Shown in pieces: positions 1-64,000 of a stretch of 64,000 nucleotides of DNA. The translations under genes and the position numbers were made by a program. The number at the start of each line of letters is the position of its first letter. Positions within the stretch are counted from its first letter, which is position 1. Where the stretch lies: the NCBI RefSeq assembly GCF_004137085.1, contig NZ_QYBC01000014.1:62001-126000 (forward strand), given 5' to 3'. Below the pieces are notes generated by a model that saw nothing but the letters and a program-made list of their open reading frames with translations, did not search any database and was not told the DNA's origin. The stretch is from Lichenibacterium ramalinae (GTDB lineage: Bacteria; Pseudomonadota; Alphaproteobacteria; Rhizobiales; Beijerinckiaceae).

Positions 1-14
1 CGTTCCGCGACCCG

Positions 15-117
15 CTGGAGCAGTATCGGCTTTCTCCGGGTCGCCTCGGCGGCTCCAAGCCGATGAACTGCTCTCGACTTGGAGCTGGAGCGGATTCGCC
101 GAAGGCGAAAGCGCTCT
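15..117 (+). repeat. Dispersed intergenic repeat, copy A
   Basis: A stretch of about 103 bp that aligns over its whole length with the reverse complement of 11178-11280. The shared blocks are CTGGAGCAG at the start, CTCCAAGCCGA in the middle, and GGAGCTGGAGCG followed by TTCGCCGAAGGCGAA near the end. The last block is itself a small palindrome. It lies upstream of lipA. I see no convincing gene in positions 1-208; one frame stays open to a stop at 185-187 and ends in a hydrophobic stretch, but nothing about it is gene-like enough to call. Confidence 0.75.
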
Positions 118-208
118 GGTGACGGACGTCGTCATGGCGACGCTCGGCGCCGTCGTGGTGGTGGTGGCGGCGCTTGCGGTCGCTTAGATAAGGGGTGGAG
201 GCTTCCCC

Positions 209-1186
209 ATGCTGGTGCTCGATCTTCTCAACGGCGACCCGCGCAACAGGAGTGGCGGGGCCGCCCCGCGTCACCCCGAGAAGGCGCATCGTCCGGACCA
301 GCCCGTGCTGAAGAAGCCCGACTGGATCCGCGTCAAGGCGCCGGGCTCGGCGGGCTTCGCCGAAACCCACGGCATCGTGAAGGAGCACGGGCTCGTCACG
401 GTGTGCGAGGAGGCTGGCTGCCCCAACATCGGCGAGTGCTGGACCAAGAAGCACGCCACCTTCATGATCATGGGCGACACCTGCACGCGGGCCTGCGCCT
501 TCTGCAACGTGCGCACCGGCCTGCCGGGCGCGCTCGACGCGGCCGAGCCCGACCATATCGGCGAGGCGGTGGCCAAGCTCGGCCTGCACCACGTCGTGGT
601 GACGTCGGTCGACCGCGACGACCTCGCCGACGGCGGCGCCGAGCATTTCGCCCGCACCATCCGGGCCATCCGCCGCCTCGCGCCCGGCACCACCATCGAG
701 GTGCTGACGCCGGACTTCCTGCGTAAGCCCGGGGCGCTGGAGACCGTCGTCGAGGCCCGGCCCGACGTGTTCAACCACAACCTCGAGACCGTGCCGTCGC
801 TGTATCTCTCGGTCCGCCCCGGCGCCCGCTACTTCCACTCGCTGCGGCTGCTGCAGCGCGTGAAGGACCTCGACGCCGGCATCTTCACCAAGTCGGGCAT
901 CATGGTCGGCCTGGGGGAGGAGCGCACCGAGGTGCTGCAGGTGATGGACGACATGCGCTCGGCCGAGATCGACTTCCTCACGATCGGCCAGTACCTGCAG
1001 CCGACCAGGAAGCATCACCCCGTGAAGAGCTTCGTCACGCCCGACGCCTTCAAGGCCTACGAGACCGTGGCGCTGGCCAAGGGCTTCCTCGTCGTCTCGG
1101 CTTCGCCGCTGACGCGCTCGTCCCACCACGCGGGCGACGACTTCAAGCGTCTCCAGGCGGCGCGGCGGGAGCGGGCGGCGGCCTGA
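209..1186 (+). CDS. lipA: Lipoyl synthase (radical SAM)
   Basis: This enzyme inserts two sulfur atoms into octanoyl groups on the E2 and H-protein subunits of 2-oxoacid dehydrogenases, the last step of lipoate synthesis; it is cytosolic. The 325-residue length is normal for the family. Both iron-sulfur sites are visible: the auxiliary-cluster cysteines C66, C71 and C77 ([12 protein letters not shown]) and the radical-SAM cluster C92, C96 and C99 (CTRACAFC). The C-terminal RSSHHA motif at about 303-308 supplies the serine ligand of the auxiliary cluster in the family. ATG at 209 is preceded by GGTGGAGG. The gene stands alone here; the ubiquinone-binding or lipB genes often found beside lipA are not visible. 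Confidence 0.97.
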
Positions 1187-1192
1187 GGGGGC

Positions 1193-1417
1193 GTGAGCGA
1201 ATGCCCGCTTCCGGGAAACGACGAGGCTGATCTCGACGTTTCCGGCGGGCCGTCATGTACGGGTCGGGGTCCACCACAGAACCTGAGCGGTGCCGCCGTC
1301 CGGCTCGCCGCCTGCCCGTCGACGAAGGCCTCGTCGACCGGTTCGCGCGAGATCGCCGACGTCCACCTCGGCTGGAACCGTGCCGACCTGGTCCACCGCA
1401 TCACCCGCCCCACGTGA
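1193..1417 (+). CDS. Possible 74-aa ORF after lipA, doubtful
   Basis: A GTG-started frame fills most of the 239-bp gap between lipA and the end of opgH. It contains no motif I recognise. The purine-rich stretch before the GTG is only about one base away, too close for a good ribosome binding site. The C-terminal third reads more like a protein (ADVHLGWNRADLVHRI) than the first part. It could be a decayed gene or chance coding in GC-rich DNA. Confidence 0.15.
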   Translation: MSECPLPGNDEADLDVSGGPSCTGRGPPQNLSGAAVRLAACPSTKASSTGSREIADVHLGWNRADLVHRITRPT

Positions 1418-1425
1418 CGGGTCCG

Positions 1426-3660
1426 TCACTCCCCCGCGACGGCCGCCTGCATGTCGGCGCTGGGTAGGCGGGCCACGTGGCCGATGAGGTCCCGGTCGTT
1501 GAGCACGGCCGTGCGCTCCTTGCGGTTCAGCCAGGCTTCGGCTTCCTCGACCGTGCGGGCGTCGGCCAGCTTGGCCCGGGCCATCACGGCGTCGTGGTCG
1601 ATGGTGCCGCGCTTGCGGGGCGCGGCGGCCGGCAGGTAGGCCTCGTGCAGCACGCGCAGTTCGCGGCTGGCGTGGAGCGCCGAGATGCCGTCCGTCACGT
1701 CGTATCCGGCCTGGGCGAGTTCGCGCGCCAGCACGTTGGCCCTCACGGCGATCTCGGGCGGGGTCGTCTCCTCGGGCGTGCGCAGCAGGCCGATGCGCTT
1801 GAGGAACAGGCCGATGGAGCGCTGCCCGCTCGCCCAGGACAGCGGGATGGCCAGGATCAGCCCGGCGATGGTGGGCGACATCCAGGCCACCAGCGAGGGC
1901 GCGATGAGGAAGCCCGCCACCAGCGTGATGAAGCCCAGGATCACGTGCGAGCGGTGGCGGCGCACGATGTCGCCGAGCGGGATCGAGCCGTCGTCGCGGC
2001 GTTGCGGGTTCCAGCCCGTATCGCGGCCGAGCAGGATCTGCATCACCGAGCCCGACTGGATCAGCATCATGATGGGCGCCAGCAGCGACGACATCACGAT
2101 CTCGACCAGCGTGGACACGATGAGCCCCAGCGCCCCGCCGCTGCCGCGCCGCGTGTCGCGCTGGCCGAGCGCGATGAGCAGGCCGAAGAGCTTCGGGGCC
2201 AGCAGCACCGCCATGGTGATGCCGAAGAGGTCGAGCGCGCGCTGCGCGTCGAAGCGCGGCCAGGCGGGGAAGAGGGAAAAGTCCTGCGTGAAATATTCGG
2301 GGCGGATGTAGGCGGACTGCAGCACCAGCACGATGCCGACGAGGAGCTGCGCCATCCACAGCGGCGAGGCCACGTAGCCCATGATGCCGGTGGCGAAGTG
2401 CTGCCGCGAGGCGAGGTGGAAGCCACTGGCCCACATGACGCGCGCGTGCTGCAGGTTGCCCTGGCACCAGCGCCGGTCGCGTGCCGCGAGGTCGATGAGG
2501 GAGGGCGGGCTTTCCTCGAAGGAGCCGCCCAGCACCGGCAGCATGTAGACGGCCCAGCCGGCGCGGCGGATCAGCGCCGCCTCGACGAAGTCGTGGCTGA
2601 GGATGTGGCCGCCGAGCGGCGGCCTGCCCGACAGGTGCGGCAGCCCGCAATGGTCGGCGAAGGCCTGCGTGCGGATGATGGCGTTGTGGCCCCAGTAATT
2701 GCCGTCGCGCCCCATCCACACCGACAGCCCGGCGGCGATGACGGGGCCGTGGATGCGGGCGGCGAACTGCTGCAGCCGGGCGAAGAGCGTGTTGCGGTTG
2801 ATGATGAGCGGCAGCGTCTGGATGATGCCGGCGTCGGGGTCGGCCTCCATGGCGGCCGCCAGCGTCACGATGCTGTGGGCCGTCATCAGGCTGTCGGCGT
2901 CCAGCACCACCATCTGGGGATAGGCGCCGCCCCAGCGGGTGACGAAGTCGGCGATGTTGCCGGCCTTGCGGTTCGTGTTCTTGGGGCGGTGCCGGTAATA
3001 AACCTCGGCCTTGCCGCGCAGCCGGTCCCGCAGCGCCACCAGCGCGCGTTCCTCCGCCACCCACACATCCGGGTCGGTCGTGTCGGACAGGAAGAAATAG
3101 TGGAAGTGCGCGCCGAGCCCGGTCGCGGCGACGTCCTCGCAGATGGCCTGCAGGGCACCGAAGATGCGGCTCGGCGCCTCGTTGTAGATCGGCATCACCA
3201 CGGCCGTCATGCCGCCCAGCGCCGTCGGCATGGGCGGCCGGCGCGGGGCGAAGAACACCAGCCAGGCGAAGCCCACGACGGCGCTGGCGAAGGACAGCGC
3301 GATCCAGGAGAAGTTGGCGACGAAGAGCGCCACCAGGATCCACTTCAGCAGCGTCACCTCGCCGACGTTGACGACGCGCCACATCTCCTCGATGCCGAAC
3401 CCCAGCAGGGCCGCGCCGCCGCCGAAGACGACGAGGCGGGCGAGCCAGGGGACGGAGCGGTGGATGGGGTTGGCCCAGCCGCGGCGGCTCCGGCGATCGA
3501 AGTGCCGCAGCGACTGCGTCGGCATCTCGGTCGGTCGCTCCTCCGGCATGGCCGGCACGGCGAGGATCGAATCGAGGTCCATCACGGGCCGGTCCTGCTG
3601 GGCGTCGGGCGCGGCTCGGCCCGGATCCGCGTCCATCACGCCGTCCATCGATACAGCCAT
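1426..3660 (-). CDS. opgH: Glucans biosynthesis glucosyltransferase OpgH (MdoH)
   Basis: An inner-membrane family 2 glycosyltransferase that builds the beta-glucan backbone of osmoregulated periplasmic glucans from UDP-glucose. About 744 residues with hydrophobic segments in the N-terminal third and several in the C-terminal half. The GT2 signature is complete: DTTDPD, the metal-binding VVLDADS, the catalytic-base region SHDFVEAAL and the product-site RDRRWCQGN. It lies immediately downstream of opgG in the same operon. The start is uncertain: ATG at 3660 follows a weak GAGCGAG and overlaps opgG by 25 bp, while ATG at 3636 overlaps the opgG stop as TGATG, a typical coupling arrangement. The mature protein would barely change. 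Confidence 0.95.
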   Translation of the reverse strand: MAVSMDGVMDADPGRAAPDAQQDRPVMDLDSILAVPAMPEERPTEMPTQSLRHFDRRSRRGWANPIHRSVPWLARLVVFGGGAALLGFGIEEMWRVVNVGEVTLLKWILVALFVANFSWIALSFASAVVGFAWLVFFAPRRPPMPTALGGMTAVVMPIYNEAPSRIFGALQAICEDVAATGLGAHFHYFFLSDTTDPDVWVAEERALVALRDRLRGKAEVYYRHRPKNTNRKAGNIADFVTRWGGAYPQMVVLDADSLMTAHSIVTLAAAMEADPDAGIIQTLPLIINRNTLFARLQQFAARIHGPVIAAGLSVWMGRDGNYWGHNAIIRTQAFADHCGLPHLSGRPPLGGHILSHDFVEAALIRRAGWAVYMLPVLGGSFEESPPSLIDLAARDRRWCQGNLQHARVMWASGFHLASRQHFATGIMGYVASPLWMAQLLVGIVLVLQSAYIRPEYFTQDFSLFPAWPRFDAQRALDLFGITMAVLLAPKLFGLLIALGQRDTRRGSGGALGLIVSTLVEIVMSSLLAPIMMLIQSGSVMQILLGRDTGWNPQRRDDGSIPLGDIVRRHRSHVILGFITLVAGFLIAPSLVAWMSPTIAGLILAIPLSWASGQRSIGLFLKRIGLLRTPEETTPPEIAVRANVLARELAQAGYDVTDGISALHASRELRVLHEAYLPAAAPRKRGTIDHDAVMARAKLADARTVEEAEAWLNRKERTAVLNDRDLIGHVARLPSADMQAAVAGE

Positions 3661-5201
3661 GTCTCGCTCACGGGCTTGCCGCCCAGTTCCAGCACCAGCC
3701 GCAGTTCCGACAGGGTGTCGCCGCCGAAATCCACGTCGAACAGCAGGCGGCAGGTCTTGTGTTCCCGGGACAGGAACGTCCGGGCCGGCGTCACCGCGCC
3801 CACCGAGGCGGTGAGCACGGGCTTCATGTCGACGATGCGGGCGGGGTCGGCGAACATGTCGGCGGTGAACTCGACCACGAAGCGCCGCTTCCTGCCGGTG
3901 CCGAGCCGGCCGATGCGGGTGTCGGTGACGACCGCCAGGGGCGGCCTGTCGGGCGGCGTCCAGCACCAGAACTGCCGGTAGGAGAAGGACACTTCGGCGG
4001 CGGGATCCAGCACCGCCTTCGGGCGCCAGAAGCACAGGATGTTGTCGTTGTTCTCGGTGTCGGTCGGGATCTCGACCAGTTCGACGCTGCCCTCGCCCCA
4101 ATCGTTGATGGGCTCGATCCACAGCGAGGGGCGCAGCTCCCAATGCTGCTCGTCGTCCTGCAGCAGGTCGAAGTTGCGCTGGCGCTGCAGCAGGCCGAAG
4201 CCGCGCGGGTTGGCGTCGACGAACACCGACACCTGCAGGGTCGCCGGGTTGGACACGGGGCGCCACAGCCATTCGCCGTTGCCGTTCAGGATCTGCAGGC
4301 CCGTGACGTCATAGGCGCCGAGGCGCACGTCCTCGCTGCCGCGCCGGCTGGTCGGGCCGAAGAGATACATGGCGGTCATGCCGCCGAGGCCGTAGAAATC
4401 GGCCGCGCTGCGCGAGAACAGCGTGCATTCGGTGTCCACGATGGCGATCTCGCCCGGCCGCAGCGTGAAGCGGTAGGCGCCCGTCATGCTCTCCGAATCG
4501 ACGAGGGCGTTGATCACCAGCATGTCGTTGGCGAGGGTCGGCTTCTCGATCCAGACTTCGCGGATCGCCGGGAACTCCTCGCCGCGCGGGTCGGCGGTGC
4601 GGATCATCAGGGCCCGCGCCGAGAGCCCGAAGTTCTGGCCGTTGGCCAGGGCGCGGAAGAAGCTCGCGCCCTGGAAGATGGCCGAATCGACGAGGCCCTT
4701 GCCGCTGCGGGCGTGGAGCACGCGGAAGCCCGAGAAGCCGATGTCGCCGAGGTCGGCCGGCGGCTGCACCTTGCCGAAATCGAACTGGTGGGCCGCATAG
4801 GCGAGGCGGCGCGACGTGCCGCCCTCCACGACGTTGATGGCCATGGGGGCGGTGAACAGGAACCCCCGGTGCAGCGGCTCGATGGCGAAGCCGACGTTGT
4901 CGTCGGCCCAGACGGCTGTCCCGGCCCGCGGCCGGATCGACACGTATTGGTCGTAGGGCAGGTTGGCGAAGGCGCCCGGCAGGGGCGCGGCGCCCGTCTC
5001 GTGCGGCGCCTTGGCGAGCGCCCGCGCGCGGTCGACCACGGCGGCGAAATCGAAGGCGGGGGCGGCGGGCGTCGAGCCCTGCGGCGCCGCGACCGCCGTG
5101 CCGGCCTGCGGCTGGGCGGCGGTCGATTCGGCGGCAGCCGGCGTCAAACCCGCGCCGAGCCCGGAGGCGGCCCATTTCAAGAGATCCCGGCGGAGCAGCA
5201 T
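3636..5201 (-). CDS. opgG: Periplasmic glucan biosynthesis protein, OpgG/OpgD family
   Basis: A periplasmic protein needed for processing or release of osmoregulated glucans, working with OpgH. 521 residues, the usual family length. The N-terminus reads MLLRRDLLKWAASGLGAG: a twin-arginine followed by a hydrophobic stretch and an Ala-rich end, so export by Tat is likely. That is a trait of OpgD rather than E. coli OpgG, hence the shared family name. The body matches the family (NLPYDQYVSIRP, FWRPK, YRQFWCW). It is the first gene of the opgGH operon and is divergent from glmU across about 200 bp, where the operon promoter should lie. Confidence 0.93.
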   Translation of the reverse strand: MLLRRDLLKWAASGLGAGLTPAAAESTAAQPQAGTAVAAPQGSTPAAPAFDFAAVVDRARALAKAPHETGAAPLPGAFANLPYDQYVSIRPRAGTAVWADDNVGFAIEPLHRGFLFTAPMAINVVEGGTSRRLAYAAHQFDFGKVQPPADLGDIGFSGFRVLHARSGKGLVDSAIFQGASFFRALANGQNFGLSARALMIRTADPRGEEFPAIREVWIEKPTLANDMLVINALVDSESMTGAYRFTLRPGEIAIVDTECTLFSRSAADFYGLGGMTAMYLFGPTSRRGSEDVRLGAYDVTGLQILNGNGEWLWRPVSNPATLQVSVFVDANPRGFGLLQRQRNFDLLQDDEQHWELRPSLWIEPINDWGEGSVELVEIPTDTENNDNILCFWRPKAVLDPAAEVSFSYRQFWCWTPPDRPPLAVVTDTRIGRLGTGRKRRFVVEFTADMFADPARIVDMKPVLTASVGAVTPARTFLSREHKTCRLLFDVDFGGDTLSELRLVLELGGKPVSETWLYRWTA

Positions 5202-5408
5202 CGGCCATCTGTGAGGAGAACACGGATCGAGCGCGGACGGAGCGCCGCCACCCGGCGCCGCCGGCCACGGGCCATCCTATAGCCGATATCCCGCGCCCCG
5301 CGAGGCGAATCTTCACCCTATCCCGGCCTCGGGGCGGCGGCCCCGCTTCGCCTCAATCCGCTGTTAACCTTGGGGGAAGAAGGGTCCGGCGGCGCGGAGG
5401 ACGACGAC

Positions 5409-6773
5409 ATGGTTGCGGAAGCGAGACGGTGCCTCGCGGTGGTGCTGGCGGCGGGCGAGGGAACGCGCATGCGCTCCGCCACGCCGAAGGTGCTCCACCG
5501 CCTCGCCGGGCGGAGCATGCTGGCCCACGTGCTCGCCGCGGTTGCGGAAGCGTCGGCCGAAGCCGTGGTGGTGGTGGTGGGGCCCGGCCGGGACGACGTG
5601 GCGGCGGAAGCGCGGCGCGCCTTCCCGGGCGCCGAGGTCGCCGTGCAGGCCGAGCGGCTCGGCACCGCCCATGCCGTGCTGGCGGCGCGGGACGCGATCG
5701 CCCGCGGCTACGACGACGTGCTGGTGCTCTTCGCCGACGTGCCGCTGATCGCGCCCGGGACGCTGGCCGCCATGCGGGACGGGCTGGCCGAGGGCGCCGG
5801 CCTCGTGGCGCTGGGCTTCTCGGCCGCCGACCCCACCGGCTACGGCCGCCTCCTCACCCGCGACGGCGCGCTCGTCGCCATCCGCGAACACAAGGACGCG
5901 AGCGCTGAGGAGCGGGCCGTCACGCTGTGCTTCGCCGGCCCCATGGCCTTCGACGGCGCGACCGCGCTGGACCTGCTCGGCCGCATCGGTTGCGACAACG
6001 CCCAGGGGGAGTTCTACCTCACCGAAGCCGTGGAGCTCACCCGCGCCGACGGCCGCCGCTGCCTCGCCCTGTCCTGCCCGGAGCGGGACGCCATGGGCGT
6101 CAACGACCGCGTGCAGCTCGCCGCCGCCGAGGCCGCCTTCCAGGCCCGGCTGCGCCTCGCCGCCATGCGGGCCGGCGTGACCCTGCAGGCGCCCGACACG
6201 GTGTTCCTCAGCCACGACACGGCCTTTGGGCGCGACGTGACGGTGGAGCCGCACGTGGTGTTCGGCCCCGGCGTCAGCGTCGCCGAGGGCGCCGTAATCC
6301 ATGCCTTCTCGCACCTCGAAGGCGCGCGCGTCGGCCCCCAGGCGAATGTCGGCCCCCATGCCAGGCTGAGGCCCGGCGCCGTGCTGGGGCAGGGCGCCAA
6401 GGTGGGAAATTTCGTCGAGGTCAAGAGCGCCGATATCGGCGCGGGCGCCAAGGTGAGCCACCTCAGCTACATCGGCGATGCCAGCATCGGCGCCGACGCC
6501 AACATCGGGGCCGGCACGATCACATGCAATTACGACGGTTACGGCAAGTTCCACACCGCCATCGGGGCCGGCGCCTTCATCGGCTCGAACTCGGCGCTGG
6601 TGGCGCCCGTCAGCATCGGCCGCAACGCCTATGTGGCGTCGGGTTCGACCGTCACCGAGGACGTACCCGAGGACGCCCTCGCGATCGGCCGCGCCCGCCA
6701 GACCACCAAGGCCGGGCGCGGCGCGGCGCTACGGGCGGCCCGCGCCGCCGCCAAGGCGGCGCGGCAGGGTTGA
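5409..6773 (+). CDS. glmU: Bifunctional UDP-GlcNAc pyrophosphorylase / GlcN-1-P acetyltransferase
   Basis: Makes UDP-N-acetylglucosamine for peptidoglycan and lipid A by acetylating glucosamine-1-phosphate and then uridylylating it. The start at 5409 is chosen because GGAGG lies 8 bases upstream and gives a 454-residue protein, the usual length. The N-terminal pyrophosphorylase shows [18 protein letters not shown] and the FADVPL metal region. The C-terminal half is a left-handed beta-helix of hexapeptides ([20 protein letters not shown]) typical of the acetyltransferase domain. glmS follows 136 bp downstream in the same direction, so the two ends of the GlcN-6-P to UDP-GlcNAc pathway are linked. 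Confidence 0.97.
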
Positions 6774-6909
6774 GGCTCCGCCGCCGAGACGGTGCGGCGG
6801 GGCTGGGCGGGCGCGGCGCTACCGGTCGTTCACGATCGCAGCCGTTGCACTTTGCGCCGGGCCGCCTTCCGGGGGTAGACAGGTCGGCAGTGAGGCCGGA
6901 GGGTTCGAC

Positions 6910-8736
6910 ATGTGCGGCATCGTGGGGATCCTGGGCGCGGGCCCGGTGGCGGATCAGATCGTCGAGGCGCTGAAGCGGCTCGAATATCGCGGCTACGACT
7001 CGGCCGGCATCGCCACGCTCGAGGACGGCGCGCTCGAGCGCCGCCGTGCCCCGGGCAAGTTGAAGAACCTCGAAGTCCGCCTGTCGAACCAGCCGCTGCG
7101 CGGCGCCATCGGCATCGGCCATACCCGGTGGGCCACCCACGGCAAGCCGACCGAAACCAATGCCCACCCGCATGCCACCCCGCGGGTCGCCATCGTCCAC
7201 AACGGCATCATCGAGAACTTCCGCGAGTTGCGGGCGGAGCTGGCCGCCCAGGGCCACGACTTCGCGACCGAGACCGATTCCGAGGTCGTCGCCCACCTCG
7301 TCACGGCCGAGCTCGACGCCGGCAAGGCGCCGGCCGAGGCCGTGGCGGCGGCGCTGCCGCGCCTGCACGGGGCCTTCGCGCTGGCCTTCCTCTTCGCTGG
7401 CGAGACCGACCTGCTCATCGGCGCCCGGCGCGGCGCCCCGCTCGCCATGGGCTACGGCGACGGCGAGATGTATCTCGGCTCGGACGCGCTGGCGCTCGCG
7501 CCCTTCACCGACGAGATCTCCTACCTCGACGACGGCGACTGGGTGGTGCTGACGCGCCAGTCGGTGGAATTCTACGACGAGCGGAACCGCCGCGTTTCGC
7601 GGCCGAAGCAGAAGAGCCTGGCCTCGGCCTTCCTGATCGACAAGGGCAACTATCGCCACTTCATGGCGAAGGAGATCCACGAGCAGCCCGAAGTGGTGGG
7701 CCGCACGCTCGCCCATTACGCCGACCTTTCGGCCGGCCGCATCGCGCTGCCCTTCGACCTGCCCTTCGACCCCGCGGCGCTCGACCGCATCACCATCGTG
7801 GCCTGCGGCACCGCCTATATCGCGGGGCTGGCGGCCAAATACTGGTTCGAGCGCATCGCCCGCCTGCCCGTCGACATCGACGTCGCCTCCGAGTTCCGCT
7901 ACCGCGAGCCGCCCATGAGCCAGGGCGGCGTCACCCTGGTGATCTCGCAGTCGGGCGAAACGGCAGACACGCTGGCGTCGCTGCGCTACGCCAAGGCGCA
8001 GGGGCAGAAGATCGTCGGCGTCGTCAACGTCGCCTCGTCCACCATGGCGCGGGAATCGGACGTCAAGGCCCTGACGCTGGCCGGGCCCGAGATCGGCGTC
8101 GCCTCCACCAAGGCCTTCACCTGCCAGCTCGCCGTGCTGGCCTGCCTGGCCCTGGCCTTCGGCCGGGCGCGCGGCACCCTGTCGGCCGAGGCCGAGGCCC
8201 GCCACCTCGCCGAGTTCCTGGCGATCCCCGGCCTGATGGCCGAGGCGCTGAAGCACGAGAAGCAGATCGAGGGCGTGGCCCACGACATCGCCCGGGCGCG
8301 CGACGTCCTCTACCTCGGCCGCGGCACGGCCTTCCCGCTGGCGCTGGAGGGCGCCTTGAAGCTGAAGGAGCTCAGCTACATCCACGCCGAAGGCTATGCG
8401 GCGGGCGAACTCAAGCACGGCCCCATCGCGCTGGTCGACGAGGACCTCCCCGTCATCGTCATCGCGCCGCCGGACGGCGTCTTCGAGAAGACCGTGTCCA
8501 ACATGCAGGAGGTGGCGGCGCGCGGCGGCCGCATCGTGCTGATCGGCGGCGAGGGCGGGGCCGAGGCCGCCGCCTTGAAGCTCCACGCGTCGATCGTCAT
8601 GCCCGACATGGCGCCGACCTTCGCCGCCATCGTCTATGCGGTGCCGGTGCAACTCCTCGCCTACCACACGGCCGTCTTCATGGGGAAGGACGCCGACCAG
8701 CCGCGCAACCTCGCCAAATCCGTCACGGTCGAATAG
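6910..8736 (+). CDS. glmS: Glutamine-fructose-6-phosphate aminotransferase (isomerizing)
   Basis: Converts fructose-6-phosphate and glutamine into glucosamine-6-phosphate, the committed step of amino-sugar synthesis. 608 residues, nearly identical in length to E. coli GlmS. After Met removal the N-terminal Cys (CGIVGILG) is the glutaminase nucleophile, and TRWATHGKPTETNAHPH follows in the class II amidotransferase domain. Two SIS sugar-isomerase domains are recognisable (ISQSGETADTL; GVASTKAFTCQ) and the protein ends with the conserved KSVTVE. I see no glmS ribozyme in the 136-bp leader, and none is expected in this phylum. Confidence 0.97.
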   Translation: MCGIVGILGAGPVADQIVEALKRLEYRGYDSAGIATLEDGALERRRAPGKLKNLEVRLSNQPLRGAIGIGHTRWATHGKPTETNAHPHATPRVAIVHNGIIENFRELRAELAAQGHDFATETDSEVVAHLVTAELDAGKAPAEAVAAALPRLHGAFALAFLFAGETDLLIGARRGAPLAMGYGDGEMYLGSDALALAPFTDEISYLDDGDWVVLTRQSVEFYDERNRRVSRPKQKSLASAFLIDKGNYRHFMAKEIHEQPEVVGRTLAHYADLSAGRIALPFDLPFDPAALDRITIVACGTAYIAGLAAKYWFERIARLPVDIDVASEFRYREPPMSQGGVTLVISQSGETADTLASLRYAKAQGQKIVGVVNVASSTMARESDVKALTLAGPEIGVASTKAFTCQLAVLACLALAFGRARGTLSAEAEARHLAEFLAIPGLMAEALKHEKQIEGVAHDIARARDVLYLGRGTAFPLALEGALKLKELSYIHAEGYAAGELKHGPIALVDEDLPVIVIAPPDGVFEKTVSNMQEVAARGGRIVLIGGEGGAEAAALKLHASIVMPDMAPTFAAIVYAVPVQLLAYHTAVFMGKDADQPRNLAKSVTVE

Positions 8737-8750
8737 CGAGCTGTCGCTGG

Positions 8751-8788
8751 CGGTTCGGCACGCCCGGTGTCGTCGGGCGGCCGAACCG
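8751..8788 (+). terminator. Stem-loop downstream of glmS
   Basis: CGGTTCGGC at 8751-8759 pairs with GCCGAACCG at 8780-8788. An inner stem GCCCG/CGGGC extends the hairpin. It lies 15 bp after the glmS stop. There is no U-tract, so it may stabilise the 3' end or act as a GC-rich terminator. Confidence 0.45.
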
Positions 8789-8850
8789 GCTATGAACGGC
8801 GACGTCCCGGGCCGGCACCGGCGGCTTCCCGACCAACGGCATGGGGTCCT

Positions 8851-9924
8851 ATGAACTTCACCAGCGACAACATCGCGGGCGCCAGCCCCGAGATCCTGCA
8901 GGCCATCGTGGCGGGAAACGGGGGCGTCGCGGCGCCCTACGGCATGGACCCATGGACGGCGGAGGCGGAGGCGCGGCTGTCGGACGTGTTCGAGCGCGAC
9001 GTGGCCGCCGTGCTCGTCGCCACCGGGACGGGCAGCAACGCCCTGGCGCTGGCGGCGCTGGCGCCCCCCGGCACGGCCGTGTTCTGCCACCTCGAGGCCC
9101 ACGTCATCGAGGACGAGTGCGGCGCGCCCGAGTTCTTCACCGGTGGCGGCAAGCTGGTCGGCATCCCGGGCGAGGGCGGCAAGATCACGCCGGACGGGTT
9201 CGAAGCCGCGCTGGCCCGCTTCCCGCGCGGCATCGTCCGGCAGGTGCAGCCCGCGGCCCTGTCGCTGTCGCAGGTGACGGAGGCCGGCACGCTCTACACG
9301 CCCGACGAGATCCGCGCGCTCTGCGACATGGCCCACGCGGCCGGCGTCGCCGTGCACATGGACGGCGCCCGCTTCGCCAATGCCGTGGCGGCGCTGGACG
9401 TGGCCCCGGCCGACATCACCTGGCGCGCCGGCGTCGACGTGCTGTCCTTCGGCGCCACCAAGAACGGCGCCATCGCCTGCGAAGCCATCACGTTCTTCGA
9501 CCCCGCCCGGGCCGGCGACATGCTGTTCCGGCGCAAGCGGGGCGGCCACACCGTGTCCAAGGGGCGCTTCCTCGGCACCCAGATGGCGGCCTTCCTGACG
9601 GACGGGCACTGGCTCGACCTGGCCCGCCACGCCAACCGGGCGGCGCGGCGCCTCGCCGACGGGCTCGCCGCCGTGCCGGGGGTCCGCATGCCCTGGCCCG
9701 TGCAGGCCAACGAGATCTTCCCGATCCTGCCCGCCGCGGTCGACGATGCGCTGAAGGCCGCGGGCGGGCGCTACTATCCCTGGACCACGCGCTCGCTCGC
9801 CGCGCAGGACGCGCCCGGCGCCGGGGAGCGCATGGTGCGGCTGATCTGCGCCTTCGACACGGCGGACGAGGCCGTCGACGAATTCGTCGCCGTCGCCGCC
9901 CGTGCAGGTGCGGTTCAGGCTTGA
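8851..9924 (+). CDS. ltaE: Low-specificity threonine aldolase
   Basis: A PLP-dependent enzyme cleaving threonine and allo-threonine to glycine and acetaldehyde. 357 residues. FTSDN at the N-terminus and HMDGARFANA at 169-178 are family signatures, and the Schiff-base lysine is K204 in SFGATKNGA. The start at 8851 is preceded by GGGGTC and gives the usual N-terminus. Stereospecificity (L or low) cannot be told from sequence alone. It appears monocistronic, about 115 bp after glmS and a hairpin. Confidence 0.9.
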   Translation: MNFTSDNIAGASPEILQAIVAGNGGVAAPYGMDPWTAEAEARLSDVFERDVAAVLVATGTGSNALALAALAPPGTAVFCHLEAHVIEDECGAPEFFTGGGKLVGIPGEGGKITPDGFEAALARFPRGIVRQVQPAALSLSQVTEAGTLYTPDEIRALCDMAHAAGVAVHMDGARFANAVAALDVAPADITWRAGVDVLSFGATKNGAIACEAITFFDPARAGDMLFRRKRGGHTVSKGRFLGTQMAAFLTDGHWLDLARHANRAARRLADGLAAVPGVRMPWPVQANEIFPILPAAVDDALKAAGGRYYPWTTRSLAAQDAPGAGERMVRLICAFDTADEAVDEFVAVAARAGAVQA

Positions 9925-10012
9925 CGCCCTATCTGAAAGGGTATCGCAGCCTCGCCGCATTGCCCGGGCATGGTCCCGGGTCATGTCGCCGGCGTCGCAG
10001 GGAGTCGCAACC

Positions 10013-11029
10013 ATGATCGATTGTCGCGCCAAGCGCTCGCTTCGCGCCGCCGCCGTCCTGTCGCTCGGTCTGGCGCTCGGCCTGTCGGTCGCCGTGGTGC
10101 CGGGCGTGGCCCGGGCGCAGGTCTTCGGCGGCTGGGGCGGCTGGGACGAGGGCGGCACCTGGGACGGCCTGTCGCCCCAGCAGGTCCGCCGCTCCATCGC
10201 GCAGCGCGGCTTCCGCGTGCTGGCGCCCCTCCGCCGCAACGGCAGCGTCTTCGTGGCCGATGTCGTGGACGGGCGTGGGCAGCGCGAGCGCCTGATCGTG
10301 GCGGCCGCCGATGCCCAGATCCTCCAGCGCTTCCTCGTCGACGACGGCAACGGCGCCGCCCCGATGCGGCGCGGCGGCGACGCCGAACGCGGCTTCGCGG
10401 CCCGCGGCGACGATGGCGGGCTCGTGCCTCCGGCCGACATCCCCGACGTGGGCCGCCGCTTCGCCCGGCCGGTCGAGCGCGACGCGCCCCCGCAACGCCT
10501 CGGCGACCTCGGCAGGCCCGATCAGGCCGACCCGGAGGGCGTCGAAACACCCCTGCTGCGGCGCAATCCGCCCCCGATCCGGACCGTGAAGCCGCGCCCC
10601 CGCACCGTCGAGAGGACGCCCGATGTCCCGGCGTCGCCGGGCCGGGAGCCGGGCGCGGTCGAGGCGACGCCGCTCGTCCCCTCGGCACCCCGCGCCGCGA
10701 CGCCGTCCCCGGTCGCGACGGCGCCGTCGCCCGCCCCACAACCCGCCCCCGCCAAGACGCCTCCCGTCCCGCAACCCGCCCCCGCGGTGGCGAGCGCCCC
10801 CGCCGCGGCGGTCGCTCCAGCCCCCGTCGCCGAACCGGCCCCCGCGCCGGCGCCGGCACAGCGACGCATGGCCGACCCGCTGGCGATCCCCGGCGGGGAG
10901 GCCGTCAACCGGCCGGTACGCTCCGTCGCGAGCGGCATCACGGGTGCGCCGGGTCCGGTACCGGCGCCCGCCACCCCGGCGAAGGCGCCGCCCAAGCCCG
11001 CCGACGTGCCGGTGGCGCCGCTCGACTGA
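10013..11029 (+). CDS. Exported Pro/Ala-rich hypothetical protein
   Basis: 338 residues. A clear Sec signal peptide covers about residues 8-37 (hydrophobic LALGLSVAVVPG, then ARAQ). A short ordered part follows with a repeat-like PepSY-type feel (QQVRRSIAQRGFRVLAPLRRNGSVFVAD, given here in parts: QQVRRSIAQRGFRVL, then RRNGSVFVADVVD). From about residue 150 onward the chain becomes a long Pro/Ala/Val-rich low-complexity region, probably disordered in the periplasm. I assign no function. Start at ATG 10013 after a weak GGAG; a longer frame upstream would place the signal peptide internally, so it was not used. Confidence 0.75.
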   Translation: MIDCRAKRSLRAAAVLSLGLALGLSVAVVPGVARAQVFGGWGGWDEGGTWDGLSPQQVRRSIAQRGFRVLAPLRRNGSVFVADVVDGRGQRERLIVAAADAQILQRFLVDDGNGAAPMRRGGDAERGFAARGDDGGLVPPADIPDVGRRFARPVERDAPPQRLGDLGRPDQADPEGVETPLLRRNPPPIRTVKPRPRTVERTPDVPASPGREPGAVEATPLVPSAPRAATPSPVATAPSPAPQPAPAKTPPVPQPAPAVASAPAAAVAPAPVAEPAPAPAPAQRRMADPLAIPGGEAVNRPVRSVASGITGAPGPVPAPATPAKAPPKPADVPVAPLD

Positions 11030-11078
11030 GGCTGCGTGGAGGACCGCCTCTCGTGCCGAGAGCCAGGCGGGCCTCAGT
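11025..11078 (+). terminator. Multi-stem hairpin at the end of the exported-protein gene
   Basis: ACTGAGGC at 11025-11032 pairs with GCCTCAGT at 11071-11078. Inside are CCGCCT/AGGCGG and a CTCTCG-TGC-CGAGAG hairpin. The first arm contains the stop codon of the preceding gene. No U-tract follows. Confidence 0.5.
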
Positions 11079-11177
11079 GACGTAGGGGGCATGCGGGCGC
11101 GAGTCCCATGCGCCTGTGGAGCAGGGCCGGGCTGCGACCTCGTGCCGGAGCCGGCACAGGCCGCGGCGCGGTAGCCT

Positions 11178-11280
11178 GAGAGGCTTCGCCGTCGGCGAAT
11201 GCGCTCCAGCTCCGATCCGGGAGCAGTCTCGTCGGCTTGGAACCGCCAAGGCGGTTCCGTCGAAGCCCGTGCTGCTCCAG
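11178..11280 (-). repeat. Dispersed intergenic repeat, copy B (inverted relative to A)
   Basis: Its reverse complement aligns with 15-117 along the full length at roughly three quarters identity by eye. It contains a perfect stem-loop GGAACCGCC-TT-GGCGGTTCC and the palindrome TTCGCCG-T-CGGCGAA. It fills most of the 285-bp gap before the photolyase gene. Confidence 0.75.
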
Positions 11281-11314
11281 GACGGCACCCGTCCCCGCCG
11301 GATCCGCCCTGCTC

Positions 11315-12850
11315 ATGGCCGCACTCCGCTTCATCCTGGGCGACCAGCTCACCCGCGACATCCCCACGCTCCGCGGCCTCGACGCCGAGGCCGACACCGT
11401 CCTGATGGTCGAGGTGGCGCAGGAGACGACCTACGTCCCGCACCACAAGCAGAAGATCGCCTTCATCCTGTCGGCGATGCGCCATTTCGCCGACGGCCTG
11501 CGCGCCGAGGGCATCGCCGTCGACTATGTGCGGCTCGACGATCCGGCCAATACCGGCTCCTTCACGGGCGAACTCCTGCGGGCGGTGCGCCGCCATCTCC
11601 CCGACGCCGTCGTGATCGCCGAGCCCGGCGAATACCGGGTGCTGGAGATGATCGAGGGCTGGCGCCGCGGGCTCAACCTGCCGGTCCACCTGCTTCCCGA
11701 CGACCGCTTCTTCTGCACCACGGTGGATTTCGCCCGCTGGGCCGAGGGCCTCGACGCGTACCGGATGGAGACCTTCTACCGCGCCATGCGCGAGCGCACC
11801 GGCCTGCTGATGCGGGACGGCGCCCCGTCCGGGGGGCGCTGGAACTTCGACACCGAGAACCGCCGGCCCTGGCCCGCCGGGATGCGGCCGCCCGAGCGCC
11901 TGCGCTTCCCCCCCGATGCCGCCACCCGAGAGGTGCTGGCCCTGGTCGAGCGGCGCTTCCCGAAGCACTTCGGCACGCTCGCCGGCTTCGGCTGGGGGGT
12001 GAGCCGGGCCGATGCCCTGGCGGCGCTCGACCATTTCGTGGCGGATTGCCTGCCGCACTTCGGCGCCACGCAGGACGCCATGGTGGCGGGCGCAGCCTTC
12101 CTGCATCACGCGACGGTCTCGCCCTACCTCAATGCCGGCCTGCTCACGGCGCGCGAAGTCTGCGCCGCCGCCATCGCGTCCTTCGAGGCCGGAACGGCGC
12201 CGCTCGCGGCGGTGGAGGGCTTCGTGCGCCAGATCCTGGGCTGGCGCGAGTTCGTGCGCGGCGTCTACTGGCTCCGCATGCCCGACTATGCCGACAGCAA
12301 CGCGCTCGGCGCCGGGCGGGCCCTGCCGGCCCTGTACTGGACCGGCGAGACGGAGATGAACTGCCTGCGCCAGGCCATCGCCGACACCGCCGCCCAGGCC
12401 TATGCCCACCACATCAACCGGCTCATGGTGACGGGCAATTTCGCGCTGCTGGCGGGCATCCGCCCCGCCGAGATCGAGGAATGGTACCTCAGCGTCTATG
12501 CCGACGCCTACGACTGGGTCGAGCTGCCCAACGTCCACGGCATGGCGATCTTCGCCGACGGCGGGCTGATGGCGTCCAAGCCCTACGCGGCGGGAGGCGC
12601 CTATATCGACCGCATGTCGGATTATTGCCGGGGCTGCCGCTACAGCCCGAAGGTGAGGAGCGGCCCGGGCGCCTGCCCGTTCACGCTCCTCTACTGGGCC
12701 TTCCTGATCCGCCACGCGGAGACGCTCGCCGGCAACCCCCGCCTCGCCATGCCGTACCAGACCCTCGCCGGCTGGGACGGCGCCCGCAAGGCCGCCACCC
12801 TCGCCGAGGCGGAAGCCTTCCTGGACGCCCTGCCGACCGGCTACGCCTAA
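11315..12850 (+). CDS. phrB: Iron-sulfur bacterial photolyase/cryptochrome, PhrB (6-4) type
   Basis: A flavoprotein of the FeS-BCP clade, whose characterised member in Agrobacterium repairs (6-4) photoproducts with light. 511 residues. The start ATG gives MAALRFILGDQL, the typical N-terminus of the cofactor-binding domain. Cysteines at 350, 438, 441 and 454 (EMNC; DYCRGC; GAC) occupy the same positions as the four [4Fe-4S] ligands I recall for Agrobacterium PhrB. These cysteines distinguish the clade from classical CPD photolyases. It faces the lactate permease convergently with about 20 bp between stops. A purely sensory cryptochrome role cannot be excluded. Confidence 0.92.
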   Translation: MAALRFILGDQLTRDIPTLRGLDAEADTVLMVEVAQETTYVPHHKQKIAFILSAMRHFADGLRAEGIAVDYVRLDDPANTGSFTGELLRAVRRHLPDAVVIAEPGEYRVLEMIEGWRRGLNLPVHLLPDDRFFCTTVDFARWAEGLDAYRMETFYRAMRERTGLLMRDGAPSGGRWNFDTENRRPWPAGMRPPERLRFPPDAATREVLALVERRFPKHFGTLAGFGWGVSRADALAALDHFVADCLPHFGATQDAMVAGAAFLHHATVSPYLNAGLLTAREVCAAAIASFEAGTAPLAAVEGFVRQILGWREFVRGVYWLRMPDYADSNALGAGRALPALYWTGETEMNCLRQAIADTAAQAYAHHINRLMVTGNFALLAGIRPAEIEEWYLSVYADAYDWVELPNVHGMAIFADGGLMASKPYAAGGAYIDRMSDYCRGCRYSPKVRSGPGACPFTLLYWAFLIRHAETLAGNPRLAMPYQTLAGWDGARKAATLAEAEAFLDALPTGYA

Positions 12851-12869
12851 AGGGCGGGGCGACCCTCGC

Positions 12870-14477
12870 CTATCGCGGGATCATCCAGGGCGTCACGTAC
12901 TGCTGGAACACCACCAGGAGGCCGAGCAGGACGGTGAGGATGATGCTGTGCTTGAAGGTGCGGGCGAAGACCACGCCTTCCTGGCCCTTGAGGTCCGTCA
13001 CCGACACGCCCGTGGCGATGTTCTGGGGCGAGATCATCTTGCCCATGACGCCGCCCGACGAGTTGGTGGCGGCGATCAGCACGGGGTTCAGGCCGAGCTG
13101 GTTCGCCGCGACGGCCTGGAGGTTGCCGAACAGCGCGTTGCCCGACGTGTCCGACCCCGACAGGAATACCGCGACCCAGCCGAGGAAGGCCGACACCAGC
13201 GGGAAGACGACGCCGACCGAGGCCACGGCCTTGCCGAGCGTATAGGTCATGCCGGCGTAGTTCATCAGGTAGGCCAAGCCCACGATCAGCGCCACCGTGA
13301 GGATGGCGATCCGGGTCTGGCGCGCCGTGCGGCCGATGCAGGCCACGAATTCGGAGACCGGCAACCGCACCGCCAGCGCCGTGATGATCGTGGCGACGAG
13401 GATGGCGGTGCCGCCGGTGAGCGGCTGGAACACGTAAACGGCCGCATAGGGCTTGTCGTAGAGCGTGATGAAGACGGCGTTGTGCAGCCCCGGCCACTCG
13501 AACTTCTGGGCGCCGATGCTGGGCACGCCGAAGCTGGTCCACAGGATGACGATGACGGCCACGATGATCCAGGGCATCCAGCCCTGCCAGGACGCCACGG
13601 GCCCGCGCGTGCCTTGTGCCCCCATGGCGGCCGGACGCACCATGGCGAAGGCCGGGTCGAAGCGCGGCTTCCACACCTGGAGGAAGGCGATCGTCACGAT
13701 GAGCGAGCCCAGCGAGGCCAGAACGTCGGTGAGCCTGTAGTCGACGAAGTTCGAGGCGACGAACTGCGAGGTCGCGAAGGACAGGCCGGCGACCAGCAGC
13801 ACGGGCCACAGCGCCGCCACCGAGCGCCGGCCGCTGTAGACGTACATGACGTAGAACGGCAGCAGCAGGCCGAAGAAGGGCAACTGACGGCCGATCATGG
13901 CGCCGAGCGTGACGTCGCTGAGGCCCGTCACCTGGCCCAGCACCGTCACGGGGGCGCCGAGCGCGCCGAAGGCCACCGGGGCCGTGTTGAAGATCAGCGT
14001 GAAGGTCAGGGCCTCGATGGGCTCGTAGCCGACCAGGATGAGCAGGGCGCTGGTGATGGCGATGGGGGTGCCGAAGCCCGAGATGCCCTCGAGCAGCGCG
14101 CCGAAACAGAAGCCGATCACCACCAGGACGACGCGCCGGTCGTTGGGGAGGTGTTCGATCACCCAGTCGCGGAAGGCGTCGAACCGCCCCGACGAGACCG
14201 ACACGTTGTAGAGCAGCAGCGCGTTGACCACGATCCACATGACGGGCCACACCGCGAAGACGATCCCGTCTAGCGCGGAAGCGACCGCCAAGCCTGCGGG
14301 CATCCGCCACACGAGTGTCGCCAGCAGGAAGGCCACGACGAGCCCGGCCCCGGACGCCTGCCAGGCGGGGCGGCGCAGCAGGCCCAGCAGCACGAGAACG
14401 ATCGCGATGGGCAGGGCCGCGACCAGGAACGACAGGATGAGGCTGTCGCCGACGGGCGTCAGCAATTGATGGAACAC
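12870..14477 (-). CDS. lldP: L-lactate permease family transporter
   Basis: An inner-membrane symporter of the LctP/GlcA family importing lactate or glycolate with protons. 535 residues, almost entirely hydrophobic segments (about a dozen), with family blocks such as GISGFGTPIAI, NSSGGVMGKMISPQNIA and the C-terminal YVTPWMIP. The start is GTG at 14477 with GGGGGAG upstream; no in-frame ATG fits better. No lactate dehydrogenase or LldR regulator is adjacent, so the substrate is inferred from family only. Confidence 0.9.
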   Translation of the reverse strand: MFHQLLTPVGDSLILSFLVAALPIAIVLVLLGLLRRPAWQASGAGLVVAFLLATLVWRMPAGLAVASALDGIVFAVWPVMWIVVNALLLYNVSVSSGRFDAFRDWVIEHLPNDRRVVLVVIGFCFGALLEGISGFGTPIAITSALLILVGYEPIEALTFTLIFNTAPVAFGALGAPVTVLGQVTGLSDVTLGAMIGRQLPFFGLLLPFYVMYVYSGRRSVAALWPVLLVAGLSFATSQFVASNFVDYRLTDVLASLGSLIVTIAFLQVWKPRFDPAFAMVRPAAMGAQGTRGPVASWQGWMPWIIVAVIVILWTSFGVPSIGAQKFEWPGLHNAVFITLYDKPYAAVYVFQPLTGGTAILVATIITALAVRLPVSEFVACIGRTARQTRIAILTVALIVGLAYLMNYAGMTYTLGKAVASVGVVFPLVSAFLGWVAVFLSGSDTSGNALFGNLQAVAANQLGLNPVLIAATNSSGGVMGKMISPQNIATGVSVTDLKGQEGVVFARTFKHSIILTVLLGLLVVFQQYVTPWMIPR

Positions 14478-14584
14478 GGTGTCTCCCCCTTCAGCTTCTT
14501 GGGCGAGATTGTGTCCGACGCGTGGCGGCTTGGCAATGCGGCTCGGCCGCGCGAGGCGCGCCGGCCGGGGATGGCCCGTCACGC

Positions 14585-14613
14585 AAAAGGGCGCGTCCGG
14601 AGACGCGCCCTTT
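14585..14613 (-). terminator. Intrinsic terminator of rpsT
   Basis: A perfect 12-bp stem AAAGGGCGCGTC / GACGCGCCCTTT (14586-14597 with 14602-14613) around a 4-base loop. Read on the minus strand it is followed by TTTTG. It lies between the rpsT stop and the lldP start, separating the two minus-strand genes. Confidence 0.8.
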
Positions 14614-14674
14614 CATGGGATGCCGATGAGGGGGGAAGCGACTCGGGCGCGCAGAGCCCCGGACGCGACCCGCG

Positions 14675-14953
14675 TCAGGCGGCAGGCTGGGCCGACAGGG
14701 CCTTCACGCGGGCCGACAGGCGCGACACCTTGCGGGACGCCGTGTTGGCCGGGATGACGCCCTTCTGGGCGGAGCGCATCACGACGGATTCCGTGGCGAC
14801 CAGGGCCTCGCGGGCCGCGGCGGCGTCGCCGCTGGCGATCGCTTCTTCGACCTTGCGAAGCTGCGTGCGCATCGCGCTCCGGCGCATGCGGTTGACGGCC
14901 GTGCGGCGTGCGAGCTTGCGGACGGCCTTCTTGGCCGAGGAGGTATTCGCCAT
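14675..14953 (-). CDS. rpsT: 30S ribosomal protein S20
   Basis: Binds 16S rRNA near the 5' domain in the small subunit. 92 residues, very basic, starting [17 protein letters not shown] with the helical hairpin composition of S20 ([34 protein letters not shown]). In many Hyphomicrobiales rpsT sits beside dnaA; here it is 17 kb away and divergent from rpmI. A strong intrinsic terminator follows. Confidence 0.96.
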
Positions 14954-15231
14954 TCTTGGGTTCCCGAACTGCGGCCCGTCGGAGGGGAGGACCACGGCAG
15001 ATGTCGACGCCGTGGCGCCGTGAAGCCCTGTCCTTAGCGCCATCGCGCCCGCGGCGTCAATCGCCACCTGCCGGACGCGCGAAAAAGGTTGCTCCACCGG
15101 CCACCTCCCGCTACAAGGCGCGCCTTACTGGATCGTCCGGCCTGCCAGGGCTGCCGTGGCGATCCTTATGCTCGTCCTCGAACCAAGGTGGGCTGTCCGG
15201 CGTGAGTCGGTCGCAGCCCCGTGAGAGCCAA

Positions 15232-15432
15232 ATGCCCAAGTTGAAGACCAAGTCGGGCGCCAAGAAGCGCTTCAAAGTCACCGGTACCGGCAAGGTGCTC
15301 TACGCCCAGGCCGGCAAGCGCCACGGGATGATCAAGAGGACCAACAAGCAGATCCGCAACCTGCGCGGCACCGCGGTGCTGTTCAAGACGGACGGCGACA
15401 ACATCAAGCGGTACTTCCTGCCGCACGCCTGA
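15232..15432 (+). CDS. rpmI: 50S ribosomal protein L35
   Basis: 66 residues, the standard length, starting [20 protein letters not shown] and ending RYFLPHA. Gives the first gene of an rpmI-rplT-pheS-pheT block. A GAGAG ribosome binding site lies 7 bases upstream of ATG 15232. infC, often the first gene of this operon in bacteria, is not directly upstream: the 278 bp between rpsT and rpmI hold no gene I can see and must carry both divergent promoters. Confidence 0.97.
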
Positions 15433-15484
15433 GCGACCTGCTTTTCACCACATCCTCGCTTTCCAGACCTGAGAAAGATCATCC

Positions 15485-15859
15485 ATGGCCCGCGTAAAAC
15501 GCGGCGTGACGTCCCACGCCAAGCACAAGAAGACACTCGACGCCGCCAAGGGCTTCTACGGCCGGCGCAAGAACACGATCCGGGCCGCCAAGGCGGCGGT
15601 CGACCGGTCGATGCAGTACGCCACCCGCGACCGCAAGGTGAAGAAGCGCACGATCCGCGCCCTGTGGATCCAGCGCCTCAACGCCGCCGTGCGCGAGCTC
15701 GGCATCACCTACAGCCGCTTCATCGACGGGCTGAACAAGGCCGGCATCGAACTCGACCGCAAGGTTCTGTCCGACCTCGCCATCTCGGAGCCCGAGGCCT
15801 TCAAGGCCATCGTCGAGAAGGCCAAGGCGGCCCTCCCGGCCGCGCCCGCGGCCGTCTGA
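15485..15859 (+). CDS. rplT: 50S ribosomal protein L20
   Basis: Binds 23S rRNA early in 50S assembly and represses its own operon in E. coli. 124 residues; starts [16 protein letters not shown] and contains [13 protein letters not shown] and [15 protein letters not shown], both family signatures. GAGAAAG precedes the start. rpmI lies 52 bp upstream and is surely cotranscribed. Confidence 0.97.
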
Positions 15860-15872
15860 CCGCCACGAGACC

Positions 15873-15895
15873 GGGCCGCACCAGGGGTGCGGCCC
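15873..15895 (+). terminator. Terminator or attenuator between rplT and pheS
   Basis: GGGCCGCACC at 15873-15882 pairs with GGTGCGGCCC at 15886-15895 around a 3-base loop, followed by TTCC. It lies 14 bp after the rplT stop and 26 bp before pheS, so it may partly uncouple ribosomal-protein from synthetase expression. Confidence 0.65.
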
Positions 15896-15921
15896 TTCCA
15901 TCAGGGATCAGCGAGACATCC

Positions 15922-17004
15922 ATGGTCGACGAGGCCGAACTCGAAACGTCCATCCTGGCCGAGGTCGGGGCGGCCGACACCGAGGCGGCGCTCGACGCCG
16001 TCCGCGTCGCGGCGCTCGGCAAGAAGGGGTCGGTCTCGGCCCTGATGGCGACGCTGGGGCGCATGAGCCCCGACGAACGCAAGACCAAGGGCGCCGCCCT
16101 CAACCTGCTCAAGGACCGCGTCTCCGCCGCGCTTGGCGCGCGCCGCGACGCCCTGGCCGCCCAGGCGCTGCTGGCTCGCCTCGCCTCCGAAACGCTCGAC
16201 GTGTCGCTGCCGGTGCGCGAGCCGCCCGTGCTGGCCGGGCGCCTGCACCCGATCAGCCAGGTGACGGACGAGATCACCGCCATCTTCGCCGACATGGGCT
16301 TCGCCATCGCCGAGGGGCCGGACGTCGAGACCGACTTCTACAACTTCACCGCCCTGAACTTCCCCGTCGGGCATCCGGCGCGGGAGATGCACGACACGTT
16401 TTTCTTCAACCCGAAGCCCGACGGCGAGCGTCGCCTGCTGCGCACCCACACGTCCCCCGTGCAGGTTCGCACCATGCTGGCGCAGAAGCCGCCGATCCGC
16501 GTCGTCTGCCCGGGCCGCACCTATCGCTGCGATTCGGACCAGACCCATACGCCCATGTTCCATCAGGTGGAGGGGCTCGTGATCGACAAGCGCGCCAACC
16601 TCGCCAACCTGAAATGGGTGCTGGAGGAGTTCTGCCGCGCCTTCTTCGAAGTCGAGAGCGTCAAGATGCGCTTCCGCCCGTCCTTCTTCCCCTTCACCGA
16701 GCCCTCGATGGAGGTCGACATCCAGTGCACCCGCCGCGGCGACGAGATCCGCTTCGGCGAGGGCGAGGACTGGCTGGAGATCCTCGGCTGCGGCATGGTG
16801 CATGCCAATGTGCTGCGCCACTGCGGCATCGACCCTGATGAGTACCAGGGCTTCGCCTGGGGCATGGGCATCGACCGCATCGCCATGCTGAAATACGGCA
16901 TGCCGGACCTGCGCCCCTTCTTCGATGCCGACGTGCGCTGGCTCAACCACTACGGCTTCCGCCCGCTCGACATCCCGACGCTGGCGGGTGGGCTGACGGG
17001 GTAG
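15922..17004 (+). CDS. pheS: Phenylalanyl-tRNA synthetase alpha subunit
   Basis: Catalytic subunit of the alpha2beta2 PheRS that charges tRNA-Phe. 360 residues, standard. The N-terminal coiled coil for tRNA binding is followed by the class II core: LPRxH-type entry [11 protein letters not shown], motif 2 region ([22 protein letters not shown], split as [13 protein letters not shown] and [12 protein letters not shown]) and motif 3 [17 protein letters not shown]. Its partner pheT should follow directly but begins 943 bp later, after an inserted two-gene cassette. Confidence 0.97.
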
Positions 17005-17129
17005 GGCGGATCGGCATCTGGTGGAAACACCTGACATCGTGGGACGCTCGCGCCATTCAGGACCGGGAGTCGCCGGCGTGAACCAGGGCGAGTGCGGCAG
17101 TTCGAACTATCGTCATCCAGGAGATAGCC

Positions 17130-17450
17130 ATGGCGGTTGCGCACAGGTTGTCGAACGACGACATCAAGGCTCTGGCGGATCGGGTGCTCGGCGCCGAGAT
17201 GTCCGATCTCGACTTCGGCGGCGTCGTGGTTTCGCAGCGCGACGTCTACGACGACGGCCCGTCCCTCTTCGTCGATGCGAGAGTCGCGGGCGACGTGCCC
17301 GCACCCTTCGATCCCAAGCGGTTCGAGCAGTTGAGACGCCTGTTACGTGACGCTTTGCTCGATCACGGTGACGAGCGCTTCCCGCATTTGAGCTTGGAAC
17401 GGGCAGGGGACGAGTCGCCTGAACCCGATCACATCCCGACTGACGCATGA
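17130..17450 (+). CDS. Unknown 106-aa partner of the HEPN protein (antitoxin candidate)
   Basis: I do not recognise the family. 106 residues, acidic, beginning MAVAHRLSNDDIKALADRVL, a short helical lead that could be a DNA- or partner-binding element, followed by a beta-like stretch (SLFVDARVAGDV) and a helix with many Arg and Leu residues. The minimal nucleotidyltransferase signature GSxxxG-D-x-D, usual for partners of HEPN proteins, is absent. A very good AGGAG lies just upstream, and its stop overlaps the start of the HEPN gene as ATGA, so the two are coupled. Position between pheS and pheT is unusual. Role as antitoxin is inferred only from size, order and coupling. Confidence 0.7.
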   Translation: MAVAHRLSNDDIKALADRVLGAEMSDLDFGGVVVSQRDVYDDGPSLFVDARVAGDVPAPFDPKRFEQLRRLLRDALLDHGDERFPHLSLERAGDESPEPDHIPTDA

Positions 17451-17914
17451 GGCCCGACCACCTGATCGAACTCGCCGGCAGCATCCTTCGGATCGGATCG
17501 GGCTATCCGCGGCAGGCAACGATCAATCGGGCGATCAGCACAGCCTACTACGCGGTCTTTCATGCGCTGGCGGGAGAATGCGTGGCGCGGCTGGTGGGAT
17601 CGCCGCGCTCTTCGCGCTACTGGGAGATCGTCACCCCGATCCATCGGTCGATCGATCATGGTTCGGCGCGGAGGGTGTTCGAACGCCTCACCCGGGAACA
17701 CGGGACGCCTTCGGCCTTGAAGCAGGTTGGAACTGCGTTCCTGGAACTGCAGACCGCCCGTCACGCCGCCGATTATGATCCCGGCAGCCGCTACTCGCGC
17801 GGCAAGGCGCTCGACTTCATCGTCCAGGCCCAGAGCGCGATAGAAACGCTCGGAGCCATGCCGAAGGAGGATCGCCTGCTCCTCGCCGTCCAACTCATCA
17901 CCAAACCGCGCTGA
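17447..17914 (+). CDS. HEPN-domain protein (toxin candidate)
   Basis: 155 residues, all-helical in appearance. NRAISTAYYAVFHALA at about 25-40 and the later LQTARHAADYDP segment match the pattern of small stand-alone HEPN proteins, many of which are RNases in toxin-antitoxin or defence modules. The strict R-x(4-6)-H HEPN catalytic motif is not clearly present, so RNase activity is uncertain. Its ATG overlaps the stop of the preceding 106-aa gene by 4 bp, and pheT starts 33 bp after its stop. Codon choice is a little less GC-biased than in pheS and pheT. Likely an acquired two-gene cassette. Confidence 0.75.
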   Translation: MRPDHLIELAGSILRIGSGYPRQATINRAISTAYYAVFHALAGECVARLVGSPRSSRYWEIVTPIHRSIDHGSARRVFERLTREHGTPSALKQVGTAFLELQTARHAADYDPGSRYSRGKALDFIVQAQSAIETLGAMPKEDRLLLAVQLITKPR

Positions 17915-17947
17915 CGCGCTCGTCCACCCCACTCCGGCGCCCTTCCC

Positions 17948-20425
17948 ATGAAATTCACCCTCTCCTGGCTCAAGGACCACCTCGACACCGAGGCCGGCCT
18001 CGCCGAGATCGCCGATGCCCTGACCCGCGTCGGCCTCGAAGTCGAAGGCATCGAGGATCCGGCCGAGCGGTTCCGCGGCTTCACGGTGGCGCGCATCATC
18101 GAGGCCGGCCAGCACCCCAACGCCGACCGGCTGCGGGTCTGCTCGGTCGACACCGGCGCGGGCAGCCCTGTGCAGGTCGTGTGCGGCGCGCCCAACGCGC
18201 GCGCCGGGCTCGTCACGGTCTTCTCGGCGCCCGGCACCTACATCCCTGGCAAGGACATGACGATCGCGTCGGGCGTGATCCGCGGCGTCGCGTCGAACGG
18301 CATGCTGTGCTCGGCTTCCGAACTCGGCCTGTCGGACGAGCAGGACGGCATCATGGAACTGCCGGAGGATGCCCGGGTCGGCACGCCCTATGGCGCCTTC
18401 GCCGGCCTCGACGACCCGGTGATCGACGTGGCGCTGACGCCGAACCGCCCCGACGCCGCCGGTGTCCACGGCATCGCGCGCGACCTCGCCGCCGTCGGCC
18501 TCGGCCGACTCAAGGAGGCGCCGGTGCCGGAGATCCGGGGCGGCTTCGCCCAGCCCGTGCCGCTGCGGCGCGAGCTCGCCGAGGCCGACGAGGCGCTGTG
18601 CCCGGCCTTCGCCCTGCGCCTGGTGCGCGGCGTCAGGAACGGGCCCGCGCCCGAATGGATGCGCCGGCGTCTCGCCGCCATCGGCCTGCGCCCCATCAAC
18701 GCGCTGGTCGACATCACCAACTACATGACCTTCGACCGCGGGCGCCCGCTGCACGTCTTCGACGCCGCCAAGGTCGAGGGCGCCGTCGTGGTGCGCCGGG
18801 CCCGCGAGGGCGAGACCCTGGCGGCGCTGAACGGCCGCAGCTACGCGCTCGACGCCTCCATGGTGGTGATCGCCGACGACGCCGGCGTCGAATCCCTCGC
18901 CGGCATCATGGGCGGCGAGGCTTCGGGCTGCGACGAGGCCACCACCGACGTGCTGATCGAGAGCGCGCTCTGGGACCCCACGACCATCGCCCAGACGGGG
19001 CGCAAGCTCGGCCTGTCCAGCGACGCGCGCTACCGGTTCGAGCGCGGCGTCGACCCGGCCTTCACGGTCCCGGGGATCGATCTGGCGACCCGGCTGGTGC
19101 TCGACCTCTGCGGCGGCGAGGCGTCCGAACTGACGCTCGACGGCGCTGTGCCGAAGCCCGACCACCGCATAGACTTCCCGCTGAGCGAGGTCCACCGCCT
19201 GACGGGGCTCGACCTGCCGGTCTCCGACATGCAGCGCATCCTGGAGCGGCTCGGCTTCGACCTCGTCGGCCACCCCGACAATGCCGACTGGATCGTGGCG
19301 CGGGTGCCGTCCTGGCGGCCGGACGTGCACGGCAAGGCCGACCTCGTCGAGGAGATCCTCCGCATCGCGGGGCTCGACCGCGTCGAATCCCAGCCCCTGC
19401 CGCGAGAGCCCGGCGTGCCGCGCCCAGTGCTGACGCTGCTGCAGAGGCGGACGCGCCTCGCCAAGCGCGTGCTCGCCGGCGAAGGCCTGCTCGAAGCCGT
19501 GACCTGGAGCTTCGTGTCCGACGAACAGGCGCGGCTCTTCGGCGGTGGCGCGCCCGAACTGCAGCTCGCCAACCCGATCGCCGCCGACCTGTCCACCATG
19601 CGGCCGAGCCTCCTGCCGGGTCTCCTGGCGGGCGCCGGGCGCAATGCGGCGCGCGGGGCTGGCGACGTGGCGCTGTTCGAGGTCGGCCAGGTGTTCCTGG
19701 GGGACGGCGAGGGCGACCAGCGGATCGCCGCGGCCGGCCTTCGCCGCGGCACCGCCAGGGCGGCCGGGGCCGGGCGCCACTGGTCCGGCCCGGCCGAGGC
19801 GGCCGGTCTCTACGATGCCAAGGCCGATGCCGTGGCGCTGATCGCGGCGCTCGGCATCACGCCGGCCGCCGTCCAGGTCGTGCCGGGCGGGCCGGACTGG
19901 CTCCACCCCGGCCGCTCGCTGACCTTCCGCATGGGCCCGAAGACCACGATCGGCTTCTGCGGCGAGGTCCATCCCGAGGTGCTGCGCCGGCTCGACGTCG
20001 CCGGCCCCGTCGCGTGTTTCGAGATCGTCCTCGACGCGCTGCCGGCCCCGAAGGCGCGGCCCACCAAGGCGCGGCCGAAGCTGGTCCTCTCCGACCTGCA
20101 GCCGGTCGAGCGCGACTTCGCCTTCCTGGTCGACCGCAAGGTGCCGGCCGGCGACCTCGTGGGCGCCGCCCAGGGGGCCGACCGGGCCCTCGTGGCGGGC
20201 GTGTCGGTCTTCGACGTCTACGACGGCAAGGGCGTGCCCGAGGGACAGAAGTCGGTCGGCCTCGCCGTCACGCTGCAGCCGCGCGACAAGACCCTGGCCG
20301 AGGCCGACCTCGAGGCGGTGAGCGCGAAGATCGTGGAAGCGGTGGCGAAGAAGGTCGGCGGGGTTCTACGATCCGATTCGCCCTCGTCCGCCACGATCTC
20401 GACGGCGCCTCCGGCAACGAGGTGA
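17948..20425 (+). CDS. pheT: Phenylalanyl-tRNA synthetase beta subunit, altered C-terminal tail
   Basis: Editing and tRNA-binding subunit of PheRS. 825 residues. Order: N-terminal EMAP-type tRNA-binding domain (FTVARIIEAGQHPNADRLRV within about 45-150), B3/B4 editing domain, B5 (two copies of the HRLTG-like fold region) and a C-terminal ferredoxin-like anticodon-binding domain (DLQPVERDFAFLVD; VGLAVTLQPRDKTL). The family usually ends just after a GGxLR-like motif; here GGVLR is followed by SDSPSSATISTAPPATR, a Ser/Thr/Pro-rich tail. The natural stop seems to have been lost where foreign DNA with an antitoxin-Doc pair joined. The enzyme should still work since the fold is complete. Confidence 0.95.
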   Translation: MKFTLSWLKDHLDTEAGLAEIADALTRVGLEVEGIEDPAERFRGFTVARIIEAGQHPNADRLRVCSVDTGAGSPVQVVCGAPNARAGLVTVFSAPGTYIPGKDMTIASGVIRGVASNGMLCSASELGLSDEQDGIMELPEDARVGTPYGAFAGLDDPVIDVALTPNRPDAAGVHGIARDLAAVGLGRLKEAPVPEIRGGFAQPVPLRRELAEADEALCPAFALRLVRGVRNGPAPEWMRRRLAAIGLRPINALVDITNYMTFDRGRPLHVFDAAKVEGAVVVRRAREGETLAALNGRSYALDASMVVIADDAGVESLAGIMGGEASGCDEATTDVLIESALWDPTTIAQTGRKLGLSSDARYRFERGVDPAFTVPGIDLATRLVLDLCGGEASELTLDGAVPKPDHRIDFPLSEVHRLTGLDLPVSDMQRILERLGFDLVGHPDNADWIVARVPSWRPDVHGKADLVEEILRIAGLDRVESQPLPREPGVPRPVLTLLQRRTRLAKRVLAGEGLLEAVTWSFVSDEQARLFGGGAPELQLANPIAADLSTMRPSLLPGLLAGAGRNAARGAGDVALFEVGQVFLGDGEGDQRIAAAGLRRGTARAAGAGRHWSGPAEAAGLYDAKADAVALIAALGITPAAVQVVPGGPDWLHPGRSLTFRMGPKTTIGFCGEVHPEVLRRLDVAGPVACFEIVLDALPAPKARPTKARPKLVLSDLQPVERDFAFLVDRKVPAGDLVGAAQGADRALVAGVSVFDVYDGKGVPEGQKSVGLAVTLQPRDKTLAEADLEAVSAKIVEAVAKKVGGVLRSDSPSSATISTAPPATR

Positions 20426-20457
20426 TTTGCGGTCGGGACGATCGAGCCCATGTTACA

Positions 20458-20473
20458 GTTGGAACTAGTCAAC
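20458..20473. promoter_or_regulatory. Candidate operator of the antitoxin-Doc pair
   Basis: An imperfect palindrome GTTGGAACTAGTCAAC with an ACTAGT core, 19 bp before the antitoxin start and in a locally AT-richer stretch. Phd-Doc-type modules usually repress themselves through such a site; this one is inferred from position only. Confidence 0.35.
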
Positions 20474-20491
20474 AGCTGAAGGTAGATCTTG

Positions 20492-20689
20492 ATGGACAGG
20501 GGGAGAGGGCACGGCACGGACCTGACAGAGTCTCTGACTCCTACAGATCATCCCGGCGAAGCGGTCGCCTGTGTGGCGACGGTCGAGCCTGGCGGCGAGA
20601 CCAAAGACGTCGATTACGAGCGCGCCATGGCCGTGTGCCTCGATGTCATGCGCGACCATCGCTCGGTTCTCGCCGCCTTGGCGAAGTGA
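20492..20689 (+). CDS. Probable antitoxin of the Doc toxin
   Basis: 65 residues. ATG at 20492 follows AAGGTAG; a TTG one codon earlier is possible. No family motif is obvious: the first half is polar, and the C-terminal YERAMAVCLDVMRDHRSVLAALAK looks like an amphipathic helix of the sort that plugs a Fic/Doc active site. The stop overlaps the doc GTG start by 4 bp. Identity as antitoxin rests on size, order and coupling to doc. Confidence 0.65.
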   Translation: MDRGRGHGTDLTESLTPTDHPGEAVACVATVEPGGETKDVDYERAMAVCLDVMRDHRSVLAALAK

Positions 20690-21081
20690 GATCAGGCGAA
20701 TCGGTCTGGCTCCCGAAGCGTGCCGTGCTGGACATGCACGCTCGGCTCCTCGCCGAGCATGGCGGTCCGCCCGGGATTCGCGACGAGGGCGCCCTAGACA
20801 GCGCACTCGCCCGGCCGTTGAATATCGCTGCATATGGCCGGCCCGACCTTGCCGATCTCGCAGCCGCATATGGCTTCGGTCTGGCGTGCAATCACGCTTT
20901 CGTCGACGGCAACAAGCGGATCTCCTTCGTCGCCTGCGTCACCTTCCTGCGATTGAACGGTTCGGATATCCCGATCGATGACATCGGCAACGTCGAAACC
21001 TGGATAGCCCTGGCTTCAGGGGCGCTGTCCGAGCCCGGGCTCGCGGCATGGCTCCGGTCCCGCATGCATTCGATCGACTGA
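20686..21081 (+). CDS. doc: Doc-family toxin (death on curing, Fic fold)
   Basis: 131 residues, the usual Doc length. The Fic/Doc catalytic motif is intact: HAFVDGNKR (H-x-F-x-D-G-N-K-R). The N-terminal VWLPKRAVLDMHARLLAEHGG and the helix GLACNHAF are typical. Doc proteins phosphorylate elongation factor Tu and stop translation until the antitoxin binds. The start is GTG at 20686, overlapping the antitoxin stop (GTGA). The pair lies directly behind the altered end of pheT and before a MITE-like element. Confidence 0.92.
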   Translation: MRSGESVWLPKRAVLDMHARLLAEHGGPPGIRDEGALDSALARPLNIAAYGRPDLADLAAAYGFGLACNHAFVDGNKRISFVACVTFLRLNGSDIPIDDIGNVETWIALASGALSEPGLAAWLRSRMHSID

Positions 21082-21111
21082 CCTATCCCGCCCTGGCGTT
21101 CGGCGCCCGGC

Positions 21112-21221
21112 GGCTCTAGCCTGTGTCAGGCTGCTGTTGAAATACGCCACCTTTGAACCGCGAGCCTGTTCACTGGCTTGAGTCGAAGCTCCGCTTCAAC
21201 ACCAGCCTGACAGGCTCTAGC
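21112..21221. mobile_element. MITE-like element with terminal inverted and flanking direct repeats
   Basis: TGTCAGGCTGCTGTTGAA at 21124-21141 is matched, inverted and with one mismatch, by TTCAACACCAGCCTGACA at 21195-21212. The 9-mer GGCTCTAGC lies on both sides (21112-21120 and 21213-21221) like a target-site duplication. The core is only about 90 bp and encodes nothing, so it would be a non-autonomous remnant of an insertion sequence. It sits between doc and gcdH. Confidence 0.6.
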
Positions 21222-21265
21222 TTCCGAAGCAGAGCGACTGCACAGCCCGGCTCGGGAGACACGCC

Positions 21266-22474
21266 ATGAACGCCCACGATCGAGTCCTGCCGAAGGCGCC
21301 GCCGTTCCAGTGGGACGACCCCTTCCTCCTCGACGAGCAGCTGACCGACGAGGAGCGCATGATCCGCGACACGGCGCGGGACTACGCCCAGGACAGGCTG
21401 CAGACCCGCATCCTCGCGGCCTATCGCGACGAGACCGTCGAGCCCGAGATCTTCGCCGAGATGGGCGCGCTGGGCCTGCTCGGCGTGACGCTGCCGGACG
21501 ACTACGGCTGCGCCGGCGCGTCCTACGTGGCCTACGGGCTCGTGGCACGGGAGGTGGAGCGGGTGGATTCAGGCTATCGCTCCATGATGAGCGTGCAGTC
21601 CTCGCTCGTCATGTACCCGATCTTCGCCTACGGCAGCGAGGAGCAGCGCCGTCGCTACCTGCCGAAGCTCGCGTCCGGTGCCTGGATCGGCTGCTTCGGC
21701 CTGACCGAGCCCGATGCCGGCTCGGACCCGGCCGGCATGCGCACCCGCGCCCGCAAGGTCGACGGCGGCTACGTGCTTTCGGGCGCCAAGACATGGATCT
21801 CCAACGCCCCCATCGCCGACATCTTCGTGGTCTGGGCCAAGTCGGACGCGCATGAGGGCGCCATCCGGGGTTTCGTTCTGGAGAAGGGAGCCAAGGGCCT
21901 GTCGGCCCCGCGCATCGGCGACAAGCTGTCCCTCCGCGCCTCCGTGACGGGGCAGATCGTGCTCGAAGACGTCGAAGTGTCCGACGACGCCCTGCTGCCG
22001 GGCGTGTCGGGCCTCAAGGGGCCCTTCGGCTGCCTCAACCGGGCACGCTACGGCATTTCCTGGGGCGTGATGGGCGCCGCGGAGGATTGCTGGCACCGGG
22101 CCCGCAGCTACACGCTGGAGCGCCACCAGTTCAACCGTCCCCTCGCCGCCACCCAGCTGATCCAGAAGAAGCTCGCCGACATGCAGACCGAGATCACGCT
22201 CGGCCTCCAGGCGTCCCTGCGCGTCGGGCGCCTCATGGACGAGGGCCGCATGGCGCCCGAGATGATCTCGCTCATCAAGCGCAACAACTGCGGCAAGGCG
22301 CTCGACATCGCGCGGGTGGCGCGCGACATGCACGGCGGCAACGGCATCACGGCCGAATACCACGTGATGCGCCACAGCCAGAACCTCGAGACCGTGAACA
22401 CCTACGAGGGGACGCACGACGTCCACGCGCTGATCCTCGGCCGCGCCATCACGGGGCTGCAAGCCTTCGGGTAA
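21266..22474 (+). CDS. gcdH: Glutaryl-CoA dehydrogenase (acyl-CoA dehydrogenase family)
   Basis: An FAD enzyme that oxidises and decarboxylates glutaryl-CoA to crotonyl-CoA in lysine, tryptophan and aromatic degradation. 402 residues. [15 protein letters not shown], the [21 protein letters not shown] block (split: [22 protein letters not shown]), MHGGNGI and [20 protein letters not shown] are diagnostic; E381 in YEGTHD is the catalytic base. GGGAG precedes the start. It converges with a short-chain dehydrogenase on the other strand. Confidence 0.94.
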
Positions 22475-22528
22475 TGCCTTCGGGTGAGGGCTGCCGGCGC
22501 CCGGGGGTCCCCAGCGCTGGCCGTCCGC

Positions 22529-23353
22529 TCAGCTCGACCCCGGGCTCCACCCGGCCGCCTCGGAGGCGGCTTCCGCGGCGTCGGACGGGTCGATGTCGGA
22601 GCGCCATCGCTTGGCATCGATCCGCCGGCCGGTGAAGCCGCCCGACGCGTCGGACGCCAGCCACAGCAGCGGCGGGACCATGATGGCGGGGCGCAGCATG
22701 GCGGCGCGCGCTTCCGGGCCCACGGACGGCGGGATCAGCCCGGTCTCGGTGGCGCCCCCGGGCAGCAGCGCGTTGACGGTCACGCCGGTGCCGGCCAGGT
22801 CCTGCGCCCAGATGATCGTCTCGGATTCGAGCGCGGCCTTGCTCGGCCCATAGGGTGAGAAGCCGCTGCGCCGCATCGTCTCGTGGTTCATCGACACGTT
22901 GACGACCCGGCCGCGGCCCGAGGCGATCAGGGCCGGCGCGCAGGCTCGCGCCATCAGGAAGGGGCCGTTGACGTTGGTGTCGACGATGTCGCGCCAGACC
23001 TCCGGCGCGACCTCCCAGAAGCGCGTCGGCACGGTGAGGAAGGCGTCGCTGACGAGCCTCATGCCGCGACCGGCGTTGTTGACCAGGATGTCGAGGCGCC
23101 CGAAGCGGGCGAGCGTGGCCTCTACGGCTGCGGCGCAATCGTCCGGCTTCGTCACGTCGGCCCTGACCGGCACGATCGTCCCGCCCGAGCCCTCGGCGGC
23201 GACGGCTGCGACCTCGTCGAGGCTTCGCGCGGCTGTGGCGACCACGTGGACCCCCACGGCTGCCAGGCCCAGCGTCATGGCTCTGCCCAGGCCTCGCCCA
23301 CCGCCCGTGACAATGGCGACGCGCCCGGCGAGGGCGTGATGGGAGGAATGCAT
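22529..23353 (-). CDS. Short-chain dehydrogenase/reductase
   Basis: A classical SDR of 274 residues. The cofactor motif TGGGRGLG lies near residue 17, NNAG follows, then the catalytic Ser (NVSMNHE) and the YxxxK pair in SPYGPSKAALE. A C-terminal LPGGATETGLIPP block is typical of FabG-like oxidoreductases. The substrate cannot be read from sequence. It is isolated, convergent with gcdH. Confidence 0.9.
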   Translation of the reverse strand: MHSSHHALAGRVAIVTGGGRGLGRAMTLGLAAVGVHVVATAARSLDEVAAVAAEGSGGTIVPVRADVTKPDDCAAAVEATLARFGRLDILVNNAGRGMRLVSDAFLTVPTRFWEVAPEVWRDIVDTNVNGPFLMARACAPALIASGRGRVVNVSMNHETMRRSGFSPYGPSKAALESETIIWAQDLAGTGVTVNALLPGGATETGLIPPSVGPEARAAMLRPAIMVPPLLWLASDASGGFTGRRIDAKRWRSDIDPSDAAEAASEAAGWSPGSS

Positions 23354-23529
23354 GGCGTCGAAGTCCCCCGACGGCGCTCGCCCGCGCCCCGCCGATCGCG
23401 TGGGGGCGGCTCCGTTCTGTGCTGAAGGCTCGCGCGTCGCGGAGCCTGGCGGGGCGGAACCGAGACCCGTTCAGGGTCTCGGGCCGTCCGAGCCCGGGCG
23501 CCTCGCCCGGCCTGCGGCCCGCGCCGATG

Positions 23530-23556
23530 GCGTCGCCGACACTGTGCCGGCGACGC
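23530..23556 (-). terminator. Hairpin after the small exported protein gene
   Basis: GCGTCGCCG at 23530-23538 pairs with CGGCGACGC at 23548-23556, 14 bp after the stop of the 71-aa gene. A second perfect 9-bp hairpin (CCGAGACCC/GGGTCTCGG, 23460-23482) follows. Neither has a clear U-tract. The rest of the 217-bp gap up to the SDR start shows nothing else. Confidence 0.4.
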
Positions 23557-23570
23557 CCCCGTATCGGACG

Positions 23571-23786
23571 TCAGTAGGCCCGGTGATAGACGCGGTGCGT
23601 GCGGCGATACCGCGACGCGTAATGGCCGGCCGCGCAGCCCGCGGCAGCCCCGGCGAGACCGTGATGGGCGAAGTGGCCCGCGATGCCGCCGACGATCGCG
23701 CCGGTGACGCAGCCGGCCTGGGCCTCCGAGACCGAAACGGATCCGAGCAGCGTGACGGCCGTCGCCGCGATGATGAGCTTGCGCAT
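23571..23786 (-). CDS. Small exported Gly/Ala/His-rich protein
   Basis: 71 residues. A Sec signal peptide (MRKLIIAATAVTLLGSVSVSEAQA, in parts: MRKLIIAATAVTLLG then SVSVSEAQA) precedes a glycine-zipper-like segment (GAIVGGIAGHFAHHG, GAAAGCAAGHYA) and a basic Tyr-rich end (SRYRRTHRVYHRAY). Such proteins are common in Hyphomicrobiales and may associate with the outer membrane, but no function is known to me. Start with GAAGAAGGA upstream. Confidence 0.7.
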   Translation of the reverse strand: MRKLIIAATAVTLLGSVSVSEAQAGCVTGAIVGGIAGHFAHHGLAGAAAGCAAGHYASRYRRTHRVYHRAY

Positions 23787-23902
23787 GGTGAGTCCTTCTT
23801 CGGGTTTACGTCCCGGAGGCCGAACGCCCGAATGGCGGATCCGTTCGCCGCGTGGGGCAAAAATGTGGCCGAAACTCCCGGGCCGGCGCGGCATGTCGCG
23901 AC

Positions 23903-23913
23903 TTGTCTGACAA
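23903..23913. promoter_or_regulatory. Palindromic operator candidate upstream of the sugar-acid dehydratase
   Basis: TTGTCTGACAA, a perfect palindrome about a central T, 40 bp before the dehydratase start. Its form resembles operators of GntR/FadR-type repressors that sense sugar acids or carboxylates. No regulator gene is adjacent. Confidence 0.45.
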
Positions 23914-23953
23914 ACCGGGCAGGCTTAGAAGAGATCAAATCCTGGAGGAAGCC

Positions 23954-25765
23954 ATGAGCGGTACGGTGAACGGGGCGGTCGGCTCGCGCAAATTGCGATC
24001 GCAGCTGTGGTTCGACAACCCTGAGAATCCCGGCATGACGGCGCTCTACATCGAGCGCTACCTCAACTTCGGGCTCACGCCCGGCGAGTTGCGCTCGGGC
24101 AAGCCGATCATCGGCATCGCCCAGACCGGCAACGACCTGAGCCCCTGCAACCGTCACCATCTCGAACTCGCCAAGCGCGTGCGCGACGGCATCCTGGCGA
24201 TGGGCGGCGTGCCGATGGAGTTCCCGGTCCATCCCATCCAGGAGACCGGCAAGCGGCCCACCGCGGCCCTCGACCGCAACCTCGCCTATCTCGGCCTCGT
24301 CGAGACGCTCTACGGCTACCCGCTCGACGGCGTCGTGCTGACGACGGGCTGCGACAAGACCACGCCGGCCTGCATCATGGCGGCCGCGACGGTCAACATC
24401 CCCGCCATCGTGCTCTGCGGCGGGCCGATGCTCAATGGTTGGCACAACGGCGAGCGCACGGGCTCCGGCACCATCGTGTGGAAGAGCCGCGAGGAGATGG
24501 CGGCCGGGCACATCGACTACGAGGAGTTCATGGAGATCGTGACCTCGTCGGCGCCCTCCGTGGGCCATTGCAACACGATGGGCACGGCTTCCACCATGAA
24601 CGCCCTGGCGGAAGCCCTCGGCATGACGCTGCCGGGCTGCGCCGCCATCCCGGCGCCCTACCGCGAGCGCGGGCAGATCGCCTACGAGACCGGCCGCCGC
24701 GCCGTCGAGATGGTGTGGGAGGACCTGAAGCCCTCCGACATCATCACCCGCCAGGCGATCGAGAACGCCATCGTGGTCAATTCGGCCATCGGCGGGTCGA
24801 CCAACGCCACGATCCACATCAATGCCATCGCGCGCCACGCCGGCGTGCCGATCGACATGAGCGACTGGGAAACGCTGGGCCACAAGGTGCCGCTGCTGGT
24901 CAACATGCAGCCGGCCGGCAAGTATCTCGGCGAGGAGTTCCATCGCGCTGGCGGCGTGCCGGCCGTGATCTACGAGCTGAAGAAGCGCGGCCTCGTGCAC
25001 GAGGACGCCATCACCGCCAACGGCAAGCCCTTCGGCGCCAACAACGACAAGATCGCCTCGCGCGACCACGACGTCATCACGCCCATCGAGACGCCGCTGC
25101 GCGAAGACGCGGGCTTCATCGTGCTGCGCGGCAACCTGTTCGACAATGCCGTGATGAAGACCAGCGTCATCTCGCAGGAGTTCGCCGACCGCTACCTGTC
25201 GGATGCGTCCGACCCGGGCGCCTTCGAGGGACGGGCCATCGTGTTCGAGGGGCCCGAGGACTACCACCACCGCATCGACGACCCCGCCCTCGAGATCGAC
25301 GAGCACTGCCTGCTGTTCATCCGCGGCACGGGGCCGATCGGCTATCCCGGCGGCGCCGAGGTCGTCAACATGCAGCCCCCCGCCGCCCTCATCAAGCGCG
25401 GCATCCATGCGCTGCCCTGCATCGGTGACGGCCGGCAGTCGGGAACCTCGGCCTCGCCCTCGATCCTCAACGCGTCGCCCGAGGCGGCGGCCGGCGGCGG
25501 CCTCGCCATCCTGCGCACCGGCGACCGGGTGCGGATCGACCTCAACAAGCGCAGCGCCAACATGCTGCTGTCCGACGAGGAGCTGAACGCCCGCCGCGCC
25601 GCCCTGCAGGGCCAGGGCGGGTTCCAGTATGCCGGCAACCAGACGCCCTGGCAGGAAATCCAGCGCGCCATGGTCGACCAGTTCGACGAGGGCATGGTGC
25701 TGAAGCCGGCGGTGAAGTACCAGCGCGTCGCCCAGAGCATGGGCGTGCCGCGCGACAACCACTGA
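23954..25765 (+). CDS. IlvD/Edd-family sugar-acid dehydratase (L-arabinonate type)
   Basis: 603 residues, an iron-sulfur dehydratase converting a sugar acid to its 2-keto-3-deoxy derivative. The sequence follows the L-arabinonate dehydratase of Rhizobium closely as I remember it ([11 protein letters not shown]; the end VPRDNH). Likely cluster cysteines are C65 (LSPCNRHH), C133 ([10 protein letters not shown]) and C206 (GHCNTMG), and the catalytic Ser lies in [10 protein letters not shown]. This subfamily is distinct from branched-chain IlvD. GGAGGA lies 5 bases before the ATG. Exact substrate (arabinonate, fuconate, xylonate) is open because no sugar genes are adjacent. Confidence 0.9.
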
Positions 25766-25829
25766 CGCGCGACCGAGCCCGACGGTCCGCCCCGCAGTCC
25801 GGCGGCGGCCCGTCCCCCATTGCACGACG

Positions 25830-25860
25830 CGAAACGGCGGGGCTGGGCCCCGCCGTTTCG
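25830..25860 (+). terminator. Intrinsic terminator between the dehydratase and grpE
   Basis: CGAAACGGCGGGGC pairs with GCCCCGCCGTTTCG (14 bp, loop of 3) followed by TTTCTC. It lies between convergent genes and probably serves both. Confidence 0.8.
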
Positions 25861-25888
25861 TTTCTCGGCCACGGATTTCCGACGCGGC

Positions 25889-26509
25889 TCAGCCCTGGGT
25901 GACGGCGTCCGGCTTCGGGCCGCCGCGCGACACGCCGACCTTGGCGGGACGCAGCACGCGGTCGCCGATGACGTATCCGGTCTCGACCTGCTGGACGACC
26001 GTGCCGGTCGGCACGGATTCGTCGGGCATCTCGAACAGGGCCTCGTGGCGGTTGGGGTCGAAGCGCGACCCGACGGTCTCGACCGGCGACACCTTGAAGC
26101 GCGCCAAGCGCGAGAGCAGGTCGCGCTCGGTGAGTTCCACCCCCTGCAGGAAGGACTGGATGGCGGGTCCGGCCTCGGACTTGGCCTCGGCCGGCACGCT
26201 GGCCACGGCGCGCTGCAGGTTGTCGACGACCGCCACCATCTCGCGCGCGAAGGAGGTCACGCCGTAGCTCTTCGCATCCGCCACCTCGCGCTCGGTGCGG
26301 CGGCGGAGATTCTCCATCTCGGCCATGGTGCGGAGGATGCGGTCCTTCAGCGACGCGACTTCGGCCTGCAGGCTTTCCACGGCGGCGTCGGCTTCGGCGC
26401 GCGGGGCGGCCTCAGCGGTCGCCTCGGCGCGATGCGCCTCGCGCGGCATGTCCTCGGCCTCGGGTGCCGTCCCCTCGGGCGTGAAGGTGTCGGCGGGGTC
26501 GGTCATCAT
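25889..26509 (-). CDS. grpE: Nucleotide exchange factor GrpE
   Basis: Cochaperone that releases ADP from DnaK. 206 residues: an acidic Ala/Glu-rich N-terminus, a long coiled coil (LQAEVASLKDRILRTMAEMENLRRR, in parts EVASLKDRILRTMAEMEN and LRRRTEREV), and the C-terminal beta domain with FDPNRHEALFEMPDES and GYVIGDRVLRPAKVGVSRG. dnaK is not in the window. hrcA, often next to grpE, is absent; glnD lies upstream on the same strand across 85 bp. Confidence 0.95.
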   Translation of the reverse strand: MMTDPADTFTPEGTAPEAEDMPREAHRAEATAEAAPRAEADAAVESLQAEVASLKDRILRTMAEMENLRRRTEREVADAKSYGVTSFAREMVAVVDNLQRAVASVPAEAKSEAGPAIQSFLQGVELTERDLLSRLARFKVSPVETVGSRFDPNRHEALFEMPDESVPTGTVVQQVETGYVIGDRVLRPAKVGVSRGGPKPDAVTQG

Positions 26510-26594
26510 GCGGTCTCCAATGGAAAGGCCGGGGCGCGACGCCCCGGTGCGGAATCTCGGGTCGCGCCCGATATCGGGGCCGAACGGGCCAAAA

Positions 26595-29444
26595 TCAAGC
26601 CGCGGGCCCTCCGGCCGCCGCGGGTGCTCCAGCCGCCGCGGGCCCTCCGGTCGTCGCGGGAGCGGGCCGGTCGCCCGCGCGCTCGAACGTGTCGCCCAGC
26701 ACGCGGCGGATCACCTCCTGGCGTCCCGGGTCGGTGATCTTGGCGCCGGTCAGGTCCGACACGTAGAAGCTGTCTACCGCCTTCTCGCCGAAGGTCGCCA
26801 CATGGGCCGAGGCGATGTTGAGGCTGAGGCCGGCGAGGGCGCGCGTGAGATCGTAGAGCAGGCCGGGCCGGTCGACGCCGCTGACCTGCAGCACCGTGTG
26901 GCGGCGCGACGCCGCGTTGTCGACGATGATCTTGGGGTGCAGCGCGAAGGCGGTTCGGCCCTTGGGCTGGCTATCCTTCGCCGCCACGAGTTCGCCGAGC
27001 CGGATCTGCCCGCGCATGGCGCGCTCGATGCCGCCAGCGATGCGCCCGGCGCGGCGGATCTCGTCGGCGTCCTCGTCGAAGGCGCGCGAAACGCTCACGG
27101 TGTCGAGCGCCAGCCCGTCCTTGGTGGTATAGATCTGCGCGTCCACGATGTTGGCGCCCCCGCTGGCGCAGGCGCCGGCGATGATCGACAGCAGGCGGGG
27201 ATGGTCCGGCGCCACGATGGTGATCTCCGTGATGGAGCGGAACTTGTCGGTCGCGACGTCGCTGGCGAAGCCCTTGCCCTCCTGCCACAGCGTGCGGATC
27301 AGGCGCGCGTCGCGGATGCGGTTGGCGAGGCCGGTGCGCAGCCAGTAGGGCGCGTAGTGGCGCGCCACATAGGCGGTGAACTCTTCGGCGGGGAATTCGG
27401 TCAGGGCCGGGCGCAGCTGCTCCTGCGAGGCGAGGACGCGGGTGTTGCGGTCGAAATCCGGGCTGTCGCCGCCCAGCAGCGTCTCGGTCTCGGTGTAGAG
27501 GGTGCGCAGCAACTGCCCCTTCCAGCCGTTCCACACGCCGGGGCCCACCGCCTTGATGTCGCAGATCGTCAGGATCATCAGGCATTTCAGCTGCTCGACC
27601 GTGCCGGCGATGCCGGCGAAGGTTTCGATCGTGCGGCGGTCGTTGAGGTCGCGGCTCTGTGCCGTGTTGGACATGGCGAGGTGGTGTTCCACCAGCCAGG
27701 CGGTGAGGTCCGTCTCGTCGGGCGACAGGCCGAAGCGGGGCGCCAGCTGGCGGGCCAGGGCGGCGCCGGCGACGGAATGGTCCTCCTGCTTGCCCTTGGC
27801 GACATCGTGCAGGAACACCGCGAGGTAGAGCGCGTTGCGCCCCACCACGGTCGGCATCAGCTCGTTGGCGAGCGGGTGGGCGTCCCGGCTCCGTCCGGCA
27901 TCGATCTCGGCGAGGATGCCGAGGGCGCGCAGCAGGTGCTCGTCCACCGTGTAATGGTGGTACATGTTGAACTGCATCAGCGCCACGACGCGGCCGAACT
28001 CGGGGATGAAGCGGCCGAGCACGCCGGCCTCGTTCATGCGGCGCAGCGCCGTCTCGGGCGCGCGCCGCGAGGTGAGCAGGTCCATGAACAGCCGGTTGGC
28101 TTCGGGGTTCTCCCGCAGGCTTCGGTCCACCCGGCGCAGCGACAGCGTGACGAGCCGCGTCGCGTCGGGGTGGATCGGCAGGCCGTAGAGGTCGGCGATG
28201 GCGAAGAGCCGGATCAGGTTGACGGGGTCGCGCTCGAACACGTCGCGCCGCGCCACGGTGATGCGGTCGAACTCCACCTGGAAGTCGCCCGTGCCCGGGA
28301 TAGCGCGCATGCGGCGGCGCAGGCCCTGGACGAGCCGGTCGAGCGCCGCGGGCTGTTTCGCTTCGCGCTCCTCGATGGCGGCGCAGACGATGGCGGTGAG
28401 GTCGCCGACGTTCTTGGCCACCAGGAAATAATGCTTCATGAAGCGCTCGACGCCGCTGAGGCTCGGCCCCGTGCCGTAGCCGAGGCGGGCCGCGATGCGG
28501 CGCTGGTAGTCGAAGCTCAGCCGTTCCTCGGCGCGCCCCGACACGACGTGGAGCTCGCAGCGCACCCGCCACAGGAACTCCTCGCAGCGGCAGAACAGCC
28601 GGAACTCCTTGGCGGTGAACAGCCCGGCCTCGACCAGCGCCTCGCCGTTCTGCACCCGGTAGGTGTATTTGGCGATCCAGAACAGCGTGTTGAGGTCGCG
28701 CAGGCCGCCCTTGCCCTCCTTGACGTTCGGCTCGACGAGGTAGCGCGAGGCGCCGGCGCGGCTGATGCGGGTTTCGCGCTCGGCCATCTTGGCGGCCACG
28801 AACTCGCGCGCCGTCCTGGCCTGCACGTCCCGGTCGAAGCGCAGCACCAGCTCGTCGAACAGCGCCGCGTCGCCCAGGATGAAGCGGGCTTCCAGCAGCG
28901 CGGTGCGGATCGTCATGTCGGCCTTGGCCTGGCGCACGCATTCGTCGACCGACCGCGTCGAGTGGCCGACCTTCTGGCGCAGGTCCCACAGGACGTAGAG
29001 CATGGCCTCGACCACGCTTTCCCCCCAGGGGGTCTGCTTGTAGGGCAGCAGGAACAGGAGGTCGATGTCGGAGCCGGGCGCCAGCGTGGCGCGCCCGTAG
29101 CCGCCGACCGCCACGACGCAGAGCCGCTCCGCCGCCGACGGGCGCTCCAGCGGATAGACGTGCCGCACCACGTAGTCGTAGAGCGAGCGGATGATCTCGT
29201 CCTGGAGGGCGGCGAGGCGCGACGCGCAGGCGAGCCCGCCATGGTCCTCGGCGAAGTCCTTGAGGATGGCGGCCCGGCCGTCGCCGAGCGCGCCGCGGAA
29301 CCTGTCCACCGCCGCCCGCCGGAAGGCGGCGTCGTCGGCATGTTCGGCCCGAAGCGCCGCGATGGCGGCGTCGAGGAGGGGGCGGTCGAGCCCGGACATG
29401 TCGGGTTCGGGATAGGCGTTCGGGCTTTGCAGGGCGAGGCTCAT
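26595..29444 (-). CDS. glnD: Bifunctional uridylyltransferase / uridylyl-removing enzyme (PII)
   Basis: Central nitrogen sensor: uridylylates PII proteins when glutamine is low and removes UMP when it is high. 949 residues. Order: nucleotidyltransferase (GGYGRATLAPGSDIDLL at 114-130), GlnD linker domain, HD hydrolase domain (HDVAKGKQEDHS), two C-terminal ACT domains that bind glutamine (each with a DxPxLL core: APDHPRLLSIIAG and VDRPGLLYDLTRAL). The start at 29444 has GGAAAG upstream. The extreme C-terminus is a 6-residue repeat rich in Gly, Pro and Ala (GGPAAAGAPAAAGGPAA) encoded by 18-bp tandem repeats; I do not know it from other GlnD proteins. Confidence 0.96.
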   Translation of the reverse strand: MSLALQSPNAYPEPDMSGLDRPLLDAAIAALRAEHADDAAFRRAAVDRFRGALGDGRAAILKDFAEDHGGLACASRLAALQDEIIRSLYDYVVRHVYPLERPSAAERLCVVAVGGYGRATLAPGSDIDLLFLLPYKQTPWGESVVEAMLYVLWDLRQKVGHSTRSVDECVRQAKADMTIRTALLEARFILGDAALFDELVLRFDRDVQARTAREFVAAKMAERETRISRAGASRYLVEPNVKEGKGGLRDLNTLFWIAKYTYRVQNGEALVEAGLFTAKEFRLFCRCEEFLWRVRCELHVVSGRAEERLSFDYQRRIAARLGYGTGPSLSGVERFMKHYFLVAKNVGDLTAIVCAAIEEREAKQPAALDRLVQGLRRRMRAIPGTGDFQVEFDRITVARRDVFERDPVNLIRLFAIADLYGLPIHPDATRLVTLSLRRVDRSLRENPEANRLFMDLLTSRRAPETALRRMNEAGVLGRFIPEFGRVVALMQFNMYHHYTVDEHLLRALGILAEIDAGRSRDAHPLANELMPTVVGRNALYLAVFLHDVAKGKQEDHSVAGAALARQLAPRFGLSPDETDLTAWLVEHHLAMSNTAQSRDLNDRRTIETFAGIAGTVEQLKCLMILTICDIKAVGPGVWNGWKGQLLRTLYTETETLLGGDSPDFDRNTRVLASQEQLRPALTEFPAEEFTAYVARHYAPYWLRTGLANRIRDARLIRTLWQEGKGFASDVATDKFRSITEITIVAPDHPRLLSIIAGACASGGANIVDAQIYTTKDGLALDTVSVSRAFDEDADEIRRAGRIAGGIERAMRGQIRLGELVAAKDSQPKGRTAFALHPKIIVDNAASRRHTVLQVSGVDRPGLLYDLTRALAGLSLNIASAHVATFGEKAVDSFYVSDLTGAKITDPGRQEVIRRVLGDTFERAGDRPAPATTGGPAAAGAPAAAGGPAA
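26599..26667 (-). repeat. 18-bp tandem repeat in the 3' end of glnD
   Basis: Successive units at 26599-26613 (15 bp), 26614-26631, 26632-26649 and a decayed 26650-26667, each close to GCCGCCGCGGGCCCTCCG. They encode the Gly-Pro-Ala tail of GlnD. Confidence 0.7.
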
Positions 29445-29599
29445 CGTCTTTCCTCTATCCCGAGCGCGGGGTCGGACGCCAGCGAGGGTTGCCCCCGGCC
29501 GGCGGCGGAGCCCGGGCCGGCGGGCCGCCGCCCCAGCTTCCCACACCGTGTGCCGGTGCGCCATGCCGCCCGTGCCATGCCGCTCCGGCCCGGGATGCG

Positions 29600-30538
29600 T
29601 CAGGGCGGATCGAGCAGGCCGAGCAGTCCCGAGGCGGCGACGGCGGCGAGGCCGAGGGCCAGCACCCACCGGGTCTGGACGGTCAGGCGCGCCGCCGCAT
29701 CCCGGTCCGCGGCGAGGCGCGGCACGAGCCGGTAGCGGTTCACCAGTGCCAGGGTCGCCATGGCGACGGCGAGCAGCAGCTTCAGCGTCAGGACCTGCCC
29801 GTAGGCGCTGCCCACCGGGTCGCCGGGCCAGCCCCCGATGAGGGCGGCGTCGAGCGTGCCCGAGGCGACGAGGAGGGCGACGACGCCGTGGCCGGCCGCC
29901 GAGAAGCGCCGCAGGGCCAGGGCCGCCGCTCCGGCCCCGGGGTCGCGCCCGAGCAGCGCCATGAGACGCAGCACTTCCGGCAGGCTGCCCATCCAGGCGC
30001 CGCCGGCGAGCAGGTGCAGGGCCAGCGCCGGCGCGGCGACGCTCCGGCCCGGCATGGCGGCGGCATGGCCCGACAGGGCGAGGCTCGCCAGGGCCAGCCC
30101 GGCCGCGAGGGTCCACATGGCGGCACTGCTCGACACGATGTCTTTGGCGACCGTCTTGGACGGTGCCGGGTCGGACGAGAGGGGCGCGTCTCGCCGCAGC
30201 GCCACGGCGGCGGCGAACAGCAGCGTCGCGCCGCATTGCACAGCCCAGGCCCGCCCTGTCGCGGTGCCGGAGGCGGCGGCGAGCAGCGTCCCGGCATCGA
30301 GCGCGGCGCCCCAGCCGTCATCGAAGGCGGCCGCCTGCGCCGGCAGGCGGAGCAGGGCGGCGAGGAGGGCGATGGGCGCCGTGCAGGCCGCGAGCCGTCC
30401 GGCCCGCCGCGCCGCGTCGCGCCGGAGCGCCGACGGCACGGCCGCCGTCGCGAAGAGGCCGGCGCCGAACGCCAGCATCAGGGCCCCGTCCCCGACGGCG
30501 CGGCACAGGGCGAGAGCCGCGGTCGGGGACGCGATCAT
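29600..30538 (-). CDS. copD: CopD-family copper resistance membrane protein
   Basis: 312 residues, about eight hydrophobic segments, inner membrane. Conserved family features include the LHLLAGGAWMGSLPEV stretch and SGHAAA in the loop between helices. CopD works with periplasmic CopC in copper uptake or handling. The start is either ATG 30538 or GTG 30544; the latter overlaps the copC stop as GTGA, so translation is coupled in both cases. Confidence 0.87.
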   Translation of the reverse strand: MIASPTAALALCRAVGDGALMLAFGAGLFATAAVPSALRRDAARRAGRLAACTAPIALLAALLRLPAQAAAFDDGWGAALDAGTLLAAASGTATGRAWAVQCGATLLFAAAVALRRDAPLSSDPAPSKTVAKDIVSSSAAMWTLAAGLALASLALSGHAAAMPGRSVAAPALALHLLAGGAWMGSLPEVLRLMALLGRDPGAGAAALALRRFSAAGHGVVALLVASGTLDAALIGGWPGDPVGSAYGQVLTLKLLLAVAMATLALVNRYRLVPRLAADRDAAARLTVQTRWVLALGLAAVAASGLLGLLDPP

Positions 30539-30540
30539 GG

Positions 30541-30945
30541 TCACGGAGCGACGGTGAAGCGGTAATGGCCGGCGGTCCTGTGCCCGTCGGTGGCGACGGC
30601 GTGCCACTCCACCGTGTAGGCGCCCGGCACCAGCCGGCCCGTCACCGGGACGGTGAGGCGAGCGGGATCGCCGTCGCCGAGGCGTCCCGGCCCGGTCGCC
30701 ACCGCGGCGTCGTCCGGGCCCGTCACGGCGACGCCCGAGAACCTGAGTTCGAGCCCCTCGGTGAACTGCAGCACGAGCTGGGCCGGCGCCGCCGCGGTGC
30801 CGCCGGCGGCGGGGATGGCGGCGGTGAGGTGGGCGTGGGCGGCGGCGGGGGCGGCCCAGCCGACGGCGCCGGCGACCGCGAGGGCGAGCGAACCCGCCCG
30901 GGTGCCGGAGGAGGGGAGGGCGCGGCGGAGATGGCGGAGGCTCAT
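30541..30945 (-). CDS. copC: Periplasmic copper-binding protein CopC
   Basis: 134 residues with a Sec signal peptide ending in PAAAHAHL, so the mature protein begins with His, which binds Cu(II) in the family. A beta-sandwich with the C-terminal VEWHAVATDGHRTAGHYRF supplies the other ligands. It is followed by copD in one operon. The upstream gap is the long region before dnaA, so the two genes diverge. Confidence 0.9.
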   Translation of the reverse strand: MSLRHLRRALPSSGTRAGSLALAVAGAVGWAAPAAAHAHLTAAIPAAGGTAAAPAQLVLQFTEGLELRFSGVAVTGPDDAAVATGPGRLGDGDPARLTVPVTGRLVPGAYTVEWHAVATDGHRTAGHYRFTVAP

Positions 30946-31069
30946 CGGGGGCTCTGGGGTTCACGATGCTGCGTCGTGGCCCGGGGCGCACCCTCGGGGC
31001 CGTGCCGGTCCTACACGATCGGGCGGCGCGCCGCGCCGGCCGAAACCGCTCCGGAGGATGCCAAGAGGC

Positions 31070-31640
31070 CGTCGCGGGTTATCAACAGGTCGTTCACGAT
31101 AACGGTGGAAAGATTTGTTAACCGTTCCGGCCGCGCAGGGGAAAACCAGCTGAATCAGACGGTTAACGGCCAAGGCCGGATTCAGCCCGCCAAGATCGGC
31201 ATTGACCGCCGGGAATCGCCGACCCGCCGCGCCGCAATGGCCGATGGGGAGTGAATGTCGCATGTCAACCACAGCCCGCCGTTATCCCGTTGGAATCGCG
31301 GCCGTTAGGGACTGTGGCGGGAGGCGGGCGGTTTCCGGGAATCGGCGGCGCGGTCCCGGGCGCGACGGATTCGTGACATGATCCGGTTGCCTGCCCTCAG
31401 ACCCATGTGTAGCTTCAATTCATCGCCGCGGCGCCGGCCACCGCCCCGCAACGGCAGATCTCTCAGAATCGTGACGATGCCCCACGCAGTCCATGGCCAA
31501 GACCATGACTCGGGGTTTCTTCTATCGGGTGAGGACGATGTTGGAGGGTGAGGGTCAGATTCGTTTCTGAGTCTAGGGTTATTGATAGGGGTCGATCGAT
31601 CATTTGAGGTCCGAGGCCGGATTCTCGACAGTGATTCGTG
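31070..31640. promoter_or_regulatory. GANTC-rich, origin-like or dnaA regulatory region
   Basis: The 942 bp between copC and dnaA (30946-31887) hold no supported gene. Within 31152-31637 there are 12 GANTC sites: 31152, 31179, 31213, 31293, 31339, 31368, 31466, 31507, 31558, 31569, 31620 and 31633. At this GC content one or two would be expected. An inverted pair of TTAACCGT (31118-31125 and 31159-31166) resembles CtrA half sites, and a near DnaA box TTATCAACA lies at 31079-31087. GANTC is the target of CcrM, which ties methylation to replication in alphaproteobacteria. The stretch 31500-31600 is relatively AT-rich. Whether this is the origin or only the dnaA promoter is undecided; only one near DnaA box is visible. 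Confidence 0.6.
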
Positions 31641-31651
31641 AGGAGGCGCGC

Positions 31652-31723
31652 ATGGTCCATCATCGACAGGCTCCGCGTCTTCGCCGGTTCCGACGGGTGC
31701 ATCCCCGCGCGACCCTGGCCTGA
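31652..31723 (+). CDS. Possible 23-aa leader peptide upstream of dnaA
   Basis: A short frame reading [16 protein letters not shown] and on to a stop at 31721-31723, basic with eight Arg and three His. A near-perfect ribosome binding site AGGAGG lies 5 bases before the ATG, stronger than that of dnaA itself. It is 164 bp upstream of dnaA on the same strand. Whether it is translated is unknown. Confidence 0.3.
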
Positions 31724-31887
31724 CCGCGGCTCCGGGCCGTCCGCGCCCGTCTCGGAAGGCCACCCGAGACGATGCGCGGCGCGCCCCGGCCGCCAGACGG
31801 CGCCCGAGCCCGGCAGGGGCTTCGGGCAAACGCTTTTCCGGTTTGAGATGCGGCAAACATCCCACGCCAGAAAGAATACGATCCATC

Positions 31888-33444
31888 ATGACAGCGCGAA
31901 ACGATGCCCCCTGCTTCGTGGACCCGACCGCCGATCTCCGCGAAACCGTCGCGCCGCTTCAGCCTTCCCGTGAATCGCTGGGGGGCCTGAGTCCGGCCAC
32001 CCGTACCGAGCAATGGTCCAACGCCTGCCGCCGCCTGCGGGCCGAACTCGGCGAAGCCGTGTTCAGCGCCTGGTTCGCCCGGCTCGACCTCGACCGGATC
32101 GAGGACGACACCGCCTATCTCACGGTCCCGACCAACTTCCTGAAGACCTGGATCCAGTCGCACTACGTCGACAAGCTGTGCGCCACGCTGGCCGCCGAAG
32201 CCCCCGAGGTGAAGCGCTGCATCGTGGCGCTGCGCTCCTCGACGCGCGCCGCCGCGCCGAAGCCCGAGGTTTCGGCGGCGGCGGCCGAGGCCGCCCCGGA
32301 GGCGAAATCCGTCTCGGCGCCGCGCGCCGCCGCCCAGGCCAAGTGGGAGTCGAACGCCAAGGCCAGCGGTGCCGCGCCGGCCGGGATGCCCGCCGATGCG
32401 CTGAGCGGCTCCCCGCTCGACCGTCGCCTGACCTTCGGCAACTTCGTCGTCGGCCGGTCGAACCAGCTCGCCTGCGCGGCGGCGCAGCGCGTGGCCGAGG
32501 CCGCTCCGGGCGCCGCGCCGGTCTACAGCCCGCTCTACATCCACGCCGCCGTCGGCCTCGGCAAGACGCATCTCCTGCAGGCCACCGCCCATGCCGTGAC
32601 GGACGGCGGCCGGCGCGTGATCTACCTCACGGCCGAGCGCTTCATGTACGGCTTCGTGGCGGCCCTGAAGGCCCAGACCTCCATCGCCTTCAAGGAGAAG
32701 CTGCGCGCCATCGACGTCCTGATCATCGACGACGTGCAGTTCCTGCAGGGCAAGTCCATCCAGACCGAGTTCTGCCACACGCTGAACGCGTTGATCGACG
32801 ACGGCCGGCAGGTCATCGTGGCGGCCGACCGCCCGCCCGCGGACCTCGAATCCCTCGACGAGCGGGTGCGCTCGCGCCTGGCCGGCGGGCTCTGCGTCGA
32901 GATGGAGACGCTGGACGAGACGCTGCGCGTCAAGATCCTGGAGAACCGCGTCCAGGCGGCGCGGGCCCTGCACCCGGGCTTCGCCCTGACGCCGGCCGTG
33001 ATGGCCTATGTGGCGCGGGCCATCGCCACCAATGGGCGCGACCTCGACGGTGCCGTGAACCGGCTGATGGCCCATGCCACGCTGTCGGGAACGGCCCACA
33101 CGGTCGAGACCGCGGAGGCGGCGATCCGCGACCTCGTGCGCCTGCGCGAGCCCAAGCGGGTGAAGATCGAGGACATCCAGAAGCTCGTCGCCAACCACTA
33201 CAACGTCAGCCGCGCCGACATCCTGTCGTCGCGCCGCACCGCCGTGGTGGTGCGGCCCCGGCAGATCGCCATGTACCTGTCGAAGGCGCTGACGCTGCGC
33301 TCGCTGCCCGAGATCGGCCGCCGTTTCGGGGGGCGCGACCACACGACCGTGCTGCATGCCGTGCGCAAGATCGAGGCGCTGAGCGGCAAGGAGGCGGCGC
33401 TGGCCGAGGAGCTCGAACTGCTGAAGCGGCTGCTCCAGGACTGA
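31888..33444 (+). CDS. dnaA: Chromosomal replication initiator DnaA
   Basis: Binds DnaA boxes and opens the origin. 518 residues: N-terminal DnaB-interaction domain ([21 protein letters not shown], in parts), a variable Ala-rich linker at about 110-175, the AAA+ core with Walker [12 protein letters not shown] near 220 and Walker [11 protein letters not shown], and the C-terminal helix-turn-helix with [16 protein letters not shown]. The start at ATG 31888 follows AGAAAGA. dnaN and recF are not downstream; an MltB-type enzyme follows instead, and rpsT is not adjacent. Confidence 0.97.
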
Positions 33445-33453
33445 CGCCGAAGC

Positions 33454-33485
33454 GGCGCCGGGGCGGTCGACGCCGCCCCGGCGCC
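33454..33485 (+). terminator. GC-rich hairpin after dnaA
   Basis: GGCGCCGGGGCGG (33454-33466) pairs perfectly with CCGCCCCGGCGCC (33473-33485), loop TCGACG, 10 bp after the dnaA stop. No U-tract. The rest of the 245-bp gap shows no supported gene. Confidence 0.6.
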
Positions 33486-33689
33486 CCCAACGCGATGACA
33501 CTGCTCCCGTTTCCGAGCCGGGGCGGAGGCGCCGACGGCCGAGGCGCTCCCGGGCAGAAGGAACGTGCAAAGCCGGCCGCGGTTGTGTAGGGGTCGGTCC
33601 GGGACGGGGGCGGAGCGTGCTTCGCCGGACTCGCGTCCCGAGTCGCGACCCCGCCGTCTCCGGCCCGGCCGCCACAGCCGAGGAGTTCC

Positions 33690-34514
33690 ATGCGTCCCTT
33701 CGTTTCGTTCACCCGCGCGGCGGCCTTCGCGGCCCTCCTGCTTCCGGCCGCGCCGGCCCTGGCCCAATCCTGCGGCAACGACGCATCCGGCTTTCCGGCC
33801 TGGCTGGACGGGTTCAAGCAGGAGGCGGCCTCGCAGGGCATCTCGCCCCGGGTGGTCTCGGAATCGCTCGACAGCGTCACCTATGATCGCAACACGATCC
33901 AGCACGACCGCGGGCAGGGCGTCTTCCACCAGAGCTTCGAACAGTTCTCCGGCCGCATGGTGCCGCCGCGCGTCAAGAAGGGCGCCGCCCTCGTCCGGCA
34001 ATACGGCAGCCTCCTGCAGCGCATCGAGAGCCAATACGGCGTGCAGGGCCCCGTCCTCGTCGCCATCTGGGGCCTTGAGACGGACTTCGGCTCCTTCATC
34101 GGCAAGTTCGACACGATCCGGTCGCTCGCGACGCTGGCCTATGATTGCCGGCGCTCCGACAAGTTCCGGGCCGAACTGCTCGACGCCCTGCGCATCGTGC
34201 AGCGCGGCGACCTGAACCCCGCCACCATGCACGGCGCCTGGGCGGGCGAGATCGGCCAGACGCAGTTCATGCCCTCGTCCTACATGAAATACGCGGTGGA
34301 TTTCGACGGCAAGGGGCGCCGCGACCTGCTCCGCAGCGTGCCGGACGTGCTGGCGTCGACCGCCAAGTACCTGCAGGCCTATGGCTGGCAGGCCGGCCAG
34401 GGCTGGGCGCCGGGCGAGCCCAACTTCGCCGTGATCCAGCAGTGGAACGCCAGCTCGATCTATTCCAAGACCATCGCCCTGCTGGCGACCCGGATCGACG
34501 AAGCCAGCCACTGA
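33690..34514 (+). CDS. MltB-type lytic murein transglycosylase
   Basis: 274 residues with a Sec signal peptide (FAALLLPAAPALAQ). No lipobox cysteine directly after the signal, so it is probably soluble in the periplasm rather than a lipoprotein. The SLT_2/MltB fold shows AIWGLETDFGSFIGKFD, where the Glu near residue 129 is the catalytic acid, then GEIGQTQFMPSSYMKYAVDFDG. It cleaves peptidoglycan glycan strands to 1,6-anhydromuropeptides during wall turnover. GGAG lies before the start. Confidence 0.92.
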   Translation: MRPFVSFTRAAAFAALLLPAAPALAQSCGNDASGFPAWLDGFKQEAASQGISPRVVSESLDSVTYDRNTIQHDRGQGVFHQSFEQFSGRMVPPRVKKGAALVRQYGSLLQRIESQYGVQGPVLVAIWGLETDFGSFIGKFDTIRSLATLAYDCRRSDKFRAELLDALRIVQRGDLNPATMHGAWAGEIGQTQFMPSSYMKYAVDFDGKGRRDLLRSVPDVLASTAKYLQAYGWQAGQGWAPGEPNFAVIQQWNASSIYSKTIALLATRIDEASH

Positions 34515-34551
34515 ACGCCATGCGGCGGGGCGGCCCGCATCGGGGGCCGCC

Positions 34552-35034
34552 TCACGCGCGGTGGTAGGGGTGCCGGGTCAGGATCGTGACGGCGCGGTAG
34601 ATCTGCTCGGCCAGGACGACGCGCACCAGTTGGTGCGGCATGGTGGCGGCGCCGAAGCTCACCACGTCGCGGGCGGCGGCCCGGAAGCCCTCGTCGAAGC
34701 CGTCCGGCCCGCCGATCACGAAGGCGAGGGCCGGTGTGCCGGCGTCGGCCAGCGCGCCGATCCGGGCCGCGAAATCCTGGCTGGGCAGCGAACGGCCCCG
34801 TTCGTCGAGCGCCACCACCACGGTGCCGGCCGGCAGGCGGGCCGAGAGGGCGGCGGCTTCCTCGCGCTTGCGCTCCTCGGCGGAGCGGCCACGGCCCTCC
34901 TCGACCTCGACGAGGTCCAGGCCGGCGATGCCGAGCGGACGGGCCGACGCCCGGGCCCGCGTGACGTAGCGATCCAGGAGGTCGCGCTCGGGGCCGGCTT
35001 TCATGCGGCCGACACCCGCCAACAGGAGCCTCAC
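34552..35034 (-). CDS. rlmH: 23S rRNA pseudouridine-1915 N3-methyltransferase
   Basis: SPOUT-class enzyme that methylates pseudouridine 1915 in helix 69 of 23S rRNA. 160 residues. FVIGGPDGF binds AdoMet in the trefoil knot, and the ending LAEQIYRAVTILTRHPYHR is diagnostic. The start is GTG at 35034, 9 bp after the rsfS stop, so both are in one transcript. Confidence 0.95.
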   Translation of the reverse strand: MRLLLAGVGRMKAGPERDLLDRYVTRARASARPLGIAGLDLVEVEEGRGRSAEERKREEAAALSARLPAGTVVVALDERGRSLPSQDFAARIGALADAGTPALAFVIGGPDGFDEGFRAAARDVVSFGAATMPHQLVRVVLAEQIYRAVTILTRHPYHRA

Positions 35035-35043
35035 GGGCCGGTA

Positions 35044-35448
35044 TCAGTCGGCGTGGTGCTCGTCCGGCCGCATGCCGCCCCACATCTTCTCGAGATTGTA
35101 GAACTGGCGCACTTCGGGGCGGAAGATGTGGATGATGGCATCGCCCGCATCGACCAGCACCCAGTCGCAGTTGCTCAGCCCCTCGACACGCGTCGACGTG
35201 CCGTTGGTCTTGCATTGCCGGATGAGGCGGTCCGCGATGGCGCTGACATGGGTCGTCGAGCGGCCGCTGGCCACCACCATCGTGTCGGCCAACGACGTCT
35301 TGCCCCTGAGATCGATCGCGACGACATCCTCGGCTTTGGCATCGTCGAGACTGTCGAGTATCGTCCGGACCAGAGGGTCGGCCGCGGCGATGTCGCCTTG
35401 GGCCGTGGGGAGCGGCTGCGCCGCTGTCGCGAAAACTGTCGAGTTCAG
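35044..35448 (-). CDS. rsfS: Ribosomal silencing factor RsfS, start codon unclear
   Basis: Binds L14 and keeps ribosomal subunits apart in starvation. The conserved domain is intact: ILDSLDDAKAEDVVAIDL, TSLADTMVVASGRSTTHV, CDWVLVDAGDAIIHIF, QFYNLEKMWG. In its frame there is no ATG, GTG or TTG at a sensible place: the frame runs open far into the antisense of mtgA. A CTG at 35448 with GGACGGA upstream is used here as a placeholder; ATT at 35523 is another option. A GTG at 35479 lies in a different frame, so a small indel (biological or a sequencing error) could also explain it. It forms an operon with rlmH. Confidence 0.85.
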   Translation of the reverse strand: MNSTVFATAAQPLPTAQGDIAAADPLVRTILDSLDDAKAEDVVAIDLRGKTSLADTMVVASGRSTTHVSAIADRLIRQCKTNGTSTRVEGLSNCDWVLVDAGDAIIHIFRPEVRQFYNLEKMWGGMRPDEHHAD

Positions 35449-35595
35449 TGGATCCGTCCCGTTTGAACCGAGGAAGCACGGCTGTGCCCCTCGAAGATGC
35501 GGTAATGTCCAGCCCGTTTCAATCCGCAGACCGCATCCCGTGACGATTCTTTCCTCCGAAACGGCTGCCGCGGCCCGCCCGCACGGGACGCCCGC

Positions 35596-36249
35596 ATGGT
35601 GAGATGGGCGCTGCGGCTCGCCTTCCTGCTCGGGGCGGTCGCCGCCGGAGCCCTGGCGTTGCAGACCGTCATCCACCCGGTCTCGACGCTGATGGCGGGG
35701 CGCTGGCTCACCGGCCAGCCGGTCGACCGGCGGTGGGTGCCCCTCGCGGCCGTGTCGCCCAAGCTCGTCGCCTCGGTCATCCTGTCGGAAGACGGCCAGT
35801 TCTGCCACGAGCACGGCATCGACGTCTCGGCCCTGCGCGAGGTGATCGCCGACGGCGACGGCGCCCCGGCGCGCGGGGCCTCGACCATCACCATGCAGGT
35901 GGCCAAGAACCTGTTCCTGTGGCCGGGCCGCTCCTACCTGCGCAAGGCGCTCGAGATCCCCCTGGCCGTCCTGCTCGACGCGCTGTGGGGCAAGCGACGC
36001 GTGCTCGAAGCCTACCTCAACGTCGCCGAATGGGGGGAGGGGATCTACGGCATCGAGGCCGCCGCGCAGGACCATTTCCACGTCGGCGCCTCAGCCCTCA
36101 CGGGCCGCCAGGCCGCGCTGCTCGCCACGGCCCTGCCGAACCCCATCCTGCGCAGCGTCACCCAGCCGTCGCGCCACCACCGGCAGCTCGCCCGGCGCAT
36201 CCTCGACATGCAGGGCATCGCCGGCCCGCACGTGGCCTGCGTCGAGTGA
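35596..36249 (+). CDS. mtgA: Monofunctional peptidoglycan transglycosylase
   Basis: A GT51 enzyme that polymerises lipid II without transpeptidase activity. 217 residues, one N-terminal membrane anchor (about residues 5-25). GT51 motifs are complete: VILSEDGQFCHEHG with the catalytic Glu, RGASTITMQVAKNLFLW, and RRVLEAYLNVAEWGEGIYGIEAA. It is divergent from rsfS and convergent with hemH. Confidence 0.94.
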   Translation: MVRWALRLAFLLGAVAAGALALQTVIHPVSTLMAGRWLTGQPVDRRWVPLAAVSPKLVASVILSEDGQFCHEHGIDVSALREVIADGDGAPARGASTITMQVAKNLFLWPGRSYLRKALEIPLAVLLDALWGKRRVLEAYLNVAEWGEGIYGIEAAAQDHFHVGASALTGRQAALLATALPNPILRSVTQPSRHHRQLARRILDMQGIAGPHVACVE

Positions 36250-36255
36250 GGCCGG

Positions 36256-37344
36256 TCAGACCCAGCCCATGAGCTCGCGGCGGACGATCGACTCGATGAC
36301 GCGGATGCCGCCCGGGCTGTCGTTGAGGCAGTCGATGCGGGCGAACTTCTCGCCGCCGCCGTGGTGGAAATATTCCGCGTTCTCGCCGCCGATCTCCTCG
36401 ATGGTCTCGAGGCAATCGGCCGAGAACCCCGGCGTCACCACGGCGAGGCGCTTCACCCCGCGCGCCGCCAGAGCCTTGATGGTCTCGTCCGTGTAGGGCT
36501 GCAGCCATTCGGCGCCGCCGAACCGCGACTGGAAGGTGAGCATGAAACGGTCGGCGTCGAGGCCGAGCGCTTCGCGCAGCAGCCGGGCCGTCTTGGCGCA
36601 CTGGCAATGGTAGGGGTCGCCCTTGAGCAGGTATTCCTTCGGCACGCCGTGGAAGGAGGCGATGACGACCTCGGGCTCGAAGTCCAGCCCCGCCAGCCCG
36701 TCGCGGATGGAATCGGCCACGGCCGCGATGTAGTCGGGGTCGTCGGCGTAAGGGGGGGCGACGCGCAGGGCCGGCTGCCAGCGCATGGCCATCAGCGCCT
36801 CGAAGGCCTTGTCGCAGGCCGTGGCGCTGGTGGCGGCGGCGTATTGCGGGTAGAGCGGCACCAGCAGGATGCGGTCGCAGCCCTCGCCCTGCAGGCGTTC
36901 GAGGGCGGACTTGACCGACGGGTTGCCGTAGCGCATGCCCCAGTCGACCCGGACGCCGGCGCCGTCGGGGCCGAGGAGGCCGTCGGCGATCGAGGCCTGG
37001 AGCTTCTCGGCCTGCGAGCGCGTGATGGTCTTCAGCGGGCTCTCGTTGCGCTCGTGGTTCCAGATCGTGTCGTAGTCCTTGCCCTTGCGGCCCGGCCGCA
37101 CCGTGAGGATGATGCCGTTGAGGATCACCCACCACAGCGCTCGGTTCACCTCGATGACCCTGCGGTCCCAAAGGAACTCCTTGAGGTAGCGCCGCATCGA
37201 CCAATAGTCGGTGGCGTCGGGCGTGCCGAGGTTGGTCAGCAGGACGCCGATGCGCCGCGGCTTGACGGCCGGGTGGCCGGGCGGCAGCGGGCCCACAGCG
37301 GCGTTCAGCTGCGCGGCGGGATCGATTCGAGACTGGACGTTCAT
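36256..37344 (-). CDS. hemH: Ferrochelatase
   Basis: Inserts Fe2+ into protoporphyrin IX, the last step of protoheme synthesis; membrane associated. 362 residues. Recognisable blocks: RIGVLLTNLGTPDATDYWSMRRYLKEFL (in parts VLLTNLGTPDA, RRYLKEFLWD), the metal-site ASFHGVPKEYLLKGDPYHCQC (in parts SFHGVPKEYLLKGD, YHCQC) and VVTPGFSADCLETIEEI. AGAGGT precedes the ATG, which overlaps the thiD stop by 4 bp (ATGA). Confidence 0.96.
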   Translation of the reverse strand: MNVQSRIDPAAQLNAAVGPLPPGHPAVKPRRIGVLLTNLGTPDATDYWSMRRYLKEFLWDRRVIEVNRALWWVILNGIILTVRPGRKGKDYDTIWNHERNESPLKTITRSQAEKLQASIADGLLGPDGAGVRVDWGMRYGNPSVKSALERLQGEGCDRILLVPLYPQYAAATSATACDKAFEALMAMRWQPALRVAPPYADDPDYIAAVADSIRDGLAGLDFEPEVVIASFHGVPKEYLLKGDPYHCQCAKTARLLREALGLDADRFMLTFQSRFGGAEWLQPYTDETIKALAARGVKRLAVVTPGFSADCLETIEEIGGENAEYFHHGGGEKFARIDCLNDSPGGIRVIESIVRRELMGWV

Positions 37345-38159
37345 CGGACCTCTGAATCTCCGGCGGGCCAGAGCGCGTGGAAATGGTGGACGGGCCCGTG
37401 CCCGTGCCCCACGTCGAGGCTCGCGCTGTCGAGGATGGCAGCCGACAGATAGGACTTTGCCGCCCCCACCGCATCGGCCAGGGCCAGGCCTTTCGCCAGA
37501 TAGCAGGCGATGGCGGAGGACAACGTGCAGCCGGTGCCGTGCGTGTTGCGCGTGGCGATGCGGGCGCCCGTGAAGAACTGGATGCCGTCGCGGTCGGACA
37601 GGAGGTCGACGGCCTCGCCGCCCGAAAGGTGGCCCCCCTTCACCAGGACGGCCCGGGCGCCCCGCGCCTGCAGCGCCGCCGCCGCGCTCCGCATGGCGTC
37701 CTCGTCCTCCGGCACCGGCACGTCCCCGAGCCGCGCCGCCTCGGGCAGGTTCGGCGTCAGCACGGTGGCGAGGGGCAGAAGCTCCGCCAGGGCGTCCACG
37801 ACGTCGGGCGCGCCCAGGCTGTCGCCGCTCGTCGCCACGAGGACGGGGTCGAGCACCACCGGGAGGCCGGGATGGTCGGCGAGGCAGCGCGCCACCACCC
37901 GCACCATGGCGCCGGTGGCCAGCATGCCGATCTTCACGGCATCGACGCGCACGTCGGCGAAGATCGCGTCGAGCTGGGCCGCCAGGAACTCCGGCGGCGG
38001 CACGTGGACGGCGACGACGCCGCGCGTGTTCTGCGCCGTCAACGCCGTCAGCGCCGCCATGCCGTAGCAGCCCAGGGCCGAGAACGTCTTGAGGTCGGCC
38101 TGGATGCCGGCCCCGCCGCTCGGGTCCGAGCCCGCGATGGAGAGGAGGTTGGGGATCAT
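37341..38159 (-). CDS. thiD: Hydroxymethylpyrimidine(-phosphate) kinase
   Basis: Phosphorylates HMP and HMP-P for thiamine synthesis. 272 residues, ribokinase-like fold: GSDPSGGAGIQADLKTFSALG (split GSDPSGGAGIQ / ADLKTFSALG), DPVLVATSGDSL and the anion hole GTGCTLSSAIA. Its stop overlaps the hemH start, so thiamine and heme enzymes are translationally coupled. I see no TPP riboswitch in the 239 bp upstream. Confidence 0.95.
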   Translation of the reverse strand: MIPNLLSIAGSDPSGGAGIQADLKTFSALGCYGMAALTALTAQNTRGVVAVHVPPPEFLAAQLDAIFADVRVDAVKIGMLATGAMVRVVARCLADHPGLPVVLDPVLVATSGDSLGAPDVVDALAELLPLATVLTPNLPEAARLGDVPVPEDEDAMRSAAAALQARGARAVLVKGGHLSGGEAVDLLSDRDGIQFFTGARIATRNTHGTGCTLSSAIACYLAKGLALADAVGAAKSYLSAAILDSASLDVGHGHGPVHHFHALWPAGDSEVR

Positions 38160-38398
38160 GGGTTCGCTCGCTTCGTTGCGTCGAGCCCTTAGAACACTCC
38201 GCCGCCGGAGGGAAACGCGATCCCGCCCAGAGGCGGCGGAGGCGCATCGGCAGTCGCCGATGGTCCCGGCCCCTTTGCCGTTTCGCTGGACGCGTCGGCG
38301 TCGCGCCGCACCGCCGCGTCGGGTACAACGTGGCCCCGGGAGGGGCCGACGGCCGCGCGCCGCCGCGTCGCTCCGAGCCCGTCGCGAGGAGGCCCTCC

Positions 38399-40213
38399 AT
38401 GTTGCACGCCCGCTTTCAGTCCTTCGACGAGAAGGCCGACCCTTCGCAGGGCGGCGCCCGGGTCGCGGCGTTGCGGGCCGAACTCGCGCGGCGCGGCCTC
38501 GACGGCTTCGTGGTGCCGCGCGCCGACGAACACCAGAACGAATACGTGCCGCCGGCGGCCGAGCGCCTGGCCTGGCTGACGGGCTTCACCGGCTCGGCCG
38601 GGATCGCCGTCGTCCTCACCGACGCGGCGGCGGTCTTCGTCGACGGCCGCTACACGGTGCAGATCCGCGAACAGGTCGACCTCGCCGTCTTCGTGCCGGA
38701 GCCCTGGCTCGACCACCCGCCCGAGGCCTGGCTCGGCGAGCGCCTGGTGCCCGGGCAGGCCATCGGCTTCGATCCCTGGCTGCACACGCCCCCCCAGGTG
38801 GAGCGCCTGTCGCGCGCCGTGGAGGCGGCCGGCGCCCGCCTGGTGCCGGTCGACAGCAACCCGGTCGACGCGGTCTGGACCGACCGGCCGGCCGCGCCGT
38901 GCGGTGCCGTGTCGCTCCACCCCGAGCATCTCGCGGGCCAGGACCGCGCCGCCAAGGTGGCGGCGGTCCGCGACAGGCTCGCCGAGGGCGAAACGCTGCT
39001 GGTGAGCGACCCCCACGCCGTGGCCTGGCTGTTCAACATCCGCGGCGCCGACGTCGGCCACACGCCGCTGCCGCTCGCCTACGCGCTGGTGCCGAGGAGC
39101 GGCCGGCCGATCCTCTACGTCGACGGCGCCAAGCTGTCGAACAGCGTGCGGGACGCGCTCGAAGCCGTGACCGAGGTGGCGCCTCCGGCCGGCCTGCTCG
39201 CCGCCATGGACCGGCTCGGCCGGGAGGGGCGGGCGCTGCGCTTCGACGCCGCCACCGTGCCGCACCGTCTCGTGCGGGCGCTCGAGGCGGCCGGCGGCAC
39301 CGCGACGGTCGGGACGGATCCGATCGCCCTCATGAAGGCGTCGAAGAGCGAGGCCGAGCGGCAGGGCTCGCGCGAGGCGCACCGGCGCGACGCCGCCGCC
39401 TTCGCGCGCTTCCTGCACTGGTTCGCCGGCGAGGCGCCGAAGGGCGGCCTCACCGAGATCTCCTGCGTCGAGGCGCTCGAACATTTCCGGCGCGAGACCG
39501 GGGCGCTGAAGGACCTGTCCTTCCCGACCATCGCGGGCTTCGGCCCCCATGCCGCCATCCCGCATTACCGCGTCACCACGGGCTCCGACCTCCCGGTCGG
39601 GCCCGGCGTGTTCCTCATCGACAGCGGCGGGCAATACGAGGACGGCACCACCGACATCACCCGCACGCTCTGCGTCGGGCCCCCCGAACCGGCCTTCGTC
39701 GACGGCTTCACCCGCGTGCTGAAGGGCCACATCGCCATCGCCCGCGCGGTCTTCCCGCCGGGCACGACGGGCGCCCAGCTCGACCCCTTCGCGCGCCAGC
39801 ACCTGTGGCGCGCCGGCCTCGACTTCGACCACGGCACCGGGCACGGCGTGGGTTCGTACCTGTCGGTGCACGAGGGGCCGCAGCGCATCGCCAAGACCGG
39901 CACGACGCCGCTGGCCGAAGGCATGATCCTGTCGAACGAGCCCGGCCTCTACCGCGCCGGCGCCTGGGGCATCCGCATCGAGAACCTGATCCTTGTCGAG
40001 GCGCGCGACATCCCCGGCGGCGAGCGCCCCATGCTGGGCTTCGAAACCCTGACCTTCGCGCCGATCCAGCGCGACCTCATCGACGTCGCCATGCTGGACG
40101 CCGAGGAGCGGGCCTGGATCGACGCCTACCACGCCGAGGTGCGGGACATCGTGGCGCCGCTGCTCGCCCCTGACGTGCGCGCCTGGCTCGAGGGCGCGAC
40201 CCGGCCCCTGTGA
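38399..40213 (+). CDS. Xaa-Pro aminopeptidase (M24B)
   Basis: 604 residues, the long three-domain form like eukaryotic XPNPEP1, releasing N-terminal residues before proline. Two creatinase-like N-terminal domains precede the pita-bread metal domain, where the two-metal ligands are visible: DSGGQYEDGTTDITRT (two Asp), GTGHGVGSYLSVHEGP (His), LSNEPGLY (Glu) and IRIENLILV (Glu). AGGAGG precedes ATG 38399. Cytosolic, monocistronic. Confidence 0.94.
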   Translation: MLHARFQSFDEKADPSQGGARVAALRAELARRGLDGFVVPRADEHQNEYVPPAAERLAWLTGFTGSAGIAVVLTDAAAVFVDGRYTVQIREQVDLAVFVPEPWLDHPPEAWLGERLVPGQAIGFDPWLHTPPQVERLSRAVEAAGARLVPVDSNPVDAVWTDRPAAPCGAVSLHPEHLAGQDRAAKVAAVRDRLAEGETLLVSDPHAVAWLFNIRGADVGHTPLPLAYALVPRSGRPILYVDGAKLSNSVRDALEAVTEVAPPAGLLAAMDRLGREGRALRFDAATVPHRLVRALEAAGGTATVGTDPIALMKASKSEAERQGSREAHRRDAAAFARFLHWFAGEAPKGGLTEISCVEALEHFRRETGALKDLSFPTIAGFGPHAAIPHYRVTTGSDLPVGPGVFLIDSGGQYEDGTTDITRTLCVGPPEPAFVDGFTRVLKGHIAIARAVFPPGTTGAQLDPFARQHLWRAGLDFDHGTGHGVGSYLSVHEGPQRIAKTGTTPLAEGMILSNEPGLYRAGAWGIRIENLILVEARDIPGGERPMLGFETLTFAPIQRDLIDVAMLDAEERAWIDAYHAEVRDIVAPLLAPDVRAWLEGATRPL

Positions 40214-40252
40214 CGGGGCGCTCGCCCCGGCCGGGCCACGCGCCCCCGCCGC

Positions 40253-41830
40253 TCAATAGCCGAGCGCGATGCCGTCCTTGCGGTGGTCCGAACCGCCGAA
40301 CAGGGCGCCGCGCTCCCAGTCGATCAGCACCGACTGGCAGCCGCCGATCGGCGTGGTCTGGGGCTCGATGACGTGGCCGCGGCGGCGCAGGTCGTCGAGC
40401 AGGGCCGGCTTTACGGTGGTCTCGACCTGCAGCGCGCCGCCGAAGGCGAAGGTGCGGGGCGTGTCGCTGGCGTCCTGCGGGTCGAGCCCGCGGCCGAGCA
40501 CGTTGCTGAGGAAATCGACGTGGCCGGTCGCCTGGTAGTGTCCGCCCATCACGCCGAAGGGCATCAGGGCCCGGCCGTCGCGGCACACCATGCCGGGGAT
40601 GATGGTGTGCATGGGGCGCTTGCCGGGCGCGATGCTGTTGGCGTGGCCGGGCGCGAAGCGGAACGAGAGGCCGCGGTTGTGCAGCAGCACGCCGCTGTCC
40701 GGGACGTAGAGGCCCGAGCCGAAGCTGTTGAAGATGGAGTTGATGAAGGACACGCAGTTGCGGTCCCGGTCGACGACCGACAGGCACACCGTGTCGCGGT
40801 GCGGCACCTCGTCGGAGAAGACGGGCGGCCCCGCCCGCTCGCGGTCGATCCGCGGCAGGATCGCCTCCACCCAGGCGTCCGACAGCAGCTCCGCCACCGG
40901 CACCGCCACCTGGCGCGGGTCGGCGAGGTAGGTGTCGCGGGCCAGGTAGGCCGCCTTGGTGATCTCGGCCAGGAGGTGGATGCGCTCGGCCTCGGGCGCA
41001 CCCGACAGGTCGAGCCGCTCGGCGAGGCGCAGCATCATCAGCGCGATGAGGCCCTGGCCGTTGGGCGGGCATTCGTAGACGTCGTGGCCGCGGAACCGCG
41101 TCGCGATCGGCTCCACCACCTCGGCCCGCTGCGCGTCGAAGTCCTCCGCCGTATGCAGGCCGCCGAGCCCGCGCAGCTTGGCGACGATGCCGTCGGCGAC
41201 GGCGCCGTCGTAGAAGCCCTTCCGGCCCTCGGCGGCGACCCGGCGCAGCGTGGCGGCGAGCGCCGGCAGGCGGAACAGGTCGCCCTCACGCGGCGGGCTG
41301 CCGCCGGGCAGGAAGGCGGCGCGCGCGTCCGGGTCGGGCTCGAGCCGGTCCCGGAAGGTCGCCCAGTCGTAGGCGACGCGCGGCGTCACGCGGAAGCCCT
41401 CCTCGGCCATGCGGATGGCGGGCTGCAGCAGCTCGGCCAGCGGCTTGCGCCCATGGCCGGCGTTGAGCCGGCACCAGGCGTCGACGCAGCCCGGCACCGT
41501 GACGGCATGGGGCGAGGTCGGGGCCGGGGCCGTGAGGTCGCGCTCGGCGAACCAGTCCGCCGTGGCGGCGGCCGGGGCACGGCCCGACCCGTTGAGCGCC
41601 ACCGGGGTGCCGCCCTGCGGCGCGTAGAGGGCGAAGCAGTCGCCGCCGAGGCCCGTCATGGCGGGCTCGACCACGCATTGCACCGCCACGGCCGCGATGG
41701 CGGCGTCCATGGCGTTGCCGCCGGCCTTGAGGGTCTCGATCGCCGTCAGCGTGGCGAGCGGGTGCGAGGTCGCCGCCATGCCGCTGGAGCCCATGGCGAG
41801 CGAACGGTCGACGGGGTTGAAGGCGCGCAT
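40253..41830 (-). CDS. Gamma-glutamyltransferase family protein (YwrD-like)
   Basis: 525 residues, an Ntn-hydrolase that matures by self-cleavage before a Thr. The expected cleavage site is visible as HRDTVCLSVVDRDRN, where T becomes the nucleophile. N-terminal blocks (GGNAMDAAIAAVAVQCVVEP; GLGGDCFALY) and the later PFGVMGGHYQATGHV are family-typical. Unlike E. coli Ggt there is no signal peptide, so it should be cytosolic; such forms may hydrolyse gamma-glutamyl compounds or act as acylases. It is convergent with the aminopeptidase and divergent from the next gene across 230 bp with no gene. Confidence 0.9.
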   Translation of the reverse strand: MRAFNPVDRSLAMGSSGMAATSHPLATLTAIETLKAGGNAMDAAIAAVAVQCVVEPAMTGLGGDCFALYAPQGGTPVALNGSGRAPAAATADWFAERDLTAPAPTSPHAVTVPGCVDAWCRLNAGHGRKPLAELLQPAIRMAEEGFRVTPRVAYDWATFRDRLEPDPDARAAFLPGGSPPREGDLFRLPALAATLRRVAAEGRKGFYDGAVADGIVAKLRGLGGLHTAEDFDAQRAEVVEPIATRFRGHDVYECPPNGQGLIALMMLRLAERLDLSGAPEAERIHLLAEITKAAYLARDTYLADPRQVAVPVAELLSDAWVEAILPRIDRERAGPPVFSDEVPHRDTVCLSVVDRDRNCVSFINSIFNSFGSGLYVPDSGVLLHNRGLSFRFAPGHANSIAPGKRPMHTIIPGMVCRDGRALMPFGVMGGHYQATGHVDFLSNVLGRGLDPQDASDTPRTFAFGGALQVETTVKPALLDDLRRRGHVIEPQTTPIGGCQSVLIDWERGALFGGSDHRKDGIALGY

Positions 41831-42060
41831 GGACGGGACTTTCCGGGTTCGGGAGGGTCCTCGCGACATTAGCTTCGGCGGAGGCCCTGTCCAGACGATC
41901 GCATGCAATCCCGACCGGTGCCGGCGGGCCAGACGGTGGCGGCGCGACCTGGATTGTGGTGAATCTCTGGAGATTTCATGTCCGCTCGCCGCCGCGGTCT
42001 TGACCCGGCCACCACGCGTGATGGAAACCGACCGGTAACGACCGACGACGAGAGTGTCTC

Positions 42061-43419
42061 ATGGTGGCGGCCAGCAGCGTCCCGCGCGGACCCGACCCGG
42101 TTTCCTCGAGCCGCAGGGTCCCGGCACCGGCCACGCAGCGCACGGCCCTGGCCTGGATGGGGACGGGGCTGTTCGTGCTGTGCCTCGCCGTGCGGACGCC
42201 GGACTTGTTCCGCCATCCGAGGTTCTGGGCCGAGGAGGGAGCGCTCTATTTCCGGGCGATGCGCGACCTGCCGCTGCTCGGCGCCCTGGGTTTCGTCGCC
42301 AACGGGAACTATCAGTTCCTCACCAACCTCTTCGTCGAACTGTCGATCCTGTCGCCGCCGCGGCAGGCGGCCGTGGCGACGACCTATCTTCCGTTGCTCG
42401 TCGCGGCCTACGGCGCCTTCCTCATGGCCCGGGTCCTGGTGTCGAGCGGTTGCTCGGCCGTGTCGGTGGCGGTGGCCTGCCTGCTCTTCGCCGCGCAGAC
42501 CGCCGGCTACGAGGTGTTCCTGAGTGCCACCAACGTCCAATGGGTGTGTTCGGCCGTCGCCCTGCTGCTGGCGCTGCAGGATGACGTCGGCGCGACCAGC
42601 GCCCCGGCCTGGCGCCGCTACGCCGCGCTCGCCGCCTGCGGTCTGACCGGCACGCCGTCCTGCATCCTCCTGCCGCTGTTCCTGGCGCTCGCCTGGCTGA
42701 GGCCGACCCGGTACCGGTTCACCCTGGCGGCCGTCCTGGCGGCGGCCGCCGCCCTGCAATGCGGCGTGATCCTGGCCCATGCCGGGCAGGTCCACCGCCA
42801 GTTCCAGCTGACGCCGCAGACGCTGGCGGCCTTCGTGCTGCACACCGTGCTCGCCGGCTTCCTGCCGGTCGACGGCGTCGAGAGCATGACGGCGGTCCTG
42901 CGCGCCCACGGCCCGCATTGGGGCGGCTCGGCGGCGCAGCTGACGCTCGTCGGTCTTGCGGGGCTCGGCATCCTCACGGTCCTGGCGCGCGATCGCCTCG
43001 GAGCCGTCCTGGCCGTGGCGCTCGCCGCCACGGCTGTGCAAGTCGGCCTGGTGAACGCCTTCGGACAGCTCGGCAAGGCCGACGACCTGCTCGGGGGCTG
43101 GGCCGGCGCCCGGTACTTCTTCTGCCCCTCCACCTGTCTCATCGTCATGCTGGCCGCCGGATCGAGCGCCGACGTGCGGTCGCTCCGCGTCGTCGCCGGC
43201 CTGCTGGTCTTCATGGCGCTCGGCGATGCGGCCCTGTCCCGGATCGACGCCGGCTGGTCGGGCCTGTTCATGACGGGGCCTTCGGTGAGCGGCGGCGTCG
43301 ACCGCTGCCGGGTCGCCGGGCCCTGCCGGGTCCCGGTGGGGCCGAACGGATCCGGCATGGCCGTCGACCTCATCGTCACGGGCCGGGACCTGCCGGCTTC
43401 CGCCACACCATCGCAATGA
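42061..43419 (+). CDS. Multi-pass membrane protein of unknown function
   Basis: 452 residues with about nine to ten hydrophobic segments. The N-terminal extracytoplasmic loop FRHPRFWAEEGALYFRAM, with acidic residues just after the first helix, resembles the start of GT-C type membrane glycosyltransferases, but no signature is firm enough to name one. The soluble C-terminal 60 residues contain two Cys (DRCRVAGPCRVPVG) and may lie in the periplasm. The stop overlaps a possible start (ATG 43416) of the downstream gene by 4 bp. Confidence 0.75.
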   Translation: MVAASSVPRGPDPVSSSRRVPAPATQRTALAWMGTGLFVLCLAVRTPDLFRHPRFWAEEGALYFRAMRDLPLLGALGFVANGNYQFLTNLFVELSILSPPRQAAVATTYLPLLVAAYGAFLMARVLVSSGCSAVSVAVACLLFAAQTAGYEVFLSATNVQWVCSAVALLLALQDDVGATSAPAWRRYAALAACGLTGTPSCILLPLFLALAWLRPTRYRFTLAAVLAAAAALQCGVILAHAGQVHRQFQLTPQTLAAFVLHTVLAGFLPVDGVESMTAVLRAHGPHWGGSAAQLTLVGLAGLGILTVLARDRLGAVLAVALAATAVQVGLVNAFGQLGKADDLLGGWAGARYFFCPSTCLIVMLAAGSSADVRSLRVVAGLLVFMALGDAALSRIDAGWSGLFMTGPSVSGGVDRCRVAGPCRVPVGPNGSGMAVDLIVTGRDLPASATPSQ

Positions 43420-43439
43420 TCCGCCGATCGGGAGAAACC

Positions 43440-44207
43440 ATGCCGGAGCCGTCATCTGCCGTCCTGGCGCAACGCCGCGCCGCCTTCCGGGAGCTTCATC
43501 GCTCCGGTTGCTTCGTGCTCCCCAACCCGTGGGACGGCGGCACCGCCGTGCGGCTGGCCAGGGCGGGGTTCAAGGCCCTGGCATCGACCAGCGCCGGCGC
43601 CGCCTGGGCGTTGGGACGCGAGGACGGCGACCTTCCGGTCGACGTCGTGCTCGACCACCTTCGGTTCCTGTGCGGCGTCACGGACCTGCCGGTGAATGCG
43701 GACTTCGAGGCCGGGTTCGCCGACACGCCCGAGGGGGTGGCCGACAACGTCGCGCGTTGCATCGAGACGGGGGTGAGCGGCCTTTCGATCGAGGACCAGC
43801 AGGGCGGGCGCCTGTTCGGCCGCGACGAGGCGGTGGCGCGCCTCCGGGCGGCGCGGCGCGCGATCGACGCGTCCGGGGCCGACGTCGTGCTGGTCGGGCG
43901 CTGCGAGGCCTATCTCGTCGACCCGCTCGACCTCGACGCGGTCGCCGGGCGGCTGCGGGCCTATGCCGAGGCCGGTGCCGACTGCCTCTACGCGCCCGGC
44001 ATCAAGCGGCTCGACGCCATCGCCCACCTGGTGCGGTCGGTCGACCGGCCCCTCAACGCCAACCTCACCGGCACGGGCCTGTCGGTGGCGGACCTCGCCG
44101 GGGTCGGCGTGCGCCGCGTCAGCGTCGGGGCGGCGCTGGCGAGCGCCACCTATGCGAGTTTCGACGGCTTCGTCGACCGGCTCGTCGCCGAGGGCCGCCT
44201 GCCCTGA
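43440..44207 (+). CDS. Isocitrate lyase / PEP-mutase family protein
   Basis: 255 residues, a (beta/alpha)8 barrel. VLPNPWDGGTAVRLARAG is the typical opening of the small 2-methylisocitrate-lyase-like members; NADFEAGFADTPEGVA carries the metal-binding Asp, and GLSIEDQQGG the second acidic site. The Cys of true isocitrate lyase (KKCGH) is absent, so a phosphonate or oxaloacetate-type chemistry is likely, substrate unknown. ATG 43440 is preferred because GGGAGAA lies upstream; ATG 43416, overlapping the previous stop, is the alternative. Confidence 0.88.
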   Translation: MPEPSSAVLAQRRAAFRELHRSGCFVLPNPWDGGTAVRLARAGFKALASTSAGAAWALGREDGDLPVDVVLDHLRFLCGVTDLPVNADFEAGFADTPEGVADNVARCIETGVSGLSIEDQQGGRLFGRDEAVARLRAARRAIDASGADVVLVGRCEAYLVDPLDLDAVAGRLRAYAEAGADCLYAPGIKRLDAIAHLVRSVDRPLNANLTGTGLSVADLAGVGVRRVSVGAALASATYASFDGFVDRLVAEGRLP

Positions 44208-44217
44208 CGGCGGCCGC

Positions 44218-45297
44218 TCACGCCCCGGCCTCGCGCTCCAGCAGCGCCCGCTTGCGGGCGATGCCCCAGCGATAGCCGGACAGCCCACCGTCGGTCCTGA
44301 CCACGCGGTGGCACGGGATCGCCACAGCCAGGGCATTGGCGGCGCAGGCGCCCGCCACGGCGCGCACCGCGCGCGGGGCGCCGAGCCGAGCCGCCACCTC
44401 GGCGTAGCTCAGCGTTTCGCCGGCCGGGATGGCGCGCAGCACCCGCCAGACGCGCTCCTGGAAGGCCGTGCCCCGGATGTCGAGCGGCAGGTCGAAGCCG
44501 GCCCGCGGCGCCTCGACGAGGCCGACGACGCGCGCCACCGTCGCCTCGAAGCCGGCGTCGCCGCCCACGAGATCGGCGGCGGGGAAGCGGTCCTGCAGGT
44601 CCCGCAACAGGGCCCCGGGGTCGTCGCCGAGCGTGATGGCGGCGACGCCGCGGGTCGTGGCCGCCACCAACACGGCCCCGAGCGAGCATTGGCCGAGGGC
44701 GAACCGGATCGTCTCGCCGGCGCCGCCCCGCCGCCGCGCCGACGGTGTCATGCCGAGCCGCGCCGGCGATTCGGCGTAGAAGCGCCCGCTCGACTCGAAG
44801 CCGCCCGCGTAGATGGCCTCCGTCACGGTTTCGCTGCCGGCCAGGGCGTCGGCGGCGCGCGCGGCCCGGCGCGCGGCCGCATAGGCCCGGGGCGTGACGC
44901 CCAGGGCGGCCTTGAACACCCGGTGGAAATGGAAGCGGCTGAGGCCGGCGTCCCGCGCCAGGGCGGCGAGGTCGGGCTCGAGCTCGGCCGCCTCGATCAG
45001 CCGGCAGGCCCGGTCGACGAGGGCGGCCTGGCGGTCCGCCGCGCTTTCCCCCTCGGGGCGGCAGCGCAGGCAGGGCCGGAAGCCGGCCGCGCGCGCCGCG
45101 GCGGCATCGGGGTGGAAGCCGACGTTCTCGCGCCGCGCCGGGCGCGACGGGCACGAGGGGCGGCAGAAGACCCCGGTGGTGCGGACCGCGTAGACGAACC
45201 GCCCGTCGGCGGCGGCGTCGCGTGCCGTCACGGCGGCCCAGCGGGTGGCGTCCTCGTCGTGGTGCACGGCCCTCTGGTGCATGGCGCTGGCTTCCAT
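44218..45297 (-). CDS. ada: Bifunctional Ada: methylated-DNA repair and transcription factor
   Basis: 359 residues in three parts. The N-terminal zinc domain accepts methyl groups from phosphotriesters through Cys45 (VFCRPSCPSR) with C49, C76 and C79 as further ligands. An AraC-type helix-turn-helix follows (GLSRFHFHRVFKAALGVTP). The C-terminal O6-alkylguanine transferase carries the active-site C329 in IPCHRVVRTDG. In E. coli methylated Ada activates its own gene. GGGGGAG precedes the start. It diverges from the pyrimidine cluster across 207 bp. Confidence 0.95.
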   Translation of the reverse strand: MEASAMHQRAVHHDEDATRWAAVTARDAAADGRFVYAVRTTGVFCRPSCPSRPARRENVGFHPDAAAARAAGFRPCLRCRPEGESAADRQAALVDRACRLIEAAELEPDLAALARDAGLSRFHFHRVFKAALGVTPRAYAAARRAARAADALAGSETVTEAIYAGGFESSGRFYAESPARLGMTPSARRRGGAGETIRFALGQCSLGAVLVAATTRGVAAITLGDDPGALLRDLQDRFPAADLVGGDAGFEATVARVVGLVEAPRAGFDLPLDIRGTAFQERVWRVLRAIPAGETLSYAEVAARLGAPRAVRAVAGACAANALAVAIPCHRVVRTDGGLSGYRWGIARKRALLEREAGA

Positions 45298-45504
45298 GGC
45301 GGCATCTCCCCCGTTTCCCGCCTCGGGATCTAGGCCCCGGCGCGGGCCGCCGCACTCCGGGTCTTGCGGTCCAATCCATCGTGGGCCGGCCGGCCGCGAC
45401 AGCTTCACTTTCGGCGCCGACCTGTTACAGCACCGGGTGTTCGGCCGAGACCCTCATCCGTCCCGAGGCCCGCGCCGTCGAACCCGTCCGCCGCGGAGGC
45501 CGCG

Positions 45505-46410
45505 ATGATCCGATTGTCCAACGGCCACGTCCTCGACCACGTCGTGTCGAGCGGCTCCCTCGCCTTCGACGGCCGCGGCTGGCCCTGGCAGCGCGCCATG
45601 GTGGCCTCCGGCCTTATCCGCCCCGACCTCTTCACCGTGGTGCTGAAGACCCTGACGCGGGCGCCGCGCGAGGGCAACCTCAAGCTTTACCGGCCCTGGA
45701 CCTGCGTGCGGCTCGTGCCGGGCGGCTCGGTCAACAAGGTGGGCCTCACCAACCCGGGCTTCGACTGGTGGCTCCGCGACATCGGGCCGAAGCTCGACTG
45801 GGAGCGCGTCAGGACCGCCGTGTCGATCTTCGGCGACGACGACGAGCTCGCCGCCATGGCGTCGGCGCTGAACCGCTTCCCGCTGGCGGCGCTCGAGGTG
45901 AACCCGTCCTGTCCCAACACCGGCCACGCGCTCGGCAATGCCGGCCAGGTGGTGCAGGGCGTGGAAGCGGTGAAGCGCGTCTCGCGCCACCCCGTGATCG
46001 TGAAGGTCTCGACCAGCCAGGACTACCTCGGCATCGCGCGTGGGCTCAAGGGTCTCGCCGAGGCCGTTTCGCTCAACAGCGTGCCCTGGGAACAGATCTA
46101 TCCGGAGGGGCGCAGCCCCCTGTGGCGGCTGGAGAAACGGGTCGGCGGCGGCGGCGGCGGCGTGTCGGGCCGGCCCGCCCAGGCGCTGAACTGGAAGGCC
46201 GTGCAGGAGATCGCCGCCGAGGGCGCGCTGCCGGTGATCGCCCCGAGCGTGATGGGCTTCGACGACCTCGACCGCGTGCGGGCGCTCGGGGCCCGCGCGG
46301 TTTCCTACGGCGCCATCCACTTCCGCGCGCCCTGGCTGCCGACCCGCATCGTCAAGCGCGACCTCGCCCGCCGTGCCGGCGAGGCCCACACCTCGCGGGT
46401 GGCGGCATGA
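45505..46410 (+). CDS. pyrD: Dihydroorotate dehydrogenase, class 1-like
   Basis: 301 residues, an FMN (beta/alpha)8 barrel oxidising dihydroorotate to orotate. The hallmark is LEVNPSCPNTGHALG, the N-x-S-C-P-N motif of class 1 enzymes whose Cys is the catalytic base; class 2 (membrane, quinone-linked) enzymes carry Ser there. Soluble class 1 is unusual for this group of bacteria, which mostly use class 2. It heads a tight cluster pyrD-pyrF-pyrE-like-pyrB. GGAGG precedes ATG 45505. The electron acceptor is unknown; no pyrK-type subunit is adjacent. Confidence 0.85.
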   Translation: MIRLSNGHVLDHVVSSGSLAFDGRGWPWQRAMVASGLIRPDLFTVVLKTLTRAPREGNLKLYRPWTCVRLVPGGSVNKVGLTNPGFDWWLRDIGPKLDWERVRTAVSIFGDDDELAAMASALNRFPLAALEVNPSCPNTGHALGNAGQVVQGVEAVKRVSRHPVIVKVSTSQDYLGIARGLKGLAEAVSLNSVPWEQIYPEGRSPLWRLEKRVGGGGGGVSGRPAQALNWKAVQEIAAEGALPVIAPSVMGFDDLDRVRALGARAVSYGAIHFRAPWLPTRIVKRDLARRAGEAHTSRVAA

Positions 46411-47255
46411 GCTTCCGCGCACGCCTCGAAGCGCGCTGGGACGCCGGCCTCTTCGCCTGCATCGGGCTCGATCCCGTCTGGGACCGGCTGCCGGTCGCCG
46501 TCACGGCACCGGCGGGATCGCACCCGTCGCGCGAGGCCCGGGCGGCGGCGATCGCGCGGTTCTGCTGCGCCATCGTCGACGCCACCGCCCACGTCGCCTG
46601 CGCGTTCAAGCCCAACGCCGCCTTCTTCGAGGCCGAGGGCGCGCCGGGCTTCGCCGCGCTCGAGACCGTGATGCGCCACATCCGGACCGTGGCGCCCGAC
46701 GTGCCGGTCGTCTACGACGCCAAGCGCGGCGACATCGGCTCGACCAACCAGGGCTACGCCGACCACGCCTTCGAGCAGCTCGGCGCCGACGCCGTCACGG
46801 TCCATCCCTATCTCGGCGAGGAAGCGTTGCGGCCCTTCCTCGGCCGCCGCGACAAGGGCACGATCGTGCTGGTCCGCACGTCGAACCCCGGCGGCGGCGA
46901 GTTCCAGGACCTGACCGTCGCGGGCGAGCCGCTCTATCGCGTCGTGGCGCGGCGCGTCGCCCAGCACTGGAACCGCAACGGCAACTGCGCCGTCGTGGTG
47001 GGGGCGACGTTCCACGACGAGATGGCGGCGGTGCGGGCCATCGTGGGTGACATGCCGATCCTCATCCCGGGCATCGGCGCCCAGGGCGGCGACCTCCGCC
47101 GCACCGTCGCGGCCGGGCGCGACGCGCGGGGACGTGGCATGATCGTCAGCGCGTCCCGCTCCATCCTCTACGCTTCGGAGGGCGACGATTTCGCCGTGGC
47201 GGCCCGCGCCGAAGCCGAGCGCCTGACCGCCGAGATCCAGGACTGCAACCGATGA
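46407..47255 (+). CDS. pyrF: Orotidine-5'-phosphate decarboxylase, type 2
   Basis: 282 residues, the longer type 2 form found in mycobacteria and myxobacteria, converting OMP to UMP. The catalytic array is VVYDAKRGDIGSTNQGYA (D-x-K-R-x-D-I). FACIGLDPVWDRLP is the type 2 N-terminus. The start overlaps the pyrD stop (ATGA), and its own stop overlaps the next start the same way. Confidence 0.93.
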   Translation: MSFRARLEARWDAGLFACIGLDPVWDRLPVAVTAPAGSHPSREARAAAIARFCCAIVDATAHVACAFKPNAAFFEAEGAPGFAALETVMRHIRTVAPDVPVVYDAKRGDIGSTNQGYADHAFEQLGADAVTVHPYLGEEALRPFLGRRDKGTIVLVRTSNPGGGEFQDLTVAGEPLYRVVARRVAQHWNRNGNCAVVVGATFHDEMAAVRAIVGDMPILIPGIGAQGGDLRRTVAAGRDARGRGMIVSASRSILYASEGDDFAVAARAEAERLTAEIQDCNR

Positions 47256-48004
47256 CCGACGCCGCCGACCCCGCCTTCGACCCGCTCGACCTCATGCGCG
47301 ACGCCGGCGCCTTCTACGAGGCGCCGCGCGACGAGGCGGGCCGTCGCACCGGGCCGCTGGTGGGCTATGCCGGCAAGGACGGGGACGGCCGGCAGTATGT
47401 CGGCGACATCTACGTCAATTTCGCCCGGGCCGAGCGCCGGCCGGCGCTGCTGCAGGTCTTCGCCCGCCGGCTCGTCGCCCTGGCCCGGGCGCGCGGGCTC
47501 GACCTCGACGGCGCCGCGGGCTTCATCGGGGCGCCCGAGGGCGGCAAGGCCTTCGCCTACCAGCTCGGCCTCGAGGCCGGGAAGGGCTATATCTATCCCG
47601 AGAAGAGGACCACGGCGGCCGCCTCGGCGACGGCGCGCGAGGCCTCCGAGATGGTGTTCTCGCGCCACGAGCCGGAGGCGGGCGAAAGCTGGTTCATCGT
47701 CGAGGACGTGTGCAACAACTTCTCGACCACGGCCAAGCTCGTCGACCTCATCGAGGGCCACGGCGCCCGCGTCGCCGGCATCCTGTGCTTCCTCAACCGC
47801 TCCGAGACGGTGGGCGACAGCTACGCGCCGCGCCCCGGCCTGGTGCTGCCGGTGGTGGCGGTCGTGCACAAGCCCTTCGGGCAGTACGCCCAGGGCGATG
47901 CGGCCGTGGCCGAGGACGTGGCGCGGCTCAACGTCGTCTGGTCGCCCAAGAAGGATTGGCCGCGCCTCGCGGCCGCCATGGGGGCGGCGCGCAGGGGGGC
48001 GTGA
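47252..48004 (+). CDS. Orotate phosphoribosyltransferase-like protein
   Basis: 250 residues, a type I phosphoribosyltransferase. The PRPP-binding motif is WFIVEDVCNNFSTTAKLVD, with the acidic pair and the NNFSTT loop. GFIGAPEGGKAFAYQLG and the YIYPEKR stretch fit OPRTases. Given its place between pyrF and pyrB it most likely makes OMP from orotate, so it would be a PyrE; the sequence is somewhat unlike the usual alphaproteobacterial PyrE, hence the cautious name. It is coupled to pyrF by ATGA. Confidence 0.82.
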   Translation: MTDAADPAFDPLDLMRDAGAFYEAPRDEAGRRTGPLVGYAGKDGDGRQYVGDIYVNFARAERRPALLQVFARRLVALARARGLDLDGAAGFIGAPEGGKAFAYQLGLEAGKGYIYPEKRTTAAASATAREASEMVFSRHEPEAGESWFIVEDVCNNFSTTAKLVDLIEGHGARVAGILCFLNRSETVGDSYAPRPGLVLPVVAVVHKPFGQYAQGDAAVAEDVARLNVVWSPKKDWPRLAAAMGAARRGA

Positions 48005-48102
48005 CGGCCCTCGCGGTCCCGCCCTTTCGCCCCGCCGGCAGTGTCCTTTTGCCCGCCGCCGTGGCAGAGGGGGCCGCCAGCCGAGACGCCGCGGGAGTTC
48101 AC

Positions 48103-49035
48103 ATGTCGCTCAAGGGACGATCCATCCTCGATGCCGGGATCTTCACGCCCGACGTCTTCGCCGAACTCGCCGAGCGGACCACCCGGCTCCTCGACGCCCG
48201 GCCCGAGCCGATCTTCCGCGACGAGGTCGTGGCGATGCTGTTCTACCAGCCCTCGACCCGCACCCGCATGTCGTTCCAGCTCGCCGCCATCCGCCTCGGC
48301 GCGCAGGTCATCTACACCGAGGATGCCGGGCAGTTCTCCTCCGCCGCCAAGGGCGAGATCCTCGAGGACACGACCCGCATCGTCGCCGGCTACCGCCCCA
48401 AGGCCCTCGTGCTGCGCCACCACGACGAGGACGCGCCCGTCGTGGTCGACCGCAACATGCAGCGCCTGGGCTTCGCCATGCCGGTGTTCAACGCCGGCTC
48501 GGGCGCCGGCGAGCACCCCACCCAGGCGGCGCTCGACCTCTATACCATCCAGCGCGAGCTCGGCCGCACCAGCGACGTCGAGGTCGCCTTCGTGGGCGAC
48601 TGCCGCTACAGCCGCACCGTCCGCTCGCTCGTGACGCTGCTGGCCCGCTGCCCCGGCGCCAAGGTGCATTTCGTGTCCGTGCCGGAACTGCGCGTCGGTG
48701 CCGACGTGCGCGACACCCTCGACCGGGCGGGCGTGCCCTATACCGAGACGGACGACTGGGAAGACCTGGTCCCGACGGTCGACATCCTGTACATGACCCG
48801 TCCGCAGAAGGAGTGGTTCACCGACGAGGCCATGTTCCAGACCGTCAAGGACCGGTTCGTGCTGGACCTGCCGACGGCGCGGCGCATGAAGCCCGGCGCC
48901 CGCATCCTCCACCCGCTGCCGCGCAACGAGGAAATCGCGCTGGCCGTGGATCCTCTGCCGCAGGCCGCCTATTTCCGCCAGGCCGATTACGGCCCGCCGC
49001 TGCGCACCGCCCTGTTCCAGATGGTCTGCGGATAG
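48103..49035 (+). CDS. pyrB: Aspartate carbamoyltransferase
   Basis: 310 residues, forming carbamoyl-aspartate in the committed pyrimidine step. Carbamoyl-phosphate motif LFYQPSTRTRMSF; aspartate-side GEHPTQAALDLYTI; YMTRPQKEWF; and ILHPLPRNEEIALAVD. The HPTQ (not HPCQ) motif separates it from ornithine carbamoyltransferase. GGGAG is a few bases before ATG 48103, 98 bp after the OPRTase gene. No dihydroorotase or regulatory PyrI is adjacent. Confidence 0.9.
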   Translation: MSLKGRSILDAGIFTPDVFAELAERTTRLLDARPEPIFRDEVVAMLFYQPSTRTRMSFQLAAIRLGAQVIYTEDAGQFSSAAKGEILEDTTRIVAGYRPKALVLRHHDEDAPVVVDRNMQRLGFAMPVFNAGSGAGEHPTQAALDLYTIQRELGRTSDVEVAFVGDCRYSRTVRSLVTLLARCPGAKVHFVSVPELRVGADVRDTLDRAGVPYTETDDWEDLVPTVDILYMTRPQKEWFTDEAMFQTVKDRFVLDLPTARRMKPGARILHPLPRNEEIALAVDPLPQAAYFRQADYGPPLRTALFQMVCG

Positions 49036-49080
49036 GGCGCGCGCGGCGCTTCTTCCGACCGACCCCCGACGAGGACCGGC

Positions 49081-50442
49081 ATGCCGACCAGCACCATGAC
49101 GCACGACCCGCATCAGCCGAGGGGCCTCCCGCGCATCGTGATCATCGGGGCGGGCTTCGGCGGCCTCGAAGTGGTGCGGGGGCTGAACCTCGCGCCGGCC
49201 GTCGTCACCGTCATCGACAAGACCAACCACAACCTGTTCCAGCCGCTGCTCTACCAGGTGGCCACGGCGGCGCTGGCGCCCTCCGACATTGCCGTGCCGG
49301 TGCGCAGCCTGTTCACCGACATGCCCCGGGTCGGCACCCTCATGGGCGAGGTGACGGGCGTCGATACGGACAACAAGCTCGTCCACGTGAAGGGCGTGCC
49401 CGACATCCCCTACGACCACCTCGTGCTGGCGACGGGCTCGGTCTATTCCTGGTTCGGCCACGACGACTGGGCCCGCCACGCCTTCACGCTGAAGACGCTC
49501 GACCAGGCCCTGGCGCTGCGCTCCAGCCTGCTGGCCGCCTTCGAATGGGCGGAAAGTCGCACCGACCCGGACGAGATCCGGCGCCTGCTCACCTTCGTGA
49601 TCGTGGGGGGCGGGCCGACCGGCGTCGAGATGGCCGGCGCCATCGCGGAACTCGCCCATGCCACGCTGGCGCGCGACTTCCGCCGCATCCGGCCGAACTC
49701 GGCCCGGATCGTTCTCTGCGAGGGCGGCCCGAGCCTGCTGGCGGGCTTTCCCGACAAGCTGTCCGCCTATGCCCGGCACCACCTCGAGGACCTCGGCGTC
49801 GAGGTCAAGACCGGCGCGCAGGTCGAAACGGTGGACCGCGACGGCGTGGTGGCGGGCGGCGAGCGCATCTTCGCCGCCAACGTGCTCTGGGCCGCCGGCA
49901 CGGCCGCCACGCCCGTGGCCGCCTGGGTCGGGGCCGAGACCGGCAAGGGCAACGGCATCAAGATCGACGAACACTGCGCGGTGCCGGGGCTCGACGGCGT
50001 CTACGCGGTCGGCGACTGCACCTACATGGAGGATGCGGCGGGCCACCGCCTGCCGGGCGTGGCCCCGGTCGCCAAGCAGCAGGGCGCGCATGTCGCCAAG
50101 GTGCTGATGCAGCGCCTGATCGGCGAGCCCCTGCCGCAGCCGTTCCGCTACGACGACCAGGGCCAGCTCGCCATGGTGGGCCGCTCGGCCGCGGTCGCCG
50201 ACCTCGGCGGCCGCGTCAAGATGACGGGCCTCGTCGGCTGGCTGCTGTGGAGCGTCGTGCACCTGTTCTTCCTGATCGGCGCGCGCAACCGCATCACCGT
50301 CTACCTGAACTGGGTCTGGGCCTGGCTCACCTATGGCCGCGGGGCGCGCCTGATCACCGCCATCGACCCGCAGGTGCGGCGGGACTTCGCCCATCTCGAC
50401 GAGATCGCGGCCCACAGGCCCGTGCTGCCGCCGGCGGCGTGA
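49081..50442 (+). CDS. ndh: Type II NADH dehydrogenase
   Basis: 453 residues, a single-subunit FAD enzyme passing electrons from NADH to quinone without proton pumping. FAD motif VIIGAGFGGLE, a second nucleotide motif VIVGGGPTGVEMAG, and the C-terminal FAD region GVYAVGDCTY. Near the end, WLLWSVVHLFFLIGARNRI and VYLNWVWAWLTYGRG form the amphipathic and hydrophobic membrane anchor typical of NDH-2. A hairpin follows. Confidence 0.94.
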   Translation: MPTSTMTHDPHQPRGLPRIVIIGAGFGGLEVVRGLNLAPAVVTVIDKTNHNLFQPLLYQVATAALAPSDIAVPVRSLFTDMPRVGTLMGEVTGVDTDNKLVHVKGVPDIPYDHLVLATGSVYSWFGHDDWARHAFTLKTLDQALALRSSLLAAFEWAESRTDPDEIRRLLTFVIVGGGPTGVEMAGAIAELAHATLARDFRRIRPNSARIVLCEGGPSLLAGFPDKLSAYARHHLEDLGVEVKTGAQVETVDRDGVVAGGERIFAANVLWAAGTAATPVAAWVGAETGKGNGIKIDEHCAVPGLDGVYAVGDCTYMEDAAGHRLPGVAPVAKQQGAHVAKVLMQRLIGEPLPQPFRYDDQGQLAMVGRSAAVADLGGRVKMTGLVGWLLWSVVHLFFLIGARNRITVYLNWVWAWLTYGRGARLITAIDPQVRRDFAHLDEIAAHRPVLPPAA

Positions 50443-50463
50443 CGCCCCTCGGGGCAGCCTGAC

Positions 50464-50504
50464 GGCGCCGAAACCGCGGGAGCTTCCCGTGCGGTTTCGG
50501 CGCC
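50464..50504. terminator. Bidirectional hairpin between ndh and the exported repeat protein
   Basis: GGCGCCGAAACCGC at 50464-50477 pairs perfectly with GCGGTTTCGGCGCC at 50491-50504, loop of 13. It sits between two convergent stops; no strong U-tract. Confidence 0.65.
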
Positions 50505-50526
50505 AAGGGCCTTGGTTCGCCAGGCC

Positions 50527-51336
50527 TCAGTGGAAGCCCGGGCTCGAGAGCGGCTGGAAGCCCGCCGAGATGGCGGGAGCGCTGCCCGGGATGGCGGCGA
50601 GGGCGGTCAACGTCATCGTGCGGGTCGCGGCGGGATCGGCGGCGGCGGCGGCGACGCGATGGGACCGGGAGTGGGCCGGTGCCGGCGTGCCGGAGGCCAC
50701 CGCCACCGGAGCCGCGACGGCCGGCACGGTCACGCCGGCATGGGCGACCGCTCGATGCGCCGGCGCCGTCTCGGACGCCGCCGCGGCCCGGACGGGTCTC
50801 GTCGCGCGGGGCTCGGACGCGGTCGCGGTCTCGACCGCGGGGGCCGCCTTGACGGCCGAAGCCGCCCGGACCGGATGCGCCTTCTCCGGATGAGCCTTTT
50901 CCGGATGAGCCTTGTCCGGATGAGCTTCGGCGAGCGCGGGTTTCGGCGTCTCGGGCTTGGCAGGCTCGGGCTTGGCGGCATCGGTTTTGGCCTGCGCCGA
51001 CCGGACCGGTGTGGGGGTGGGGCGCTCGACCTTGGCGTGCTCGACCTTGGCCGGCTCGACCTTGGCGTGTTCGACGCTGGCCTGCTCGCGACCCGCCTGG
51101 GCCGGCCCCGCCGCGACGGGCTTGGCGGTCGGCTTGTGGGCGGCCGCGTGGGATCGGTGCGGCTTCGGGGCGTTCGGCGTGGGGCTCGCTTCGCCGGGCC
51201 TCGCCGTCATGTGGTCGGCCGACAGGTATCCGTTGAGCTGGCAGAGGAGCCCGCAATCGTCCTGGGCGGCGGCGGGGCCCGGCAGCGCGAGGGCGAGGGC
51301 GACGGCGATGCCGCCGAAGGGAATGGAAAGCCTCAT
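50527..51336 (-). CDS. Exported Ala/Pro/Lys/His-rich repeat protein
   Basis: 269 residues. Signal peptide to about residue 24 (ALALPGPAAAQ), then DDCGLLCQLNGYLSADH with two Cys, and a long low-complexity part made of 5-residue repeats: VEHAK/VEPAK units and AHPEK/AHPDK units, encoded by 15-bp tandem DNA repeats (about 50880-50935 and 51025-51085). It looks like an extended, His-rich linker in the periplasm. No function is assigned. Metal binding by the regular His is possible but only inferred. Confidence 0.72.
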   Translation of the reverse strand: MRLSIPFGGIAVALALALPGPAAAQDDCGLLCQLNGYLSADHMTARPGEASPTPNAPKPHRSHAAAHKPTAKPVAAGPAQAGREQASVEHAKVEPAKVEHAKVERPTPTPVRSAQAKTDAAKPEPAKPETPKPALAEAHPDKAHPEKAHPEKAHPVRAASAVKAAPAVETATASEPRATRPVRAAAASETAPAHRAVAHAGVTVPAVAAPVAVASGTPAPAHSRSHRVAAAAADPAATRTMTLTALAAIPGSAPAISAGFQPLSSPGFH

Positions 51337-51469
51337 GGTGGTGCGGTCCGTCGCTGCCCGATCGCGCTTTGCCCCGATTGGAGCCCGGATTGGTTAAGAC
51401 CCGGTGAAGCCCCGCCCGGGCCCGCCGGGCCGCGATGGACCGCCGAAGTCCCCCCGGCACGGTGCTTCA

Positions 51470-51500
51470 CAATGGAATAATTATAAAACACAGCAATCCG
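51470..51500. promoter_or_regulatory. AT-rich promoter or operator before the iron importer
   Basis: The 313-bp gap 51337-51649 holds no gene. At 51470-51500 a run of A/T-rich sequence (GGAATAATTATAAAAC) stands out in GC-rich surroundings and contains the palindrome ATAATTAT (51477-51484). Iron-responsive Irr and Fur sites are AT-rich palindromes, so control of fbpA is plausible, but no exact consensus is met. Confidence 0.4.
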
Positions 51501-51649
51501 AATGCAGGCTTGCCATGCGGCGAAGCAATTGACCGATGAAGGCCGCTCTCGATATAGATCGTGCGCGTCGCCGCTGCGGTTCGACCGGGGTCTATACAGG
51601 CCCATGACGGGAGACGAGCGGTTCGGCGCGGCGGCCAGGGGATGATTGC

Positions 51650-52669
51650 ATGATGTTGTCGCGCTCGCGCCGAGCCGTCGCCGGTGGCGGCCTGCTCCTG
51701 GCGTCCCTCCTCGGCGCGGCTCCGGGTCGGGCGGCCGAAGCCGGGACGCTGACGATCTACAACAGCCAGGACGAGGGGCCCGTCGAGGCGCTGGCGGCCG
51801 CCTTCGAGAAGAAGACCGGCATCAAGGTGGCGTTCCGGGACAACGGCGCGCCCGCGCTGGCGCGCCAGATCGTCGACGAAGGCGACCACACCCCGGCCGA
51901 CATCTTCTACGCCGAATATTCCACAGCGCTCGTCACGCTGGCCGACAAGAACCTGCTGGCGCCCCTGCCGGGCGACGTCACCGCCGCCATCCCGGCGCAG
52001 TTCAACGGCGCCAAGCACGATTGGGTCGGCGTCACGGCGCGGAGCTTCGTGCTCCTCTTCAACCGCAAGCTCATCGCGGAAGACAAGCTGCCGGCCTCGA
52101 TCATGGACCTCGCCAAGCCCGAATGGGCGGGCAAGTTCGCCTACAACCCGCGGGCCGCGGCCTTCCTCGAGATGGTCGTGGCGGTCGAGAAGCAGAAGGG
52201 CACCGAGGCCGCCAAGGCTTGGCTCACCGGGCTCAAGGCCAACGGCAAGGCCTTCCCCAAGAACACCGCCATGGTGCTGGCCGTCGACCGGGGCGAGGTC
52301 GAACTCGCCGTCAATGCCGACAATTACTGGCTCGCCGTGGCCAAGGAGCGCGGCGCCGACACGCTCGACGCCCGCGTCCACTACATCGGCAACAAGGATC
52401 CGGGCGCGCTGCTCACGGTTTCGGGCCTCGCCATCCCCAAATTCGCCCCCCACAGGGCGGAGGCCGAGCGCTTCGCCGCCTATGCGGTGAGCGAGGAAGG
52501 CCAGAAAGTGCTGGCCGAGGCGGCCGGCGACGTTCCGCTGCGGCCGGGCGTGGTCTCGCCGACGGCGCTCAAGCCCTTCGCGTCGCTCGATCCTTCCCCG
52601 GTCTCGGCGGCCGAGATCGGCGACGCCGCCTCCGCCCTCGACCTCGAGCGGGCCGTCGGCATCAACTGA
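51650..52669 (+). CDS. fbpA: Ferric iron ABC transporter substrate-binding protein
   Basis: 339 residues with a Sec signal (LLLASLLGAAPGRAAEA). Mature part opens with GTLTIYNSQDEGPVEALAAAFEKKTGIK (in parts LTIYNSQDEGP, AAFEKKTGIK), the start of the FbpA/AfuA class. DNYWLAVAKERG and DPGALLTVSGLAIPK fit the C-lobe. Ferric-binding Tyr residues probably include those in NADNYW and FYAEYSTA. It leads an fbpABC operon; start at 51650 after AGGGGATG. Confidence 0.9.
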   Translation: MMLSRSRRAVAGGGLLLASLLGAAPGRAAEAGTLTIYNSQDEGPVEALAAAFEKKTGIKVAFRDNGAPALARQIVDEGDHTPADIFYAEYSTALVTLADKNLLAPLPGDVTAAIPAQFNGAKHDWVGVTARSFVLLFNRKLIAEDKLPASIMDLAKPEWAGKFAYNPRAAAFLEMVVAVEKQKGTEAAKAWLTGLKANGKAFPKNTAMVLAVDRGEVELAVNADNYWLAVAKERGADTLDARVHYIGNKDPGALLTVSGLAIPKFAPHRAEAERFAAYAVSEEGQKVLAEAAGDVPLRPGVVSPTALKPFASLDPSPVSAAEIGDAASALDLERAVGIN

Positions 52670-54261
52670 TGGCCGAGGCGGCCTTCAGCCTTTCCGCGCT
52701 GCGGCGCCGCGGGTCCTCCGCGCTGGCGCGCCGCGGATCTTCCGCGGCGCCGTCCTGGCTCGTCCTGCCCCTGGTCGCGGTCGCGCTGCTGGCGGCGCTG
52801 CCGCTCGCCTATGTGGCGTGGCAGGCCGCGGCCGTGGGCTGGGCTGGCTCGGCCGCGCTGCTGTTCCGCCCCTTCACGGCGGCGCTGCTCGCCAGCACGC
52901 TCGAACTCGCCGCCGCCGTTACGCTGGGCTCGGTGCTGGTCGGCACGGCGGCGGCCTGGCTCGTCGAGCGGAGCGATCTCCCCGGCCGGTCCGTGTGGCG
53001 CGTGCTGGTGCCGTTGCCGCTCGCCATGCCGGCCCTGGTCTCGGCCTTCGCCTGGCTGTCGCTGACGCCGCGGGTCGAAGGCATGGCGGGCGCCGTGCTG
53101 GTGCTGGTGCTGGCCGAATATCCGCTGGTCTACCTGCCGGTGGCGGCGGCGCTGCGCGGCATGGACCCGGCGCTCGAGGATGTGGCGCGCTCGGTCGGGC
53201 ACGGCCCCTGGCGCATCTTCGGCCGCACCGTGCTGCCCCAGCTGGTGCCGGCCCTGTCGGGCGGCGTGCTGCTCGTGACGCTGCACATGCTGGTCGAGTT
53301 CGGCCCCCTGGCGCTGCTGCGGGTGGAAACCTTCACCACCGCCATCTACGAGGCCTACGAGCTGAGCTACGACGGCGCGGCCGCCGCCATGCTGTCGGCG
53401 GTGCTGATCGCGCTGTGTCTCTGCGTCATGGCGGCCGAACTGCTGCTGCGCGGCCGGCGCCGCTTCTCCCGCGCCGCGTCCGGCGCCATCGCGGCCCACG
53501 CGCCGGCGCGGCTCGGCCACGCGACTCTGCCGGCCTTCGCCGGCCTCGCCGCCCTGCTCGGCCTGGCCCTGGGCCTGCCGGTCGCCATGCTGGCCTATTG
53601 GCTGCTGCTGGCCCGCCGGGCCGCGCTGCCGCTCGACCGGATCCTGTCGGCCGTGGGCGATTCGGTGCAGCTCGCGGCGCTCGGCGCCGTGCTCACCACG
53701 GCGGTCGGGCTGTCGCTGGTGCTGGCGGCCTTCCGGCGGCGGGGCCGCATGGCGGTCCTCGCCGAACGGCTGCCCTTCGTGGTCCATGCCCTGCCGGGGC
53801 TCGTGGTGGCGCTGGCGCTGGTGTATTTCTGCCTGCGCGTCGCGCCCGTCCTCTACCAGACCACGGCGCTGCTGCTCGTCGCCTACGCGCTGCTCTTCCT
53901 GCCCCTGGCCCAGACGGCGTTGCGCCCCGCCGTCGAGCAGGTGCCGCCCGCCATGGAGGAGGTGGCGCTGGCGCTGGGCCGGGCGCCGTGGCGGGTGCTG
54001 CTCACCGTGACGCTGCCCAACATCCTCCCGGGCCTCAGCGCCGCGACCCTGCTGGTGTTCATGCAGCTCATGAAGGAGCTCACCGCCACGCTGGTCCTGG
54101 CGCCGACCGGCGTCCGCACGCTGGCGATGGAACTCTGGGCCCAGTCGTCGCAGATGAAATACGGCACGGCCGCCCCCTATGCGGCGCTGCTCGTCCTCGT
54201 GTCCGGCGCCCCGGCCTATTGGGCCACGGTCGAGCTGCAGAAACGCCGCGGCCGCCGTTGA
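52669..54261 (+). CDS. fbpB: Ferric iron ABC transporter permease
   Basis: 530 residues: a fused double permease with two binding-protein-dependent transport domains of about six helices each. Both EAA loops are present: EDVARSVGHGPWRIFGRTVLP and EEVALALGRAPWRVLLTVTLP. This two-domain form is typical of FbpB/SfuB. Its ATG overlaps the fbpA stop as TGATG. Confidence 0.92.
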   Translation: MAEAAFSLSALRRRGSSALARRGSSAAPSWLVLPLVAVALLAALPLAYVAWQAAAVGWAGSAALLFRPFTAALLASTLELAAAVTLGSVLVGTAAAWLVERSDLPGRSVWRVLVPLPLAMPALVSAFAWLSLTPRVEGMAGAVLVLVLAEYPLVYLPVAAALRGMDPALEDVARSVGHGPWRIFGRTVLPQLVPALSGGVLLVTLHMLVEFGPLALLRVETFTTAIYEAYELSYDGAAAAMLSAVLIALCLCVMAAELLLRGRRRFSRAASGAIAAHAPARLGHATLPAFAGLAALLGLALGLPVAMLAYWLLLARRAALPLDRILSAVGDSVQLAALGAVLTTAVGLSLVLAAFRRRGRMAVLAERLPFVVHALPGLVVALALVYFCLRVAPVLYQTTALLLVAYALLFLPLAQTALRPAVEQVPPAMEEVALALGRAPWRVLLTVTLPNILPGLSAATLLVFMQLMKELTATLVLAPTGVRTLAMELWAQSSQMKYGTAAPYAALLVLVSGAPAYWATVELQKRRGRR

Positions 54262-54287
54262 CGCGGCAGGGCGCCGGAGCCGCGATG

Positions 54288-54334
54288 CCGCCGGAAACAC
54301 CTTGGCGTCCCGGCGGTTTCAGGGCAGAGCCCTG
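54288..54334 (+). repeat. Tandem hairpins between fbpB and fbpC
   Basis: CCGCCGG (54288-54294) with CCGGCGG (54310-54316), then a perfect CAGGGC-AGA-GCCCTG (54320-54334). They occupy the 126-bp gap that splits fbpC from the coupled fbpAB and might lower fbpC expression or protect the upstream message. Confidence 0.5.
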
Positions 54335-54345
54335 AGGACCCCGGG

Positions 54346-54373
54346 CCGGAGCGGCATCGCCGAAGGCGAAGCG
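54346..54373 (+). repeat. Partial copy (C) of the dispersed intergenic repeat
   Basis: The stretch GGAGCGGCATCGCCGAAGG followed by CGAAGCG matches the distal 28 bp of copy A (positions 86-113) with few differences, keeping the TCGCCGAAGGCGA palindrome. It ends 14 bp before the fbpC start. Confidence 0.5.
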
Positions 54374-54387
54374 TTCCCGCCCACGCC

Positions 54388-55461
54388 GTGCCGGAGTGCC
54401 CGATCCTGAACGCCGCCGCCCTGCAGGTCTCGGGCCTCGCCAAATCCTACGGCGACACGCCCGTGCTGCGCGACATCGACCTCGCCGTCGCGCCCGGCGC
54501 CGTCGTGGCGCTCCTCGGCCCCTCCGGCTGCGGGAAGACGACGCTGCTGCGCCTCGTCGCCGGTTTCGATCGGGCCGATTCCGGCTCGGTCACGCTGGGA
54601 GGGCGGCCCGTGGCCGATGGCCCGGCCGGGGGGCGGGGCTGCTGGGTGCCGCCCTTCCGGCGCGGCATCGGCTACGTGCCGCAGGACGGCGTGCTGTTTC
54701 CCCACCTCGATGTCGCCGCCAACGTCGGCTTCGGCCTGTCGCCGGCCGGGCGGCGGTCCGGACGGGTGGAGGCCATGCTGGACCTCGTCGGCATGGCGGG
54801 CTTCGGCCGCCGCATGCCGCACGAACTCTCCGGCGGCCAGCAGCAGCGCGTGTCCATCGCCCGGGCGCTGGCGCCGTCGCCCGCCGTGGTGCTGCTCGAC
54901 GAACCCTTCAACGCCCTCGACGCCCACCTGCGCCGCACGCTCTGCGCCGAAGTCCGCGCCATCCTCAAGCGCGGCGGCGCCGCGGCCCTCATGGTCACCC
55001 ACGATCGCGACGAGGCCTTCACGGTCGCCGACGAGATCGCCGTCATGCGGGCGGGCCGCATCGTCCAGCGGGGCACGCCGGCGGACTTCTACCGGGCGCC
55101 GGTCGACCTCGACACGGCCCGCCTCGCCGGCGCCGCCATGCTGCTCGACGGCACCCTGACGGGGGCGAGCGCCGAGACGGCGCTGGGCCGCCTGCCGGTC
55201 CGCAACCCCCACGGCGTCCCCGACGGGCCCGTCGCCCTGATGCTGCGGCCGGAACAGGTCGTCGCCGCCGCGCCCGGCGCGGGCCTGCGCGTCACGGTGC
55301 GCCACGCCGCCATGCTGGGCCCGCTGACCTGGCTCGATCTCGAGACCGAGGGCGGCGCCGTGGCGCTGCAGGCCTGCTGGGTCGCGGCCGCGCCGCCCGA
55401 GGCGGGCTCCGCCGTCCTCATCGAGGTGCGCGGCGACGCCATGGTGTTCCCGCCGGAGTGA
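54388..55461 (+). CDS. fbpC: Ferric iron ABC transporter ATPase
   Basis: 357 residues. Walker A LLGPSGCGKTTLLR, Q-loop GYVPQDGVLFPHL, signature LSGGQQQRVSIARAL, Walker B VVLLDEPFNALDAHLR, H-loop VTHDRDEA; a C-terminal TOBE domain (ALMLRPEQVVAA) follows. The FbpC type is supported by fbpAB upstream. The start is GTG at 54388; a later in-frame start would cut the first strand, so this one is kept. Confidence 0.9.
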   Translation: MPECPILNAAALQVSGLAKSYGDTPVLRDIDLAVAPGAVVALLGPSGCGKTTLLRLVAGFDRADSGSVTLGGRPVADGPAGGRGCWVPPFRRGIGYVPQDGVLFPHLDVAANVGFGLSPAGRRSGRVEAMLDLVGMAGFGRRMPHELSGGQQQRVSIARALAPSPAVVLLDEPFNALDAHLRRTLCAEVRAILKRGGAAALMVTHDRDEAFTVADEIAVMRAGRIVQRGTPADFYRAPVDLDTARLAGAAMLLDGTLTGASAETALGRLPVRNPHGVPDGPVALMLRPEQVVAAAPGAGLRVTVRHAAMLGPLTWLDLETEGGAVALQACWVAAAPPEAGSAVLIEVRGDAMVFPPE

Positions 55462-55652
55462 CGCCGACGGCGGTGAAGCTGAAACTTGAACGCGGCCATT
55501 GGCGTTGGGGAATTTGGGACACCGTTCCAGGGCGACGCCGTGGTTTCGCCTCTGGCCGGTGGGCCGGACAGGGCGGGATGGTTCGTCGCAGGCCGACGGA
55601 TCGGCCCGCAGGCAGGTCCGATCGTCGGACCGTCACGCAGGAGAAACGTCTC

Positions 55653-55901
55653 ATGAAGTTCGCCGCCACCCTCGCTCTCGCCGGCCTCGCCGGGATCTGC
55701 CTCGCCGGCACGGCGGAAGCCCTTCCGCTCGCCCCCGCCGCCGCCATCCCGGCCGCCGCCCAGGCGCCCGTCGTCGATGCCGCCATGGTGGTCACCAGGA
55801 CCGTGCGCCGTGGGCCGTTCGGCGGCCGCGTCGTGACGAAACGCGTGATGCGCCGCGGTCCCATGGGCCGCACCGTCACCACCACCCGCACCGTCCGCTG
55901 A
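55653..55901 (+). CDS. Small exported basic protein
   Basis: 82 residues. Signal peptide MKFAATLALAGLAGICLAG with cleavage near AEA; mature part has two imitation repeats: VTRTVRRGPFGGRVVTKR and VMRRGPMGRTVTTTRTVR, rich in Arg, Thr and Val. Good AGGAGAAA upstream. I do not recognise the function; similar small arginine-rich exported proteins are common in this order. The 190 bp before it show no other gene. Confidence 0.65.
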   Translation: MKFAATLALAGLAGICLAGTAEALPLAPAAAIPAAAQAPVVDAAMVVTRTVRRGPFGGRVVTKRVMRRGPMGRTVTTTRTVR

Positions 55902-56004
55902 ACCGGTCGCGCCGGACAAGGGTCCGGCGCGGTCCCGAGCGTCTCCGATCGGTCCCGAGGTGCCTTCCCCATGACTTCAGCTTCATCATGACTGTGCCTC
56001 CCTC

Positions 56005-57165
56005 ATGACTGCGATCGAGACGGCCCCGCGGCGCGACGCGCTCGCCGGCGACGGTGACGGAGCCGTGCCGGGGGCGCGGCAGCGCAACGCCCGCGTGTTG
56101 CTGGCGGTGGTGCTGGTGGCGCTCGGGCTCTGGACCATCCACGACTTCCTGCCGGCCCTGGCCTGGGCGGCCGTCCTCGCCGTGGCGTTCTGGCCGCTCT
56201 ACGAGAAGGCCCTGCGGCGCTTCCCGCCCGGCAAGCACAACGTGCTGATGCCGAGCCTCTTCACCCTCGGCGTCGGCCTGCTCTTCGGCCTGCCGCTGGT
56301 CGTGGTGCTGTTCGAAGCGCTGCGGGAGTTCCACTCGGTCCTCGACCTTTACCGCCGCGCCACGACGTCGGGCATCCCGCTGCCGGACTTCATCGCGCAC
56401 CTGCCCTTCGGCGCCGACGCCATCTCGCATTGGTGGCAGGACAACCTCGCCAACGGCGCCCAGGCGCACGGCATCGCCGAACGGGTCGACCGCGCCAAGG
56501 CGGCGGAGATCGGTCGCAACCTCGGCGGGCAGATCGTCCACCGCACGGTGCTGTTCTTCTTCGCCCTGATGACGCTGTTCTTCCTGTTCAAGGAGGGCAA
56601 CGAGGTCGTGCGCCAGATGCTCGACGCGAGCCAGAAGGCCTTCGGCGCCAAGGGCGAGCGTGTCGCCCGGCAGGTCGTGGCCTCCATCCACGGCACCGTC
56701 GACGGGCTGGTGCTGGTGGGCCTCGGCGAGGGCTTCGTCATGGGCGTCGTCTACGCCTTCGCGGGCGTGCCGCACCCGATCCTCTTCGGTGCGCTGACGG
56801 CCTTCGCCGCCATGGTGCCGTTCGCCGTGACGGTGGTGTTCATCGTCGTGGGCGGGGTGCTGCTCGCCCAGGGCAGCGTGCTGGCGGCGGTGCTGGTGGT
56901 GGGCGGCGGCAGCCTCCTCGCCTTCCTGGCCGACCACCTCATCCGCCCGGTGCTCATCGGCGGCACGACGCGGCTGCCCTTCCTGTGGGTGCTGTTCGGC
57001 ATCCTGGGCGGTGTCGAGACCTGGGGCCTCGTCGGCCTCTTCGTCGGCCCGGCCCTGATGGCGGCGATCGTCCTGCTGTGGCGCGAATATACCGAGGGCG
57101 TGCAGGGCAGGGGGCAGAACAGGGCCCGCACGGCGGCCCCGGACGCCCGGCCCGGGCTCTCCTGA
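56005..57165 (+). CDS. AI-2E family transporter
   Basis: 386 residues with about seven to eight hydrophobic segments, inner membrane. The topology (two N-terminal helices, a large periplasmic loop, then a C-terminal cluster with GLGEGFVMGVVYAFAGVPHPILFGALTAF, in parts) is that of the AI-2E/PerM family. Named after autoinducer-2 export, but members also act as Na+/H+ antiporters; the substrate here is unknown. Short Pro-rich C-tail. Confidence 0.88.
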   Translation: MTAIETAPRRDALAGDGDGAVPGARQRNARVLLAVVLVALGLWTIHDFLPALAWAAVLAVAFWPLYEKALRRFPPGKHNVLMPSLFTLGVGLLFGLPLVVVLFEALREFHSVLDLYRRATTSGIPLPDFIAHLPFGADAISHWWQDNLANGAQAHGIAERVDRAKAAEIGRNLGGQIVHRTVLFFFALMTLFFLFKEGNEVVRQMLDASQKAFGAKGERVARQVVASIHGTVDGLVLVGLGEGFVMGVVYAFAGVPHPILFGALTAFAAMVPFAVTVVFIVVGGVLLAQGSVLAAVLVVGGGSLLAFLADHLIRPVLIGGTTRLPFLWVLFGILGGVETWGLVGLFVGPALMAAIVLLWREYTEGVQGRGQNRARTAAPDARPGLS

Positions 57166-57238
57166 GCCGCCGCGGCGGCACGGCGGGTCGGCGGGCGGCG
57201 TCCCGGGGCGCGGGGAGCCGGATGGAGGAGGCGGTAGC

Positions 57239-58162
57239 ATGCGGATCCTGATCGTCGGCGCCGGCGCCACGGGCGGTTATTTCGGGGCCTGCCTCGCGGC
57301 GGCCGGGCGCGACGTGACCTTCCTGGTCCGCCCGCGCCGTGCCGCGGAACTCGCCGCCGGCGGGCTGCAGATCCTGTCCCCCTCCGGCGATTGGACGATC
57401 CGGCCCAAGCTGGTCCTCGGGCCGGAGATCGCCGGCGCCTTCGACCTCGTGCTGCTCACCGTCAAGGCCCATGCCCTGGCGGGCGCGCTCGACGACATCG
57501 GTCCCGCCATGGGGCCCGACACCGTCTTGTTCCCCATCCTCAACGGGATGCGCCACATCGACCTGCTGGTGGAGCGGTTCGGCGACCTCGTGATCGGCGG
57601 CGTCTGCAAGGTCGCCACCATGCTCGACGGGTCGGGCCGCATCCGGCAGCTCGCGCCCGGCCAGGAGCTGACCTTCGGCGAGCTGTCCGGCGGCGCCTCG
57701 GCCCGCATCGCCGCCATCGACGCCGCGCTGCAGGGCTGCGGCTTCACCGCCCGGGCGACGCCCGACATCCTGCAGGCCATGTGGGACAAATGGATCATGC
57801 TGGCGGCCCTCGGAGCGCTGACCTGCCTGATGCGCGGGACGGTGGGCGAGATCGCGGCGGCGCCGGGCGGTCCCGCCGTCGCGGCGGCCCTGGTCGGCGA
57901 GACCGCAGCCGTGGCGACGGCCGCCGGCCATCCGCCGGCCGATGCCTATGTGGCGGCGACCCGGGCCATGCTGACGGCGGCCGGCTCGCCCATGACGTCC
58001 TCGCTCTACCGCGACCAGCAGGCTGGACTGCCGCTGGAGGCCGACCACGTGCTCGGCGATCTCCTGGCCCGGGCCCGCGGCTTCGGCCTGGCGACGCCGC
58101 TCCTCGACGCGGCCGCGGTATCGCTCGCCGTTCACGCGCGGCGCACCGCGCCGGGCGCCTGA
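57239..58162 (+). CDS. 2-dehydropantoate 2-reductase family protein
   Basis: 307 residues. N-terminal Rossmann motif ILIVGAGATGGYFGA and LVRPRRA binds NADPH; the C-terminal helical domain has WDKWIMLAALGALTCLMR and SSLYRDQQAGLPLEADHVLGD (split SSLYRDQQAGLPLE, ADHVLGD), where K and the Tyr/Arg-rich block are family residues. PanE makes pantoate for CoA, but this family includes many paralogues of unknown substrate, and no pan gene is nearby. GGAGGAGG lies upstream. Confidence 0.85.
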   Translation: MRILIVGAGATGGYFGACLAAAGRDVTFLVRPRRAAELAAGGLQILSPSGDWTIRPKLVLGPEIAGAFDLVLLTVKAHALAGALDDIGPAMGPDTVLFPILNGMRHIDLLVERFGDLVIGGVCKVATMLDGSGRIRQLAPGQELTFGELSGGASARIAAIDAALQGCGFTARATPDILQAMWDKWIMLAALGALTCLMRGTVGEIAAAPGGPAVAAALVGETAAVATAAGHPPADAYVAATRAMLTAAGSPMTSSLYRDQQAGLPLEADHVLGDLLARARGFGLATPLLDAAAVSLAVHARRTAPGA

Positions 58163-58214
58163 CGGCGCCGGGCGCCTGACGGCGCGGGGCGCCTGGCGGC
58201 GCGGGGCGCCTGAG
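58151..58214 (+). repeat. 17-bp tandem repeat at the 3' end of the reductase gene
   Basis: About 3.7 units of CCGGGCGCCTGACGGCG at 58151-58167, 58168-58184, 58185-58201 and 58202-58214. The first unit encodes the protein's end and stop. Confidence 0.7.
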
Positions 58215-58216
58215 GC

Positions 58217-59314
58217 TCACCTGGCGAGGAGCCGCCCGTAGATCGCCACGGCGGCGGCGATCTCGTCCACCGCGCAGGTCTCGTCGGTCTGGTGGGCCAG
58301 GGCCGGATCGCCCGGCCCGAGGATCACGGCTTCGGCCCCGCAAGCCTCCACCAGCACGGAAGCATCGGTGAAGAAGGGCAGGGCCCGGGGCGGGACTTCG
58401 GCGACGCCCGCCCCCGCCACGGCGTCGAGCGAGGCCCGCACCAGCGCCGAATCGGCCGGGGTGCGGACGGCGGGCAGGTCGAGCAGCGTCGCCAGCCGAG
58501 CGTCCGGGCCGAGCAGGTCGGCGAAGTGGCGCCTGAGGCCGGCGTGGCTGCCCGGCACCGTGCTCCGCAGGTCGATGGTGAAGGCCGCGGCATCGGGGAC
58601 GGAATTGACGTTGAGGCCGCCCCGCACCGTGCCGACGTTCAGCGTCACGCTGCCGAGCAGCGGGTCGTCCATGTCGTCGAAGGTCTGGTCGCGACAAAGC
58701 ACGATGCCGTCGGCGGCGGCGTAGACGGCGTTGCGCCCGAGATGCGGCGTCGCGCCGTGGGCTCCGACGCCGGCATAGGCGGCTTCCAGCCACAGGGCCC
58801 CGCGGTGCCCGATGCCGACGCGGTTGCCGGTGGGCTCCGCCACCACGATCCCGGAGGCCCGGGGCAGGGCGCCGAGCCGGGCGAGATGCGCGGCGCCGAG
58901 GCAGCCCGTCTCCTCGCCGGCCGTCAGCACCAGCGCGATGGGGCGGCGCCCGCCCGCAGCCGCGTGGGCGAGCGCGGCCGTGACGATGGCGGCGACGCCC
59001 GCCTTCATGTCGGTCGACCCGCGCCCATGCAGCCGTCCCCCCGCGACCGTGCCCGACAGCGGCGGTCGTCGCCACCGCACGGCCCCGAGCGGCACCGTGT
59101 CGAGGTGACCGGACAGCACCAGAGGGTCCCCGCCGGCCCCGGCGTGGACAGCCACCATGGACGGCCGGCCGGGCGCCATGTCATGGACGGCGACGCCGAA
59201 GCCGGCGGCCTCGAGCAGGGGCGCCAGCAGGTCGACCGCCGCACGCTCCTGCGGGGCCGGCCCCGCCGTGTCGAGGCGCACGAGGGCTTGGGCGAGGGCG
59301 AGGGCATCGGTCAT
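58217..59314 (-). CDS. M20-family peptidase (ArgE/DapE type)
   Basis: 365 residues. A zinc deacylase fold: LSGHLDTVP (His-x-Asp), GRGSTDMKAG (shared Asp), VLTAGEETG (catalytic and metal Glu) and the C-terminal AHQTDE. It cleaves N-acyl amino acids or succinyl-DAP analogues; the context does not tell which. It diverges from the XRE-cupin regulator, so the two might be co-regulated. Confidence 0.9.
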   Translation of the reverse strand: MTDALALAQALVRLDTAGPAPQERAAVDLLAPLLEAAGFGVAVHDMAPGRPSMVAVHAGAGGDPLVLSGHLDTVPLGAVRWRRPPLSGTVAGGRLHGRGSTDMKAGVAAIVTAALAHAAAGGRRPIALVLTAGEETGCLGAAHLARLGALPRASGIVVAEPTGNRVGIGHRGALWLEAAYAGVGAHGATPHLGRNAVYAAADGIVLCRDQTFDDMDDPLLGSVTLNVGTVRGGLNVNSVPDAAAFTIDLRSTVPGSHAGLRRHFADLLGPDARLATLLDLPAVRTPADSALVRASLDAVAGAGVAEVPPRALPFFTDASVLVEACGAEAVILGPGDPALAHQTDETCAVDEIAAAVAIYGRLLAR

Positions 59315-59430
59315 CGGGGGGACTCGTGGCGCGGAAAGCGAGGGCCGGCGCGGCGGACCGCCGTGGTTGTGGCGACGACGCAGGCGATTAAGGTGACGGC
59401 ACGGGCCCGATACGCCGGCGCCCGGCGCCC

Positions 59431-60033
59431 ATGGAGCGTGCCATCAGACCGATGCAAAGCGAAGATGCCCCGAAACTCGGGGGCGTGAGCGTGCGGCTGC
59501 GGCTGGCGCGGCAGATGCAGGGCATGACGCTGAAGGGCCTCGCCGACGCGGTCGGCTGCTCGGAAAGCATGCTGTCCAAGATCGAGAACGGGAAGTCCTC
59601 GCCCTCGCTCCCCATGCTGCACCGCCTCGTCGAGGCGCTCGGGACCAACATCGGCTGGCTGTTCGAGGAGAACGACGGCGAGGACGGGATCGTGTTCCGC
59701 GCCGGCGAGCGGCCCATCATCGCGCTCGACCCGCTGCGGCGCGGCGAGGGCATCAGCCTCGAGCGCGTCATCCCCTACGCGGCGGGCCACCTGCTCCAGT
59801 GCAACATCCACCACATCGACGTGGGAGGCGAGAGCGCCGGCCCGATCCAGCACGTCGGCGAGGAGGTGGGATACGTGCTGCGCGGCACCGTCGACCTCAT
59901 CCTCGAGGACCGCACCCATCGCCTGTCGCAGGGCGACAGCTTCGTCTTCGCCTCGAACCTGCGGCACGCCTACCGGAACGCCGGGGGCGAGCCCGCCAGC
60001 ATCTTCTGGGTGAACACGCCGCCGACCTTCTGA
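59431..60033 (+). CDS. XRE-family transcription regulator with cupin domain
   Basis: 200 residues. An N-terminal helix-turn-helix (RLRLARQMQGMTLKGLADAVG, in parts RLARQMQGM, TLKGLADAVGCSESMLSKIENG) is followed by a C-terminal cupin (HVGEEVGYVLRGTVDLILED, in parts HVGEEVGYVLRG, LSQGDSFVFASNLRHAYRN), the sensor for a small ligand. Such regulators often control adjacent catabolic genes. Here a sugar-type ABC importer follows, and the spacer before it has a perfect palindrome. ATG 59431 is used; a second Met at residue 8 is possible. Confidence 0.92.
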   Translation: MERAIRPMQSEDAPKLGGVSVRLRLARQMQGMTLKGLADAVGCSESMLSKIENGKSSPSLPMLHRLVEALGTNIGWLFEENDGEDGIVFRAGERPIIALDPLRRGEGISLERVIPYAAGHLLQCNIHHIDVGGESAGPIQHVGEEVGYVLRGTVDLILEDRTHRLSQGDSFVFASNLRHAYRNAGGEPASIFWVNTPPTF

Positions 60034-60056
60034 CATGGCGAGACCATTCAGGGTCC

Positions 60057-60085
60057 TTGACAGAAAATCAAGTCACTTGAATGAT
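60057..60085 (+). promoter_or_regulatory. Promoter with palindromic operator before the sugar ABC genes
   Basis: TTGACA at 60057-60062 and AATGAT at 60080-60085 form a sigma-70-like pair with a 17-bp spacer. Inside the spacer is the perfect palindrome TCAAGTCACTTGA (60068-60080). A repressor bound there would block the promoter; the XRE-cupin protein encoded just upstream is the natural candidate. Confidence 0.6.
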
Positions 60086-60149
60086 GGGCTCCGCCGCGGG
60101 ATCCGGTCCCCGGCCGGTCGCGGCCCGGGGCTCGCGAAGGTCGACGATC

Positions 60150-61091
60150 ATGCCGCGCTCCCGCACCCTGCCGCGCCCGATCCTGGTGGGCGCCGTCGCC
60201 CTTTCCGCCCTGCTCGCCGCCCCGGCAGCCCGGGCCGCCACCTACGCGGTGGTGACCATCAACCAGCAGGCCCTGTTCTTCAACCAGATCGACGACGGCG
60301 CCAAGAAGGCCGCGGATGCGGCGGGCGACAAGCTCGTGGTCTTCAATGCCAACAACGTGCCTTCCGCCCAGAACGACGCCATCGAGACCTACATCACCCA
60401 GAAGGTGGACGGCATCGTGCTGGTCGCCATCGACGTCAACGGCGTGAAGCCCGCCATCACGGCCGCCAAGAAGGCCGGCATCCCGGTCATCGCCGTGGAC
60501 GCCCAGATCCCGGGCGGCGACAACGTCGCCTTCGTGGGCGTCGACAACGCCAAGGCGGGCGAGCAGATCGGCAGCTTCTTCGCCGACTACGTGAAGAAGG
60601 ACATGGGCGGCAAGGCCAAGGTCGGCATCGTGGGGGCGCTCAACTCCTTCATCCAGAACCAGCGGCTCGACGGCTTCAAGAAGACCGCCTCGGTGGCGGG
60701 CGTCACCTTCGCCGACACAGTCGACGGGCAGAACGTGCAGGACGTGGCCCTCACGGCCTCCGAGAACCTGATGACCGCCAACCCGTCCATGACGGCGATC
60801 TACGCCACCGGCGAGCCGCAGCTGATCGGCGCCGTCTCGGCCGTCGACACGGCCGGCCGCAAGGACAAGGTGAAGGTCTTCGGATGGGACCTGACCGCCC
60901 AGGCCGTGAAGGGCATCGACGAGGGCTGGGTCGCGGCCGTGGTTCAGCAGGACCCCTTCACCGAGGGCAAGATCGCCATCGAGAGCCTCGCCAAGCTCAA
61001 GAAGGGCGGCACCGTCGACCCCATCATCCACGTCCCGGTGACGATCGTCACCAAGGCCAACGTCGGCCAGTACAGCGGCATGTTCAAGTGA
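60150..61091 (+). CDS. Sugar ABC transporter substrate-binding protein
   Basis: 313 residues, exported (ALSALLAAPAARAATYAVV). Peripla_BP_4 (RbsB-like) fold: INQQALFFNQIDDGAKKAADAAGDK (in parts INQQALFFNQIDDG, AKKAADAAGD), DGIVLVAIDVNGVKPAI, AGIPVIAVDAQI and the C-terminal TEGKIAIESLAKLKKGG. Members bind ribose, xylose, fructose or polyols; the exact ligand is not evident. The ATPase gene starts 38 bp downstream. Start ATG 60150 preferred over an upstream ATG at 60081, which would bury the signal peptide. Confidence 0.9.
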   Translation: MPRSRTLPRPILVGAVALSALLAAPAARAATYAVVTINQQALFFNQIDDGAKKAADAAGDKLVVFNANNVPSAQNDAIETYITQKVDGIVLVAIDVNGVKPAITAAKKAGIPVIAVDAQIPGGDNVAFVGVDNAKAGEQIGSFFADYVKKDMGGKAKVGIVGALNSFIQNQRLDGFKKTASVAGVTFADTVDGQNVQDVALTASENLMTANPSMTAIYATGEPQLIGAVSAVDTAGRKDKVKVFGWDLTAQAVKGIDEGWVAAVVQQDPFTEGKIAIESLAKLKKGGTVDPIIHVPVTIVTKANVGQYSGMFK

Positions 61092-61129
61092 GCTGAGGCA
61101 GGGCGGGTCCGGGCGACAGGGAGCGAGCG

Positions 61130-61990
61130 ATGGACGGCGGGGTCCCCAGGGTCCGGATGCGCGGCATCTCGAAGCGCTACGGCACCATCCAGACGCTCGA
61201 CGACGTGTCGCTCGACCTGATGCCCGGCGAGGTGCTGGGCCTCGTGGGCGACAACGGGGCCGGCAAGTCGACCCTGAGCAAGGTGCTGTCGGGCGCCGTC
61301 GTGCCCGACGCCGGCACGATCGAGATCGACGGGCGCGCCGTCGCCTTCGCGTCGCCCGCCGAGGCGCGGGCCCAGCATGTCGAGATGGTCTACCAGGACC
61401 TGTCGCTGTGCGACACGGTCGACGTCGCCGGCAACCTGTTCCTCGGGCGCGAGCCGCGCCGGCGCGTGCTCGGCATCCCGTTCCTCGACAAGCCCCGCAT
61501 GCGGGCCGATGCCGCCGCCATGCTGACGAGCCTCGGCATCTCGGTGCCCGACATCACCGTGCAGGTCGAGAACCTGTCGGGCGGGCAGCGCCAGTCCATC
61601 GCCATCGGCCGCGCCGCCTCCTTCGACCCCAAGGTGCTGATCATGGACGAACCCACCGCCGCCCTGGCGGTGGCGGAGGTGGAGGCCGTGCTCGAGCTGA
61701 TCCGCACCGTCAGCGCCCGCGGCGTCAGCGTCATCCTCATCACCCACCGGCTGCAGGACCTGTTCCTCGTCTGCGACCGGCTGCAGGTCATGTACGAGGG
61801 GCGGGCCATCGCGCAGCGCTCCATCGTCGACACCGACATCGAGGAAGTCGTCGACCTCATCGTCGGCCGCAAGTTCACCGCCCGCTCGGCGGGCCACGCC
61901 CGCCCGGCGGGCCACGCCCGCTCGGCGGAGACGGCCCGCCCGGCGCGGTCCGACCGCCCGTCCGACAGCCCCGGAGCGAGCCCGCCATGA
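61130..61990 (+). CDS. Sugar ABC transporter ATPase, single-domain
   Basis: 286 residues with one ABC domain (like FrcA) rather than the double ABC domain of RbsA/XylG. Walker A VGDNGAGKSTL, signature LSGGQRQSIAIGRAA, Walker B VLIMDEPTAAL, H-loop LITHRLQD. It ends with a 6-residue repeat rich in Ala, Arg, Gly, His and Pro (ARSAGH, ARPAGH, ARSAET, ARPARS), unusual for the family. The stop overlaps the permease start by ATGA. Confidence 0.9.
   Translation: MDGGVPRVRMRGISKRYGTIQTLDDVSLDLMPGEVLGLVGDNGAGKSTLSKVLSGAVVPDAGTIEIDGRAVAFASPAEARAQHVEMVYQDLSLCDTVDVAGNLFLGREPRRRVLGIPFLDKPRMRADAAAMLTSLGISVPDITVQVENLSGGQRQSIAIGRAASFDPKVLIMDEPTAALAVAEVEAVLELIRTVSARGVSVILITHRLQDLFLVCDRLQVMYEGRAIAQRSIVDTDIEEVVDLIVGRKFTARSAGHARPAGHARSAETARPARSDRPSDSPGASPP
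61880..61951 (+). repeat. 18-bp tandem repeat in the 3' end of the ATPase gene
   Basis: Four units at 61880, 61898, 61916 and 61934, each close to GCCCGCTCGGCGGGCCAC. They add a 6-residue repeated tail. Confidence 0.75.
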
Positions 61991-62994
61991 CGATCCCGGT
62001 CCAGGCCGCCGCGTCCTCGTCGCGGCTGCGCCCCCGCACCCTGAAGGACCGGTTCCTCGCCAACGGCAGCGTCGGCTCCATCGCGCTGTTCTTCCTCTTC
62101 GTCGTGGCGCTGTTCTCCCTGACGACGGAGGATTTCCTCAGCCTCGACAACGTCCTCAACGTGCTGCGCCAGTCGGCCCCGCTGCTGATCGTCGCGACCG
62201 CCATGACGCTGGTCATCACCACCGGCGGCATCGACCTGTCGGTCGGCTCGGTGCTGGCCCTGACCAGCGCGCTCTGCGCCATCCTGATCCACGCGGGCCT
62301 GCCCTGGGCGCTGGTGATGGTGCTGATGCTGCTCGTCGGTGCGCTGGTCGGCGCCATCCAGGGCTTCTTCGTCGCCTACGAGGGCATCCCCTCCTTCATC
62401 GTCACCCTGGCGGGCCTCAGCGTGATCCGCGGCCTGGCCCTGCTGATGACGGGCGGCTATTCGGTGCCGATCCCCTCCGACATCGCCTTCGTCGGCCTCG
62501 GGCGCGCCTGGATCCTCGGCATGCCGCTGCCGGCGCTGATCGCCGCCGCCGTCCTGCTGGTCGGCTTCGTCACCTTCAACGAGACGCCGTTCGGCCGCTA
62601 CGTCACCGGCATCGGCGCCAATGCCGAGGCGGTGCGCCGCGCCGGCGTCAACACCCGGGGGGTGACGCTGCTGGTCTACGTGCTGTCCGGCAGCCTCGCG
62701 GCTCTGGCCGGCCTCGTGCTGGCGGCTCGGCTCGGCTCGGGCTCGTCCAACGCCGGCCAGGGCTTCGAACTCGACGTCATCGCCGCCGTGGTGCTGGGCG
62801 GCACCAGCCTCTTCGGCGGGCGCGGCACCATGGTGGGGACGATCCTCGGCGCCCTGACGGTGGCGGCCATCGGCAACGGGCTGATCCTGGCGCATCTGTC
62901 GCCCTTCCTCACCCCCATCGTCACGGGATCGATCATCCTGGTGGCGATCTGGATGAACTTCCGCATCTTTCGCGGCGCGGGCCGCAAACGGTGA
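61987..62994 (+). CDS. Sugar ABC transporter permease
   Basis: 335 residues, about eight to ten helices, BPD_transp_2 family. Diagnostic: TTGGIDLSVGSVLALTSA, the cytoplasmic ATPase-contact loop GANAEAVRRAGVNTRGV and VVLGGTSLFGGRGTMVGTILGA (in parts). Coupled by ATGA to the ATPase and followed 37 bp later by a phosphotriesterase-family gene in the same direction. Confidence 0.93.
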   Translation: MTIPVQAAASSSRLRPRTLKDRFLANGSVGSIALFFLFVVALFSLTTEDFLSLDNVLNVLRQSAPLLIVATAMTLVITTGGIDLSVGSVLALTSALCAILIHAGLPWALVMVLMLLVGALVGAIQGFFVAYEGIPSFIVTLAGLSVIRGLALLMTGGYSVPIPSDIAFVGLGRAWILGMPLPALIAAAVLLVGFVTFNETPFGRYVTGIGANAEAVRRAGVNTRGVTLLVYVLSGSLAALAGLVLAARLGSGSSNAGQGFELDVIAAVVLGGTSLFGGRGTMVGTILGALTVAAIGNGLILAHLSPFLTPIVTGSIILVAIWMNFRIFRGAGRKR

Positions 62995-63031
62995 GGTCCG
63001 GTCCCCGAAGACGGCAGGCGAGCGCCACACC

Positions 63032-64000
63032 ATGACCGACACGAAGCGCCATCCCGTCGGGGTGAAGAGCGGCACCGTGATGACGGTGCTGGGCCCCATT
63101 CCGGCCGAGCGGATGGGCGTGACGCTGATGCACGAGCACATCCTGCTCGACGCCTCGAAGCTGTGGCAATGCCCCTGCAAGGCTTCCGAGATGGCCATCG
63201 CGGAAGCGCCCGTCAGCATCGAAACCATCGGCGAGCTGCGGATGAACCCGTTCCTCAGCCGCGACAATTGCTTCCTGCTCGACGTGAACCTCGCGGCGGG
63301 CGAACTCGGCCGGTTTTCCGAACTCGGCGGCGACACGGTGGTGGACCCGACGAACTTCGGCATCGGGCGCGACCCCGAAGCGCTGCAGCGCATCTCGCGC
63401 CGCACGAAGCTGAACATCGTGATGGGATCGGGCTTCTACCTCGAGCCCTCGCATCCGGCCTGGTTCACCGCCATGGACCTCGACGAGGCGACGGCCTTCA
63501 TCGTCGCGGACGTCGGCGGCGGCCCGACCCAGCCCGACGCGATGGCCGGCATCATCGGCGAGGTCGGCGTCTCGAAATCCTTCACCCCGGCCGAGGAGAA
63601 GTCGCTGCGCGCCGCCGCCCGGGCCTCGCGCATCACCGGCGTGCCGCTGTCGATCCACCTCCCGGGCTGGGAACGGCTGGCGCATCGCGTTCTCGACGTC
63701 GTGGAGAGTGAGGGCGCGGACCTCGCCCACACGGTTCTGTGCCACATGAACCCGAGCCACGACGACCTCGACTATCAGATGGCCCTGGCGAAGCGCGGCG
63801 CCTTCCTGGAATACGACATGATCGGCATGGATTATTACTACGCCGACCAGCAGGCCCAGTCCCCGTCGGACGAGGAGAACGCCCGTGCCATCCGGGCGCT
63901 GATCGGCAAGGGCTTCGGCGACCGCGTGCTGATGAGCCAGGACGTGTTCCTGAAGATCATGCTGACGCGCTTCGGGGGCTTCGGCTACGGCTACATCCTC
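63032..64000 (+). CDS. Phosphotriesterase-family hydrolase (partial, cut by the window end)
   Basis: The frame is open from ATG 63032 to the window end, 323 residues, so most of a roughly 350-residue amidohydrolase is present. The first metal site is MHEHIL (His-x-His); later SIHLPGW and VLCHMN give further His ligands and SQDVF carries the Asp of the fourth strand. No lysine is obvious at the usual bridging carboxylate place, where a Glu may serve (GEVG). Members include lactonases for sugar lactones and acyl-homoserine lactones as well as phosphotriesterases. Coming after a sugar importer and regulator, a sugar-lactone or sugar-phosphate-ester hydrolase is the best guess; the substrate is inferred only. 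Confidence 0.88.
   Translation, partial: MTDTKRHPVGVKSGTVMTVLGPIPAERMGVTLMHEHILLDASKLWQCPCKASEMAIAEAPVSIETIGELRMNPFLSRDNCFLLDVNLAAGELGRFSELGGDTVVDPTNFGIGRDPEALQRISRRTKLNIVMGSGFYLEPSHPAWFTAMDLDEATAFIVADVGGGPTQPDAMAGIIGEVGVSKSFTPAEEKSLRAAARASRITGVPLSIHLPGWERLAHRVLDVVESEGADLAHTVLCHMNPSHDDLDYQMALAKRGAFLEYDMIGMDYYYADQQAQSPSDEENARAIRALIGKGFGDRVLMSQDVFLKIMLTRFGGFGYGYIL

Follow-up and report, generated by a model that had tools for sequence, protein, structure and literature searches.

A dense GANTC array upstream of dnaA in Lichenibacterium ramalinae and its counterpart at the probable hemE-type origin

The region upstream of dnaA

The stretch of DNA that we analysed, hereafter the window, comprises 64 kb at 71.8% GC and sits on contig C34 of the 5.8 Mb draft genome of Lichenibacterium ramalinae, whose genus is lichen-associated. 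It carries a dnaA gene whose protein has a single match in its own genome and whose matched part is 88% identical to the DnaA of Lichenibacterium minor, the closest among the matches listed and a species placed in the Lichenihabitantaceae, Hyphomicrobiales. Upstream of this gene lies an intergenic region with the following features:

30541..30945, minus strand: copC-like gene, the upstream limit of the intergenic region
31077..31123, plus strand: conserved block with a near DnaA box TTATCAACA (31079, one mismatch) and a TTAACC half-site (31118)
31152..31637, no strand assigned: GANTC array of 12 putative CcrM sites (from counts, shuffles and a sample scan), starting at 31152, 31179, 31213, 31293, 31339, 31368, 31466, 31507, 31558, 31569, 31620 and 31633
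31161..31166, minus strand: second TTAACC half-site, in opposite orientation to the first and not conserved in L. minor
31179, 31213, 31293, 31339, 31466, 31507, 31569 and 31633, no strand assigned: GANTC sites shared with L. minor by alignment
31888..33444, plus strand: dnaA, 518 aa, with DnaA_N, Bac_DnaA and Bac_DnaA_C

The dnaA start is the ATG at 31888, and the last GANTC site ends 250 bp before it. An earlier note on this DNA had listed the 12 sites, each of which proved exact on recount, and had described an inverted motif and a near DnaA box, which correspond to the opposed TTAACC half-sites at 31118 and 31161 and to TTATCAACA at 31079; the block that holds the near box is identical in L. 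minor at 41 of its 47 bases. The note's view that the region contains no gene agrees with our scan of the six open reading frames of at least 90 aa that overlap the array or its edges, none of which has a Pfam match. The AT-richer stretch that it mentioned is present but weak, since the most AT-rich 40 bp upstream of dnaA contain at most 24 A+T, compared with 29 of 40 at hemE. A scan of the array region for promoters and terminators found nothing, and in particular no sigma-70-like promoter. A non-coding RNA at the array was dropped as a candidate because an Rfam scan of positions 30000-33500, up to E 0.1, gave no match.

GANTC is depleted in the window and concentrated in the array

The window contains 67 GANTC sites, fewer than the 164 expected from its composition and fewer than the mean of 262 in its dinucleotide shuffles, and the motif is therefore depleted. 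The density within 31152-31637 is nonetheless 24.7 per kb, whereas the remainder of the window has 0.87 per kb. When 31138-31660 was shuffled 5000 times with dinucleotides preserved, the mean count was 3.4 and the maximum 11, so that no shuffle gave 12. One or two sites by chance had been the earlier estimate, and this holds for the composition expectation of the region, 1.8, with the shuffle mean somewhat higher.

We next consider a sample of the genome comprising 576,613 of 5,798,877 bases (9.9%), which is non-random in that it consists of the whole contigs bearing dnaA and hemE together with stretches of other contigs. Only two places in this sample reach at least six GANTC per 496 bp, one upstream of dnaA (12) and the other upstream of hemE (7). 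A similar density in many intergenic regions, raised in the earlier note as a possible objection, is thus not seen in this 9.9% of the genome. As controls we used seven palindromes with the same composition as GANTC. Their maximum is 8 per 496 bp, and the palindromes that reach 7 or 8 are mostly commoner than GANTC. Over all seven motifs there are five clusters of this size, one of which (TCNGA, 7) falls within the dnaA array itself. Since no control exceeds 8, the dnaA array is distinctive by its size; since some controls reach 7-8, the hemE count of 7 is unremarkable by size alone, and that array is distinctive by its place and conservation.

These counts bear on whether the array is simply a by-product of GANTC being tolerated between genes and depleted within them. 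GANTC has been reported as under-represented overall and over-represented in intergenic DNA (PMC3973325), and the depletion in the window is of the same kind. Against such an origin for the array stand the restriction of dense clusters to just two places in the sample and the conservation of site positions, with N free to vary at some of them, as described below. We consider a by-product most improbable.

Site positions are conserved in relatives, and the array stays with dnaA

The regions upstream of dnaA in L. ramalinae and L. minor align with 68.5% identity over 793 columns. L. minor has 10 GANTC sites there, eight of them in common with the window, and at two of these (31569 and 31633) the N is the sole difference between the species. 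At dnaA, 8 of 12 GANTC sites are shared compared with 9 of 25 control-palindrome sites (p 0.16), and at hemE 6 of 7 compared with 5 of 9 (p 0.31); neither locus is significant alone, while pooling the two gives p 0.04.

An alignment of 28 Microvirga dnaA upstream regions shows the same tendency at greater depth, with a mean of 9.8 GANTC per sequence versus 1.2-5.2 for the controls, and with GANTC occupying at least half of the rows in eight columns, versus 0-2 columns for each control palindrome. Mean column entropy is 0.21-0.31 at the four fixed letters, 0.46 at N and 0.79 over the whole region, but this comparison is biased because the columns were picked for being GANTC, which makes the column counts the fairer test. 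The gene on the far side of the array is copC here and rpsT in Microvirga sp. VF16. Because the neighbour differs, we conclude that the array travels with dnaA and not with the neighbouring gene.

A second array lies at hemE, the most probable site of the origin

In L. ramalinae, hemE is on contig C28 with a divergent Kinase-PPPase gene (PF03618) upstream, which we take to be the COG1806 gene. Directly upstream of hemE is the second GANTC array (7 per 500 bp), and the stretch between the two genes contains three TCCACA cores and an AT-rich element with 29 A+T in 40, within which lie GATTC repeats and which a GACTC adjoins. GATTC is also found within the corresponding element of L. minor and of most of the Microvirga listed. 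In Caulobacter, hemE and the COG1806 gene are described as flanking the origin, which contains DnaA boxes and an AT-rich region of 40 bp (PMC1914354). Judged by its sequence, the L. ramalinae hemE locus has the layout of a Caulobacter-type oriC, which would place a probable oriC at about 34.6-35.0 kb of C28. Two parS-like sites lie on the same contig, 38-41 kb beyond the hemE stretch. The 64-kb window contains none with up to three mismatches. The ccrM gene is also on C28, about 17 kb from hemE (L136, 1330-2514).

The dnaA array, flanked by copC and dnaA, is not in the hemE/Kinase-PPPase setting, and its region has one near DnaA box and no TCCACA core. Given the gene pair, the three cores and the AT-rich element at hemE, and the poorer dnaA region, the origin in this genome is most probably at hemE. 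The earlier note had proposed that the array might be the chromosomal origin, and in a broader form this proposal would make the dnaA-upstream array the origin or, failing that, a second active one. Many bacteria do have their origin beside dnaA, the GANTC density at dnaA is no lower than that at hemE, and the region upstream of dnaA in VF16 has a perfect TTATCCACA box and two more TCCACA cores. Furthermore, GC skew along C34 and C28 shows no clear origin-like switch at either dnaA or hemE; on C28 there is no change from negative to positive at hemE, the skew being mixed and then mostly negative at 80-170 kb.

The complete chromosome of VF16 offers a check. Its record has dnaA at the start and hemE at 199.8 kb, with parS-like sites at 208.5 and 210.6 kb, that is, 9-11 kb from hemE. 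Mean raw GC skew is -0.0058 to the left of dnaA (10 sampled stretches; -0.0100 in the 100 kb before dnaA) and -0.0136 over the 0-180 kb after it (s.e. 0.0033, 9 stretches), then turns to +0.0069 at 180-300 kb (s.e. 0.0033, 6 stretches) and +0.0155 beyond (10 sampled stretches). The skew therefore switches near hemE, approximately 200 kb from dnaA, although this is support rather than proof because the effect is small and the strand deltas at third codon positions, which agree only weakly with the raw skew, are noisy. A skew switch far from the array combined with a lack of site conservation had been named in the earlier note as telling against it; the distant switch is seen in VF16, but the sites are conserved. 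Among 40 stretches of 20 kb from VF16 (800 kb), at least 7 GANTC per 500 bp occur solely at dnaA (13) and hemE (10). Exact TTAA-N7-TTAA CtrA motifs number two upstream of VF16 hemE, with none upstream of VF16 dnaA and none in the L. ramalinae hemE region.

On the strength of the hemE locus, the box content of the two regions and the VF16 skew, we reject an origin at dnaA as very unlikely. The suggestion of a chromosomal origin is better transferred to hemE, which has the cores, the AT-rich element and an array of its own.

A CcrM-like methylase and GcrA are encoded in the genome

The genome encodes one PF01555 methylase, which is CcrM-like and has a RAMA domain. Its best NCBIfam match is the CcrM model (NF050803, 593.8 bits, E 8.7e-179), at a score below the model's cut-off of 830 bits, which none of the 86 genomes of our class survey reaches either, and its best PDB match is 6pbd, CcrM. 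For GcrA, one open frame matches the family in two pieces, and another place gives a partial match. Upstream of ccrM and gcrA there are 2 GANTC per 500 bp each; in relatives, the counts are 3-5 upstream of gcrA (5 per 500 bp in L. minor) and 0-4 in the 600 bp upstream of the ccrM domain match. Some sites are thus present at these genes, yet no arrays of the size seen at dnaA.

The presence of a GcrA family match raises an explanation in which the array works through GcrA alone, as one or more methylation-dependent promoters feeding dnaA in the manner of the few-site Caulobacter promoters and uncoupled from oriC. GcrA-like sites have the context YGAKTC, which on one strand is found at 8 of the 12 sites of the dnaA array and at 1 of the 7 in the hemE array; the former count is weak evidence and no more than chance, because about half of all GANTC fit. 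GcrA has been reported to favour promoters with fully or hemi-methylated GANTC (PMC8116508), which is consistent with this explanation. However, the sites extend over 486 bp, seemingly more than one promoter needs, and the matching hemE array fits the context poorly. We therefore see GcrA acting alone as unlikely, though less so than an origin at dnaA. The other proposal of the earlier note was a strongly methylation-gated dnaA promoter; its regulatory part is supported by the encoded CcrM-like methylase and GcrA, the conserved site positions and the retention of the array beside dnaA despite the change of neighbour, with the gating itself putative.

Paired arrays are frequent in the clade and patchy across the class

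We surveyed a clade set of 31 genomes, hand-chosen from 80 dnaA loci listed plus the window and holding 23 of the 28 Microvirga loci; the CcrM search within this set covered 4 of the 31 genomes. At least six GANTC per 500 bp are present at both dnaA and hemE in 25 of the 31. In the 23 Microvirga, the mean at dnaA is 9.6 (range 5-13 per 500 bp), above all seven controls in 22 genomes, and the mean at hemE is likewise 9.6 (range 7-12), above all seven controls in every genome. The six exceptions are Methylocapsa, Beijerinckia, Chelatococcus, Rhodoblastus 17X3, one Microvirga (5 GANTC at dnaA, 9 at hemE) and Methylobacterium variabile. The last of these keeps the hemE array (7) with only 1 GANTC per 500 bp at dnaA, from which it follows that the two arrays are separable in evolution. 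GANTC was also noticed in the AT-rich element of hemE in this species (L338).

For the class as a whole, we took 86 genomes, with nearly all of their families represented once, and obtained 75 dnaA and 67 hemE upstream stretches, leaving out rows with no match, a weak match, a match at a contig edge or a stretch that was not obtained; three of the stretches used are shorter than 1200 bp (G008, G014, G043). Genomes were scored CcrM-negative if they had no match at E 1e-60 (21 of 86), to which we added G012, whose match reaches just 269 bits, while G053, whose CcrM frame contains a stop, was scored positive; gaps in draft assemblies may have placed some genomes wrongly among the negatives. With relatedness ignored throughout, at least six GANTC per 500 bp are found at dnaA in 12 of 56 CcrM-positive versus 1 of 19 CcrM-negative genomes (Fisher p 0.16), at hemE in 14 of 52 versus 1 of 15 (Fisher p 0.16), and in the pooled data in 26 of 108 versus 2 of 34 (p 0.02), and a rank test of the GANTC excess over controls gives p 0.014 at dnaA and 0.18 at hemE. 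Control palindromes reach 6 in 32 of 994 cases. Both arrays occur together in 3 of 61 paired genomes, L. ramalinae among them, and the class-wide distribution is patchy.

The AT-rich element at hemE shows a related pattern. Within the most AT-rich 70 bp at most 400 bp from hemE, GANTC is present in 24 of 52 CcrM-positive genomes versus 3-11 of 52 for each control motif, and in 3 of 15 CcrM-negative genomes versus 0-3 for the controls; the comparison of CcrM-positive with CcrM-negative genomes gives p 0.08. One genome without a CcrM match at E 1e-60 (G030, L235) has 8 GANTC per 500 bp upstream of hemE, and may have another GANTC methylase, a recent loss of CcrM or an assembly gap.

A possible role in timing initiation, and its likeness to known systems

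What we observe directly is that there are two arrays, that they recur in relatives with site positions conserved, that such arrays are rare in the sample, and that the genome has genes for a CcrM-like methylase and GcrA. The reading that we prefer, and hold to be probable without being secure, is that CcrM gates a dnaA regulatory region and that this region is paired with an oriC rich in CcrM sites, in a layout like that of the Dam and SeqA targets. CcrM would methylate the GANTC sites of both arrays, and passage of the replication fork would leave both hemimethylated, a state that would end when CcrM acts late in the cycle. While it lasts, this state could alter dnaA transcription, with GcrA or some other protein that senses methylation as the mediator, and together with it the firing or melting of the origin, such that dnaA and the origin would be held and released jointly and initiation limited to once per cycle. 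In Caulobacter, hemimethylation is reported to persist until late in the cycle and to be most prolonged close to the origin (PMC3708114, PMC11514494). According to a modelling paper, Cori must be methylated before Caulobacter can begin another replication round (PMC2217572), and according to PMC6090056 CcrM is not required for replication initiation; as of 2013, no methylation-dependent regulator of dnaA was known, as stated in PMC3708114.

The closest parallel in layout is the Dam/SeqA system of Escherichia coli, where an orphan adenine methylase likewise has sites at the origin as well as at the dnaA promoter. We counted 11 GATC in E. coli oriC and 9 in the 500 bp upstream of dnaA; the published figures for oriC and the dnaA promoter, whose GATC sites SeqA reads, are 11 and 8 (PMC10073500). 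The unwinding 13-mers GATCTNTTNTTTT of E. coli begin with a methylation site (PMC1914354); in L. ramalinae, too, the AT-rich element contains a putative methylation site, GATTC. Unlike the GANTC and CcrM found here, however, the E. coli site is GATC and its enzyme Dam, and CcrM acts late in the Caulobacter cycle whereas Dam acts throughout (PMC6090056). GATC is also common in E. coli (13.1 per kb in two stretches), while GANTC is rare here, and the E. coli dnaA gene itself has 12 GATC in one 500-bp window, so that the upstream count is not a local peak. For this reason the resemblance is one of layout and not of contrast with the surroundings, and it extends to layout only, not to the proteins. 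Seen as an analogy, the layout resembles the E. coli arrangement against premature chromosome copying, and if our preferred reading is true, the paired arrays would be a convergent counterpart of Dam/SeqA.

A stronger form of this reading holds that Microvirga and Lichenibacterium convergently evolved origin sequestration based on CcrM and GANTC, in which a protein yet to be discovered, or else GcrA acting in a new capacity, would read the hemimethylated oriC and dnaA arrays at once, and methylation of the GATTC-bearing unwinding element would directly tune melting. We offer this form tentatively, as doubtful.

Other known systems share single features with the paired arrays. The Caulobacter dnaA promoter also combines a CcrM-type enzyme with GANTC upstream of dnaA, yet a single putative site is described there, compared with 12 sites and a matching oriC array here. 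Mutation of this single putative site caused no significant change of activity according to PMC3885167, and PMC3973325 reports a small but significant effect. In repABC replicons, CcrM sites crowd both a replication origin and a promoter that drives a replication regulator (PMC6090056, PMC11514494), and control by hemimethylation has been proposed as a model for the RepC-dependent ori2 of Agrobacterium (PMC11514494); these are, however, secondary replicons with RepC and not a DnaA-dependent chromosome. Conserved non-coding clusters of orphan-methylase motifs have been described at origins (PMC4752239), but the motifs named there are GATC, TTAA, CTCGAG and a haloarchaeal CTAG motif, with GANTC not among them.

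The depletion of GANTC within genes and its enrichment between them (PMC3973325), GANTC-rich repABC origins (PMC6090056) and a coarse rise of GANTC around ori, the last reported for four alphaproteobacterial orders at 100 bins per chromosome (PMC9836097), are thus already known, and at that bin size the oriC and dnaA arrays are not resolved. Among the literature matches listed, drawn mainly from open-access papers, there is no report of paired GANTC arrays at a hemE-type oriC and dnaA, and the pairing may be new. The question that the arrays address is whether CcrM methylation limits initiation on the main chromosome in Alphaproteobacteria; at the Caulobacter dnaA promoter, little or no effect has been reported. 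A direct test has a natural system in this clade, whose members mostly carry 7-13 CcrM sites at oriC as well as at the dnaA promoter.

Smaller GANTC clusters

Two clusters of five GANTC were noticed in addition. In the window, five sites fall within about 400 bp at 20375-20779, at the 3' end of pheT and just beyond, where an open reading frame ends in a sequence that, judged by eye, appears Doc-like (death-on-curing toxin family). On C28, at about 79-80 kb (L126, 18643-19935), five sites lie in the 500 bp from approximately 79.9 kb, where a DUF4167 gene begins, about 4 kb from a parS-like site.
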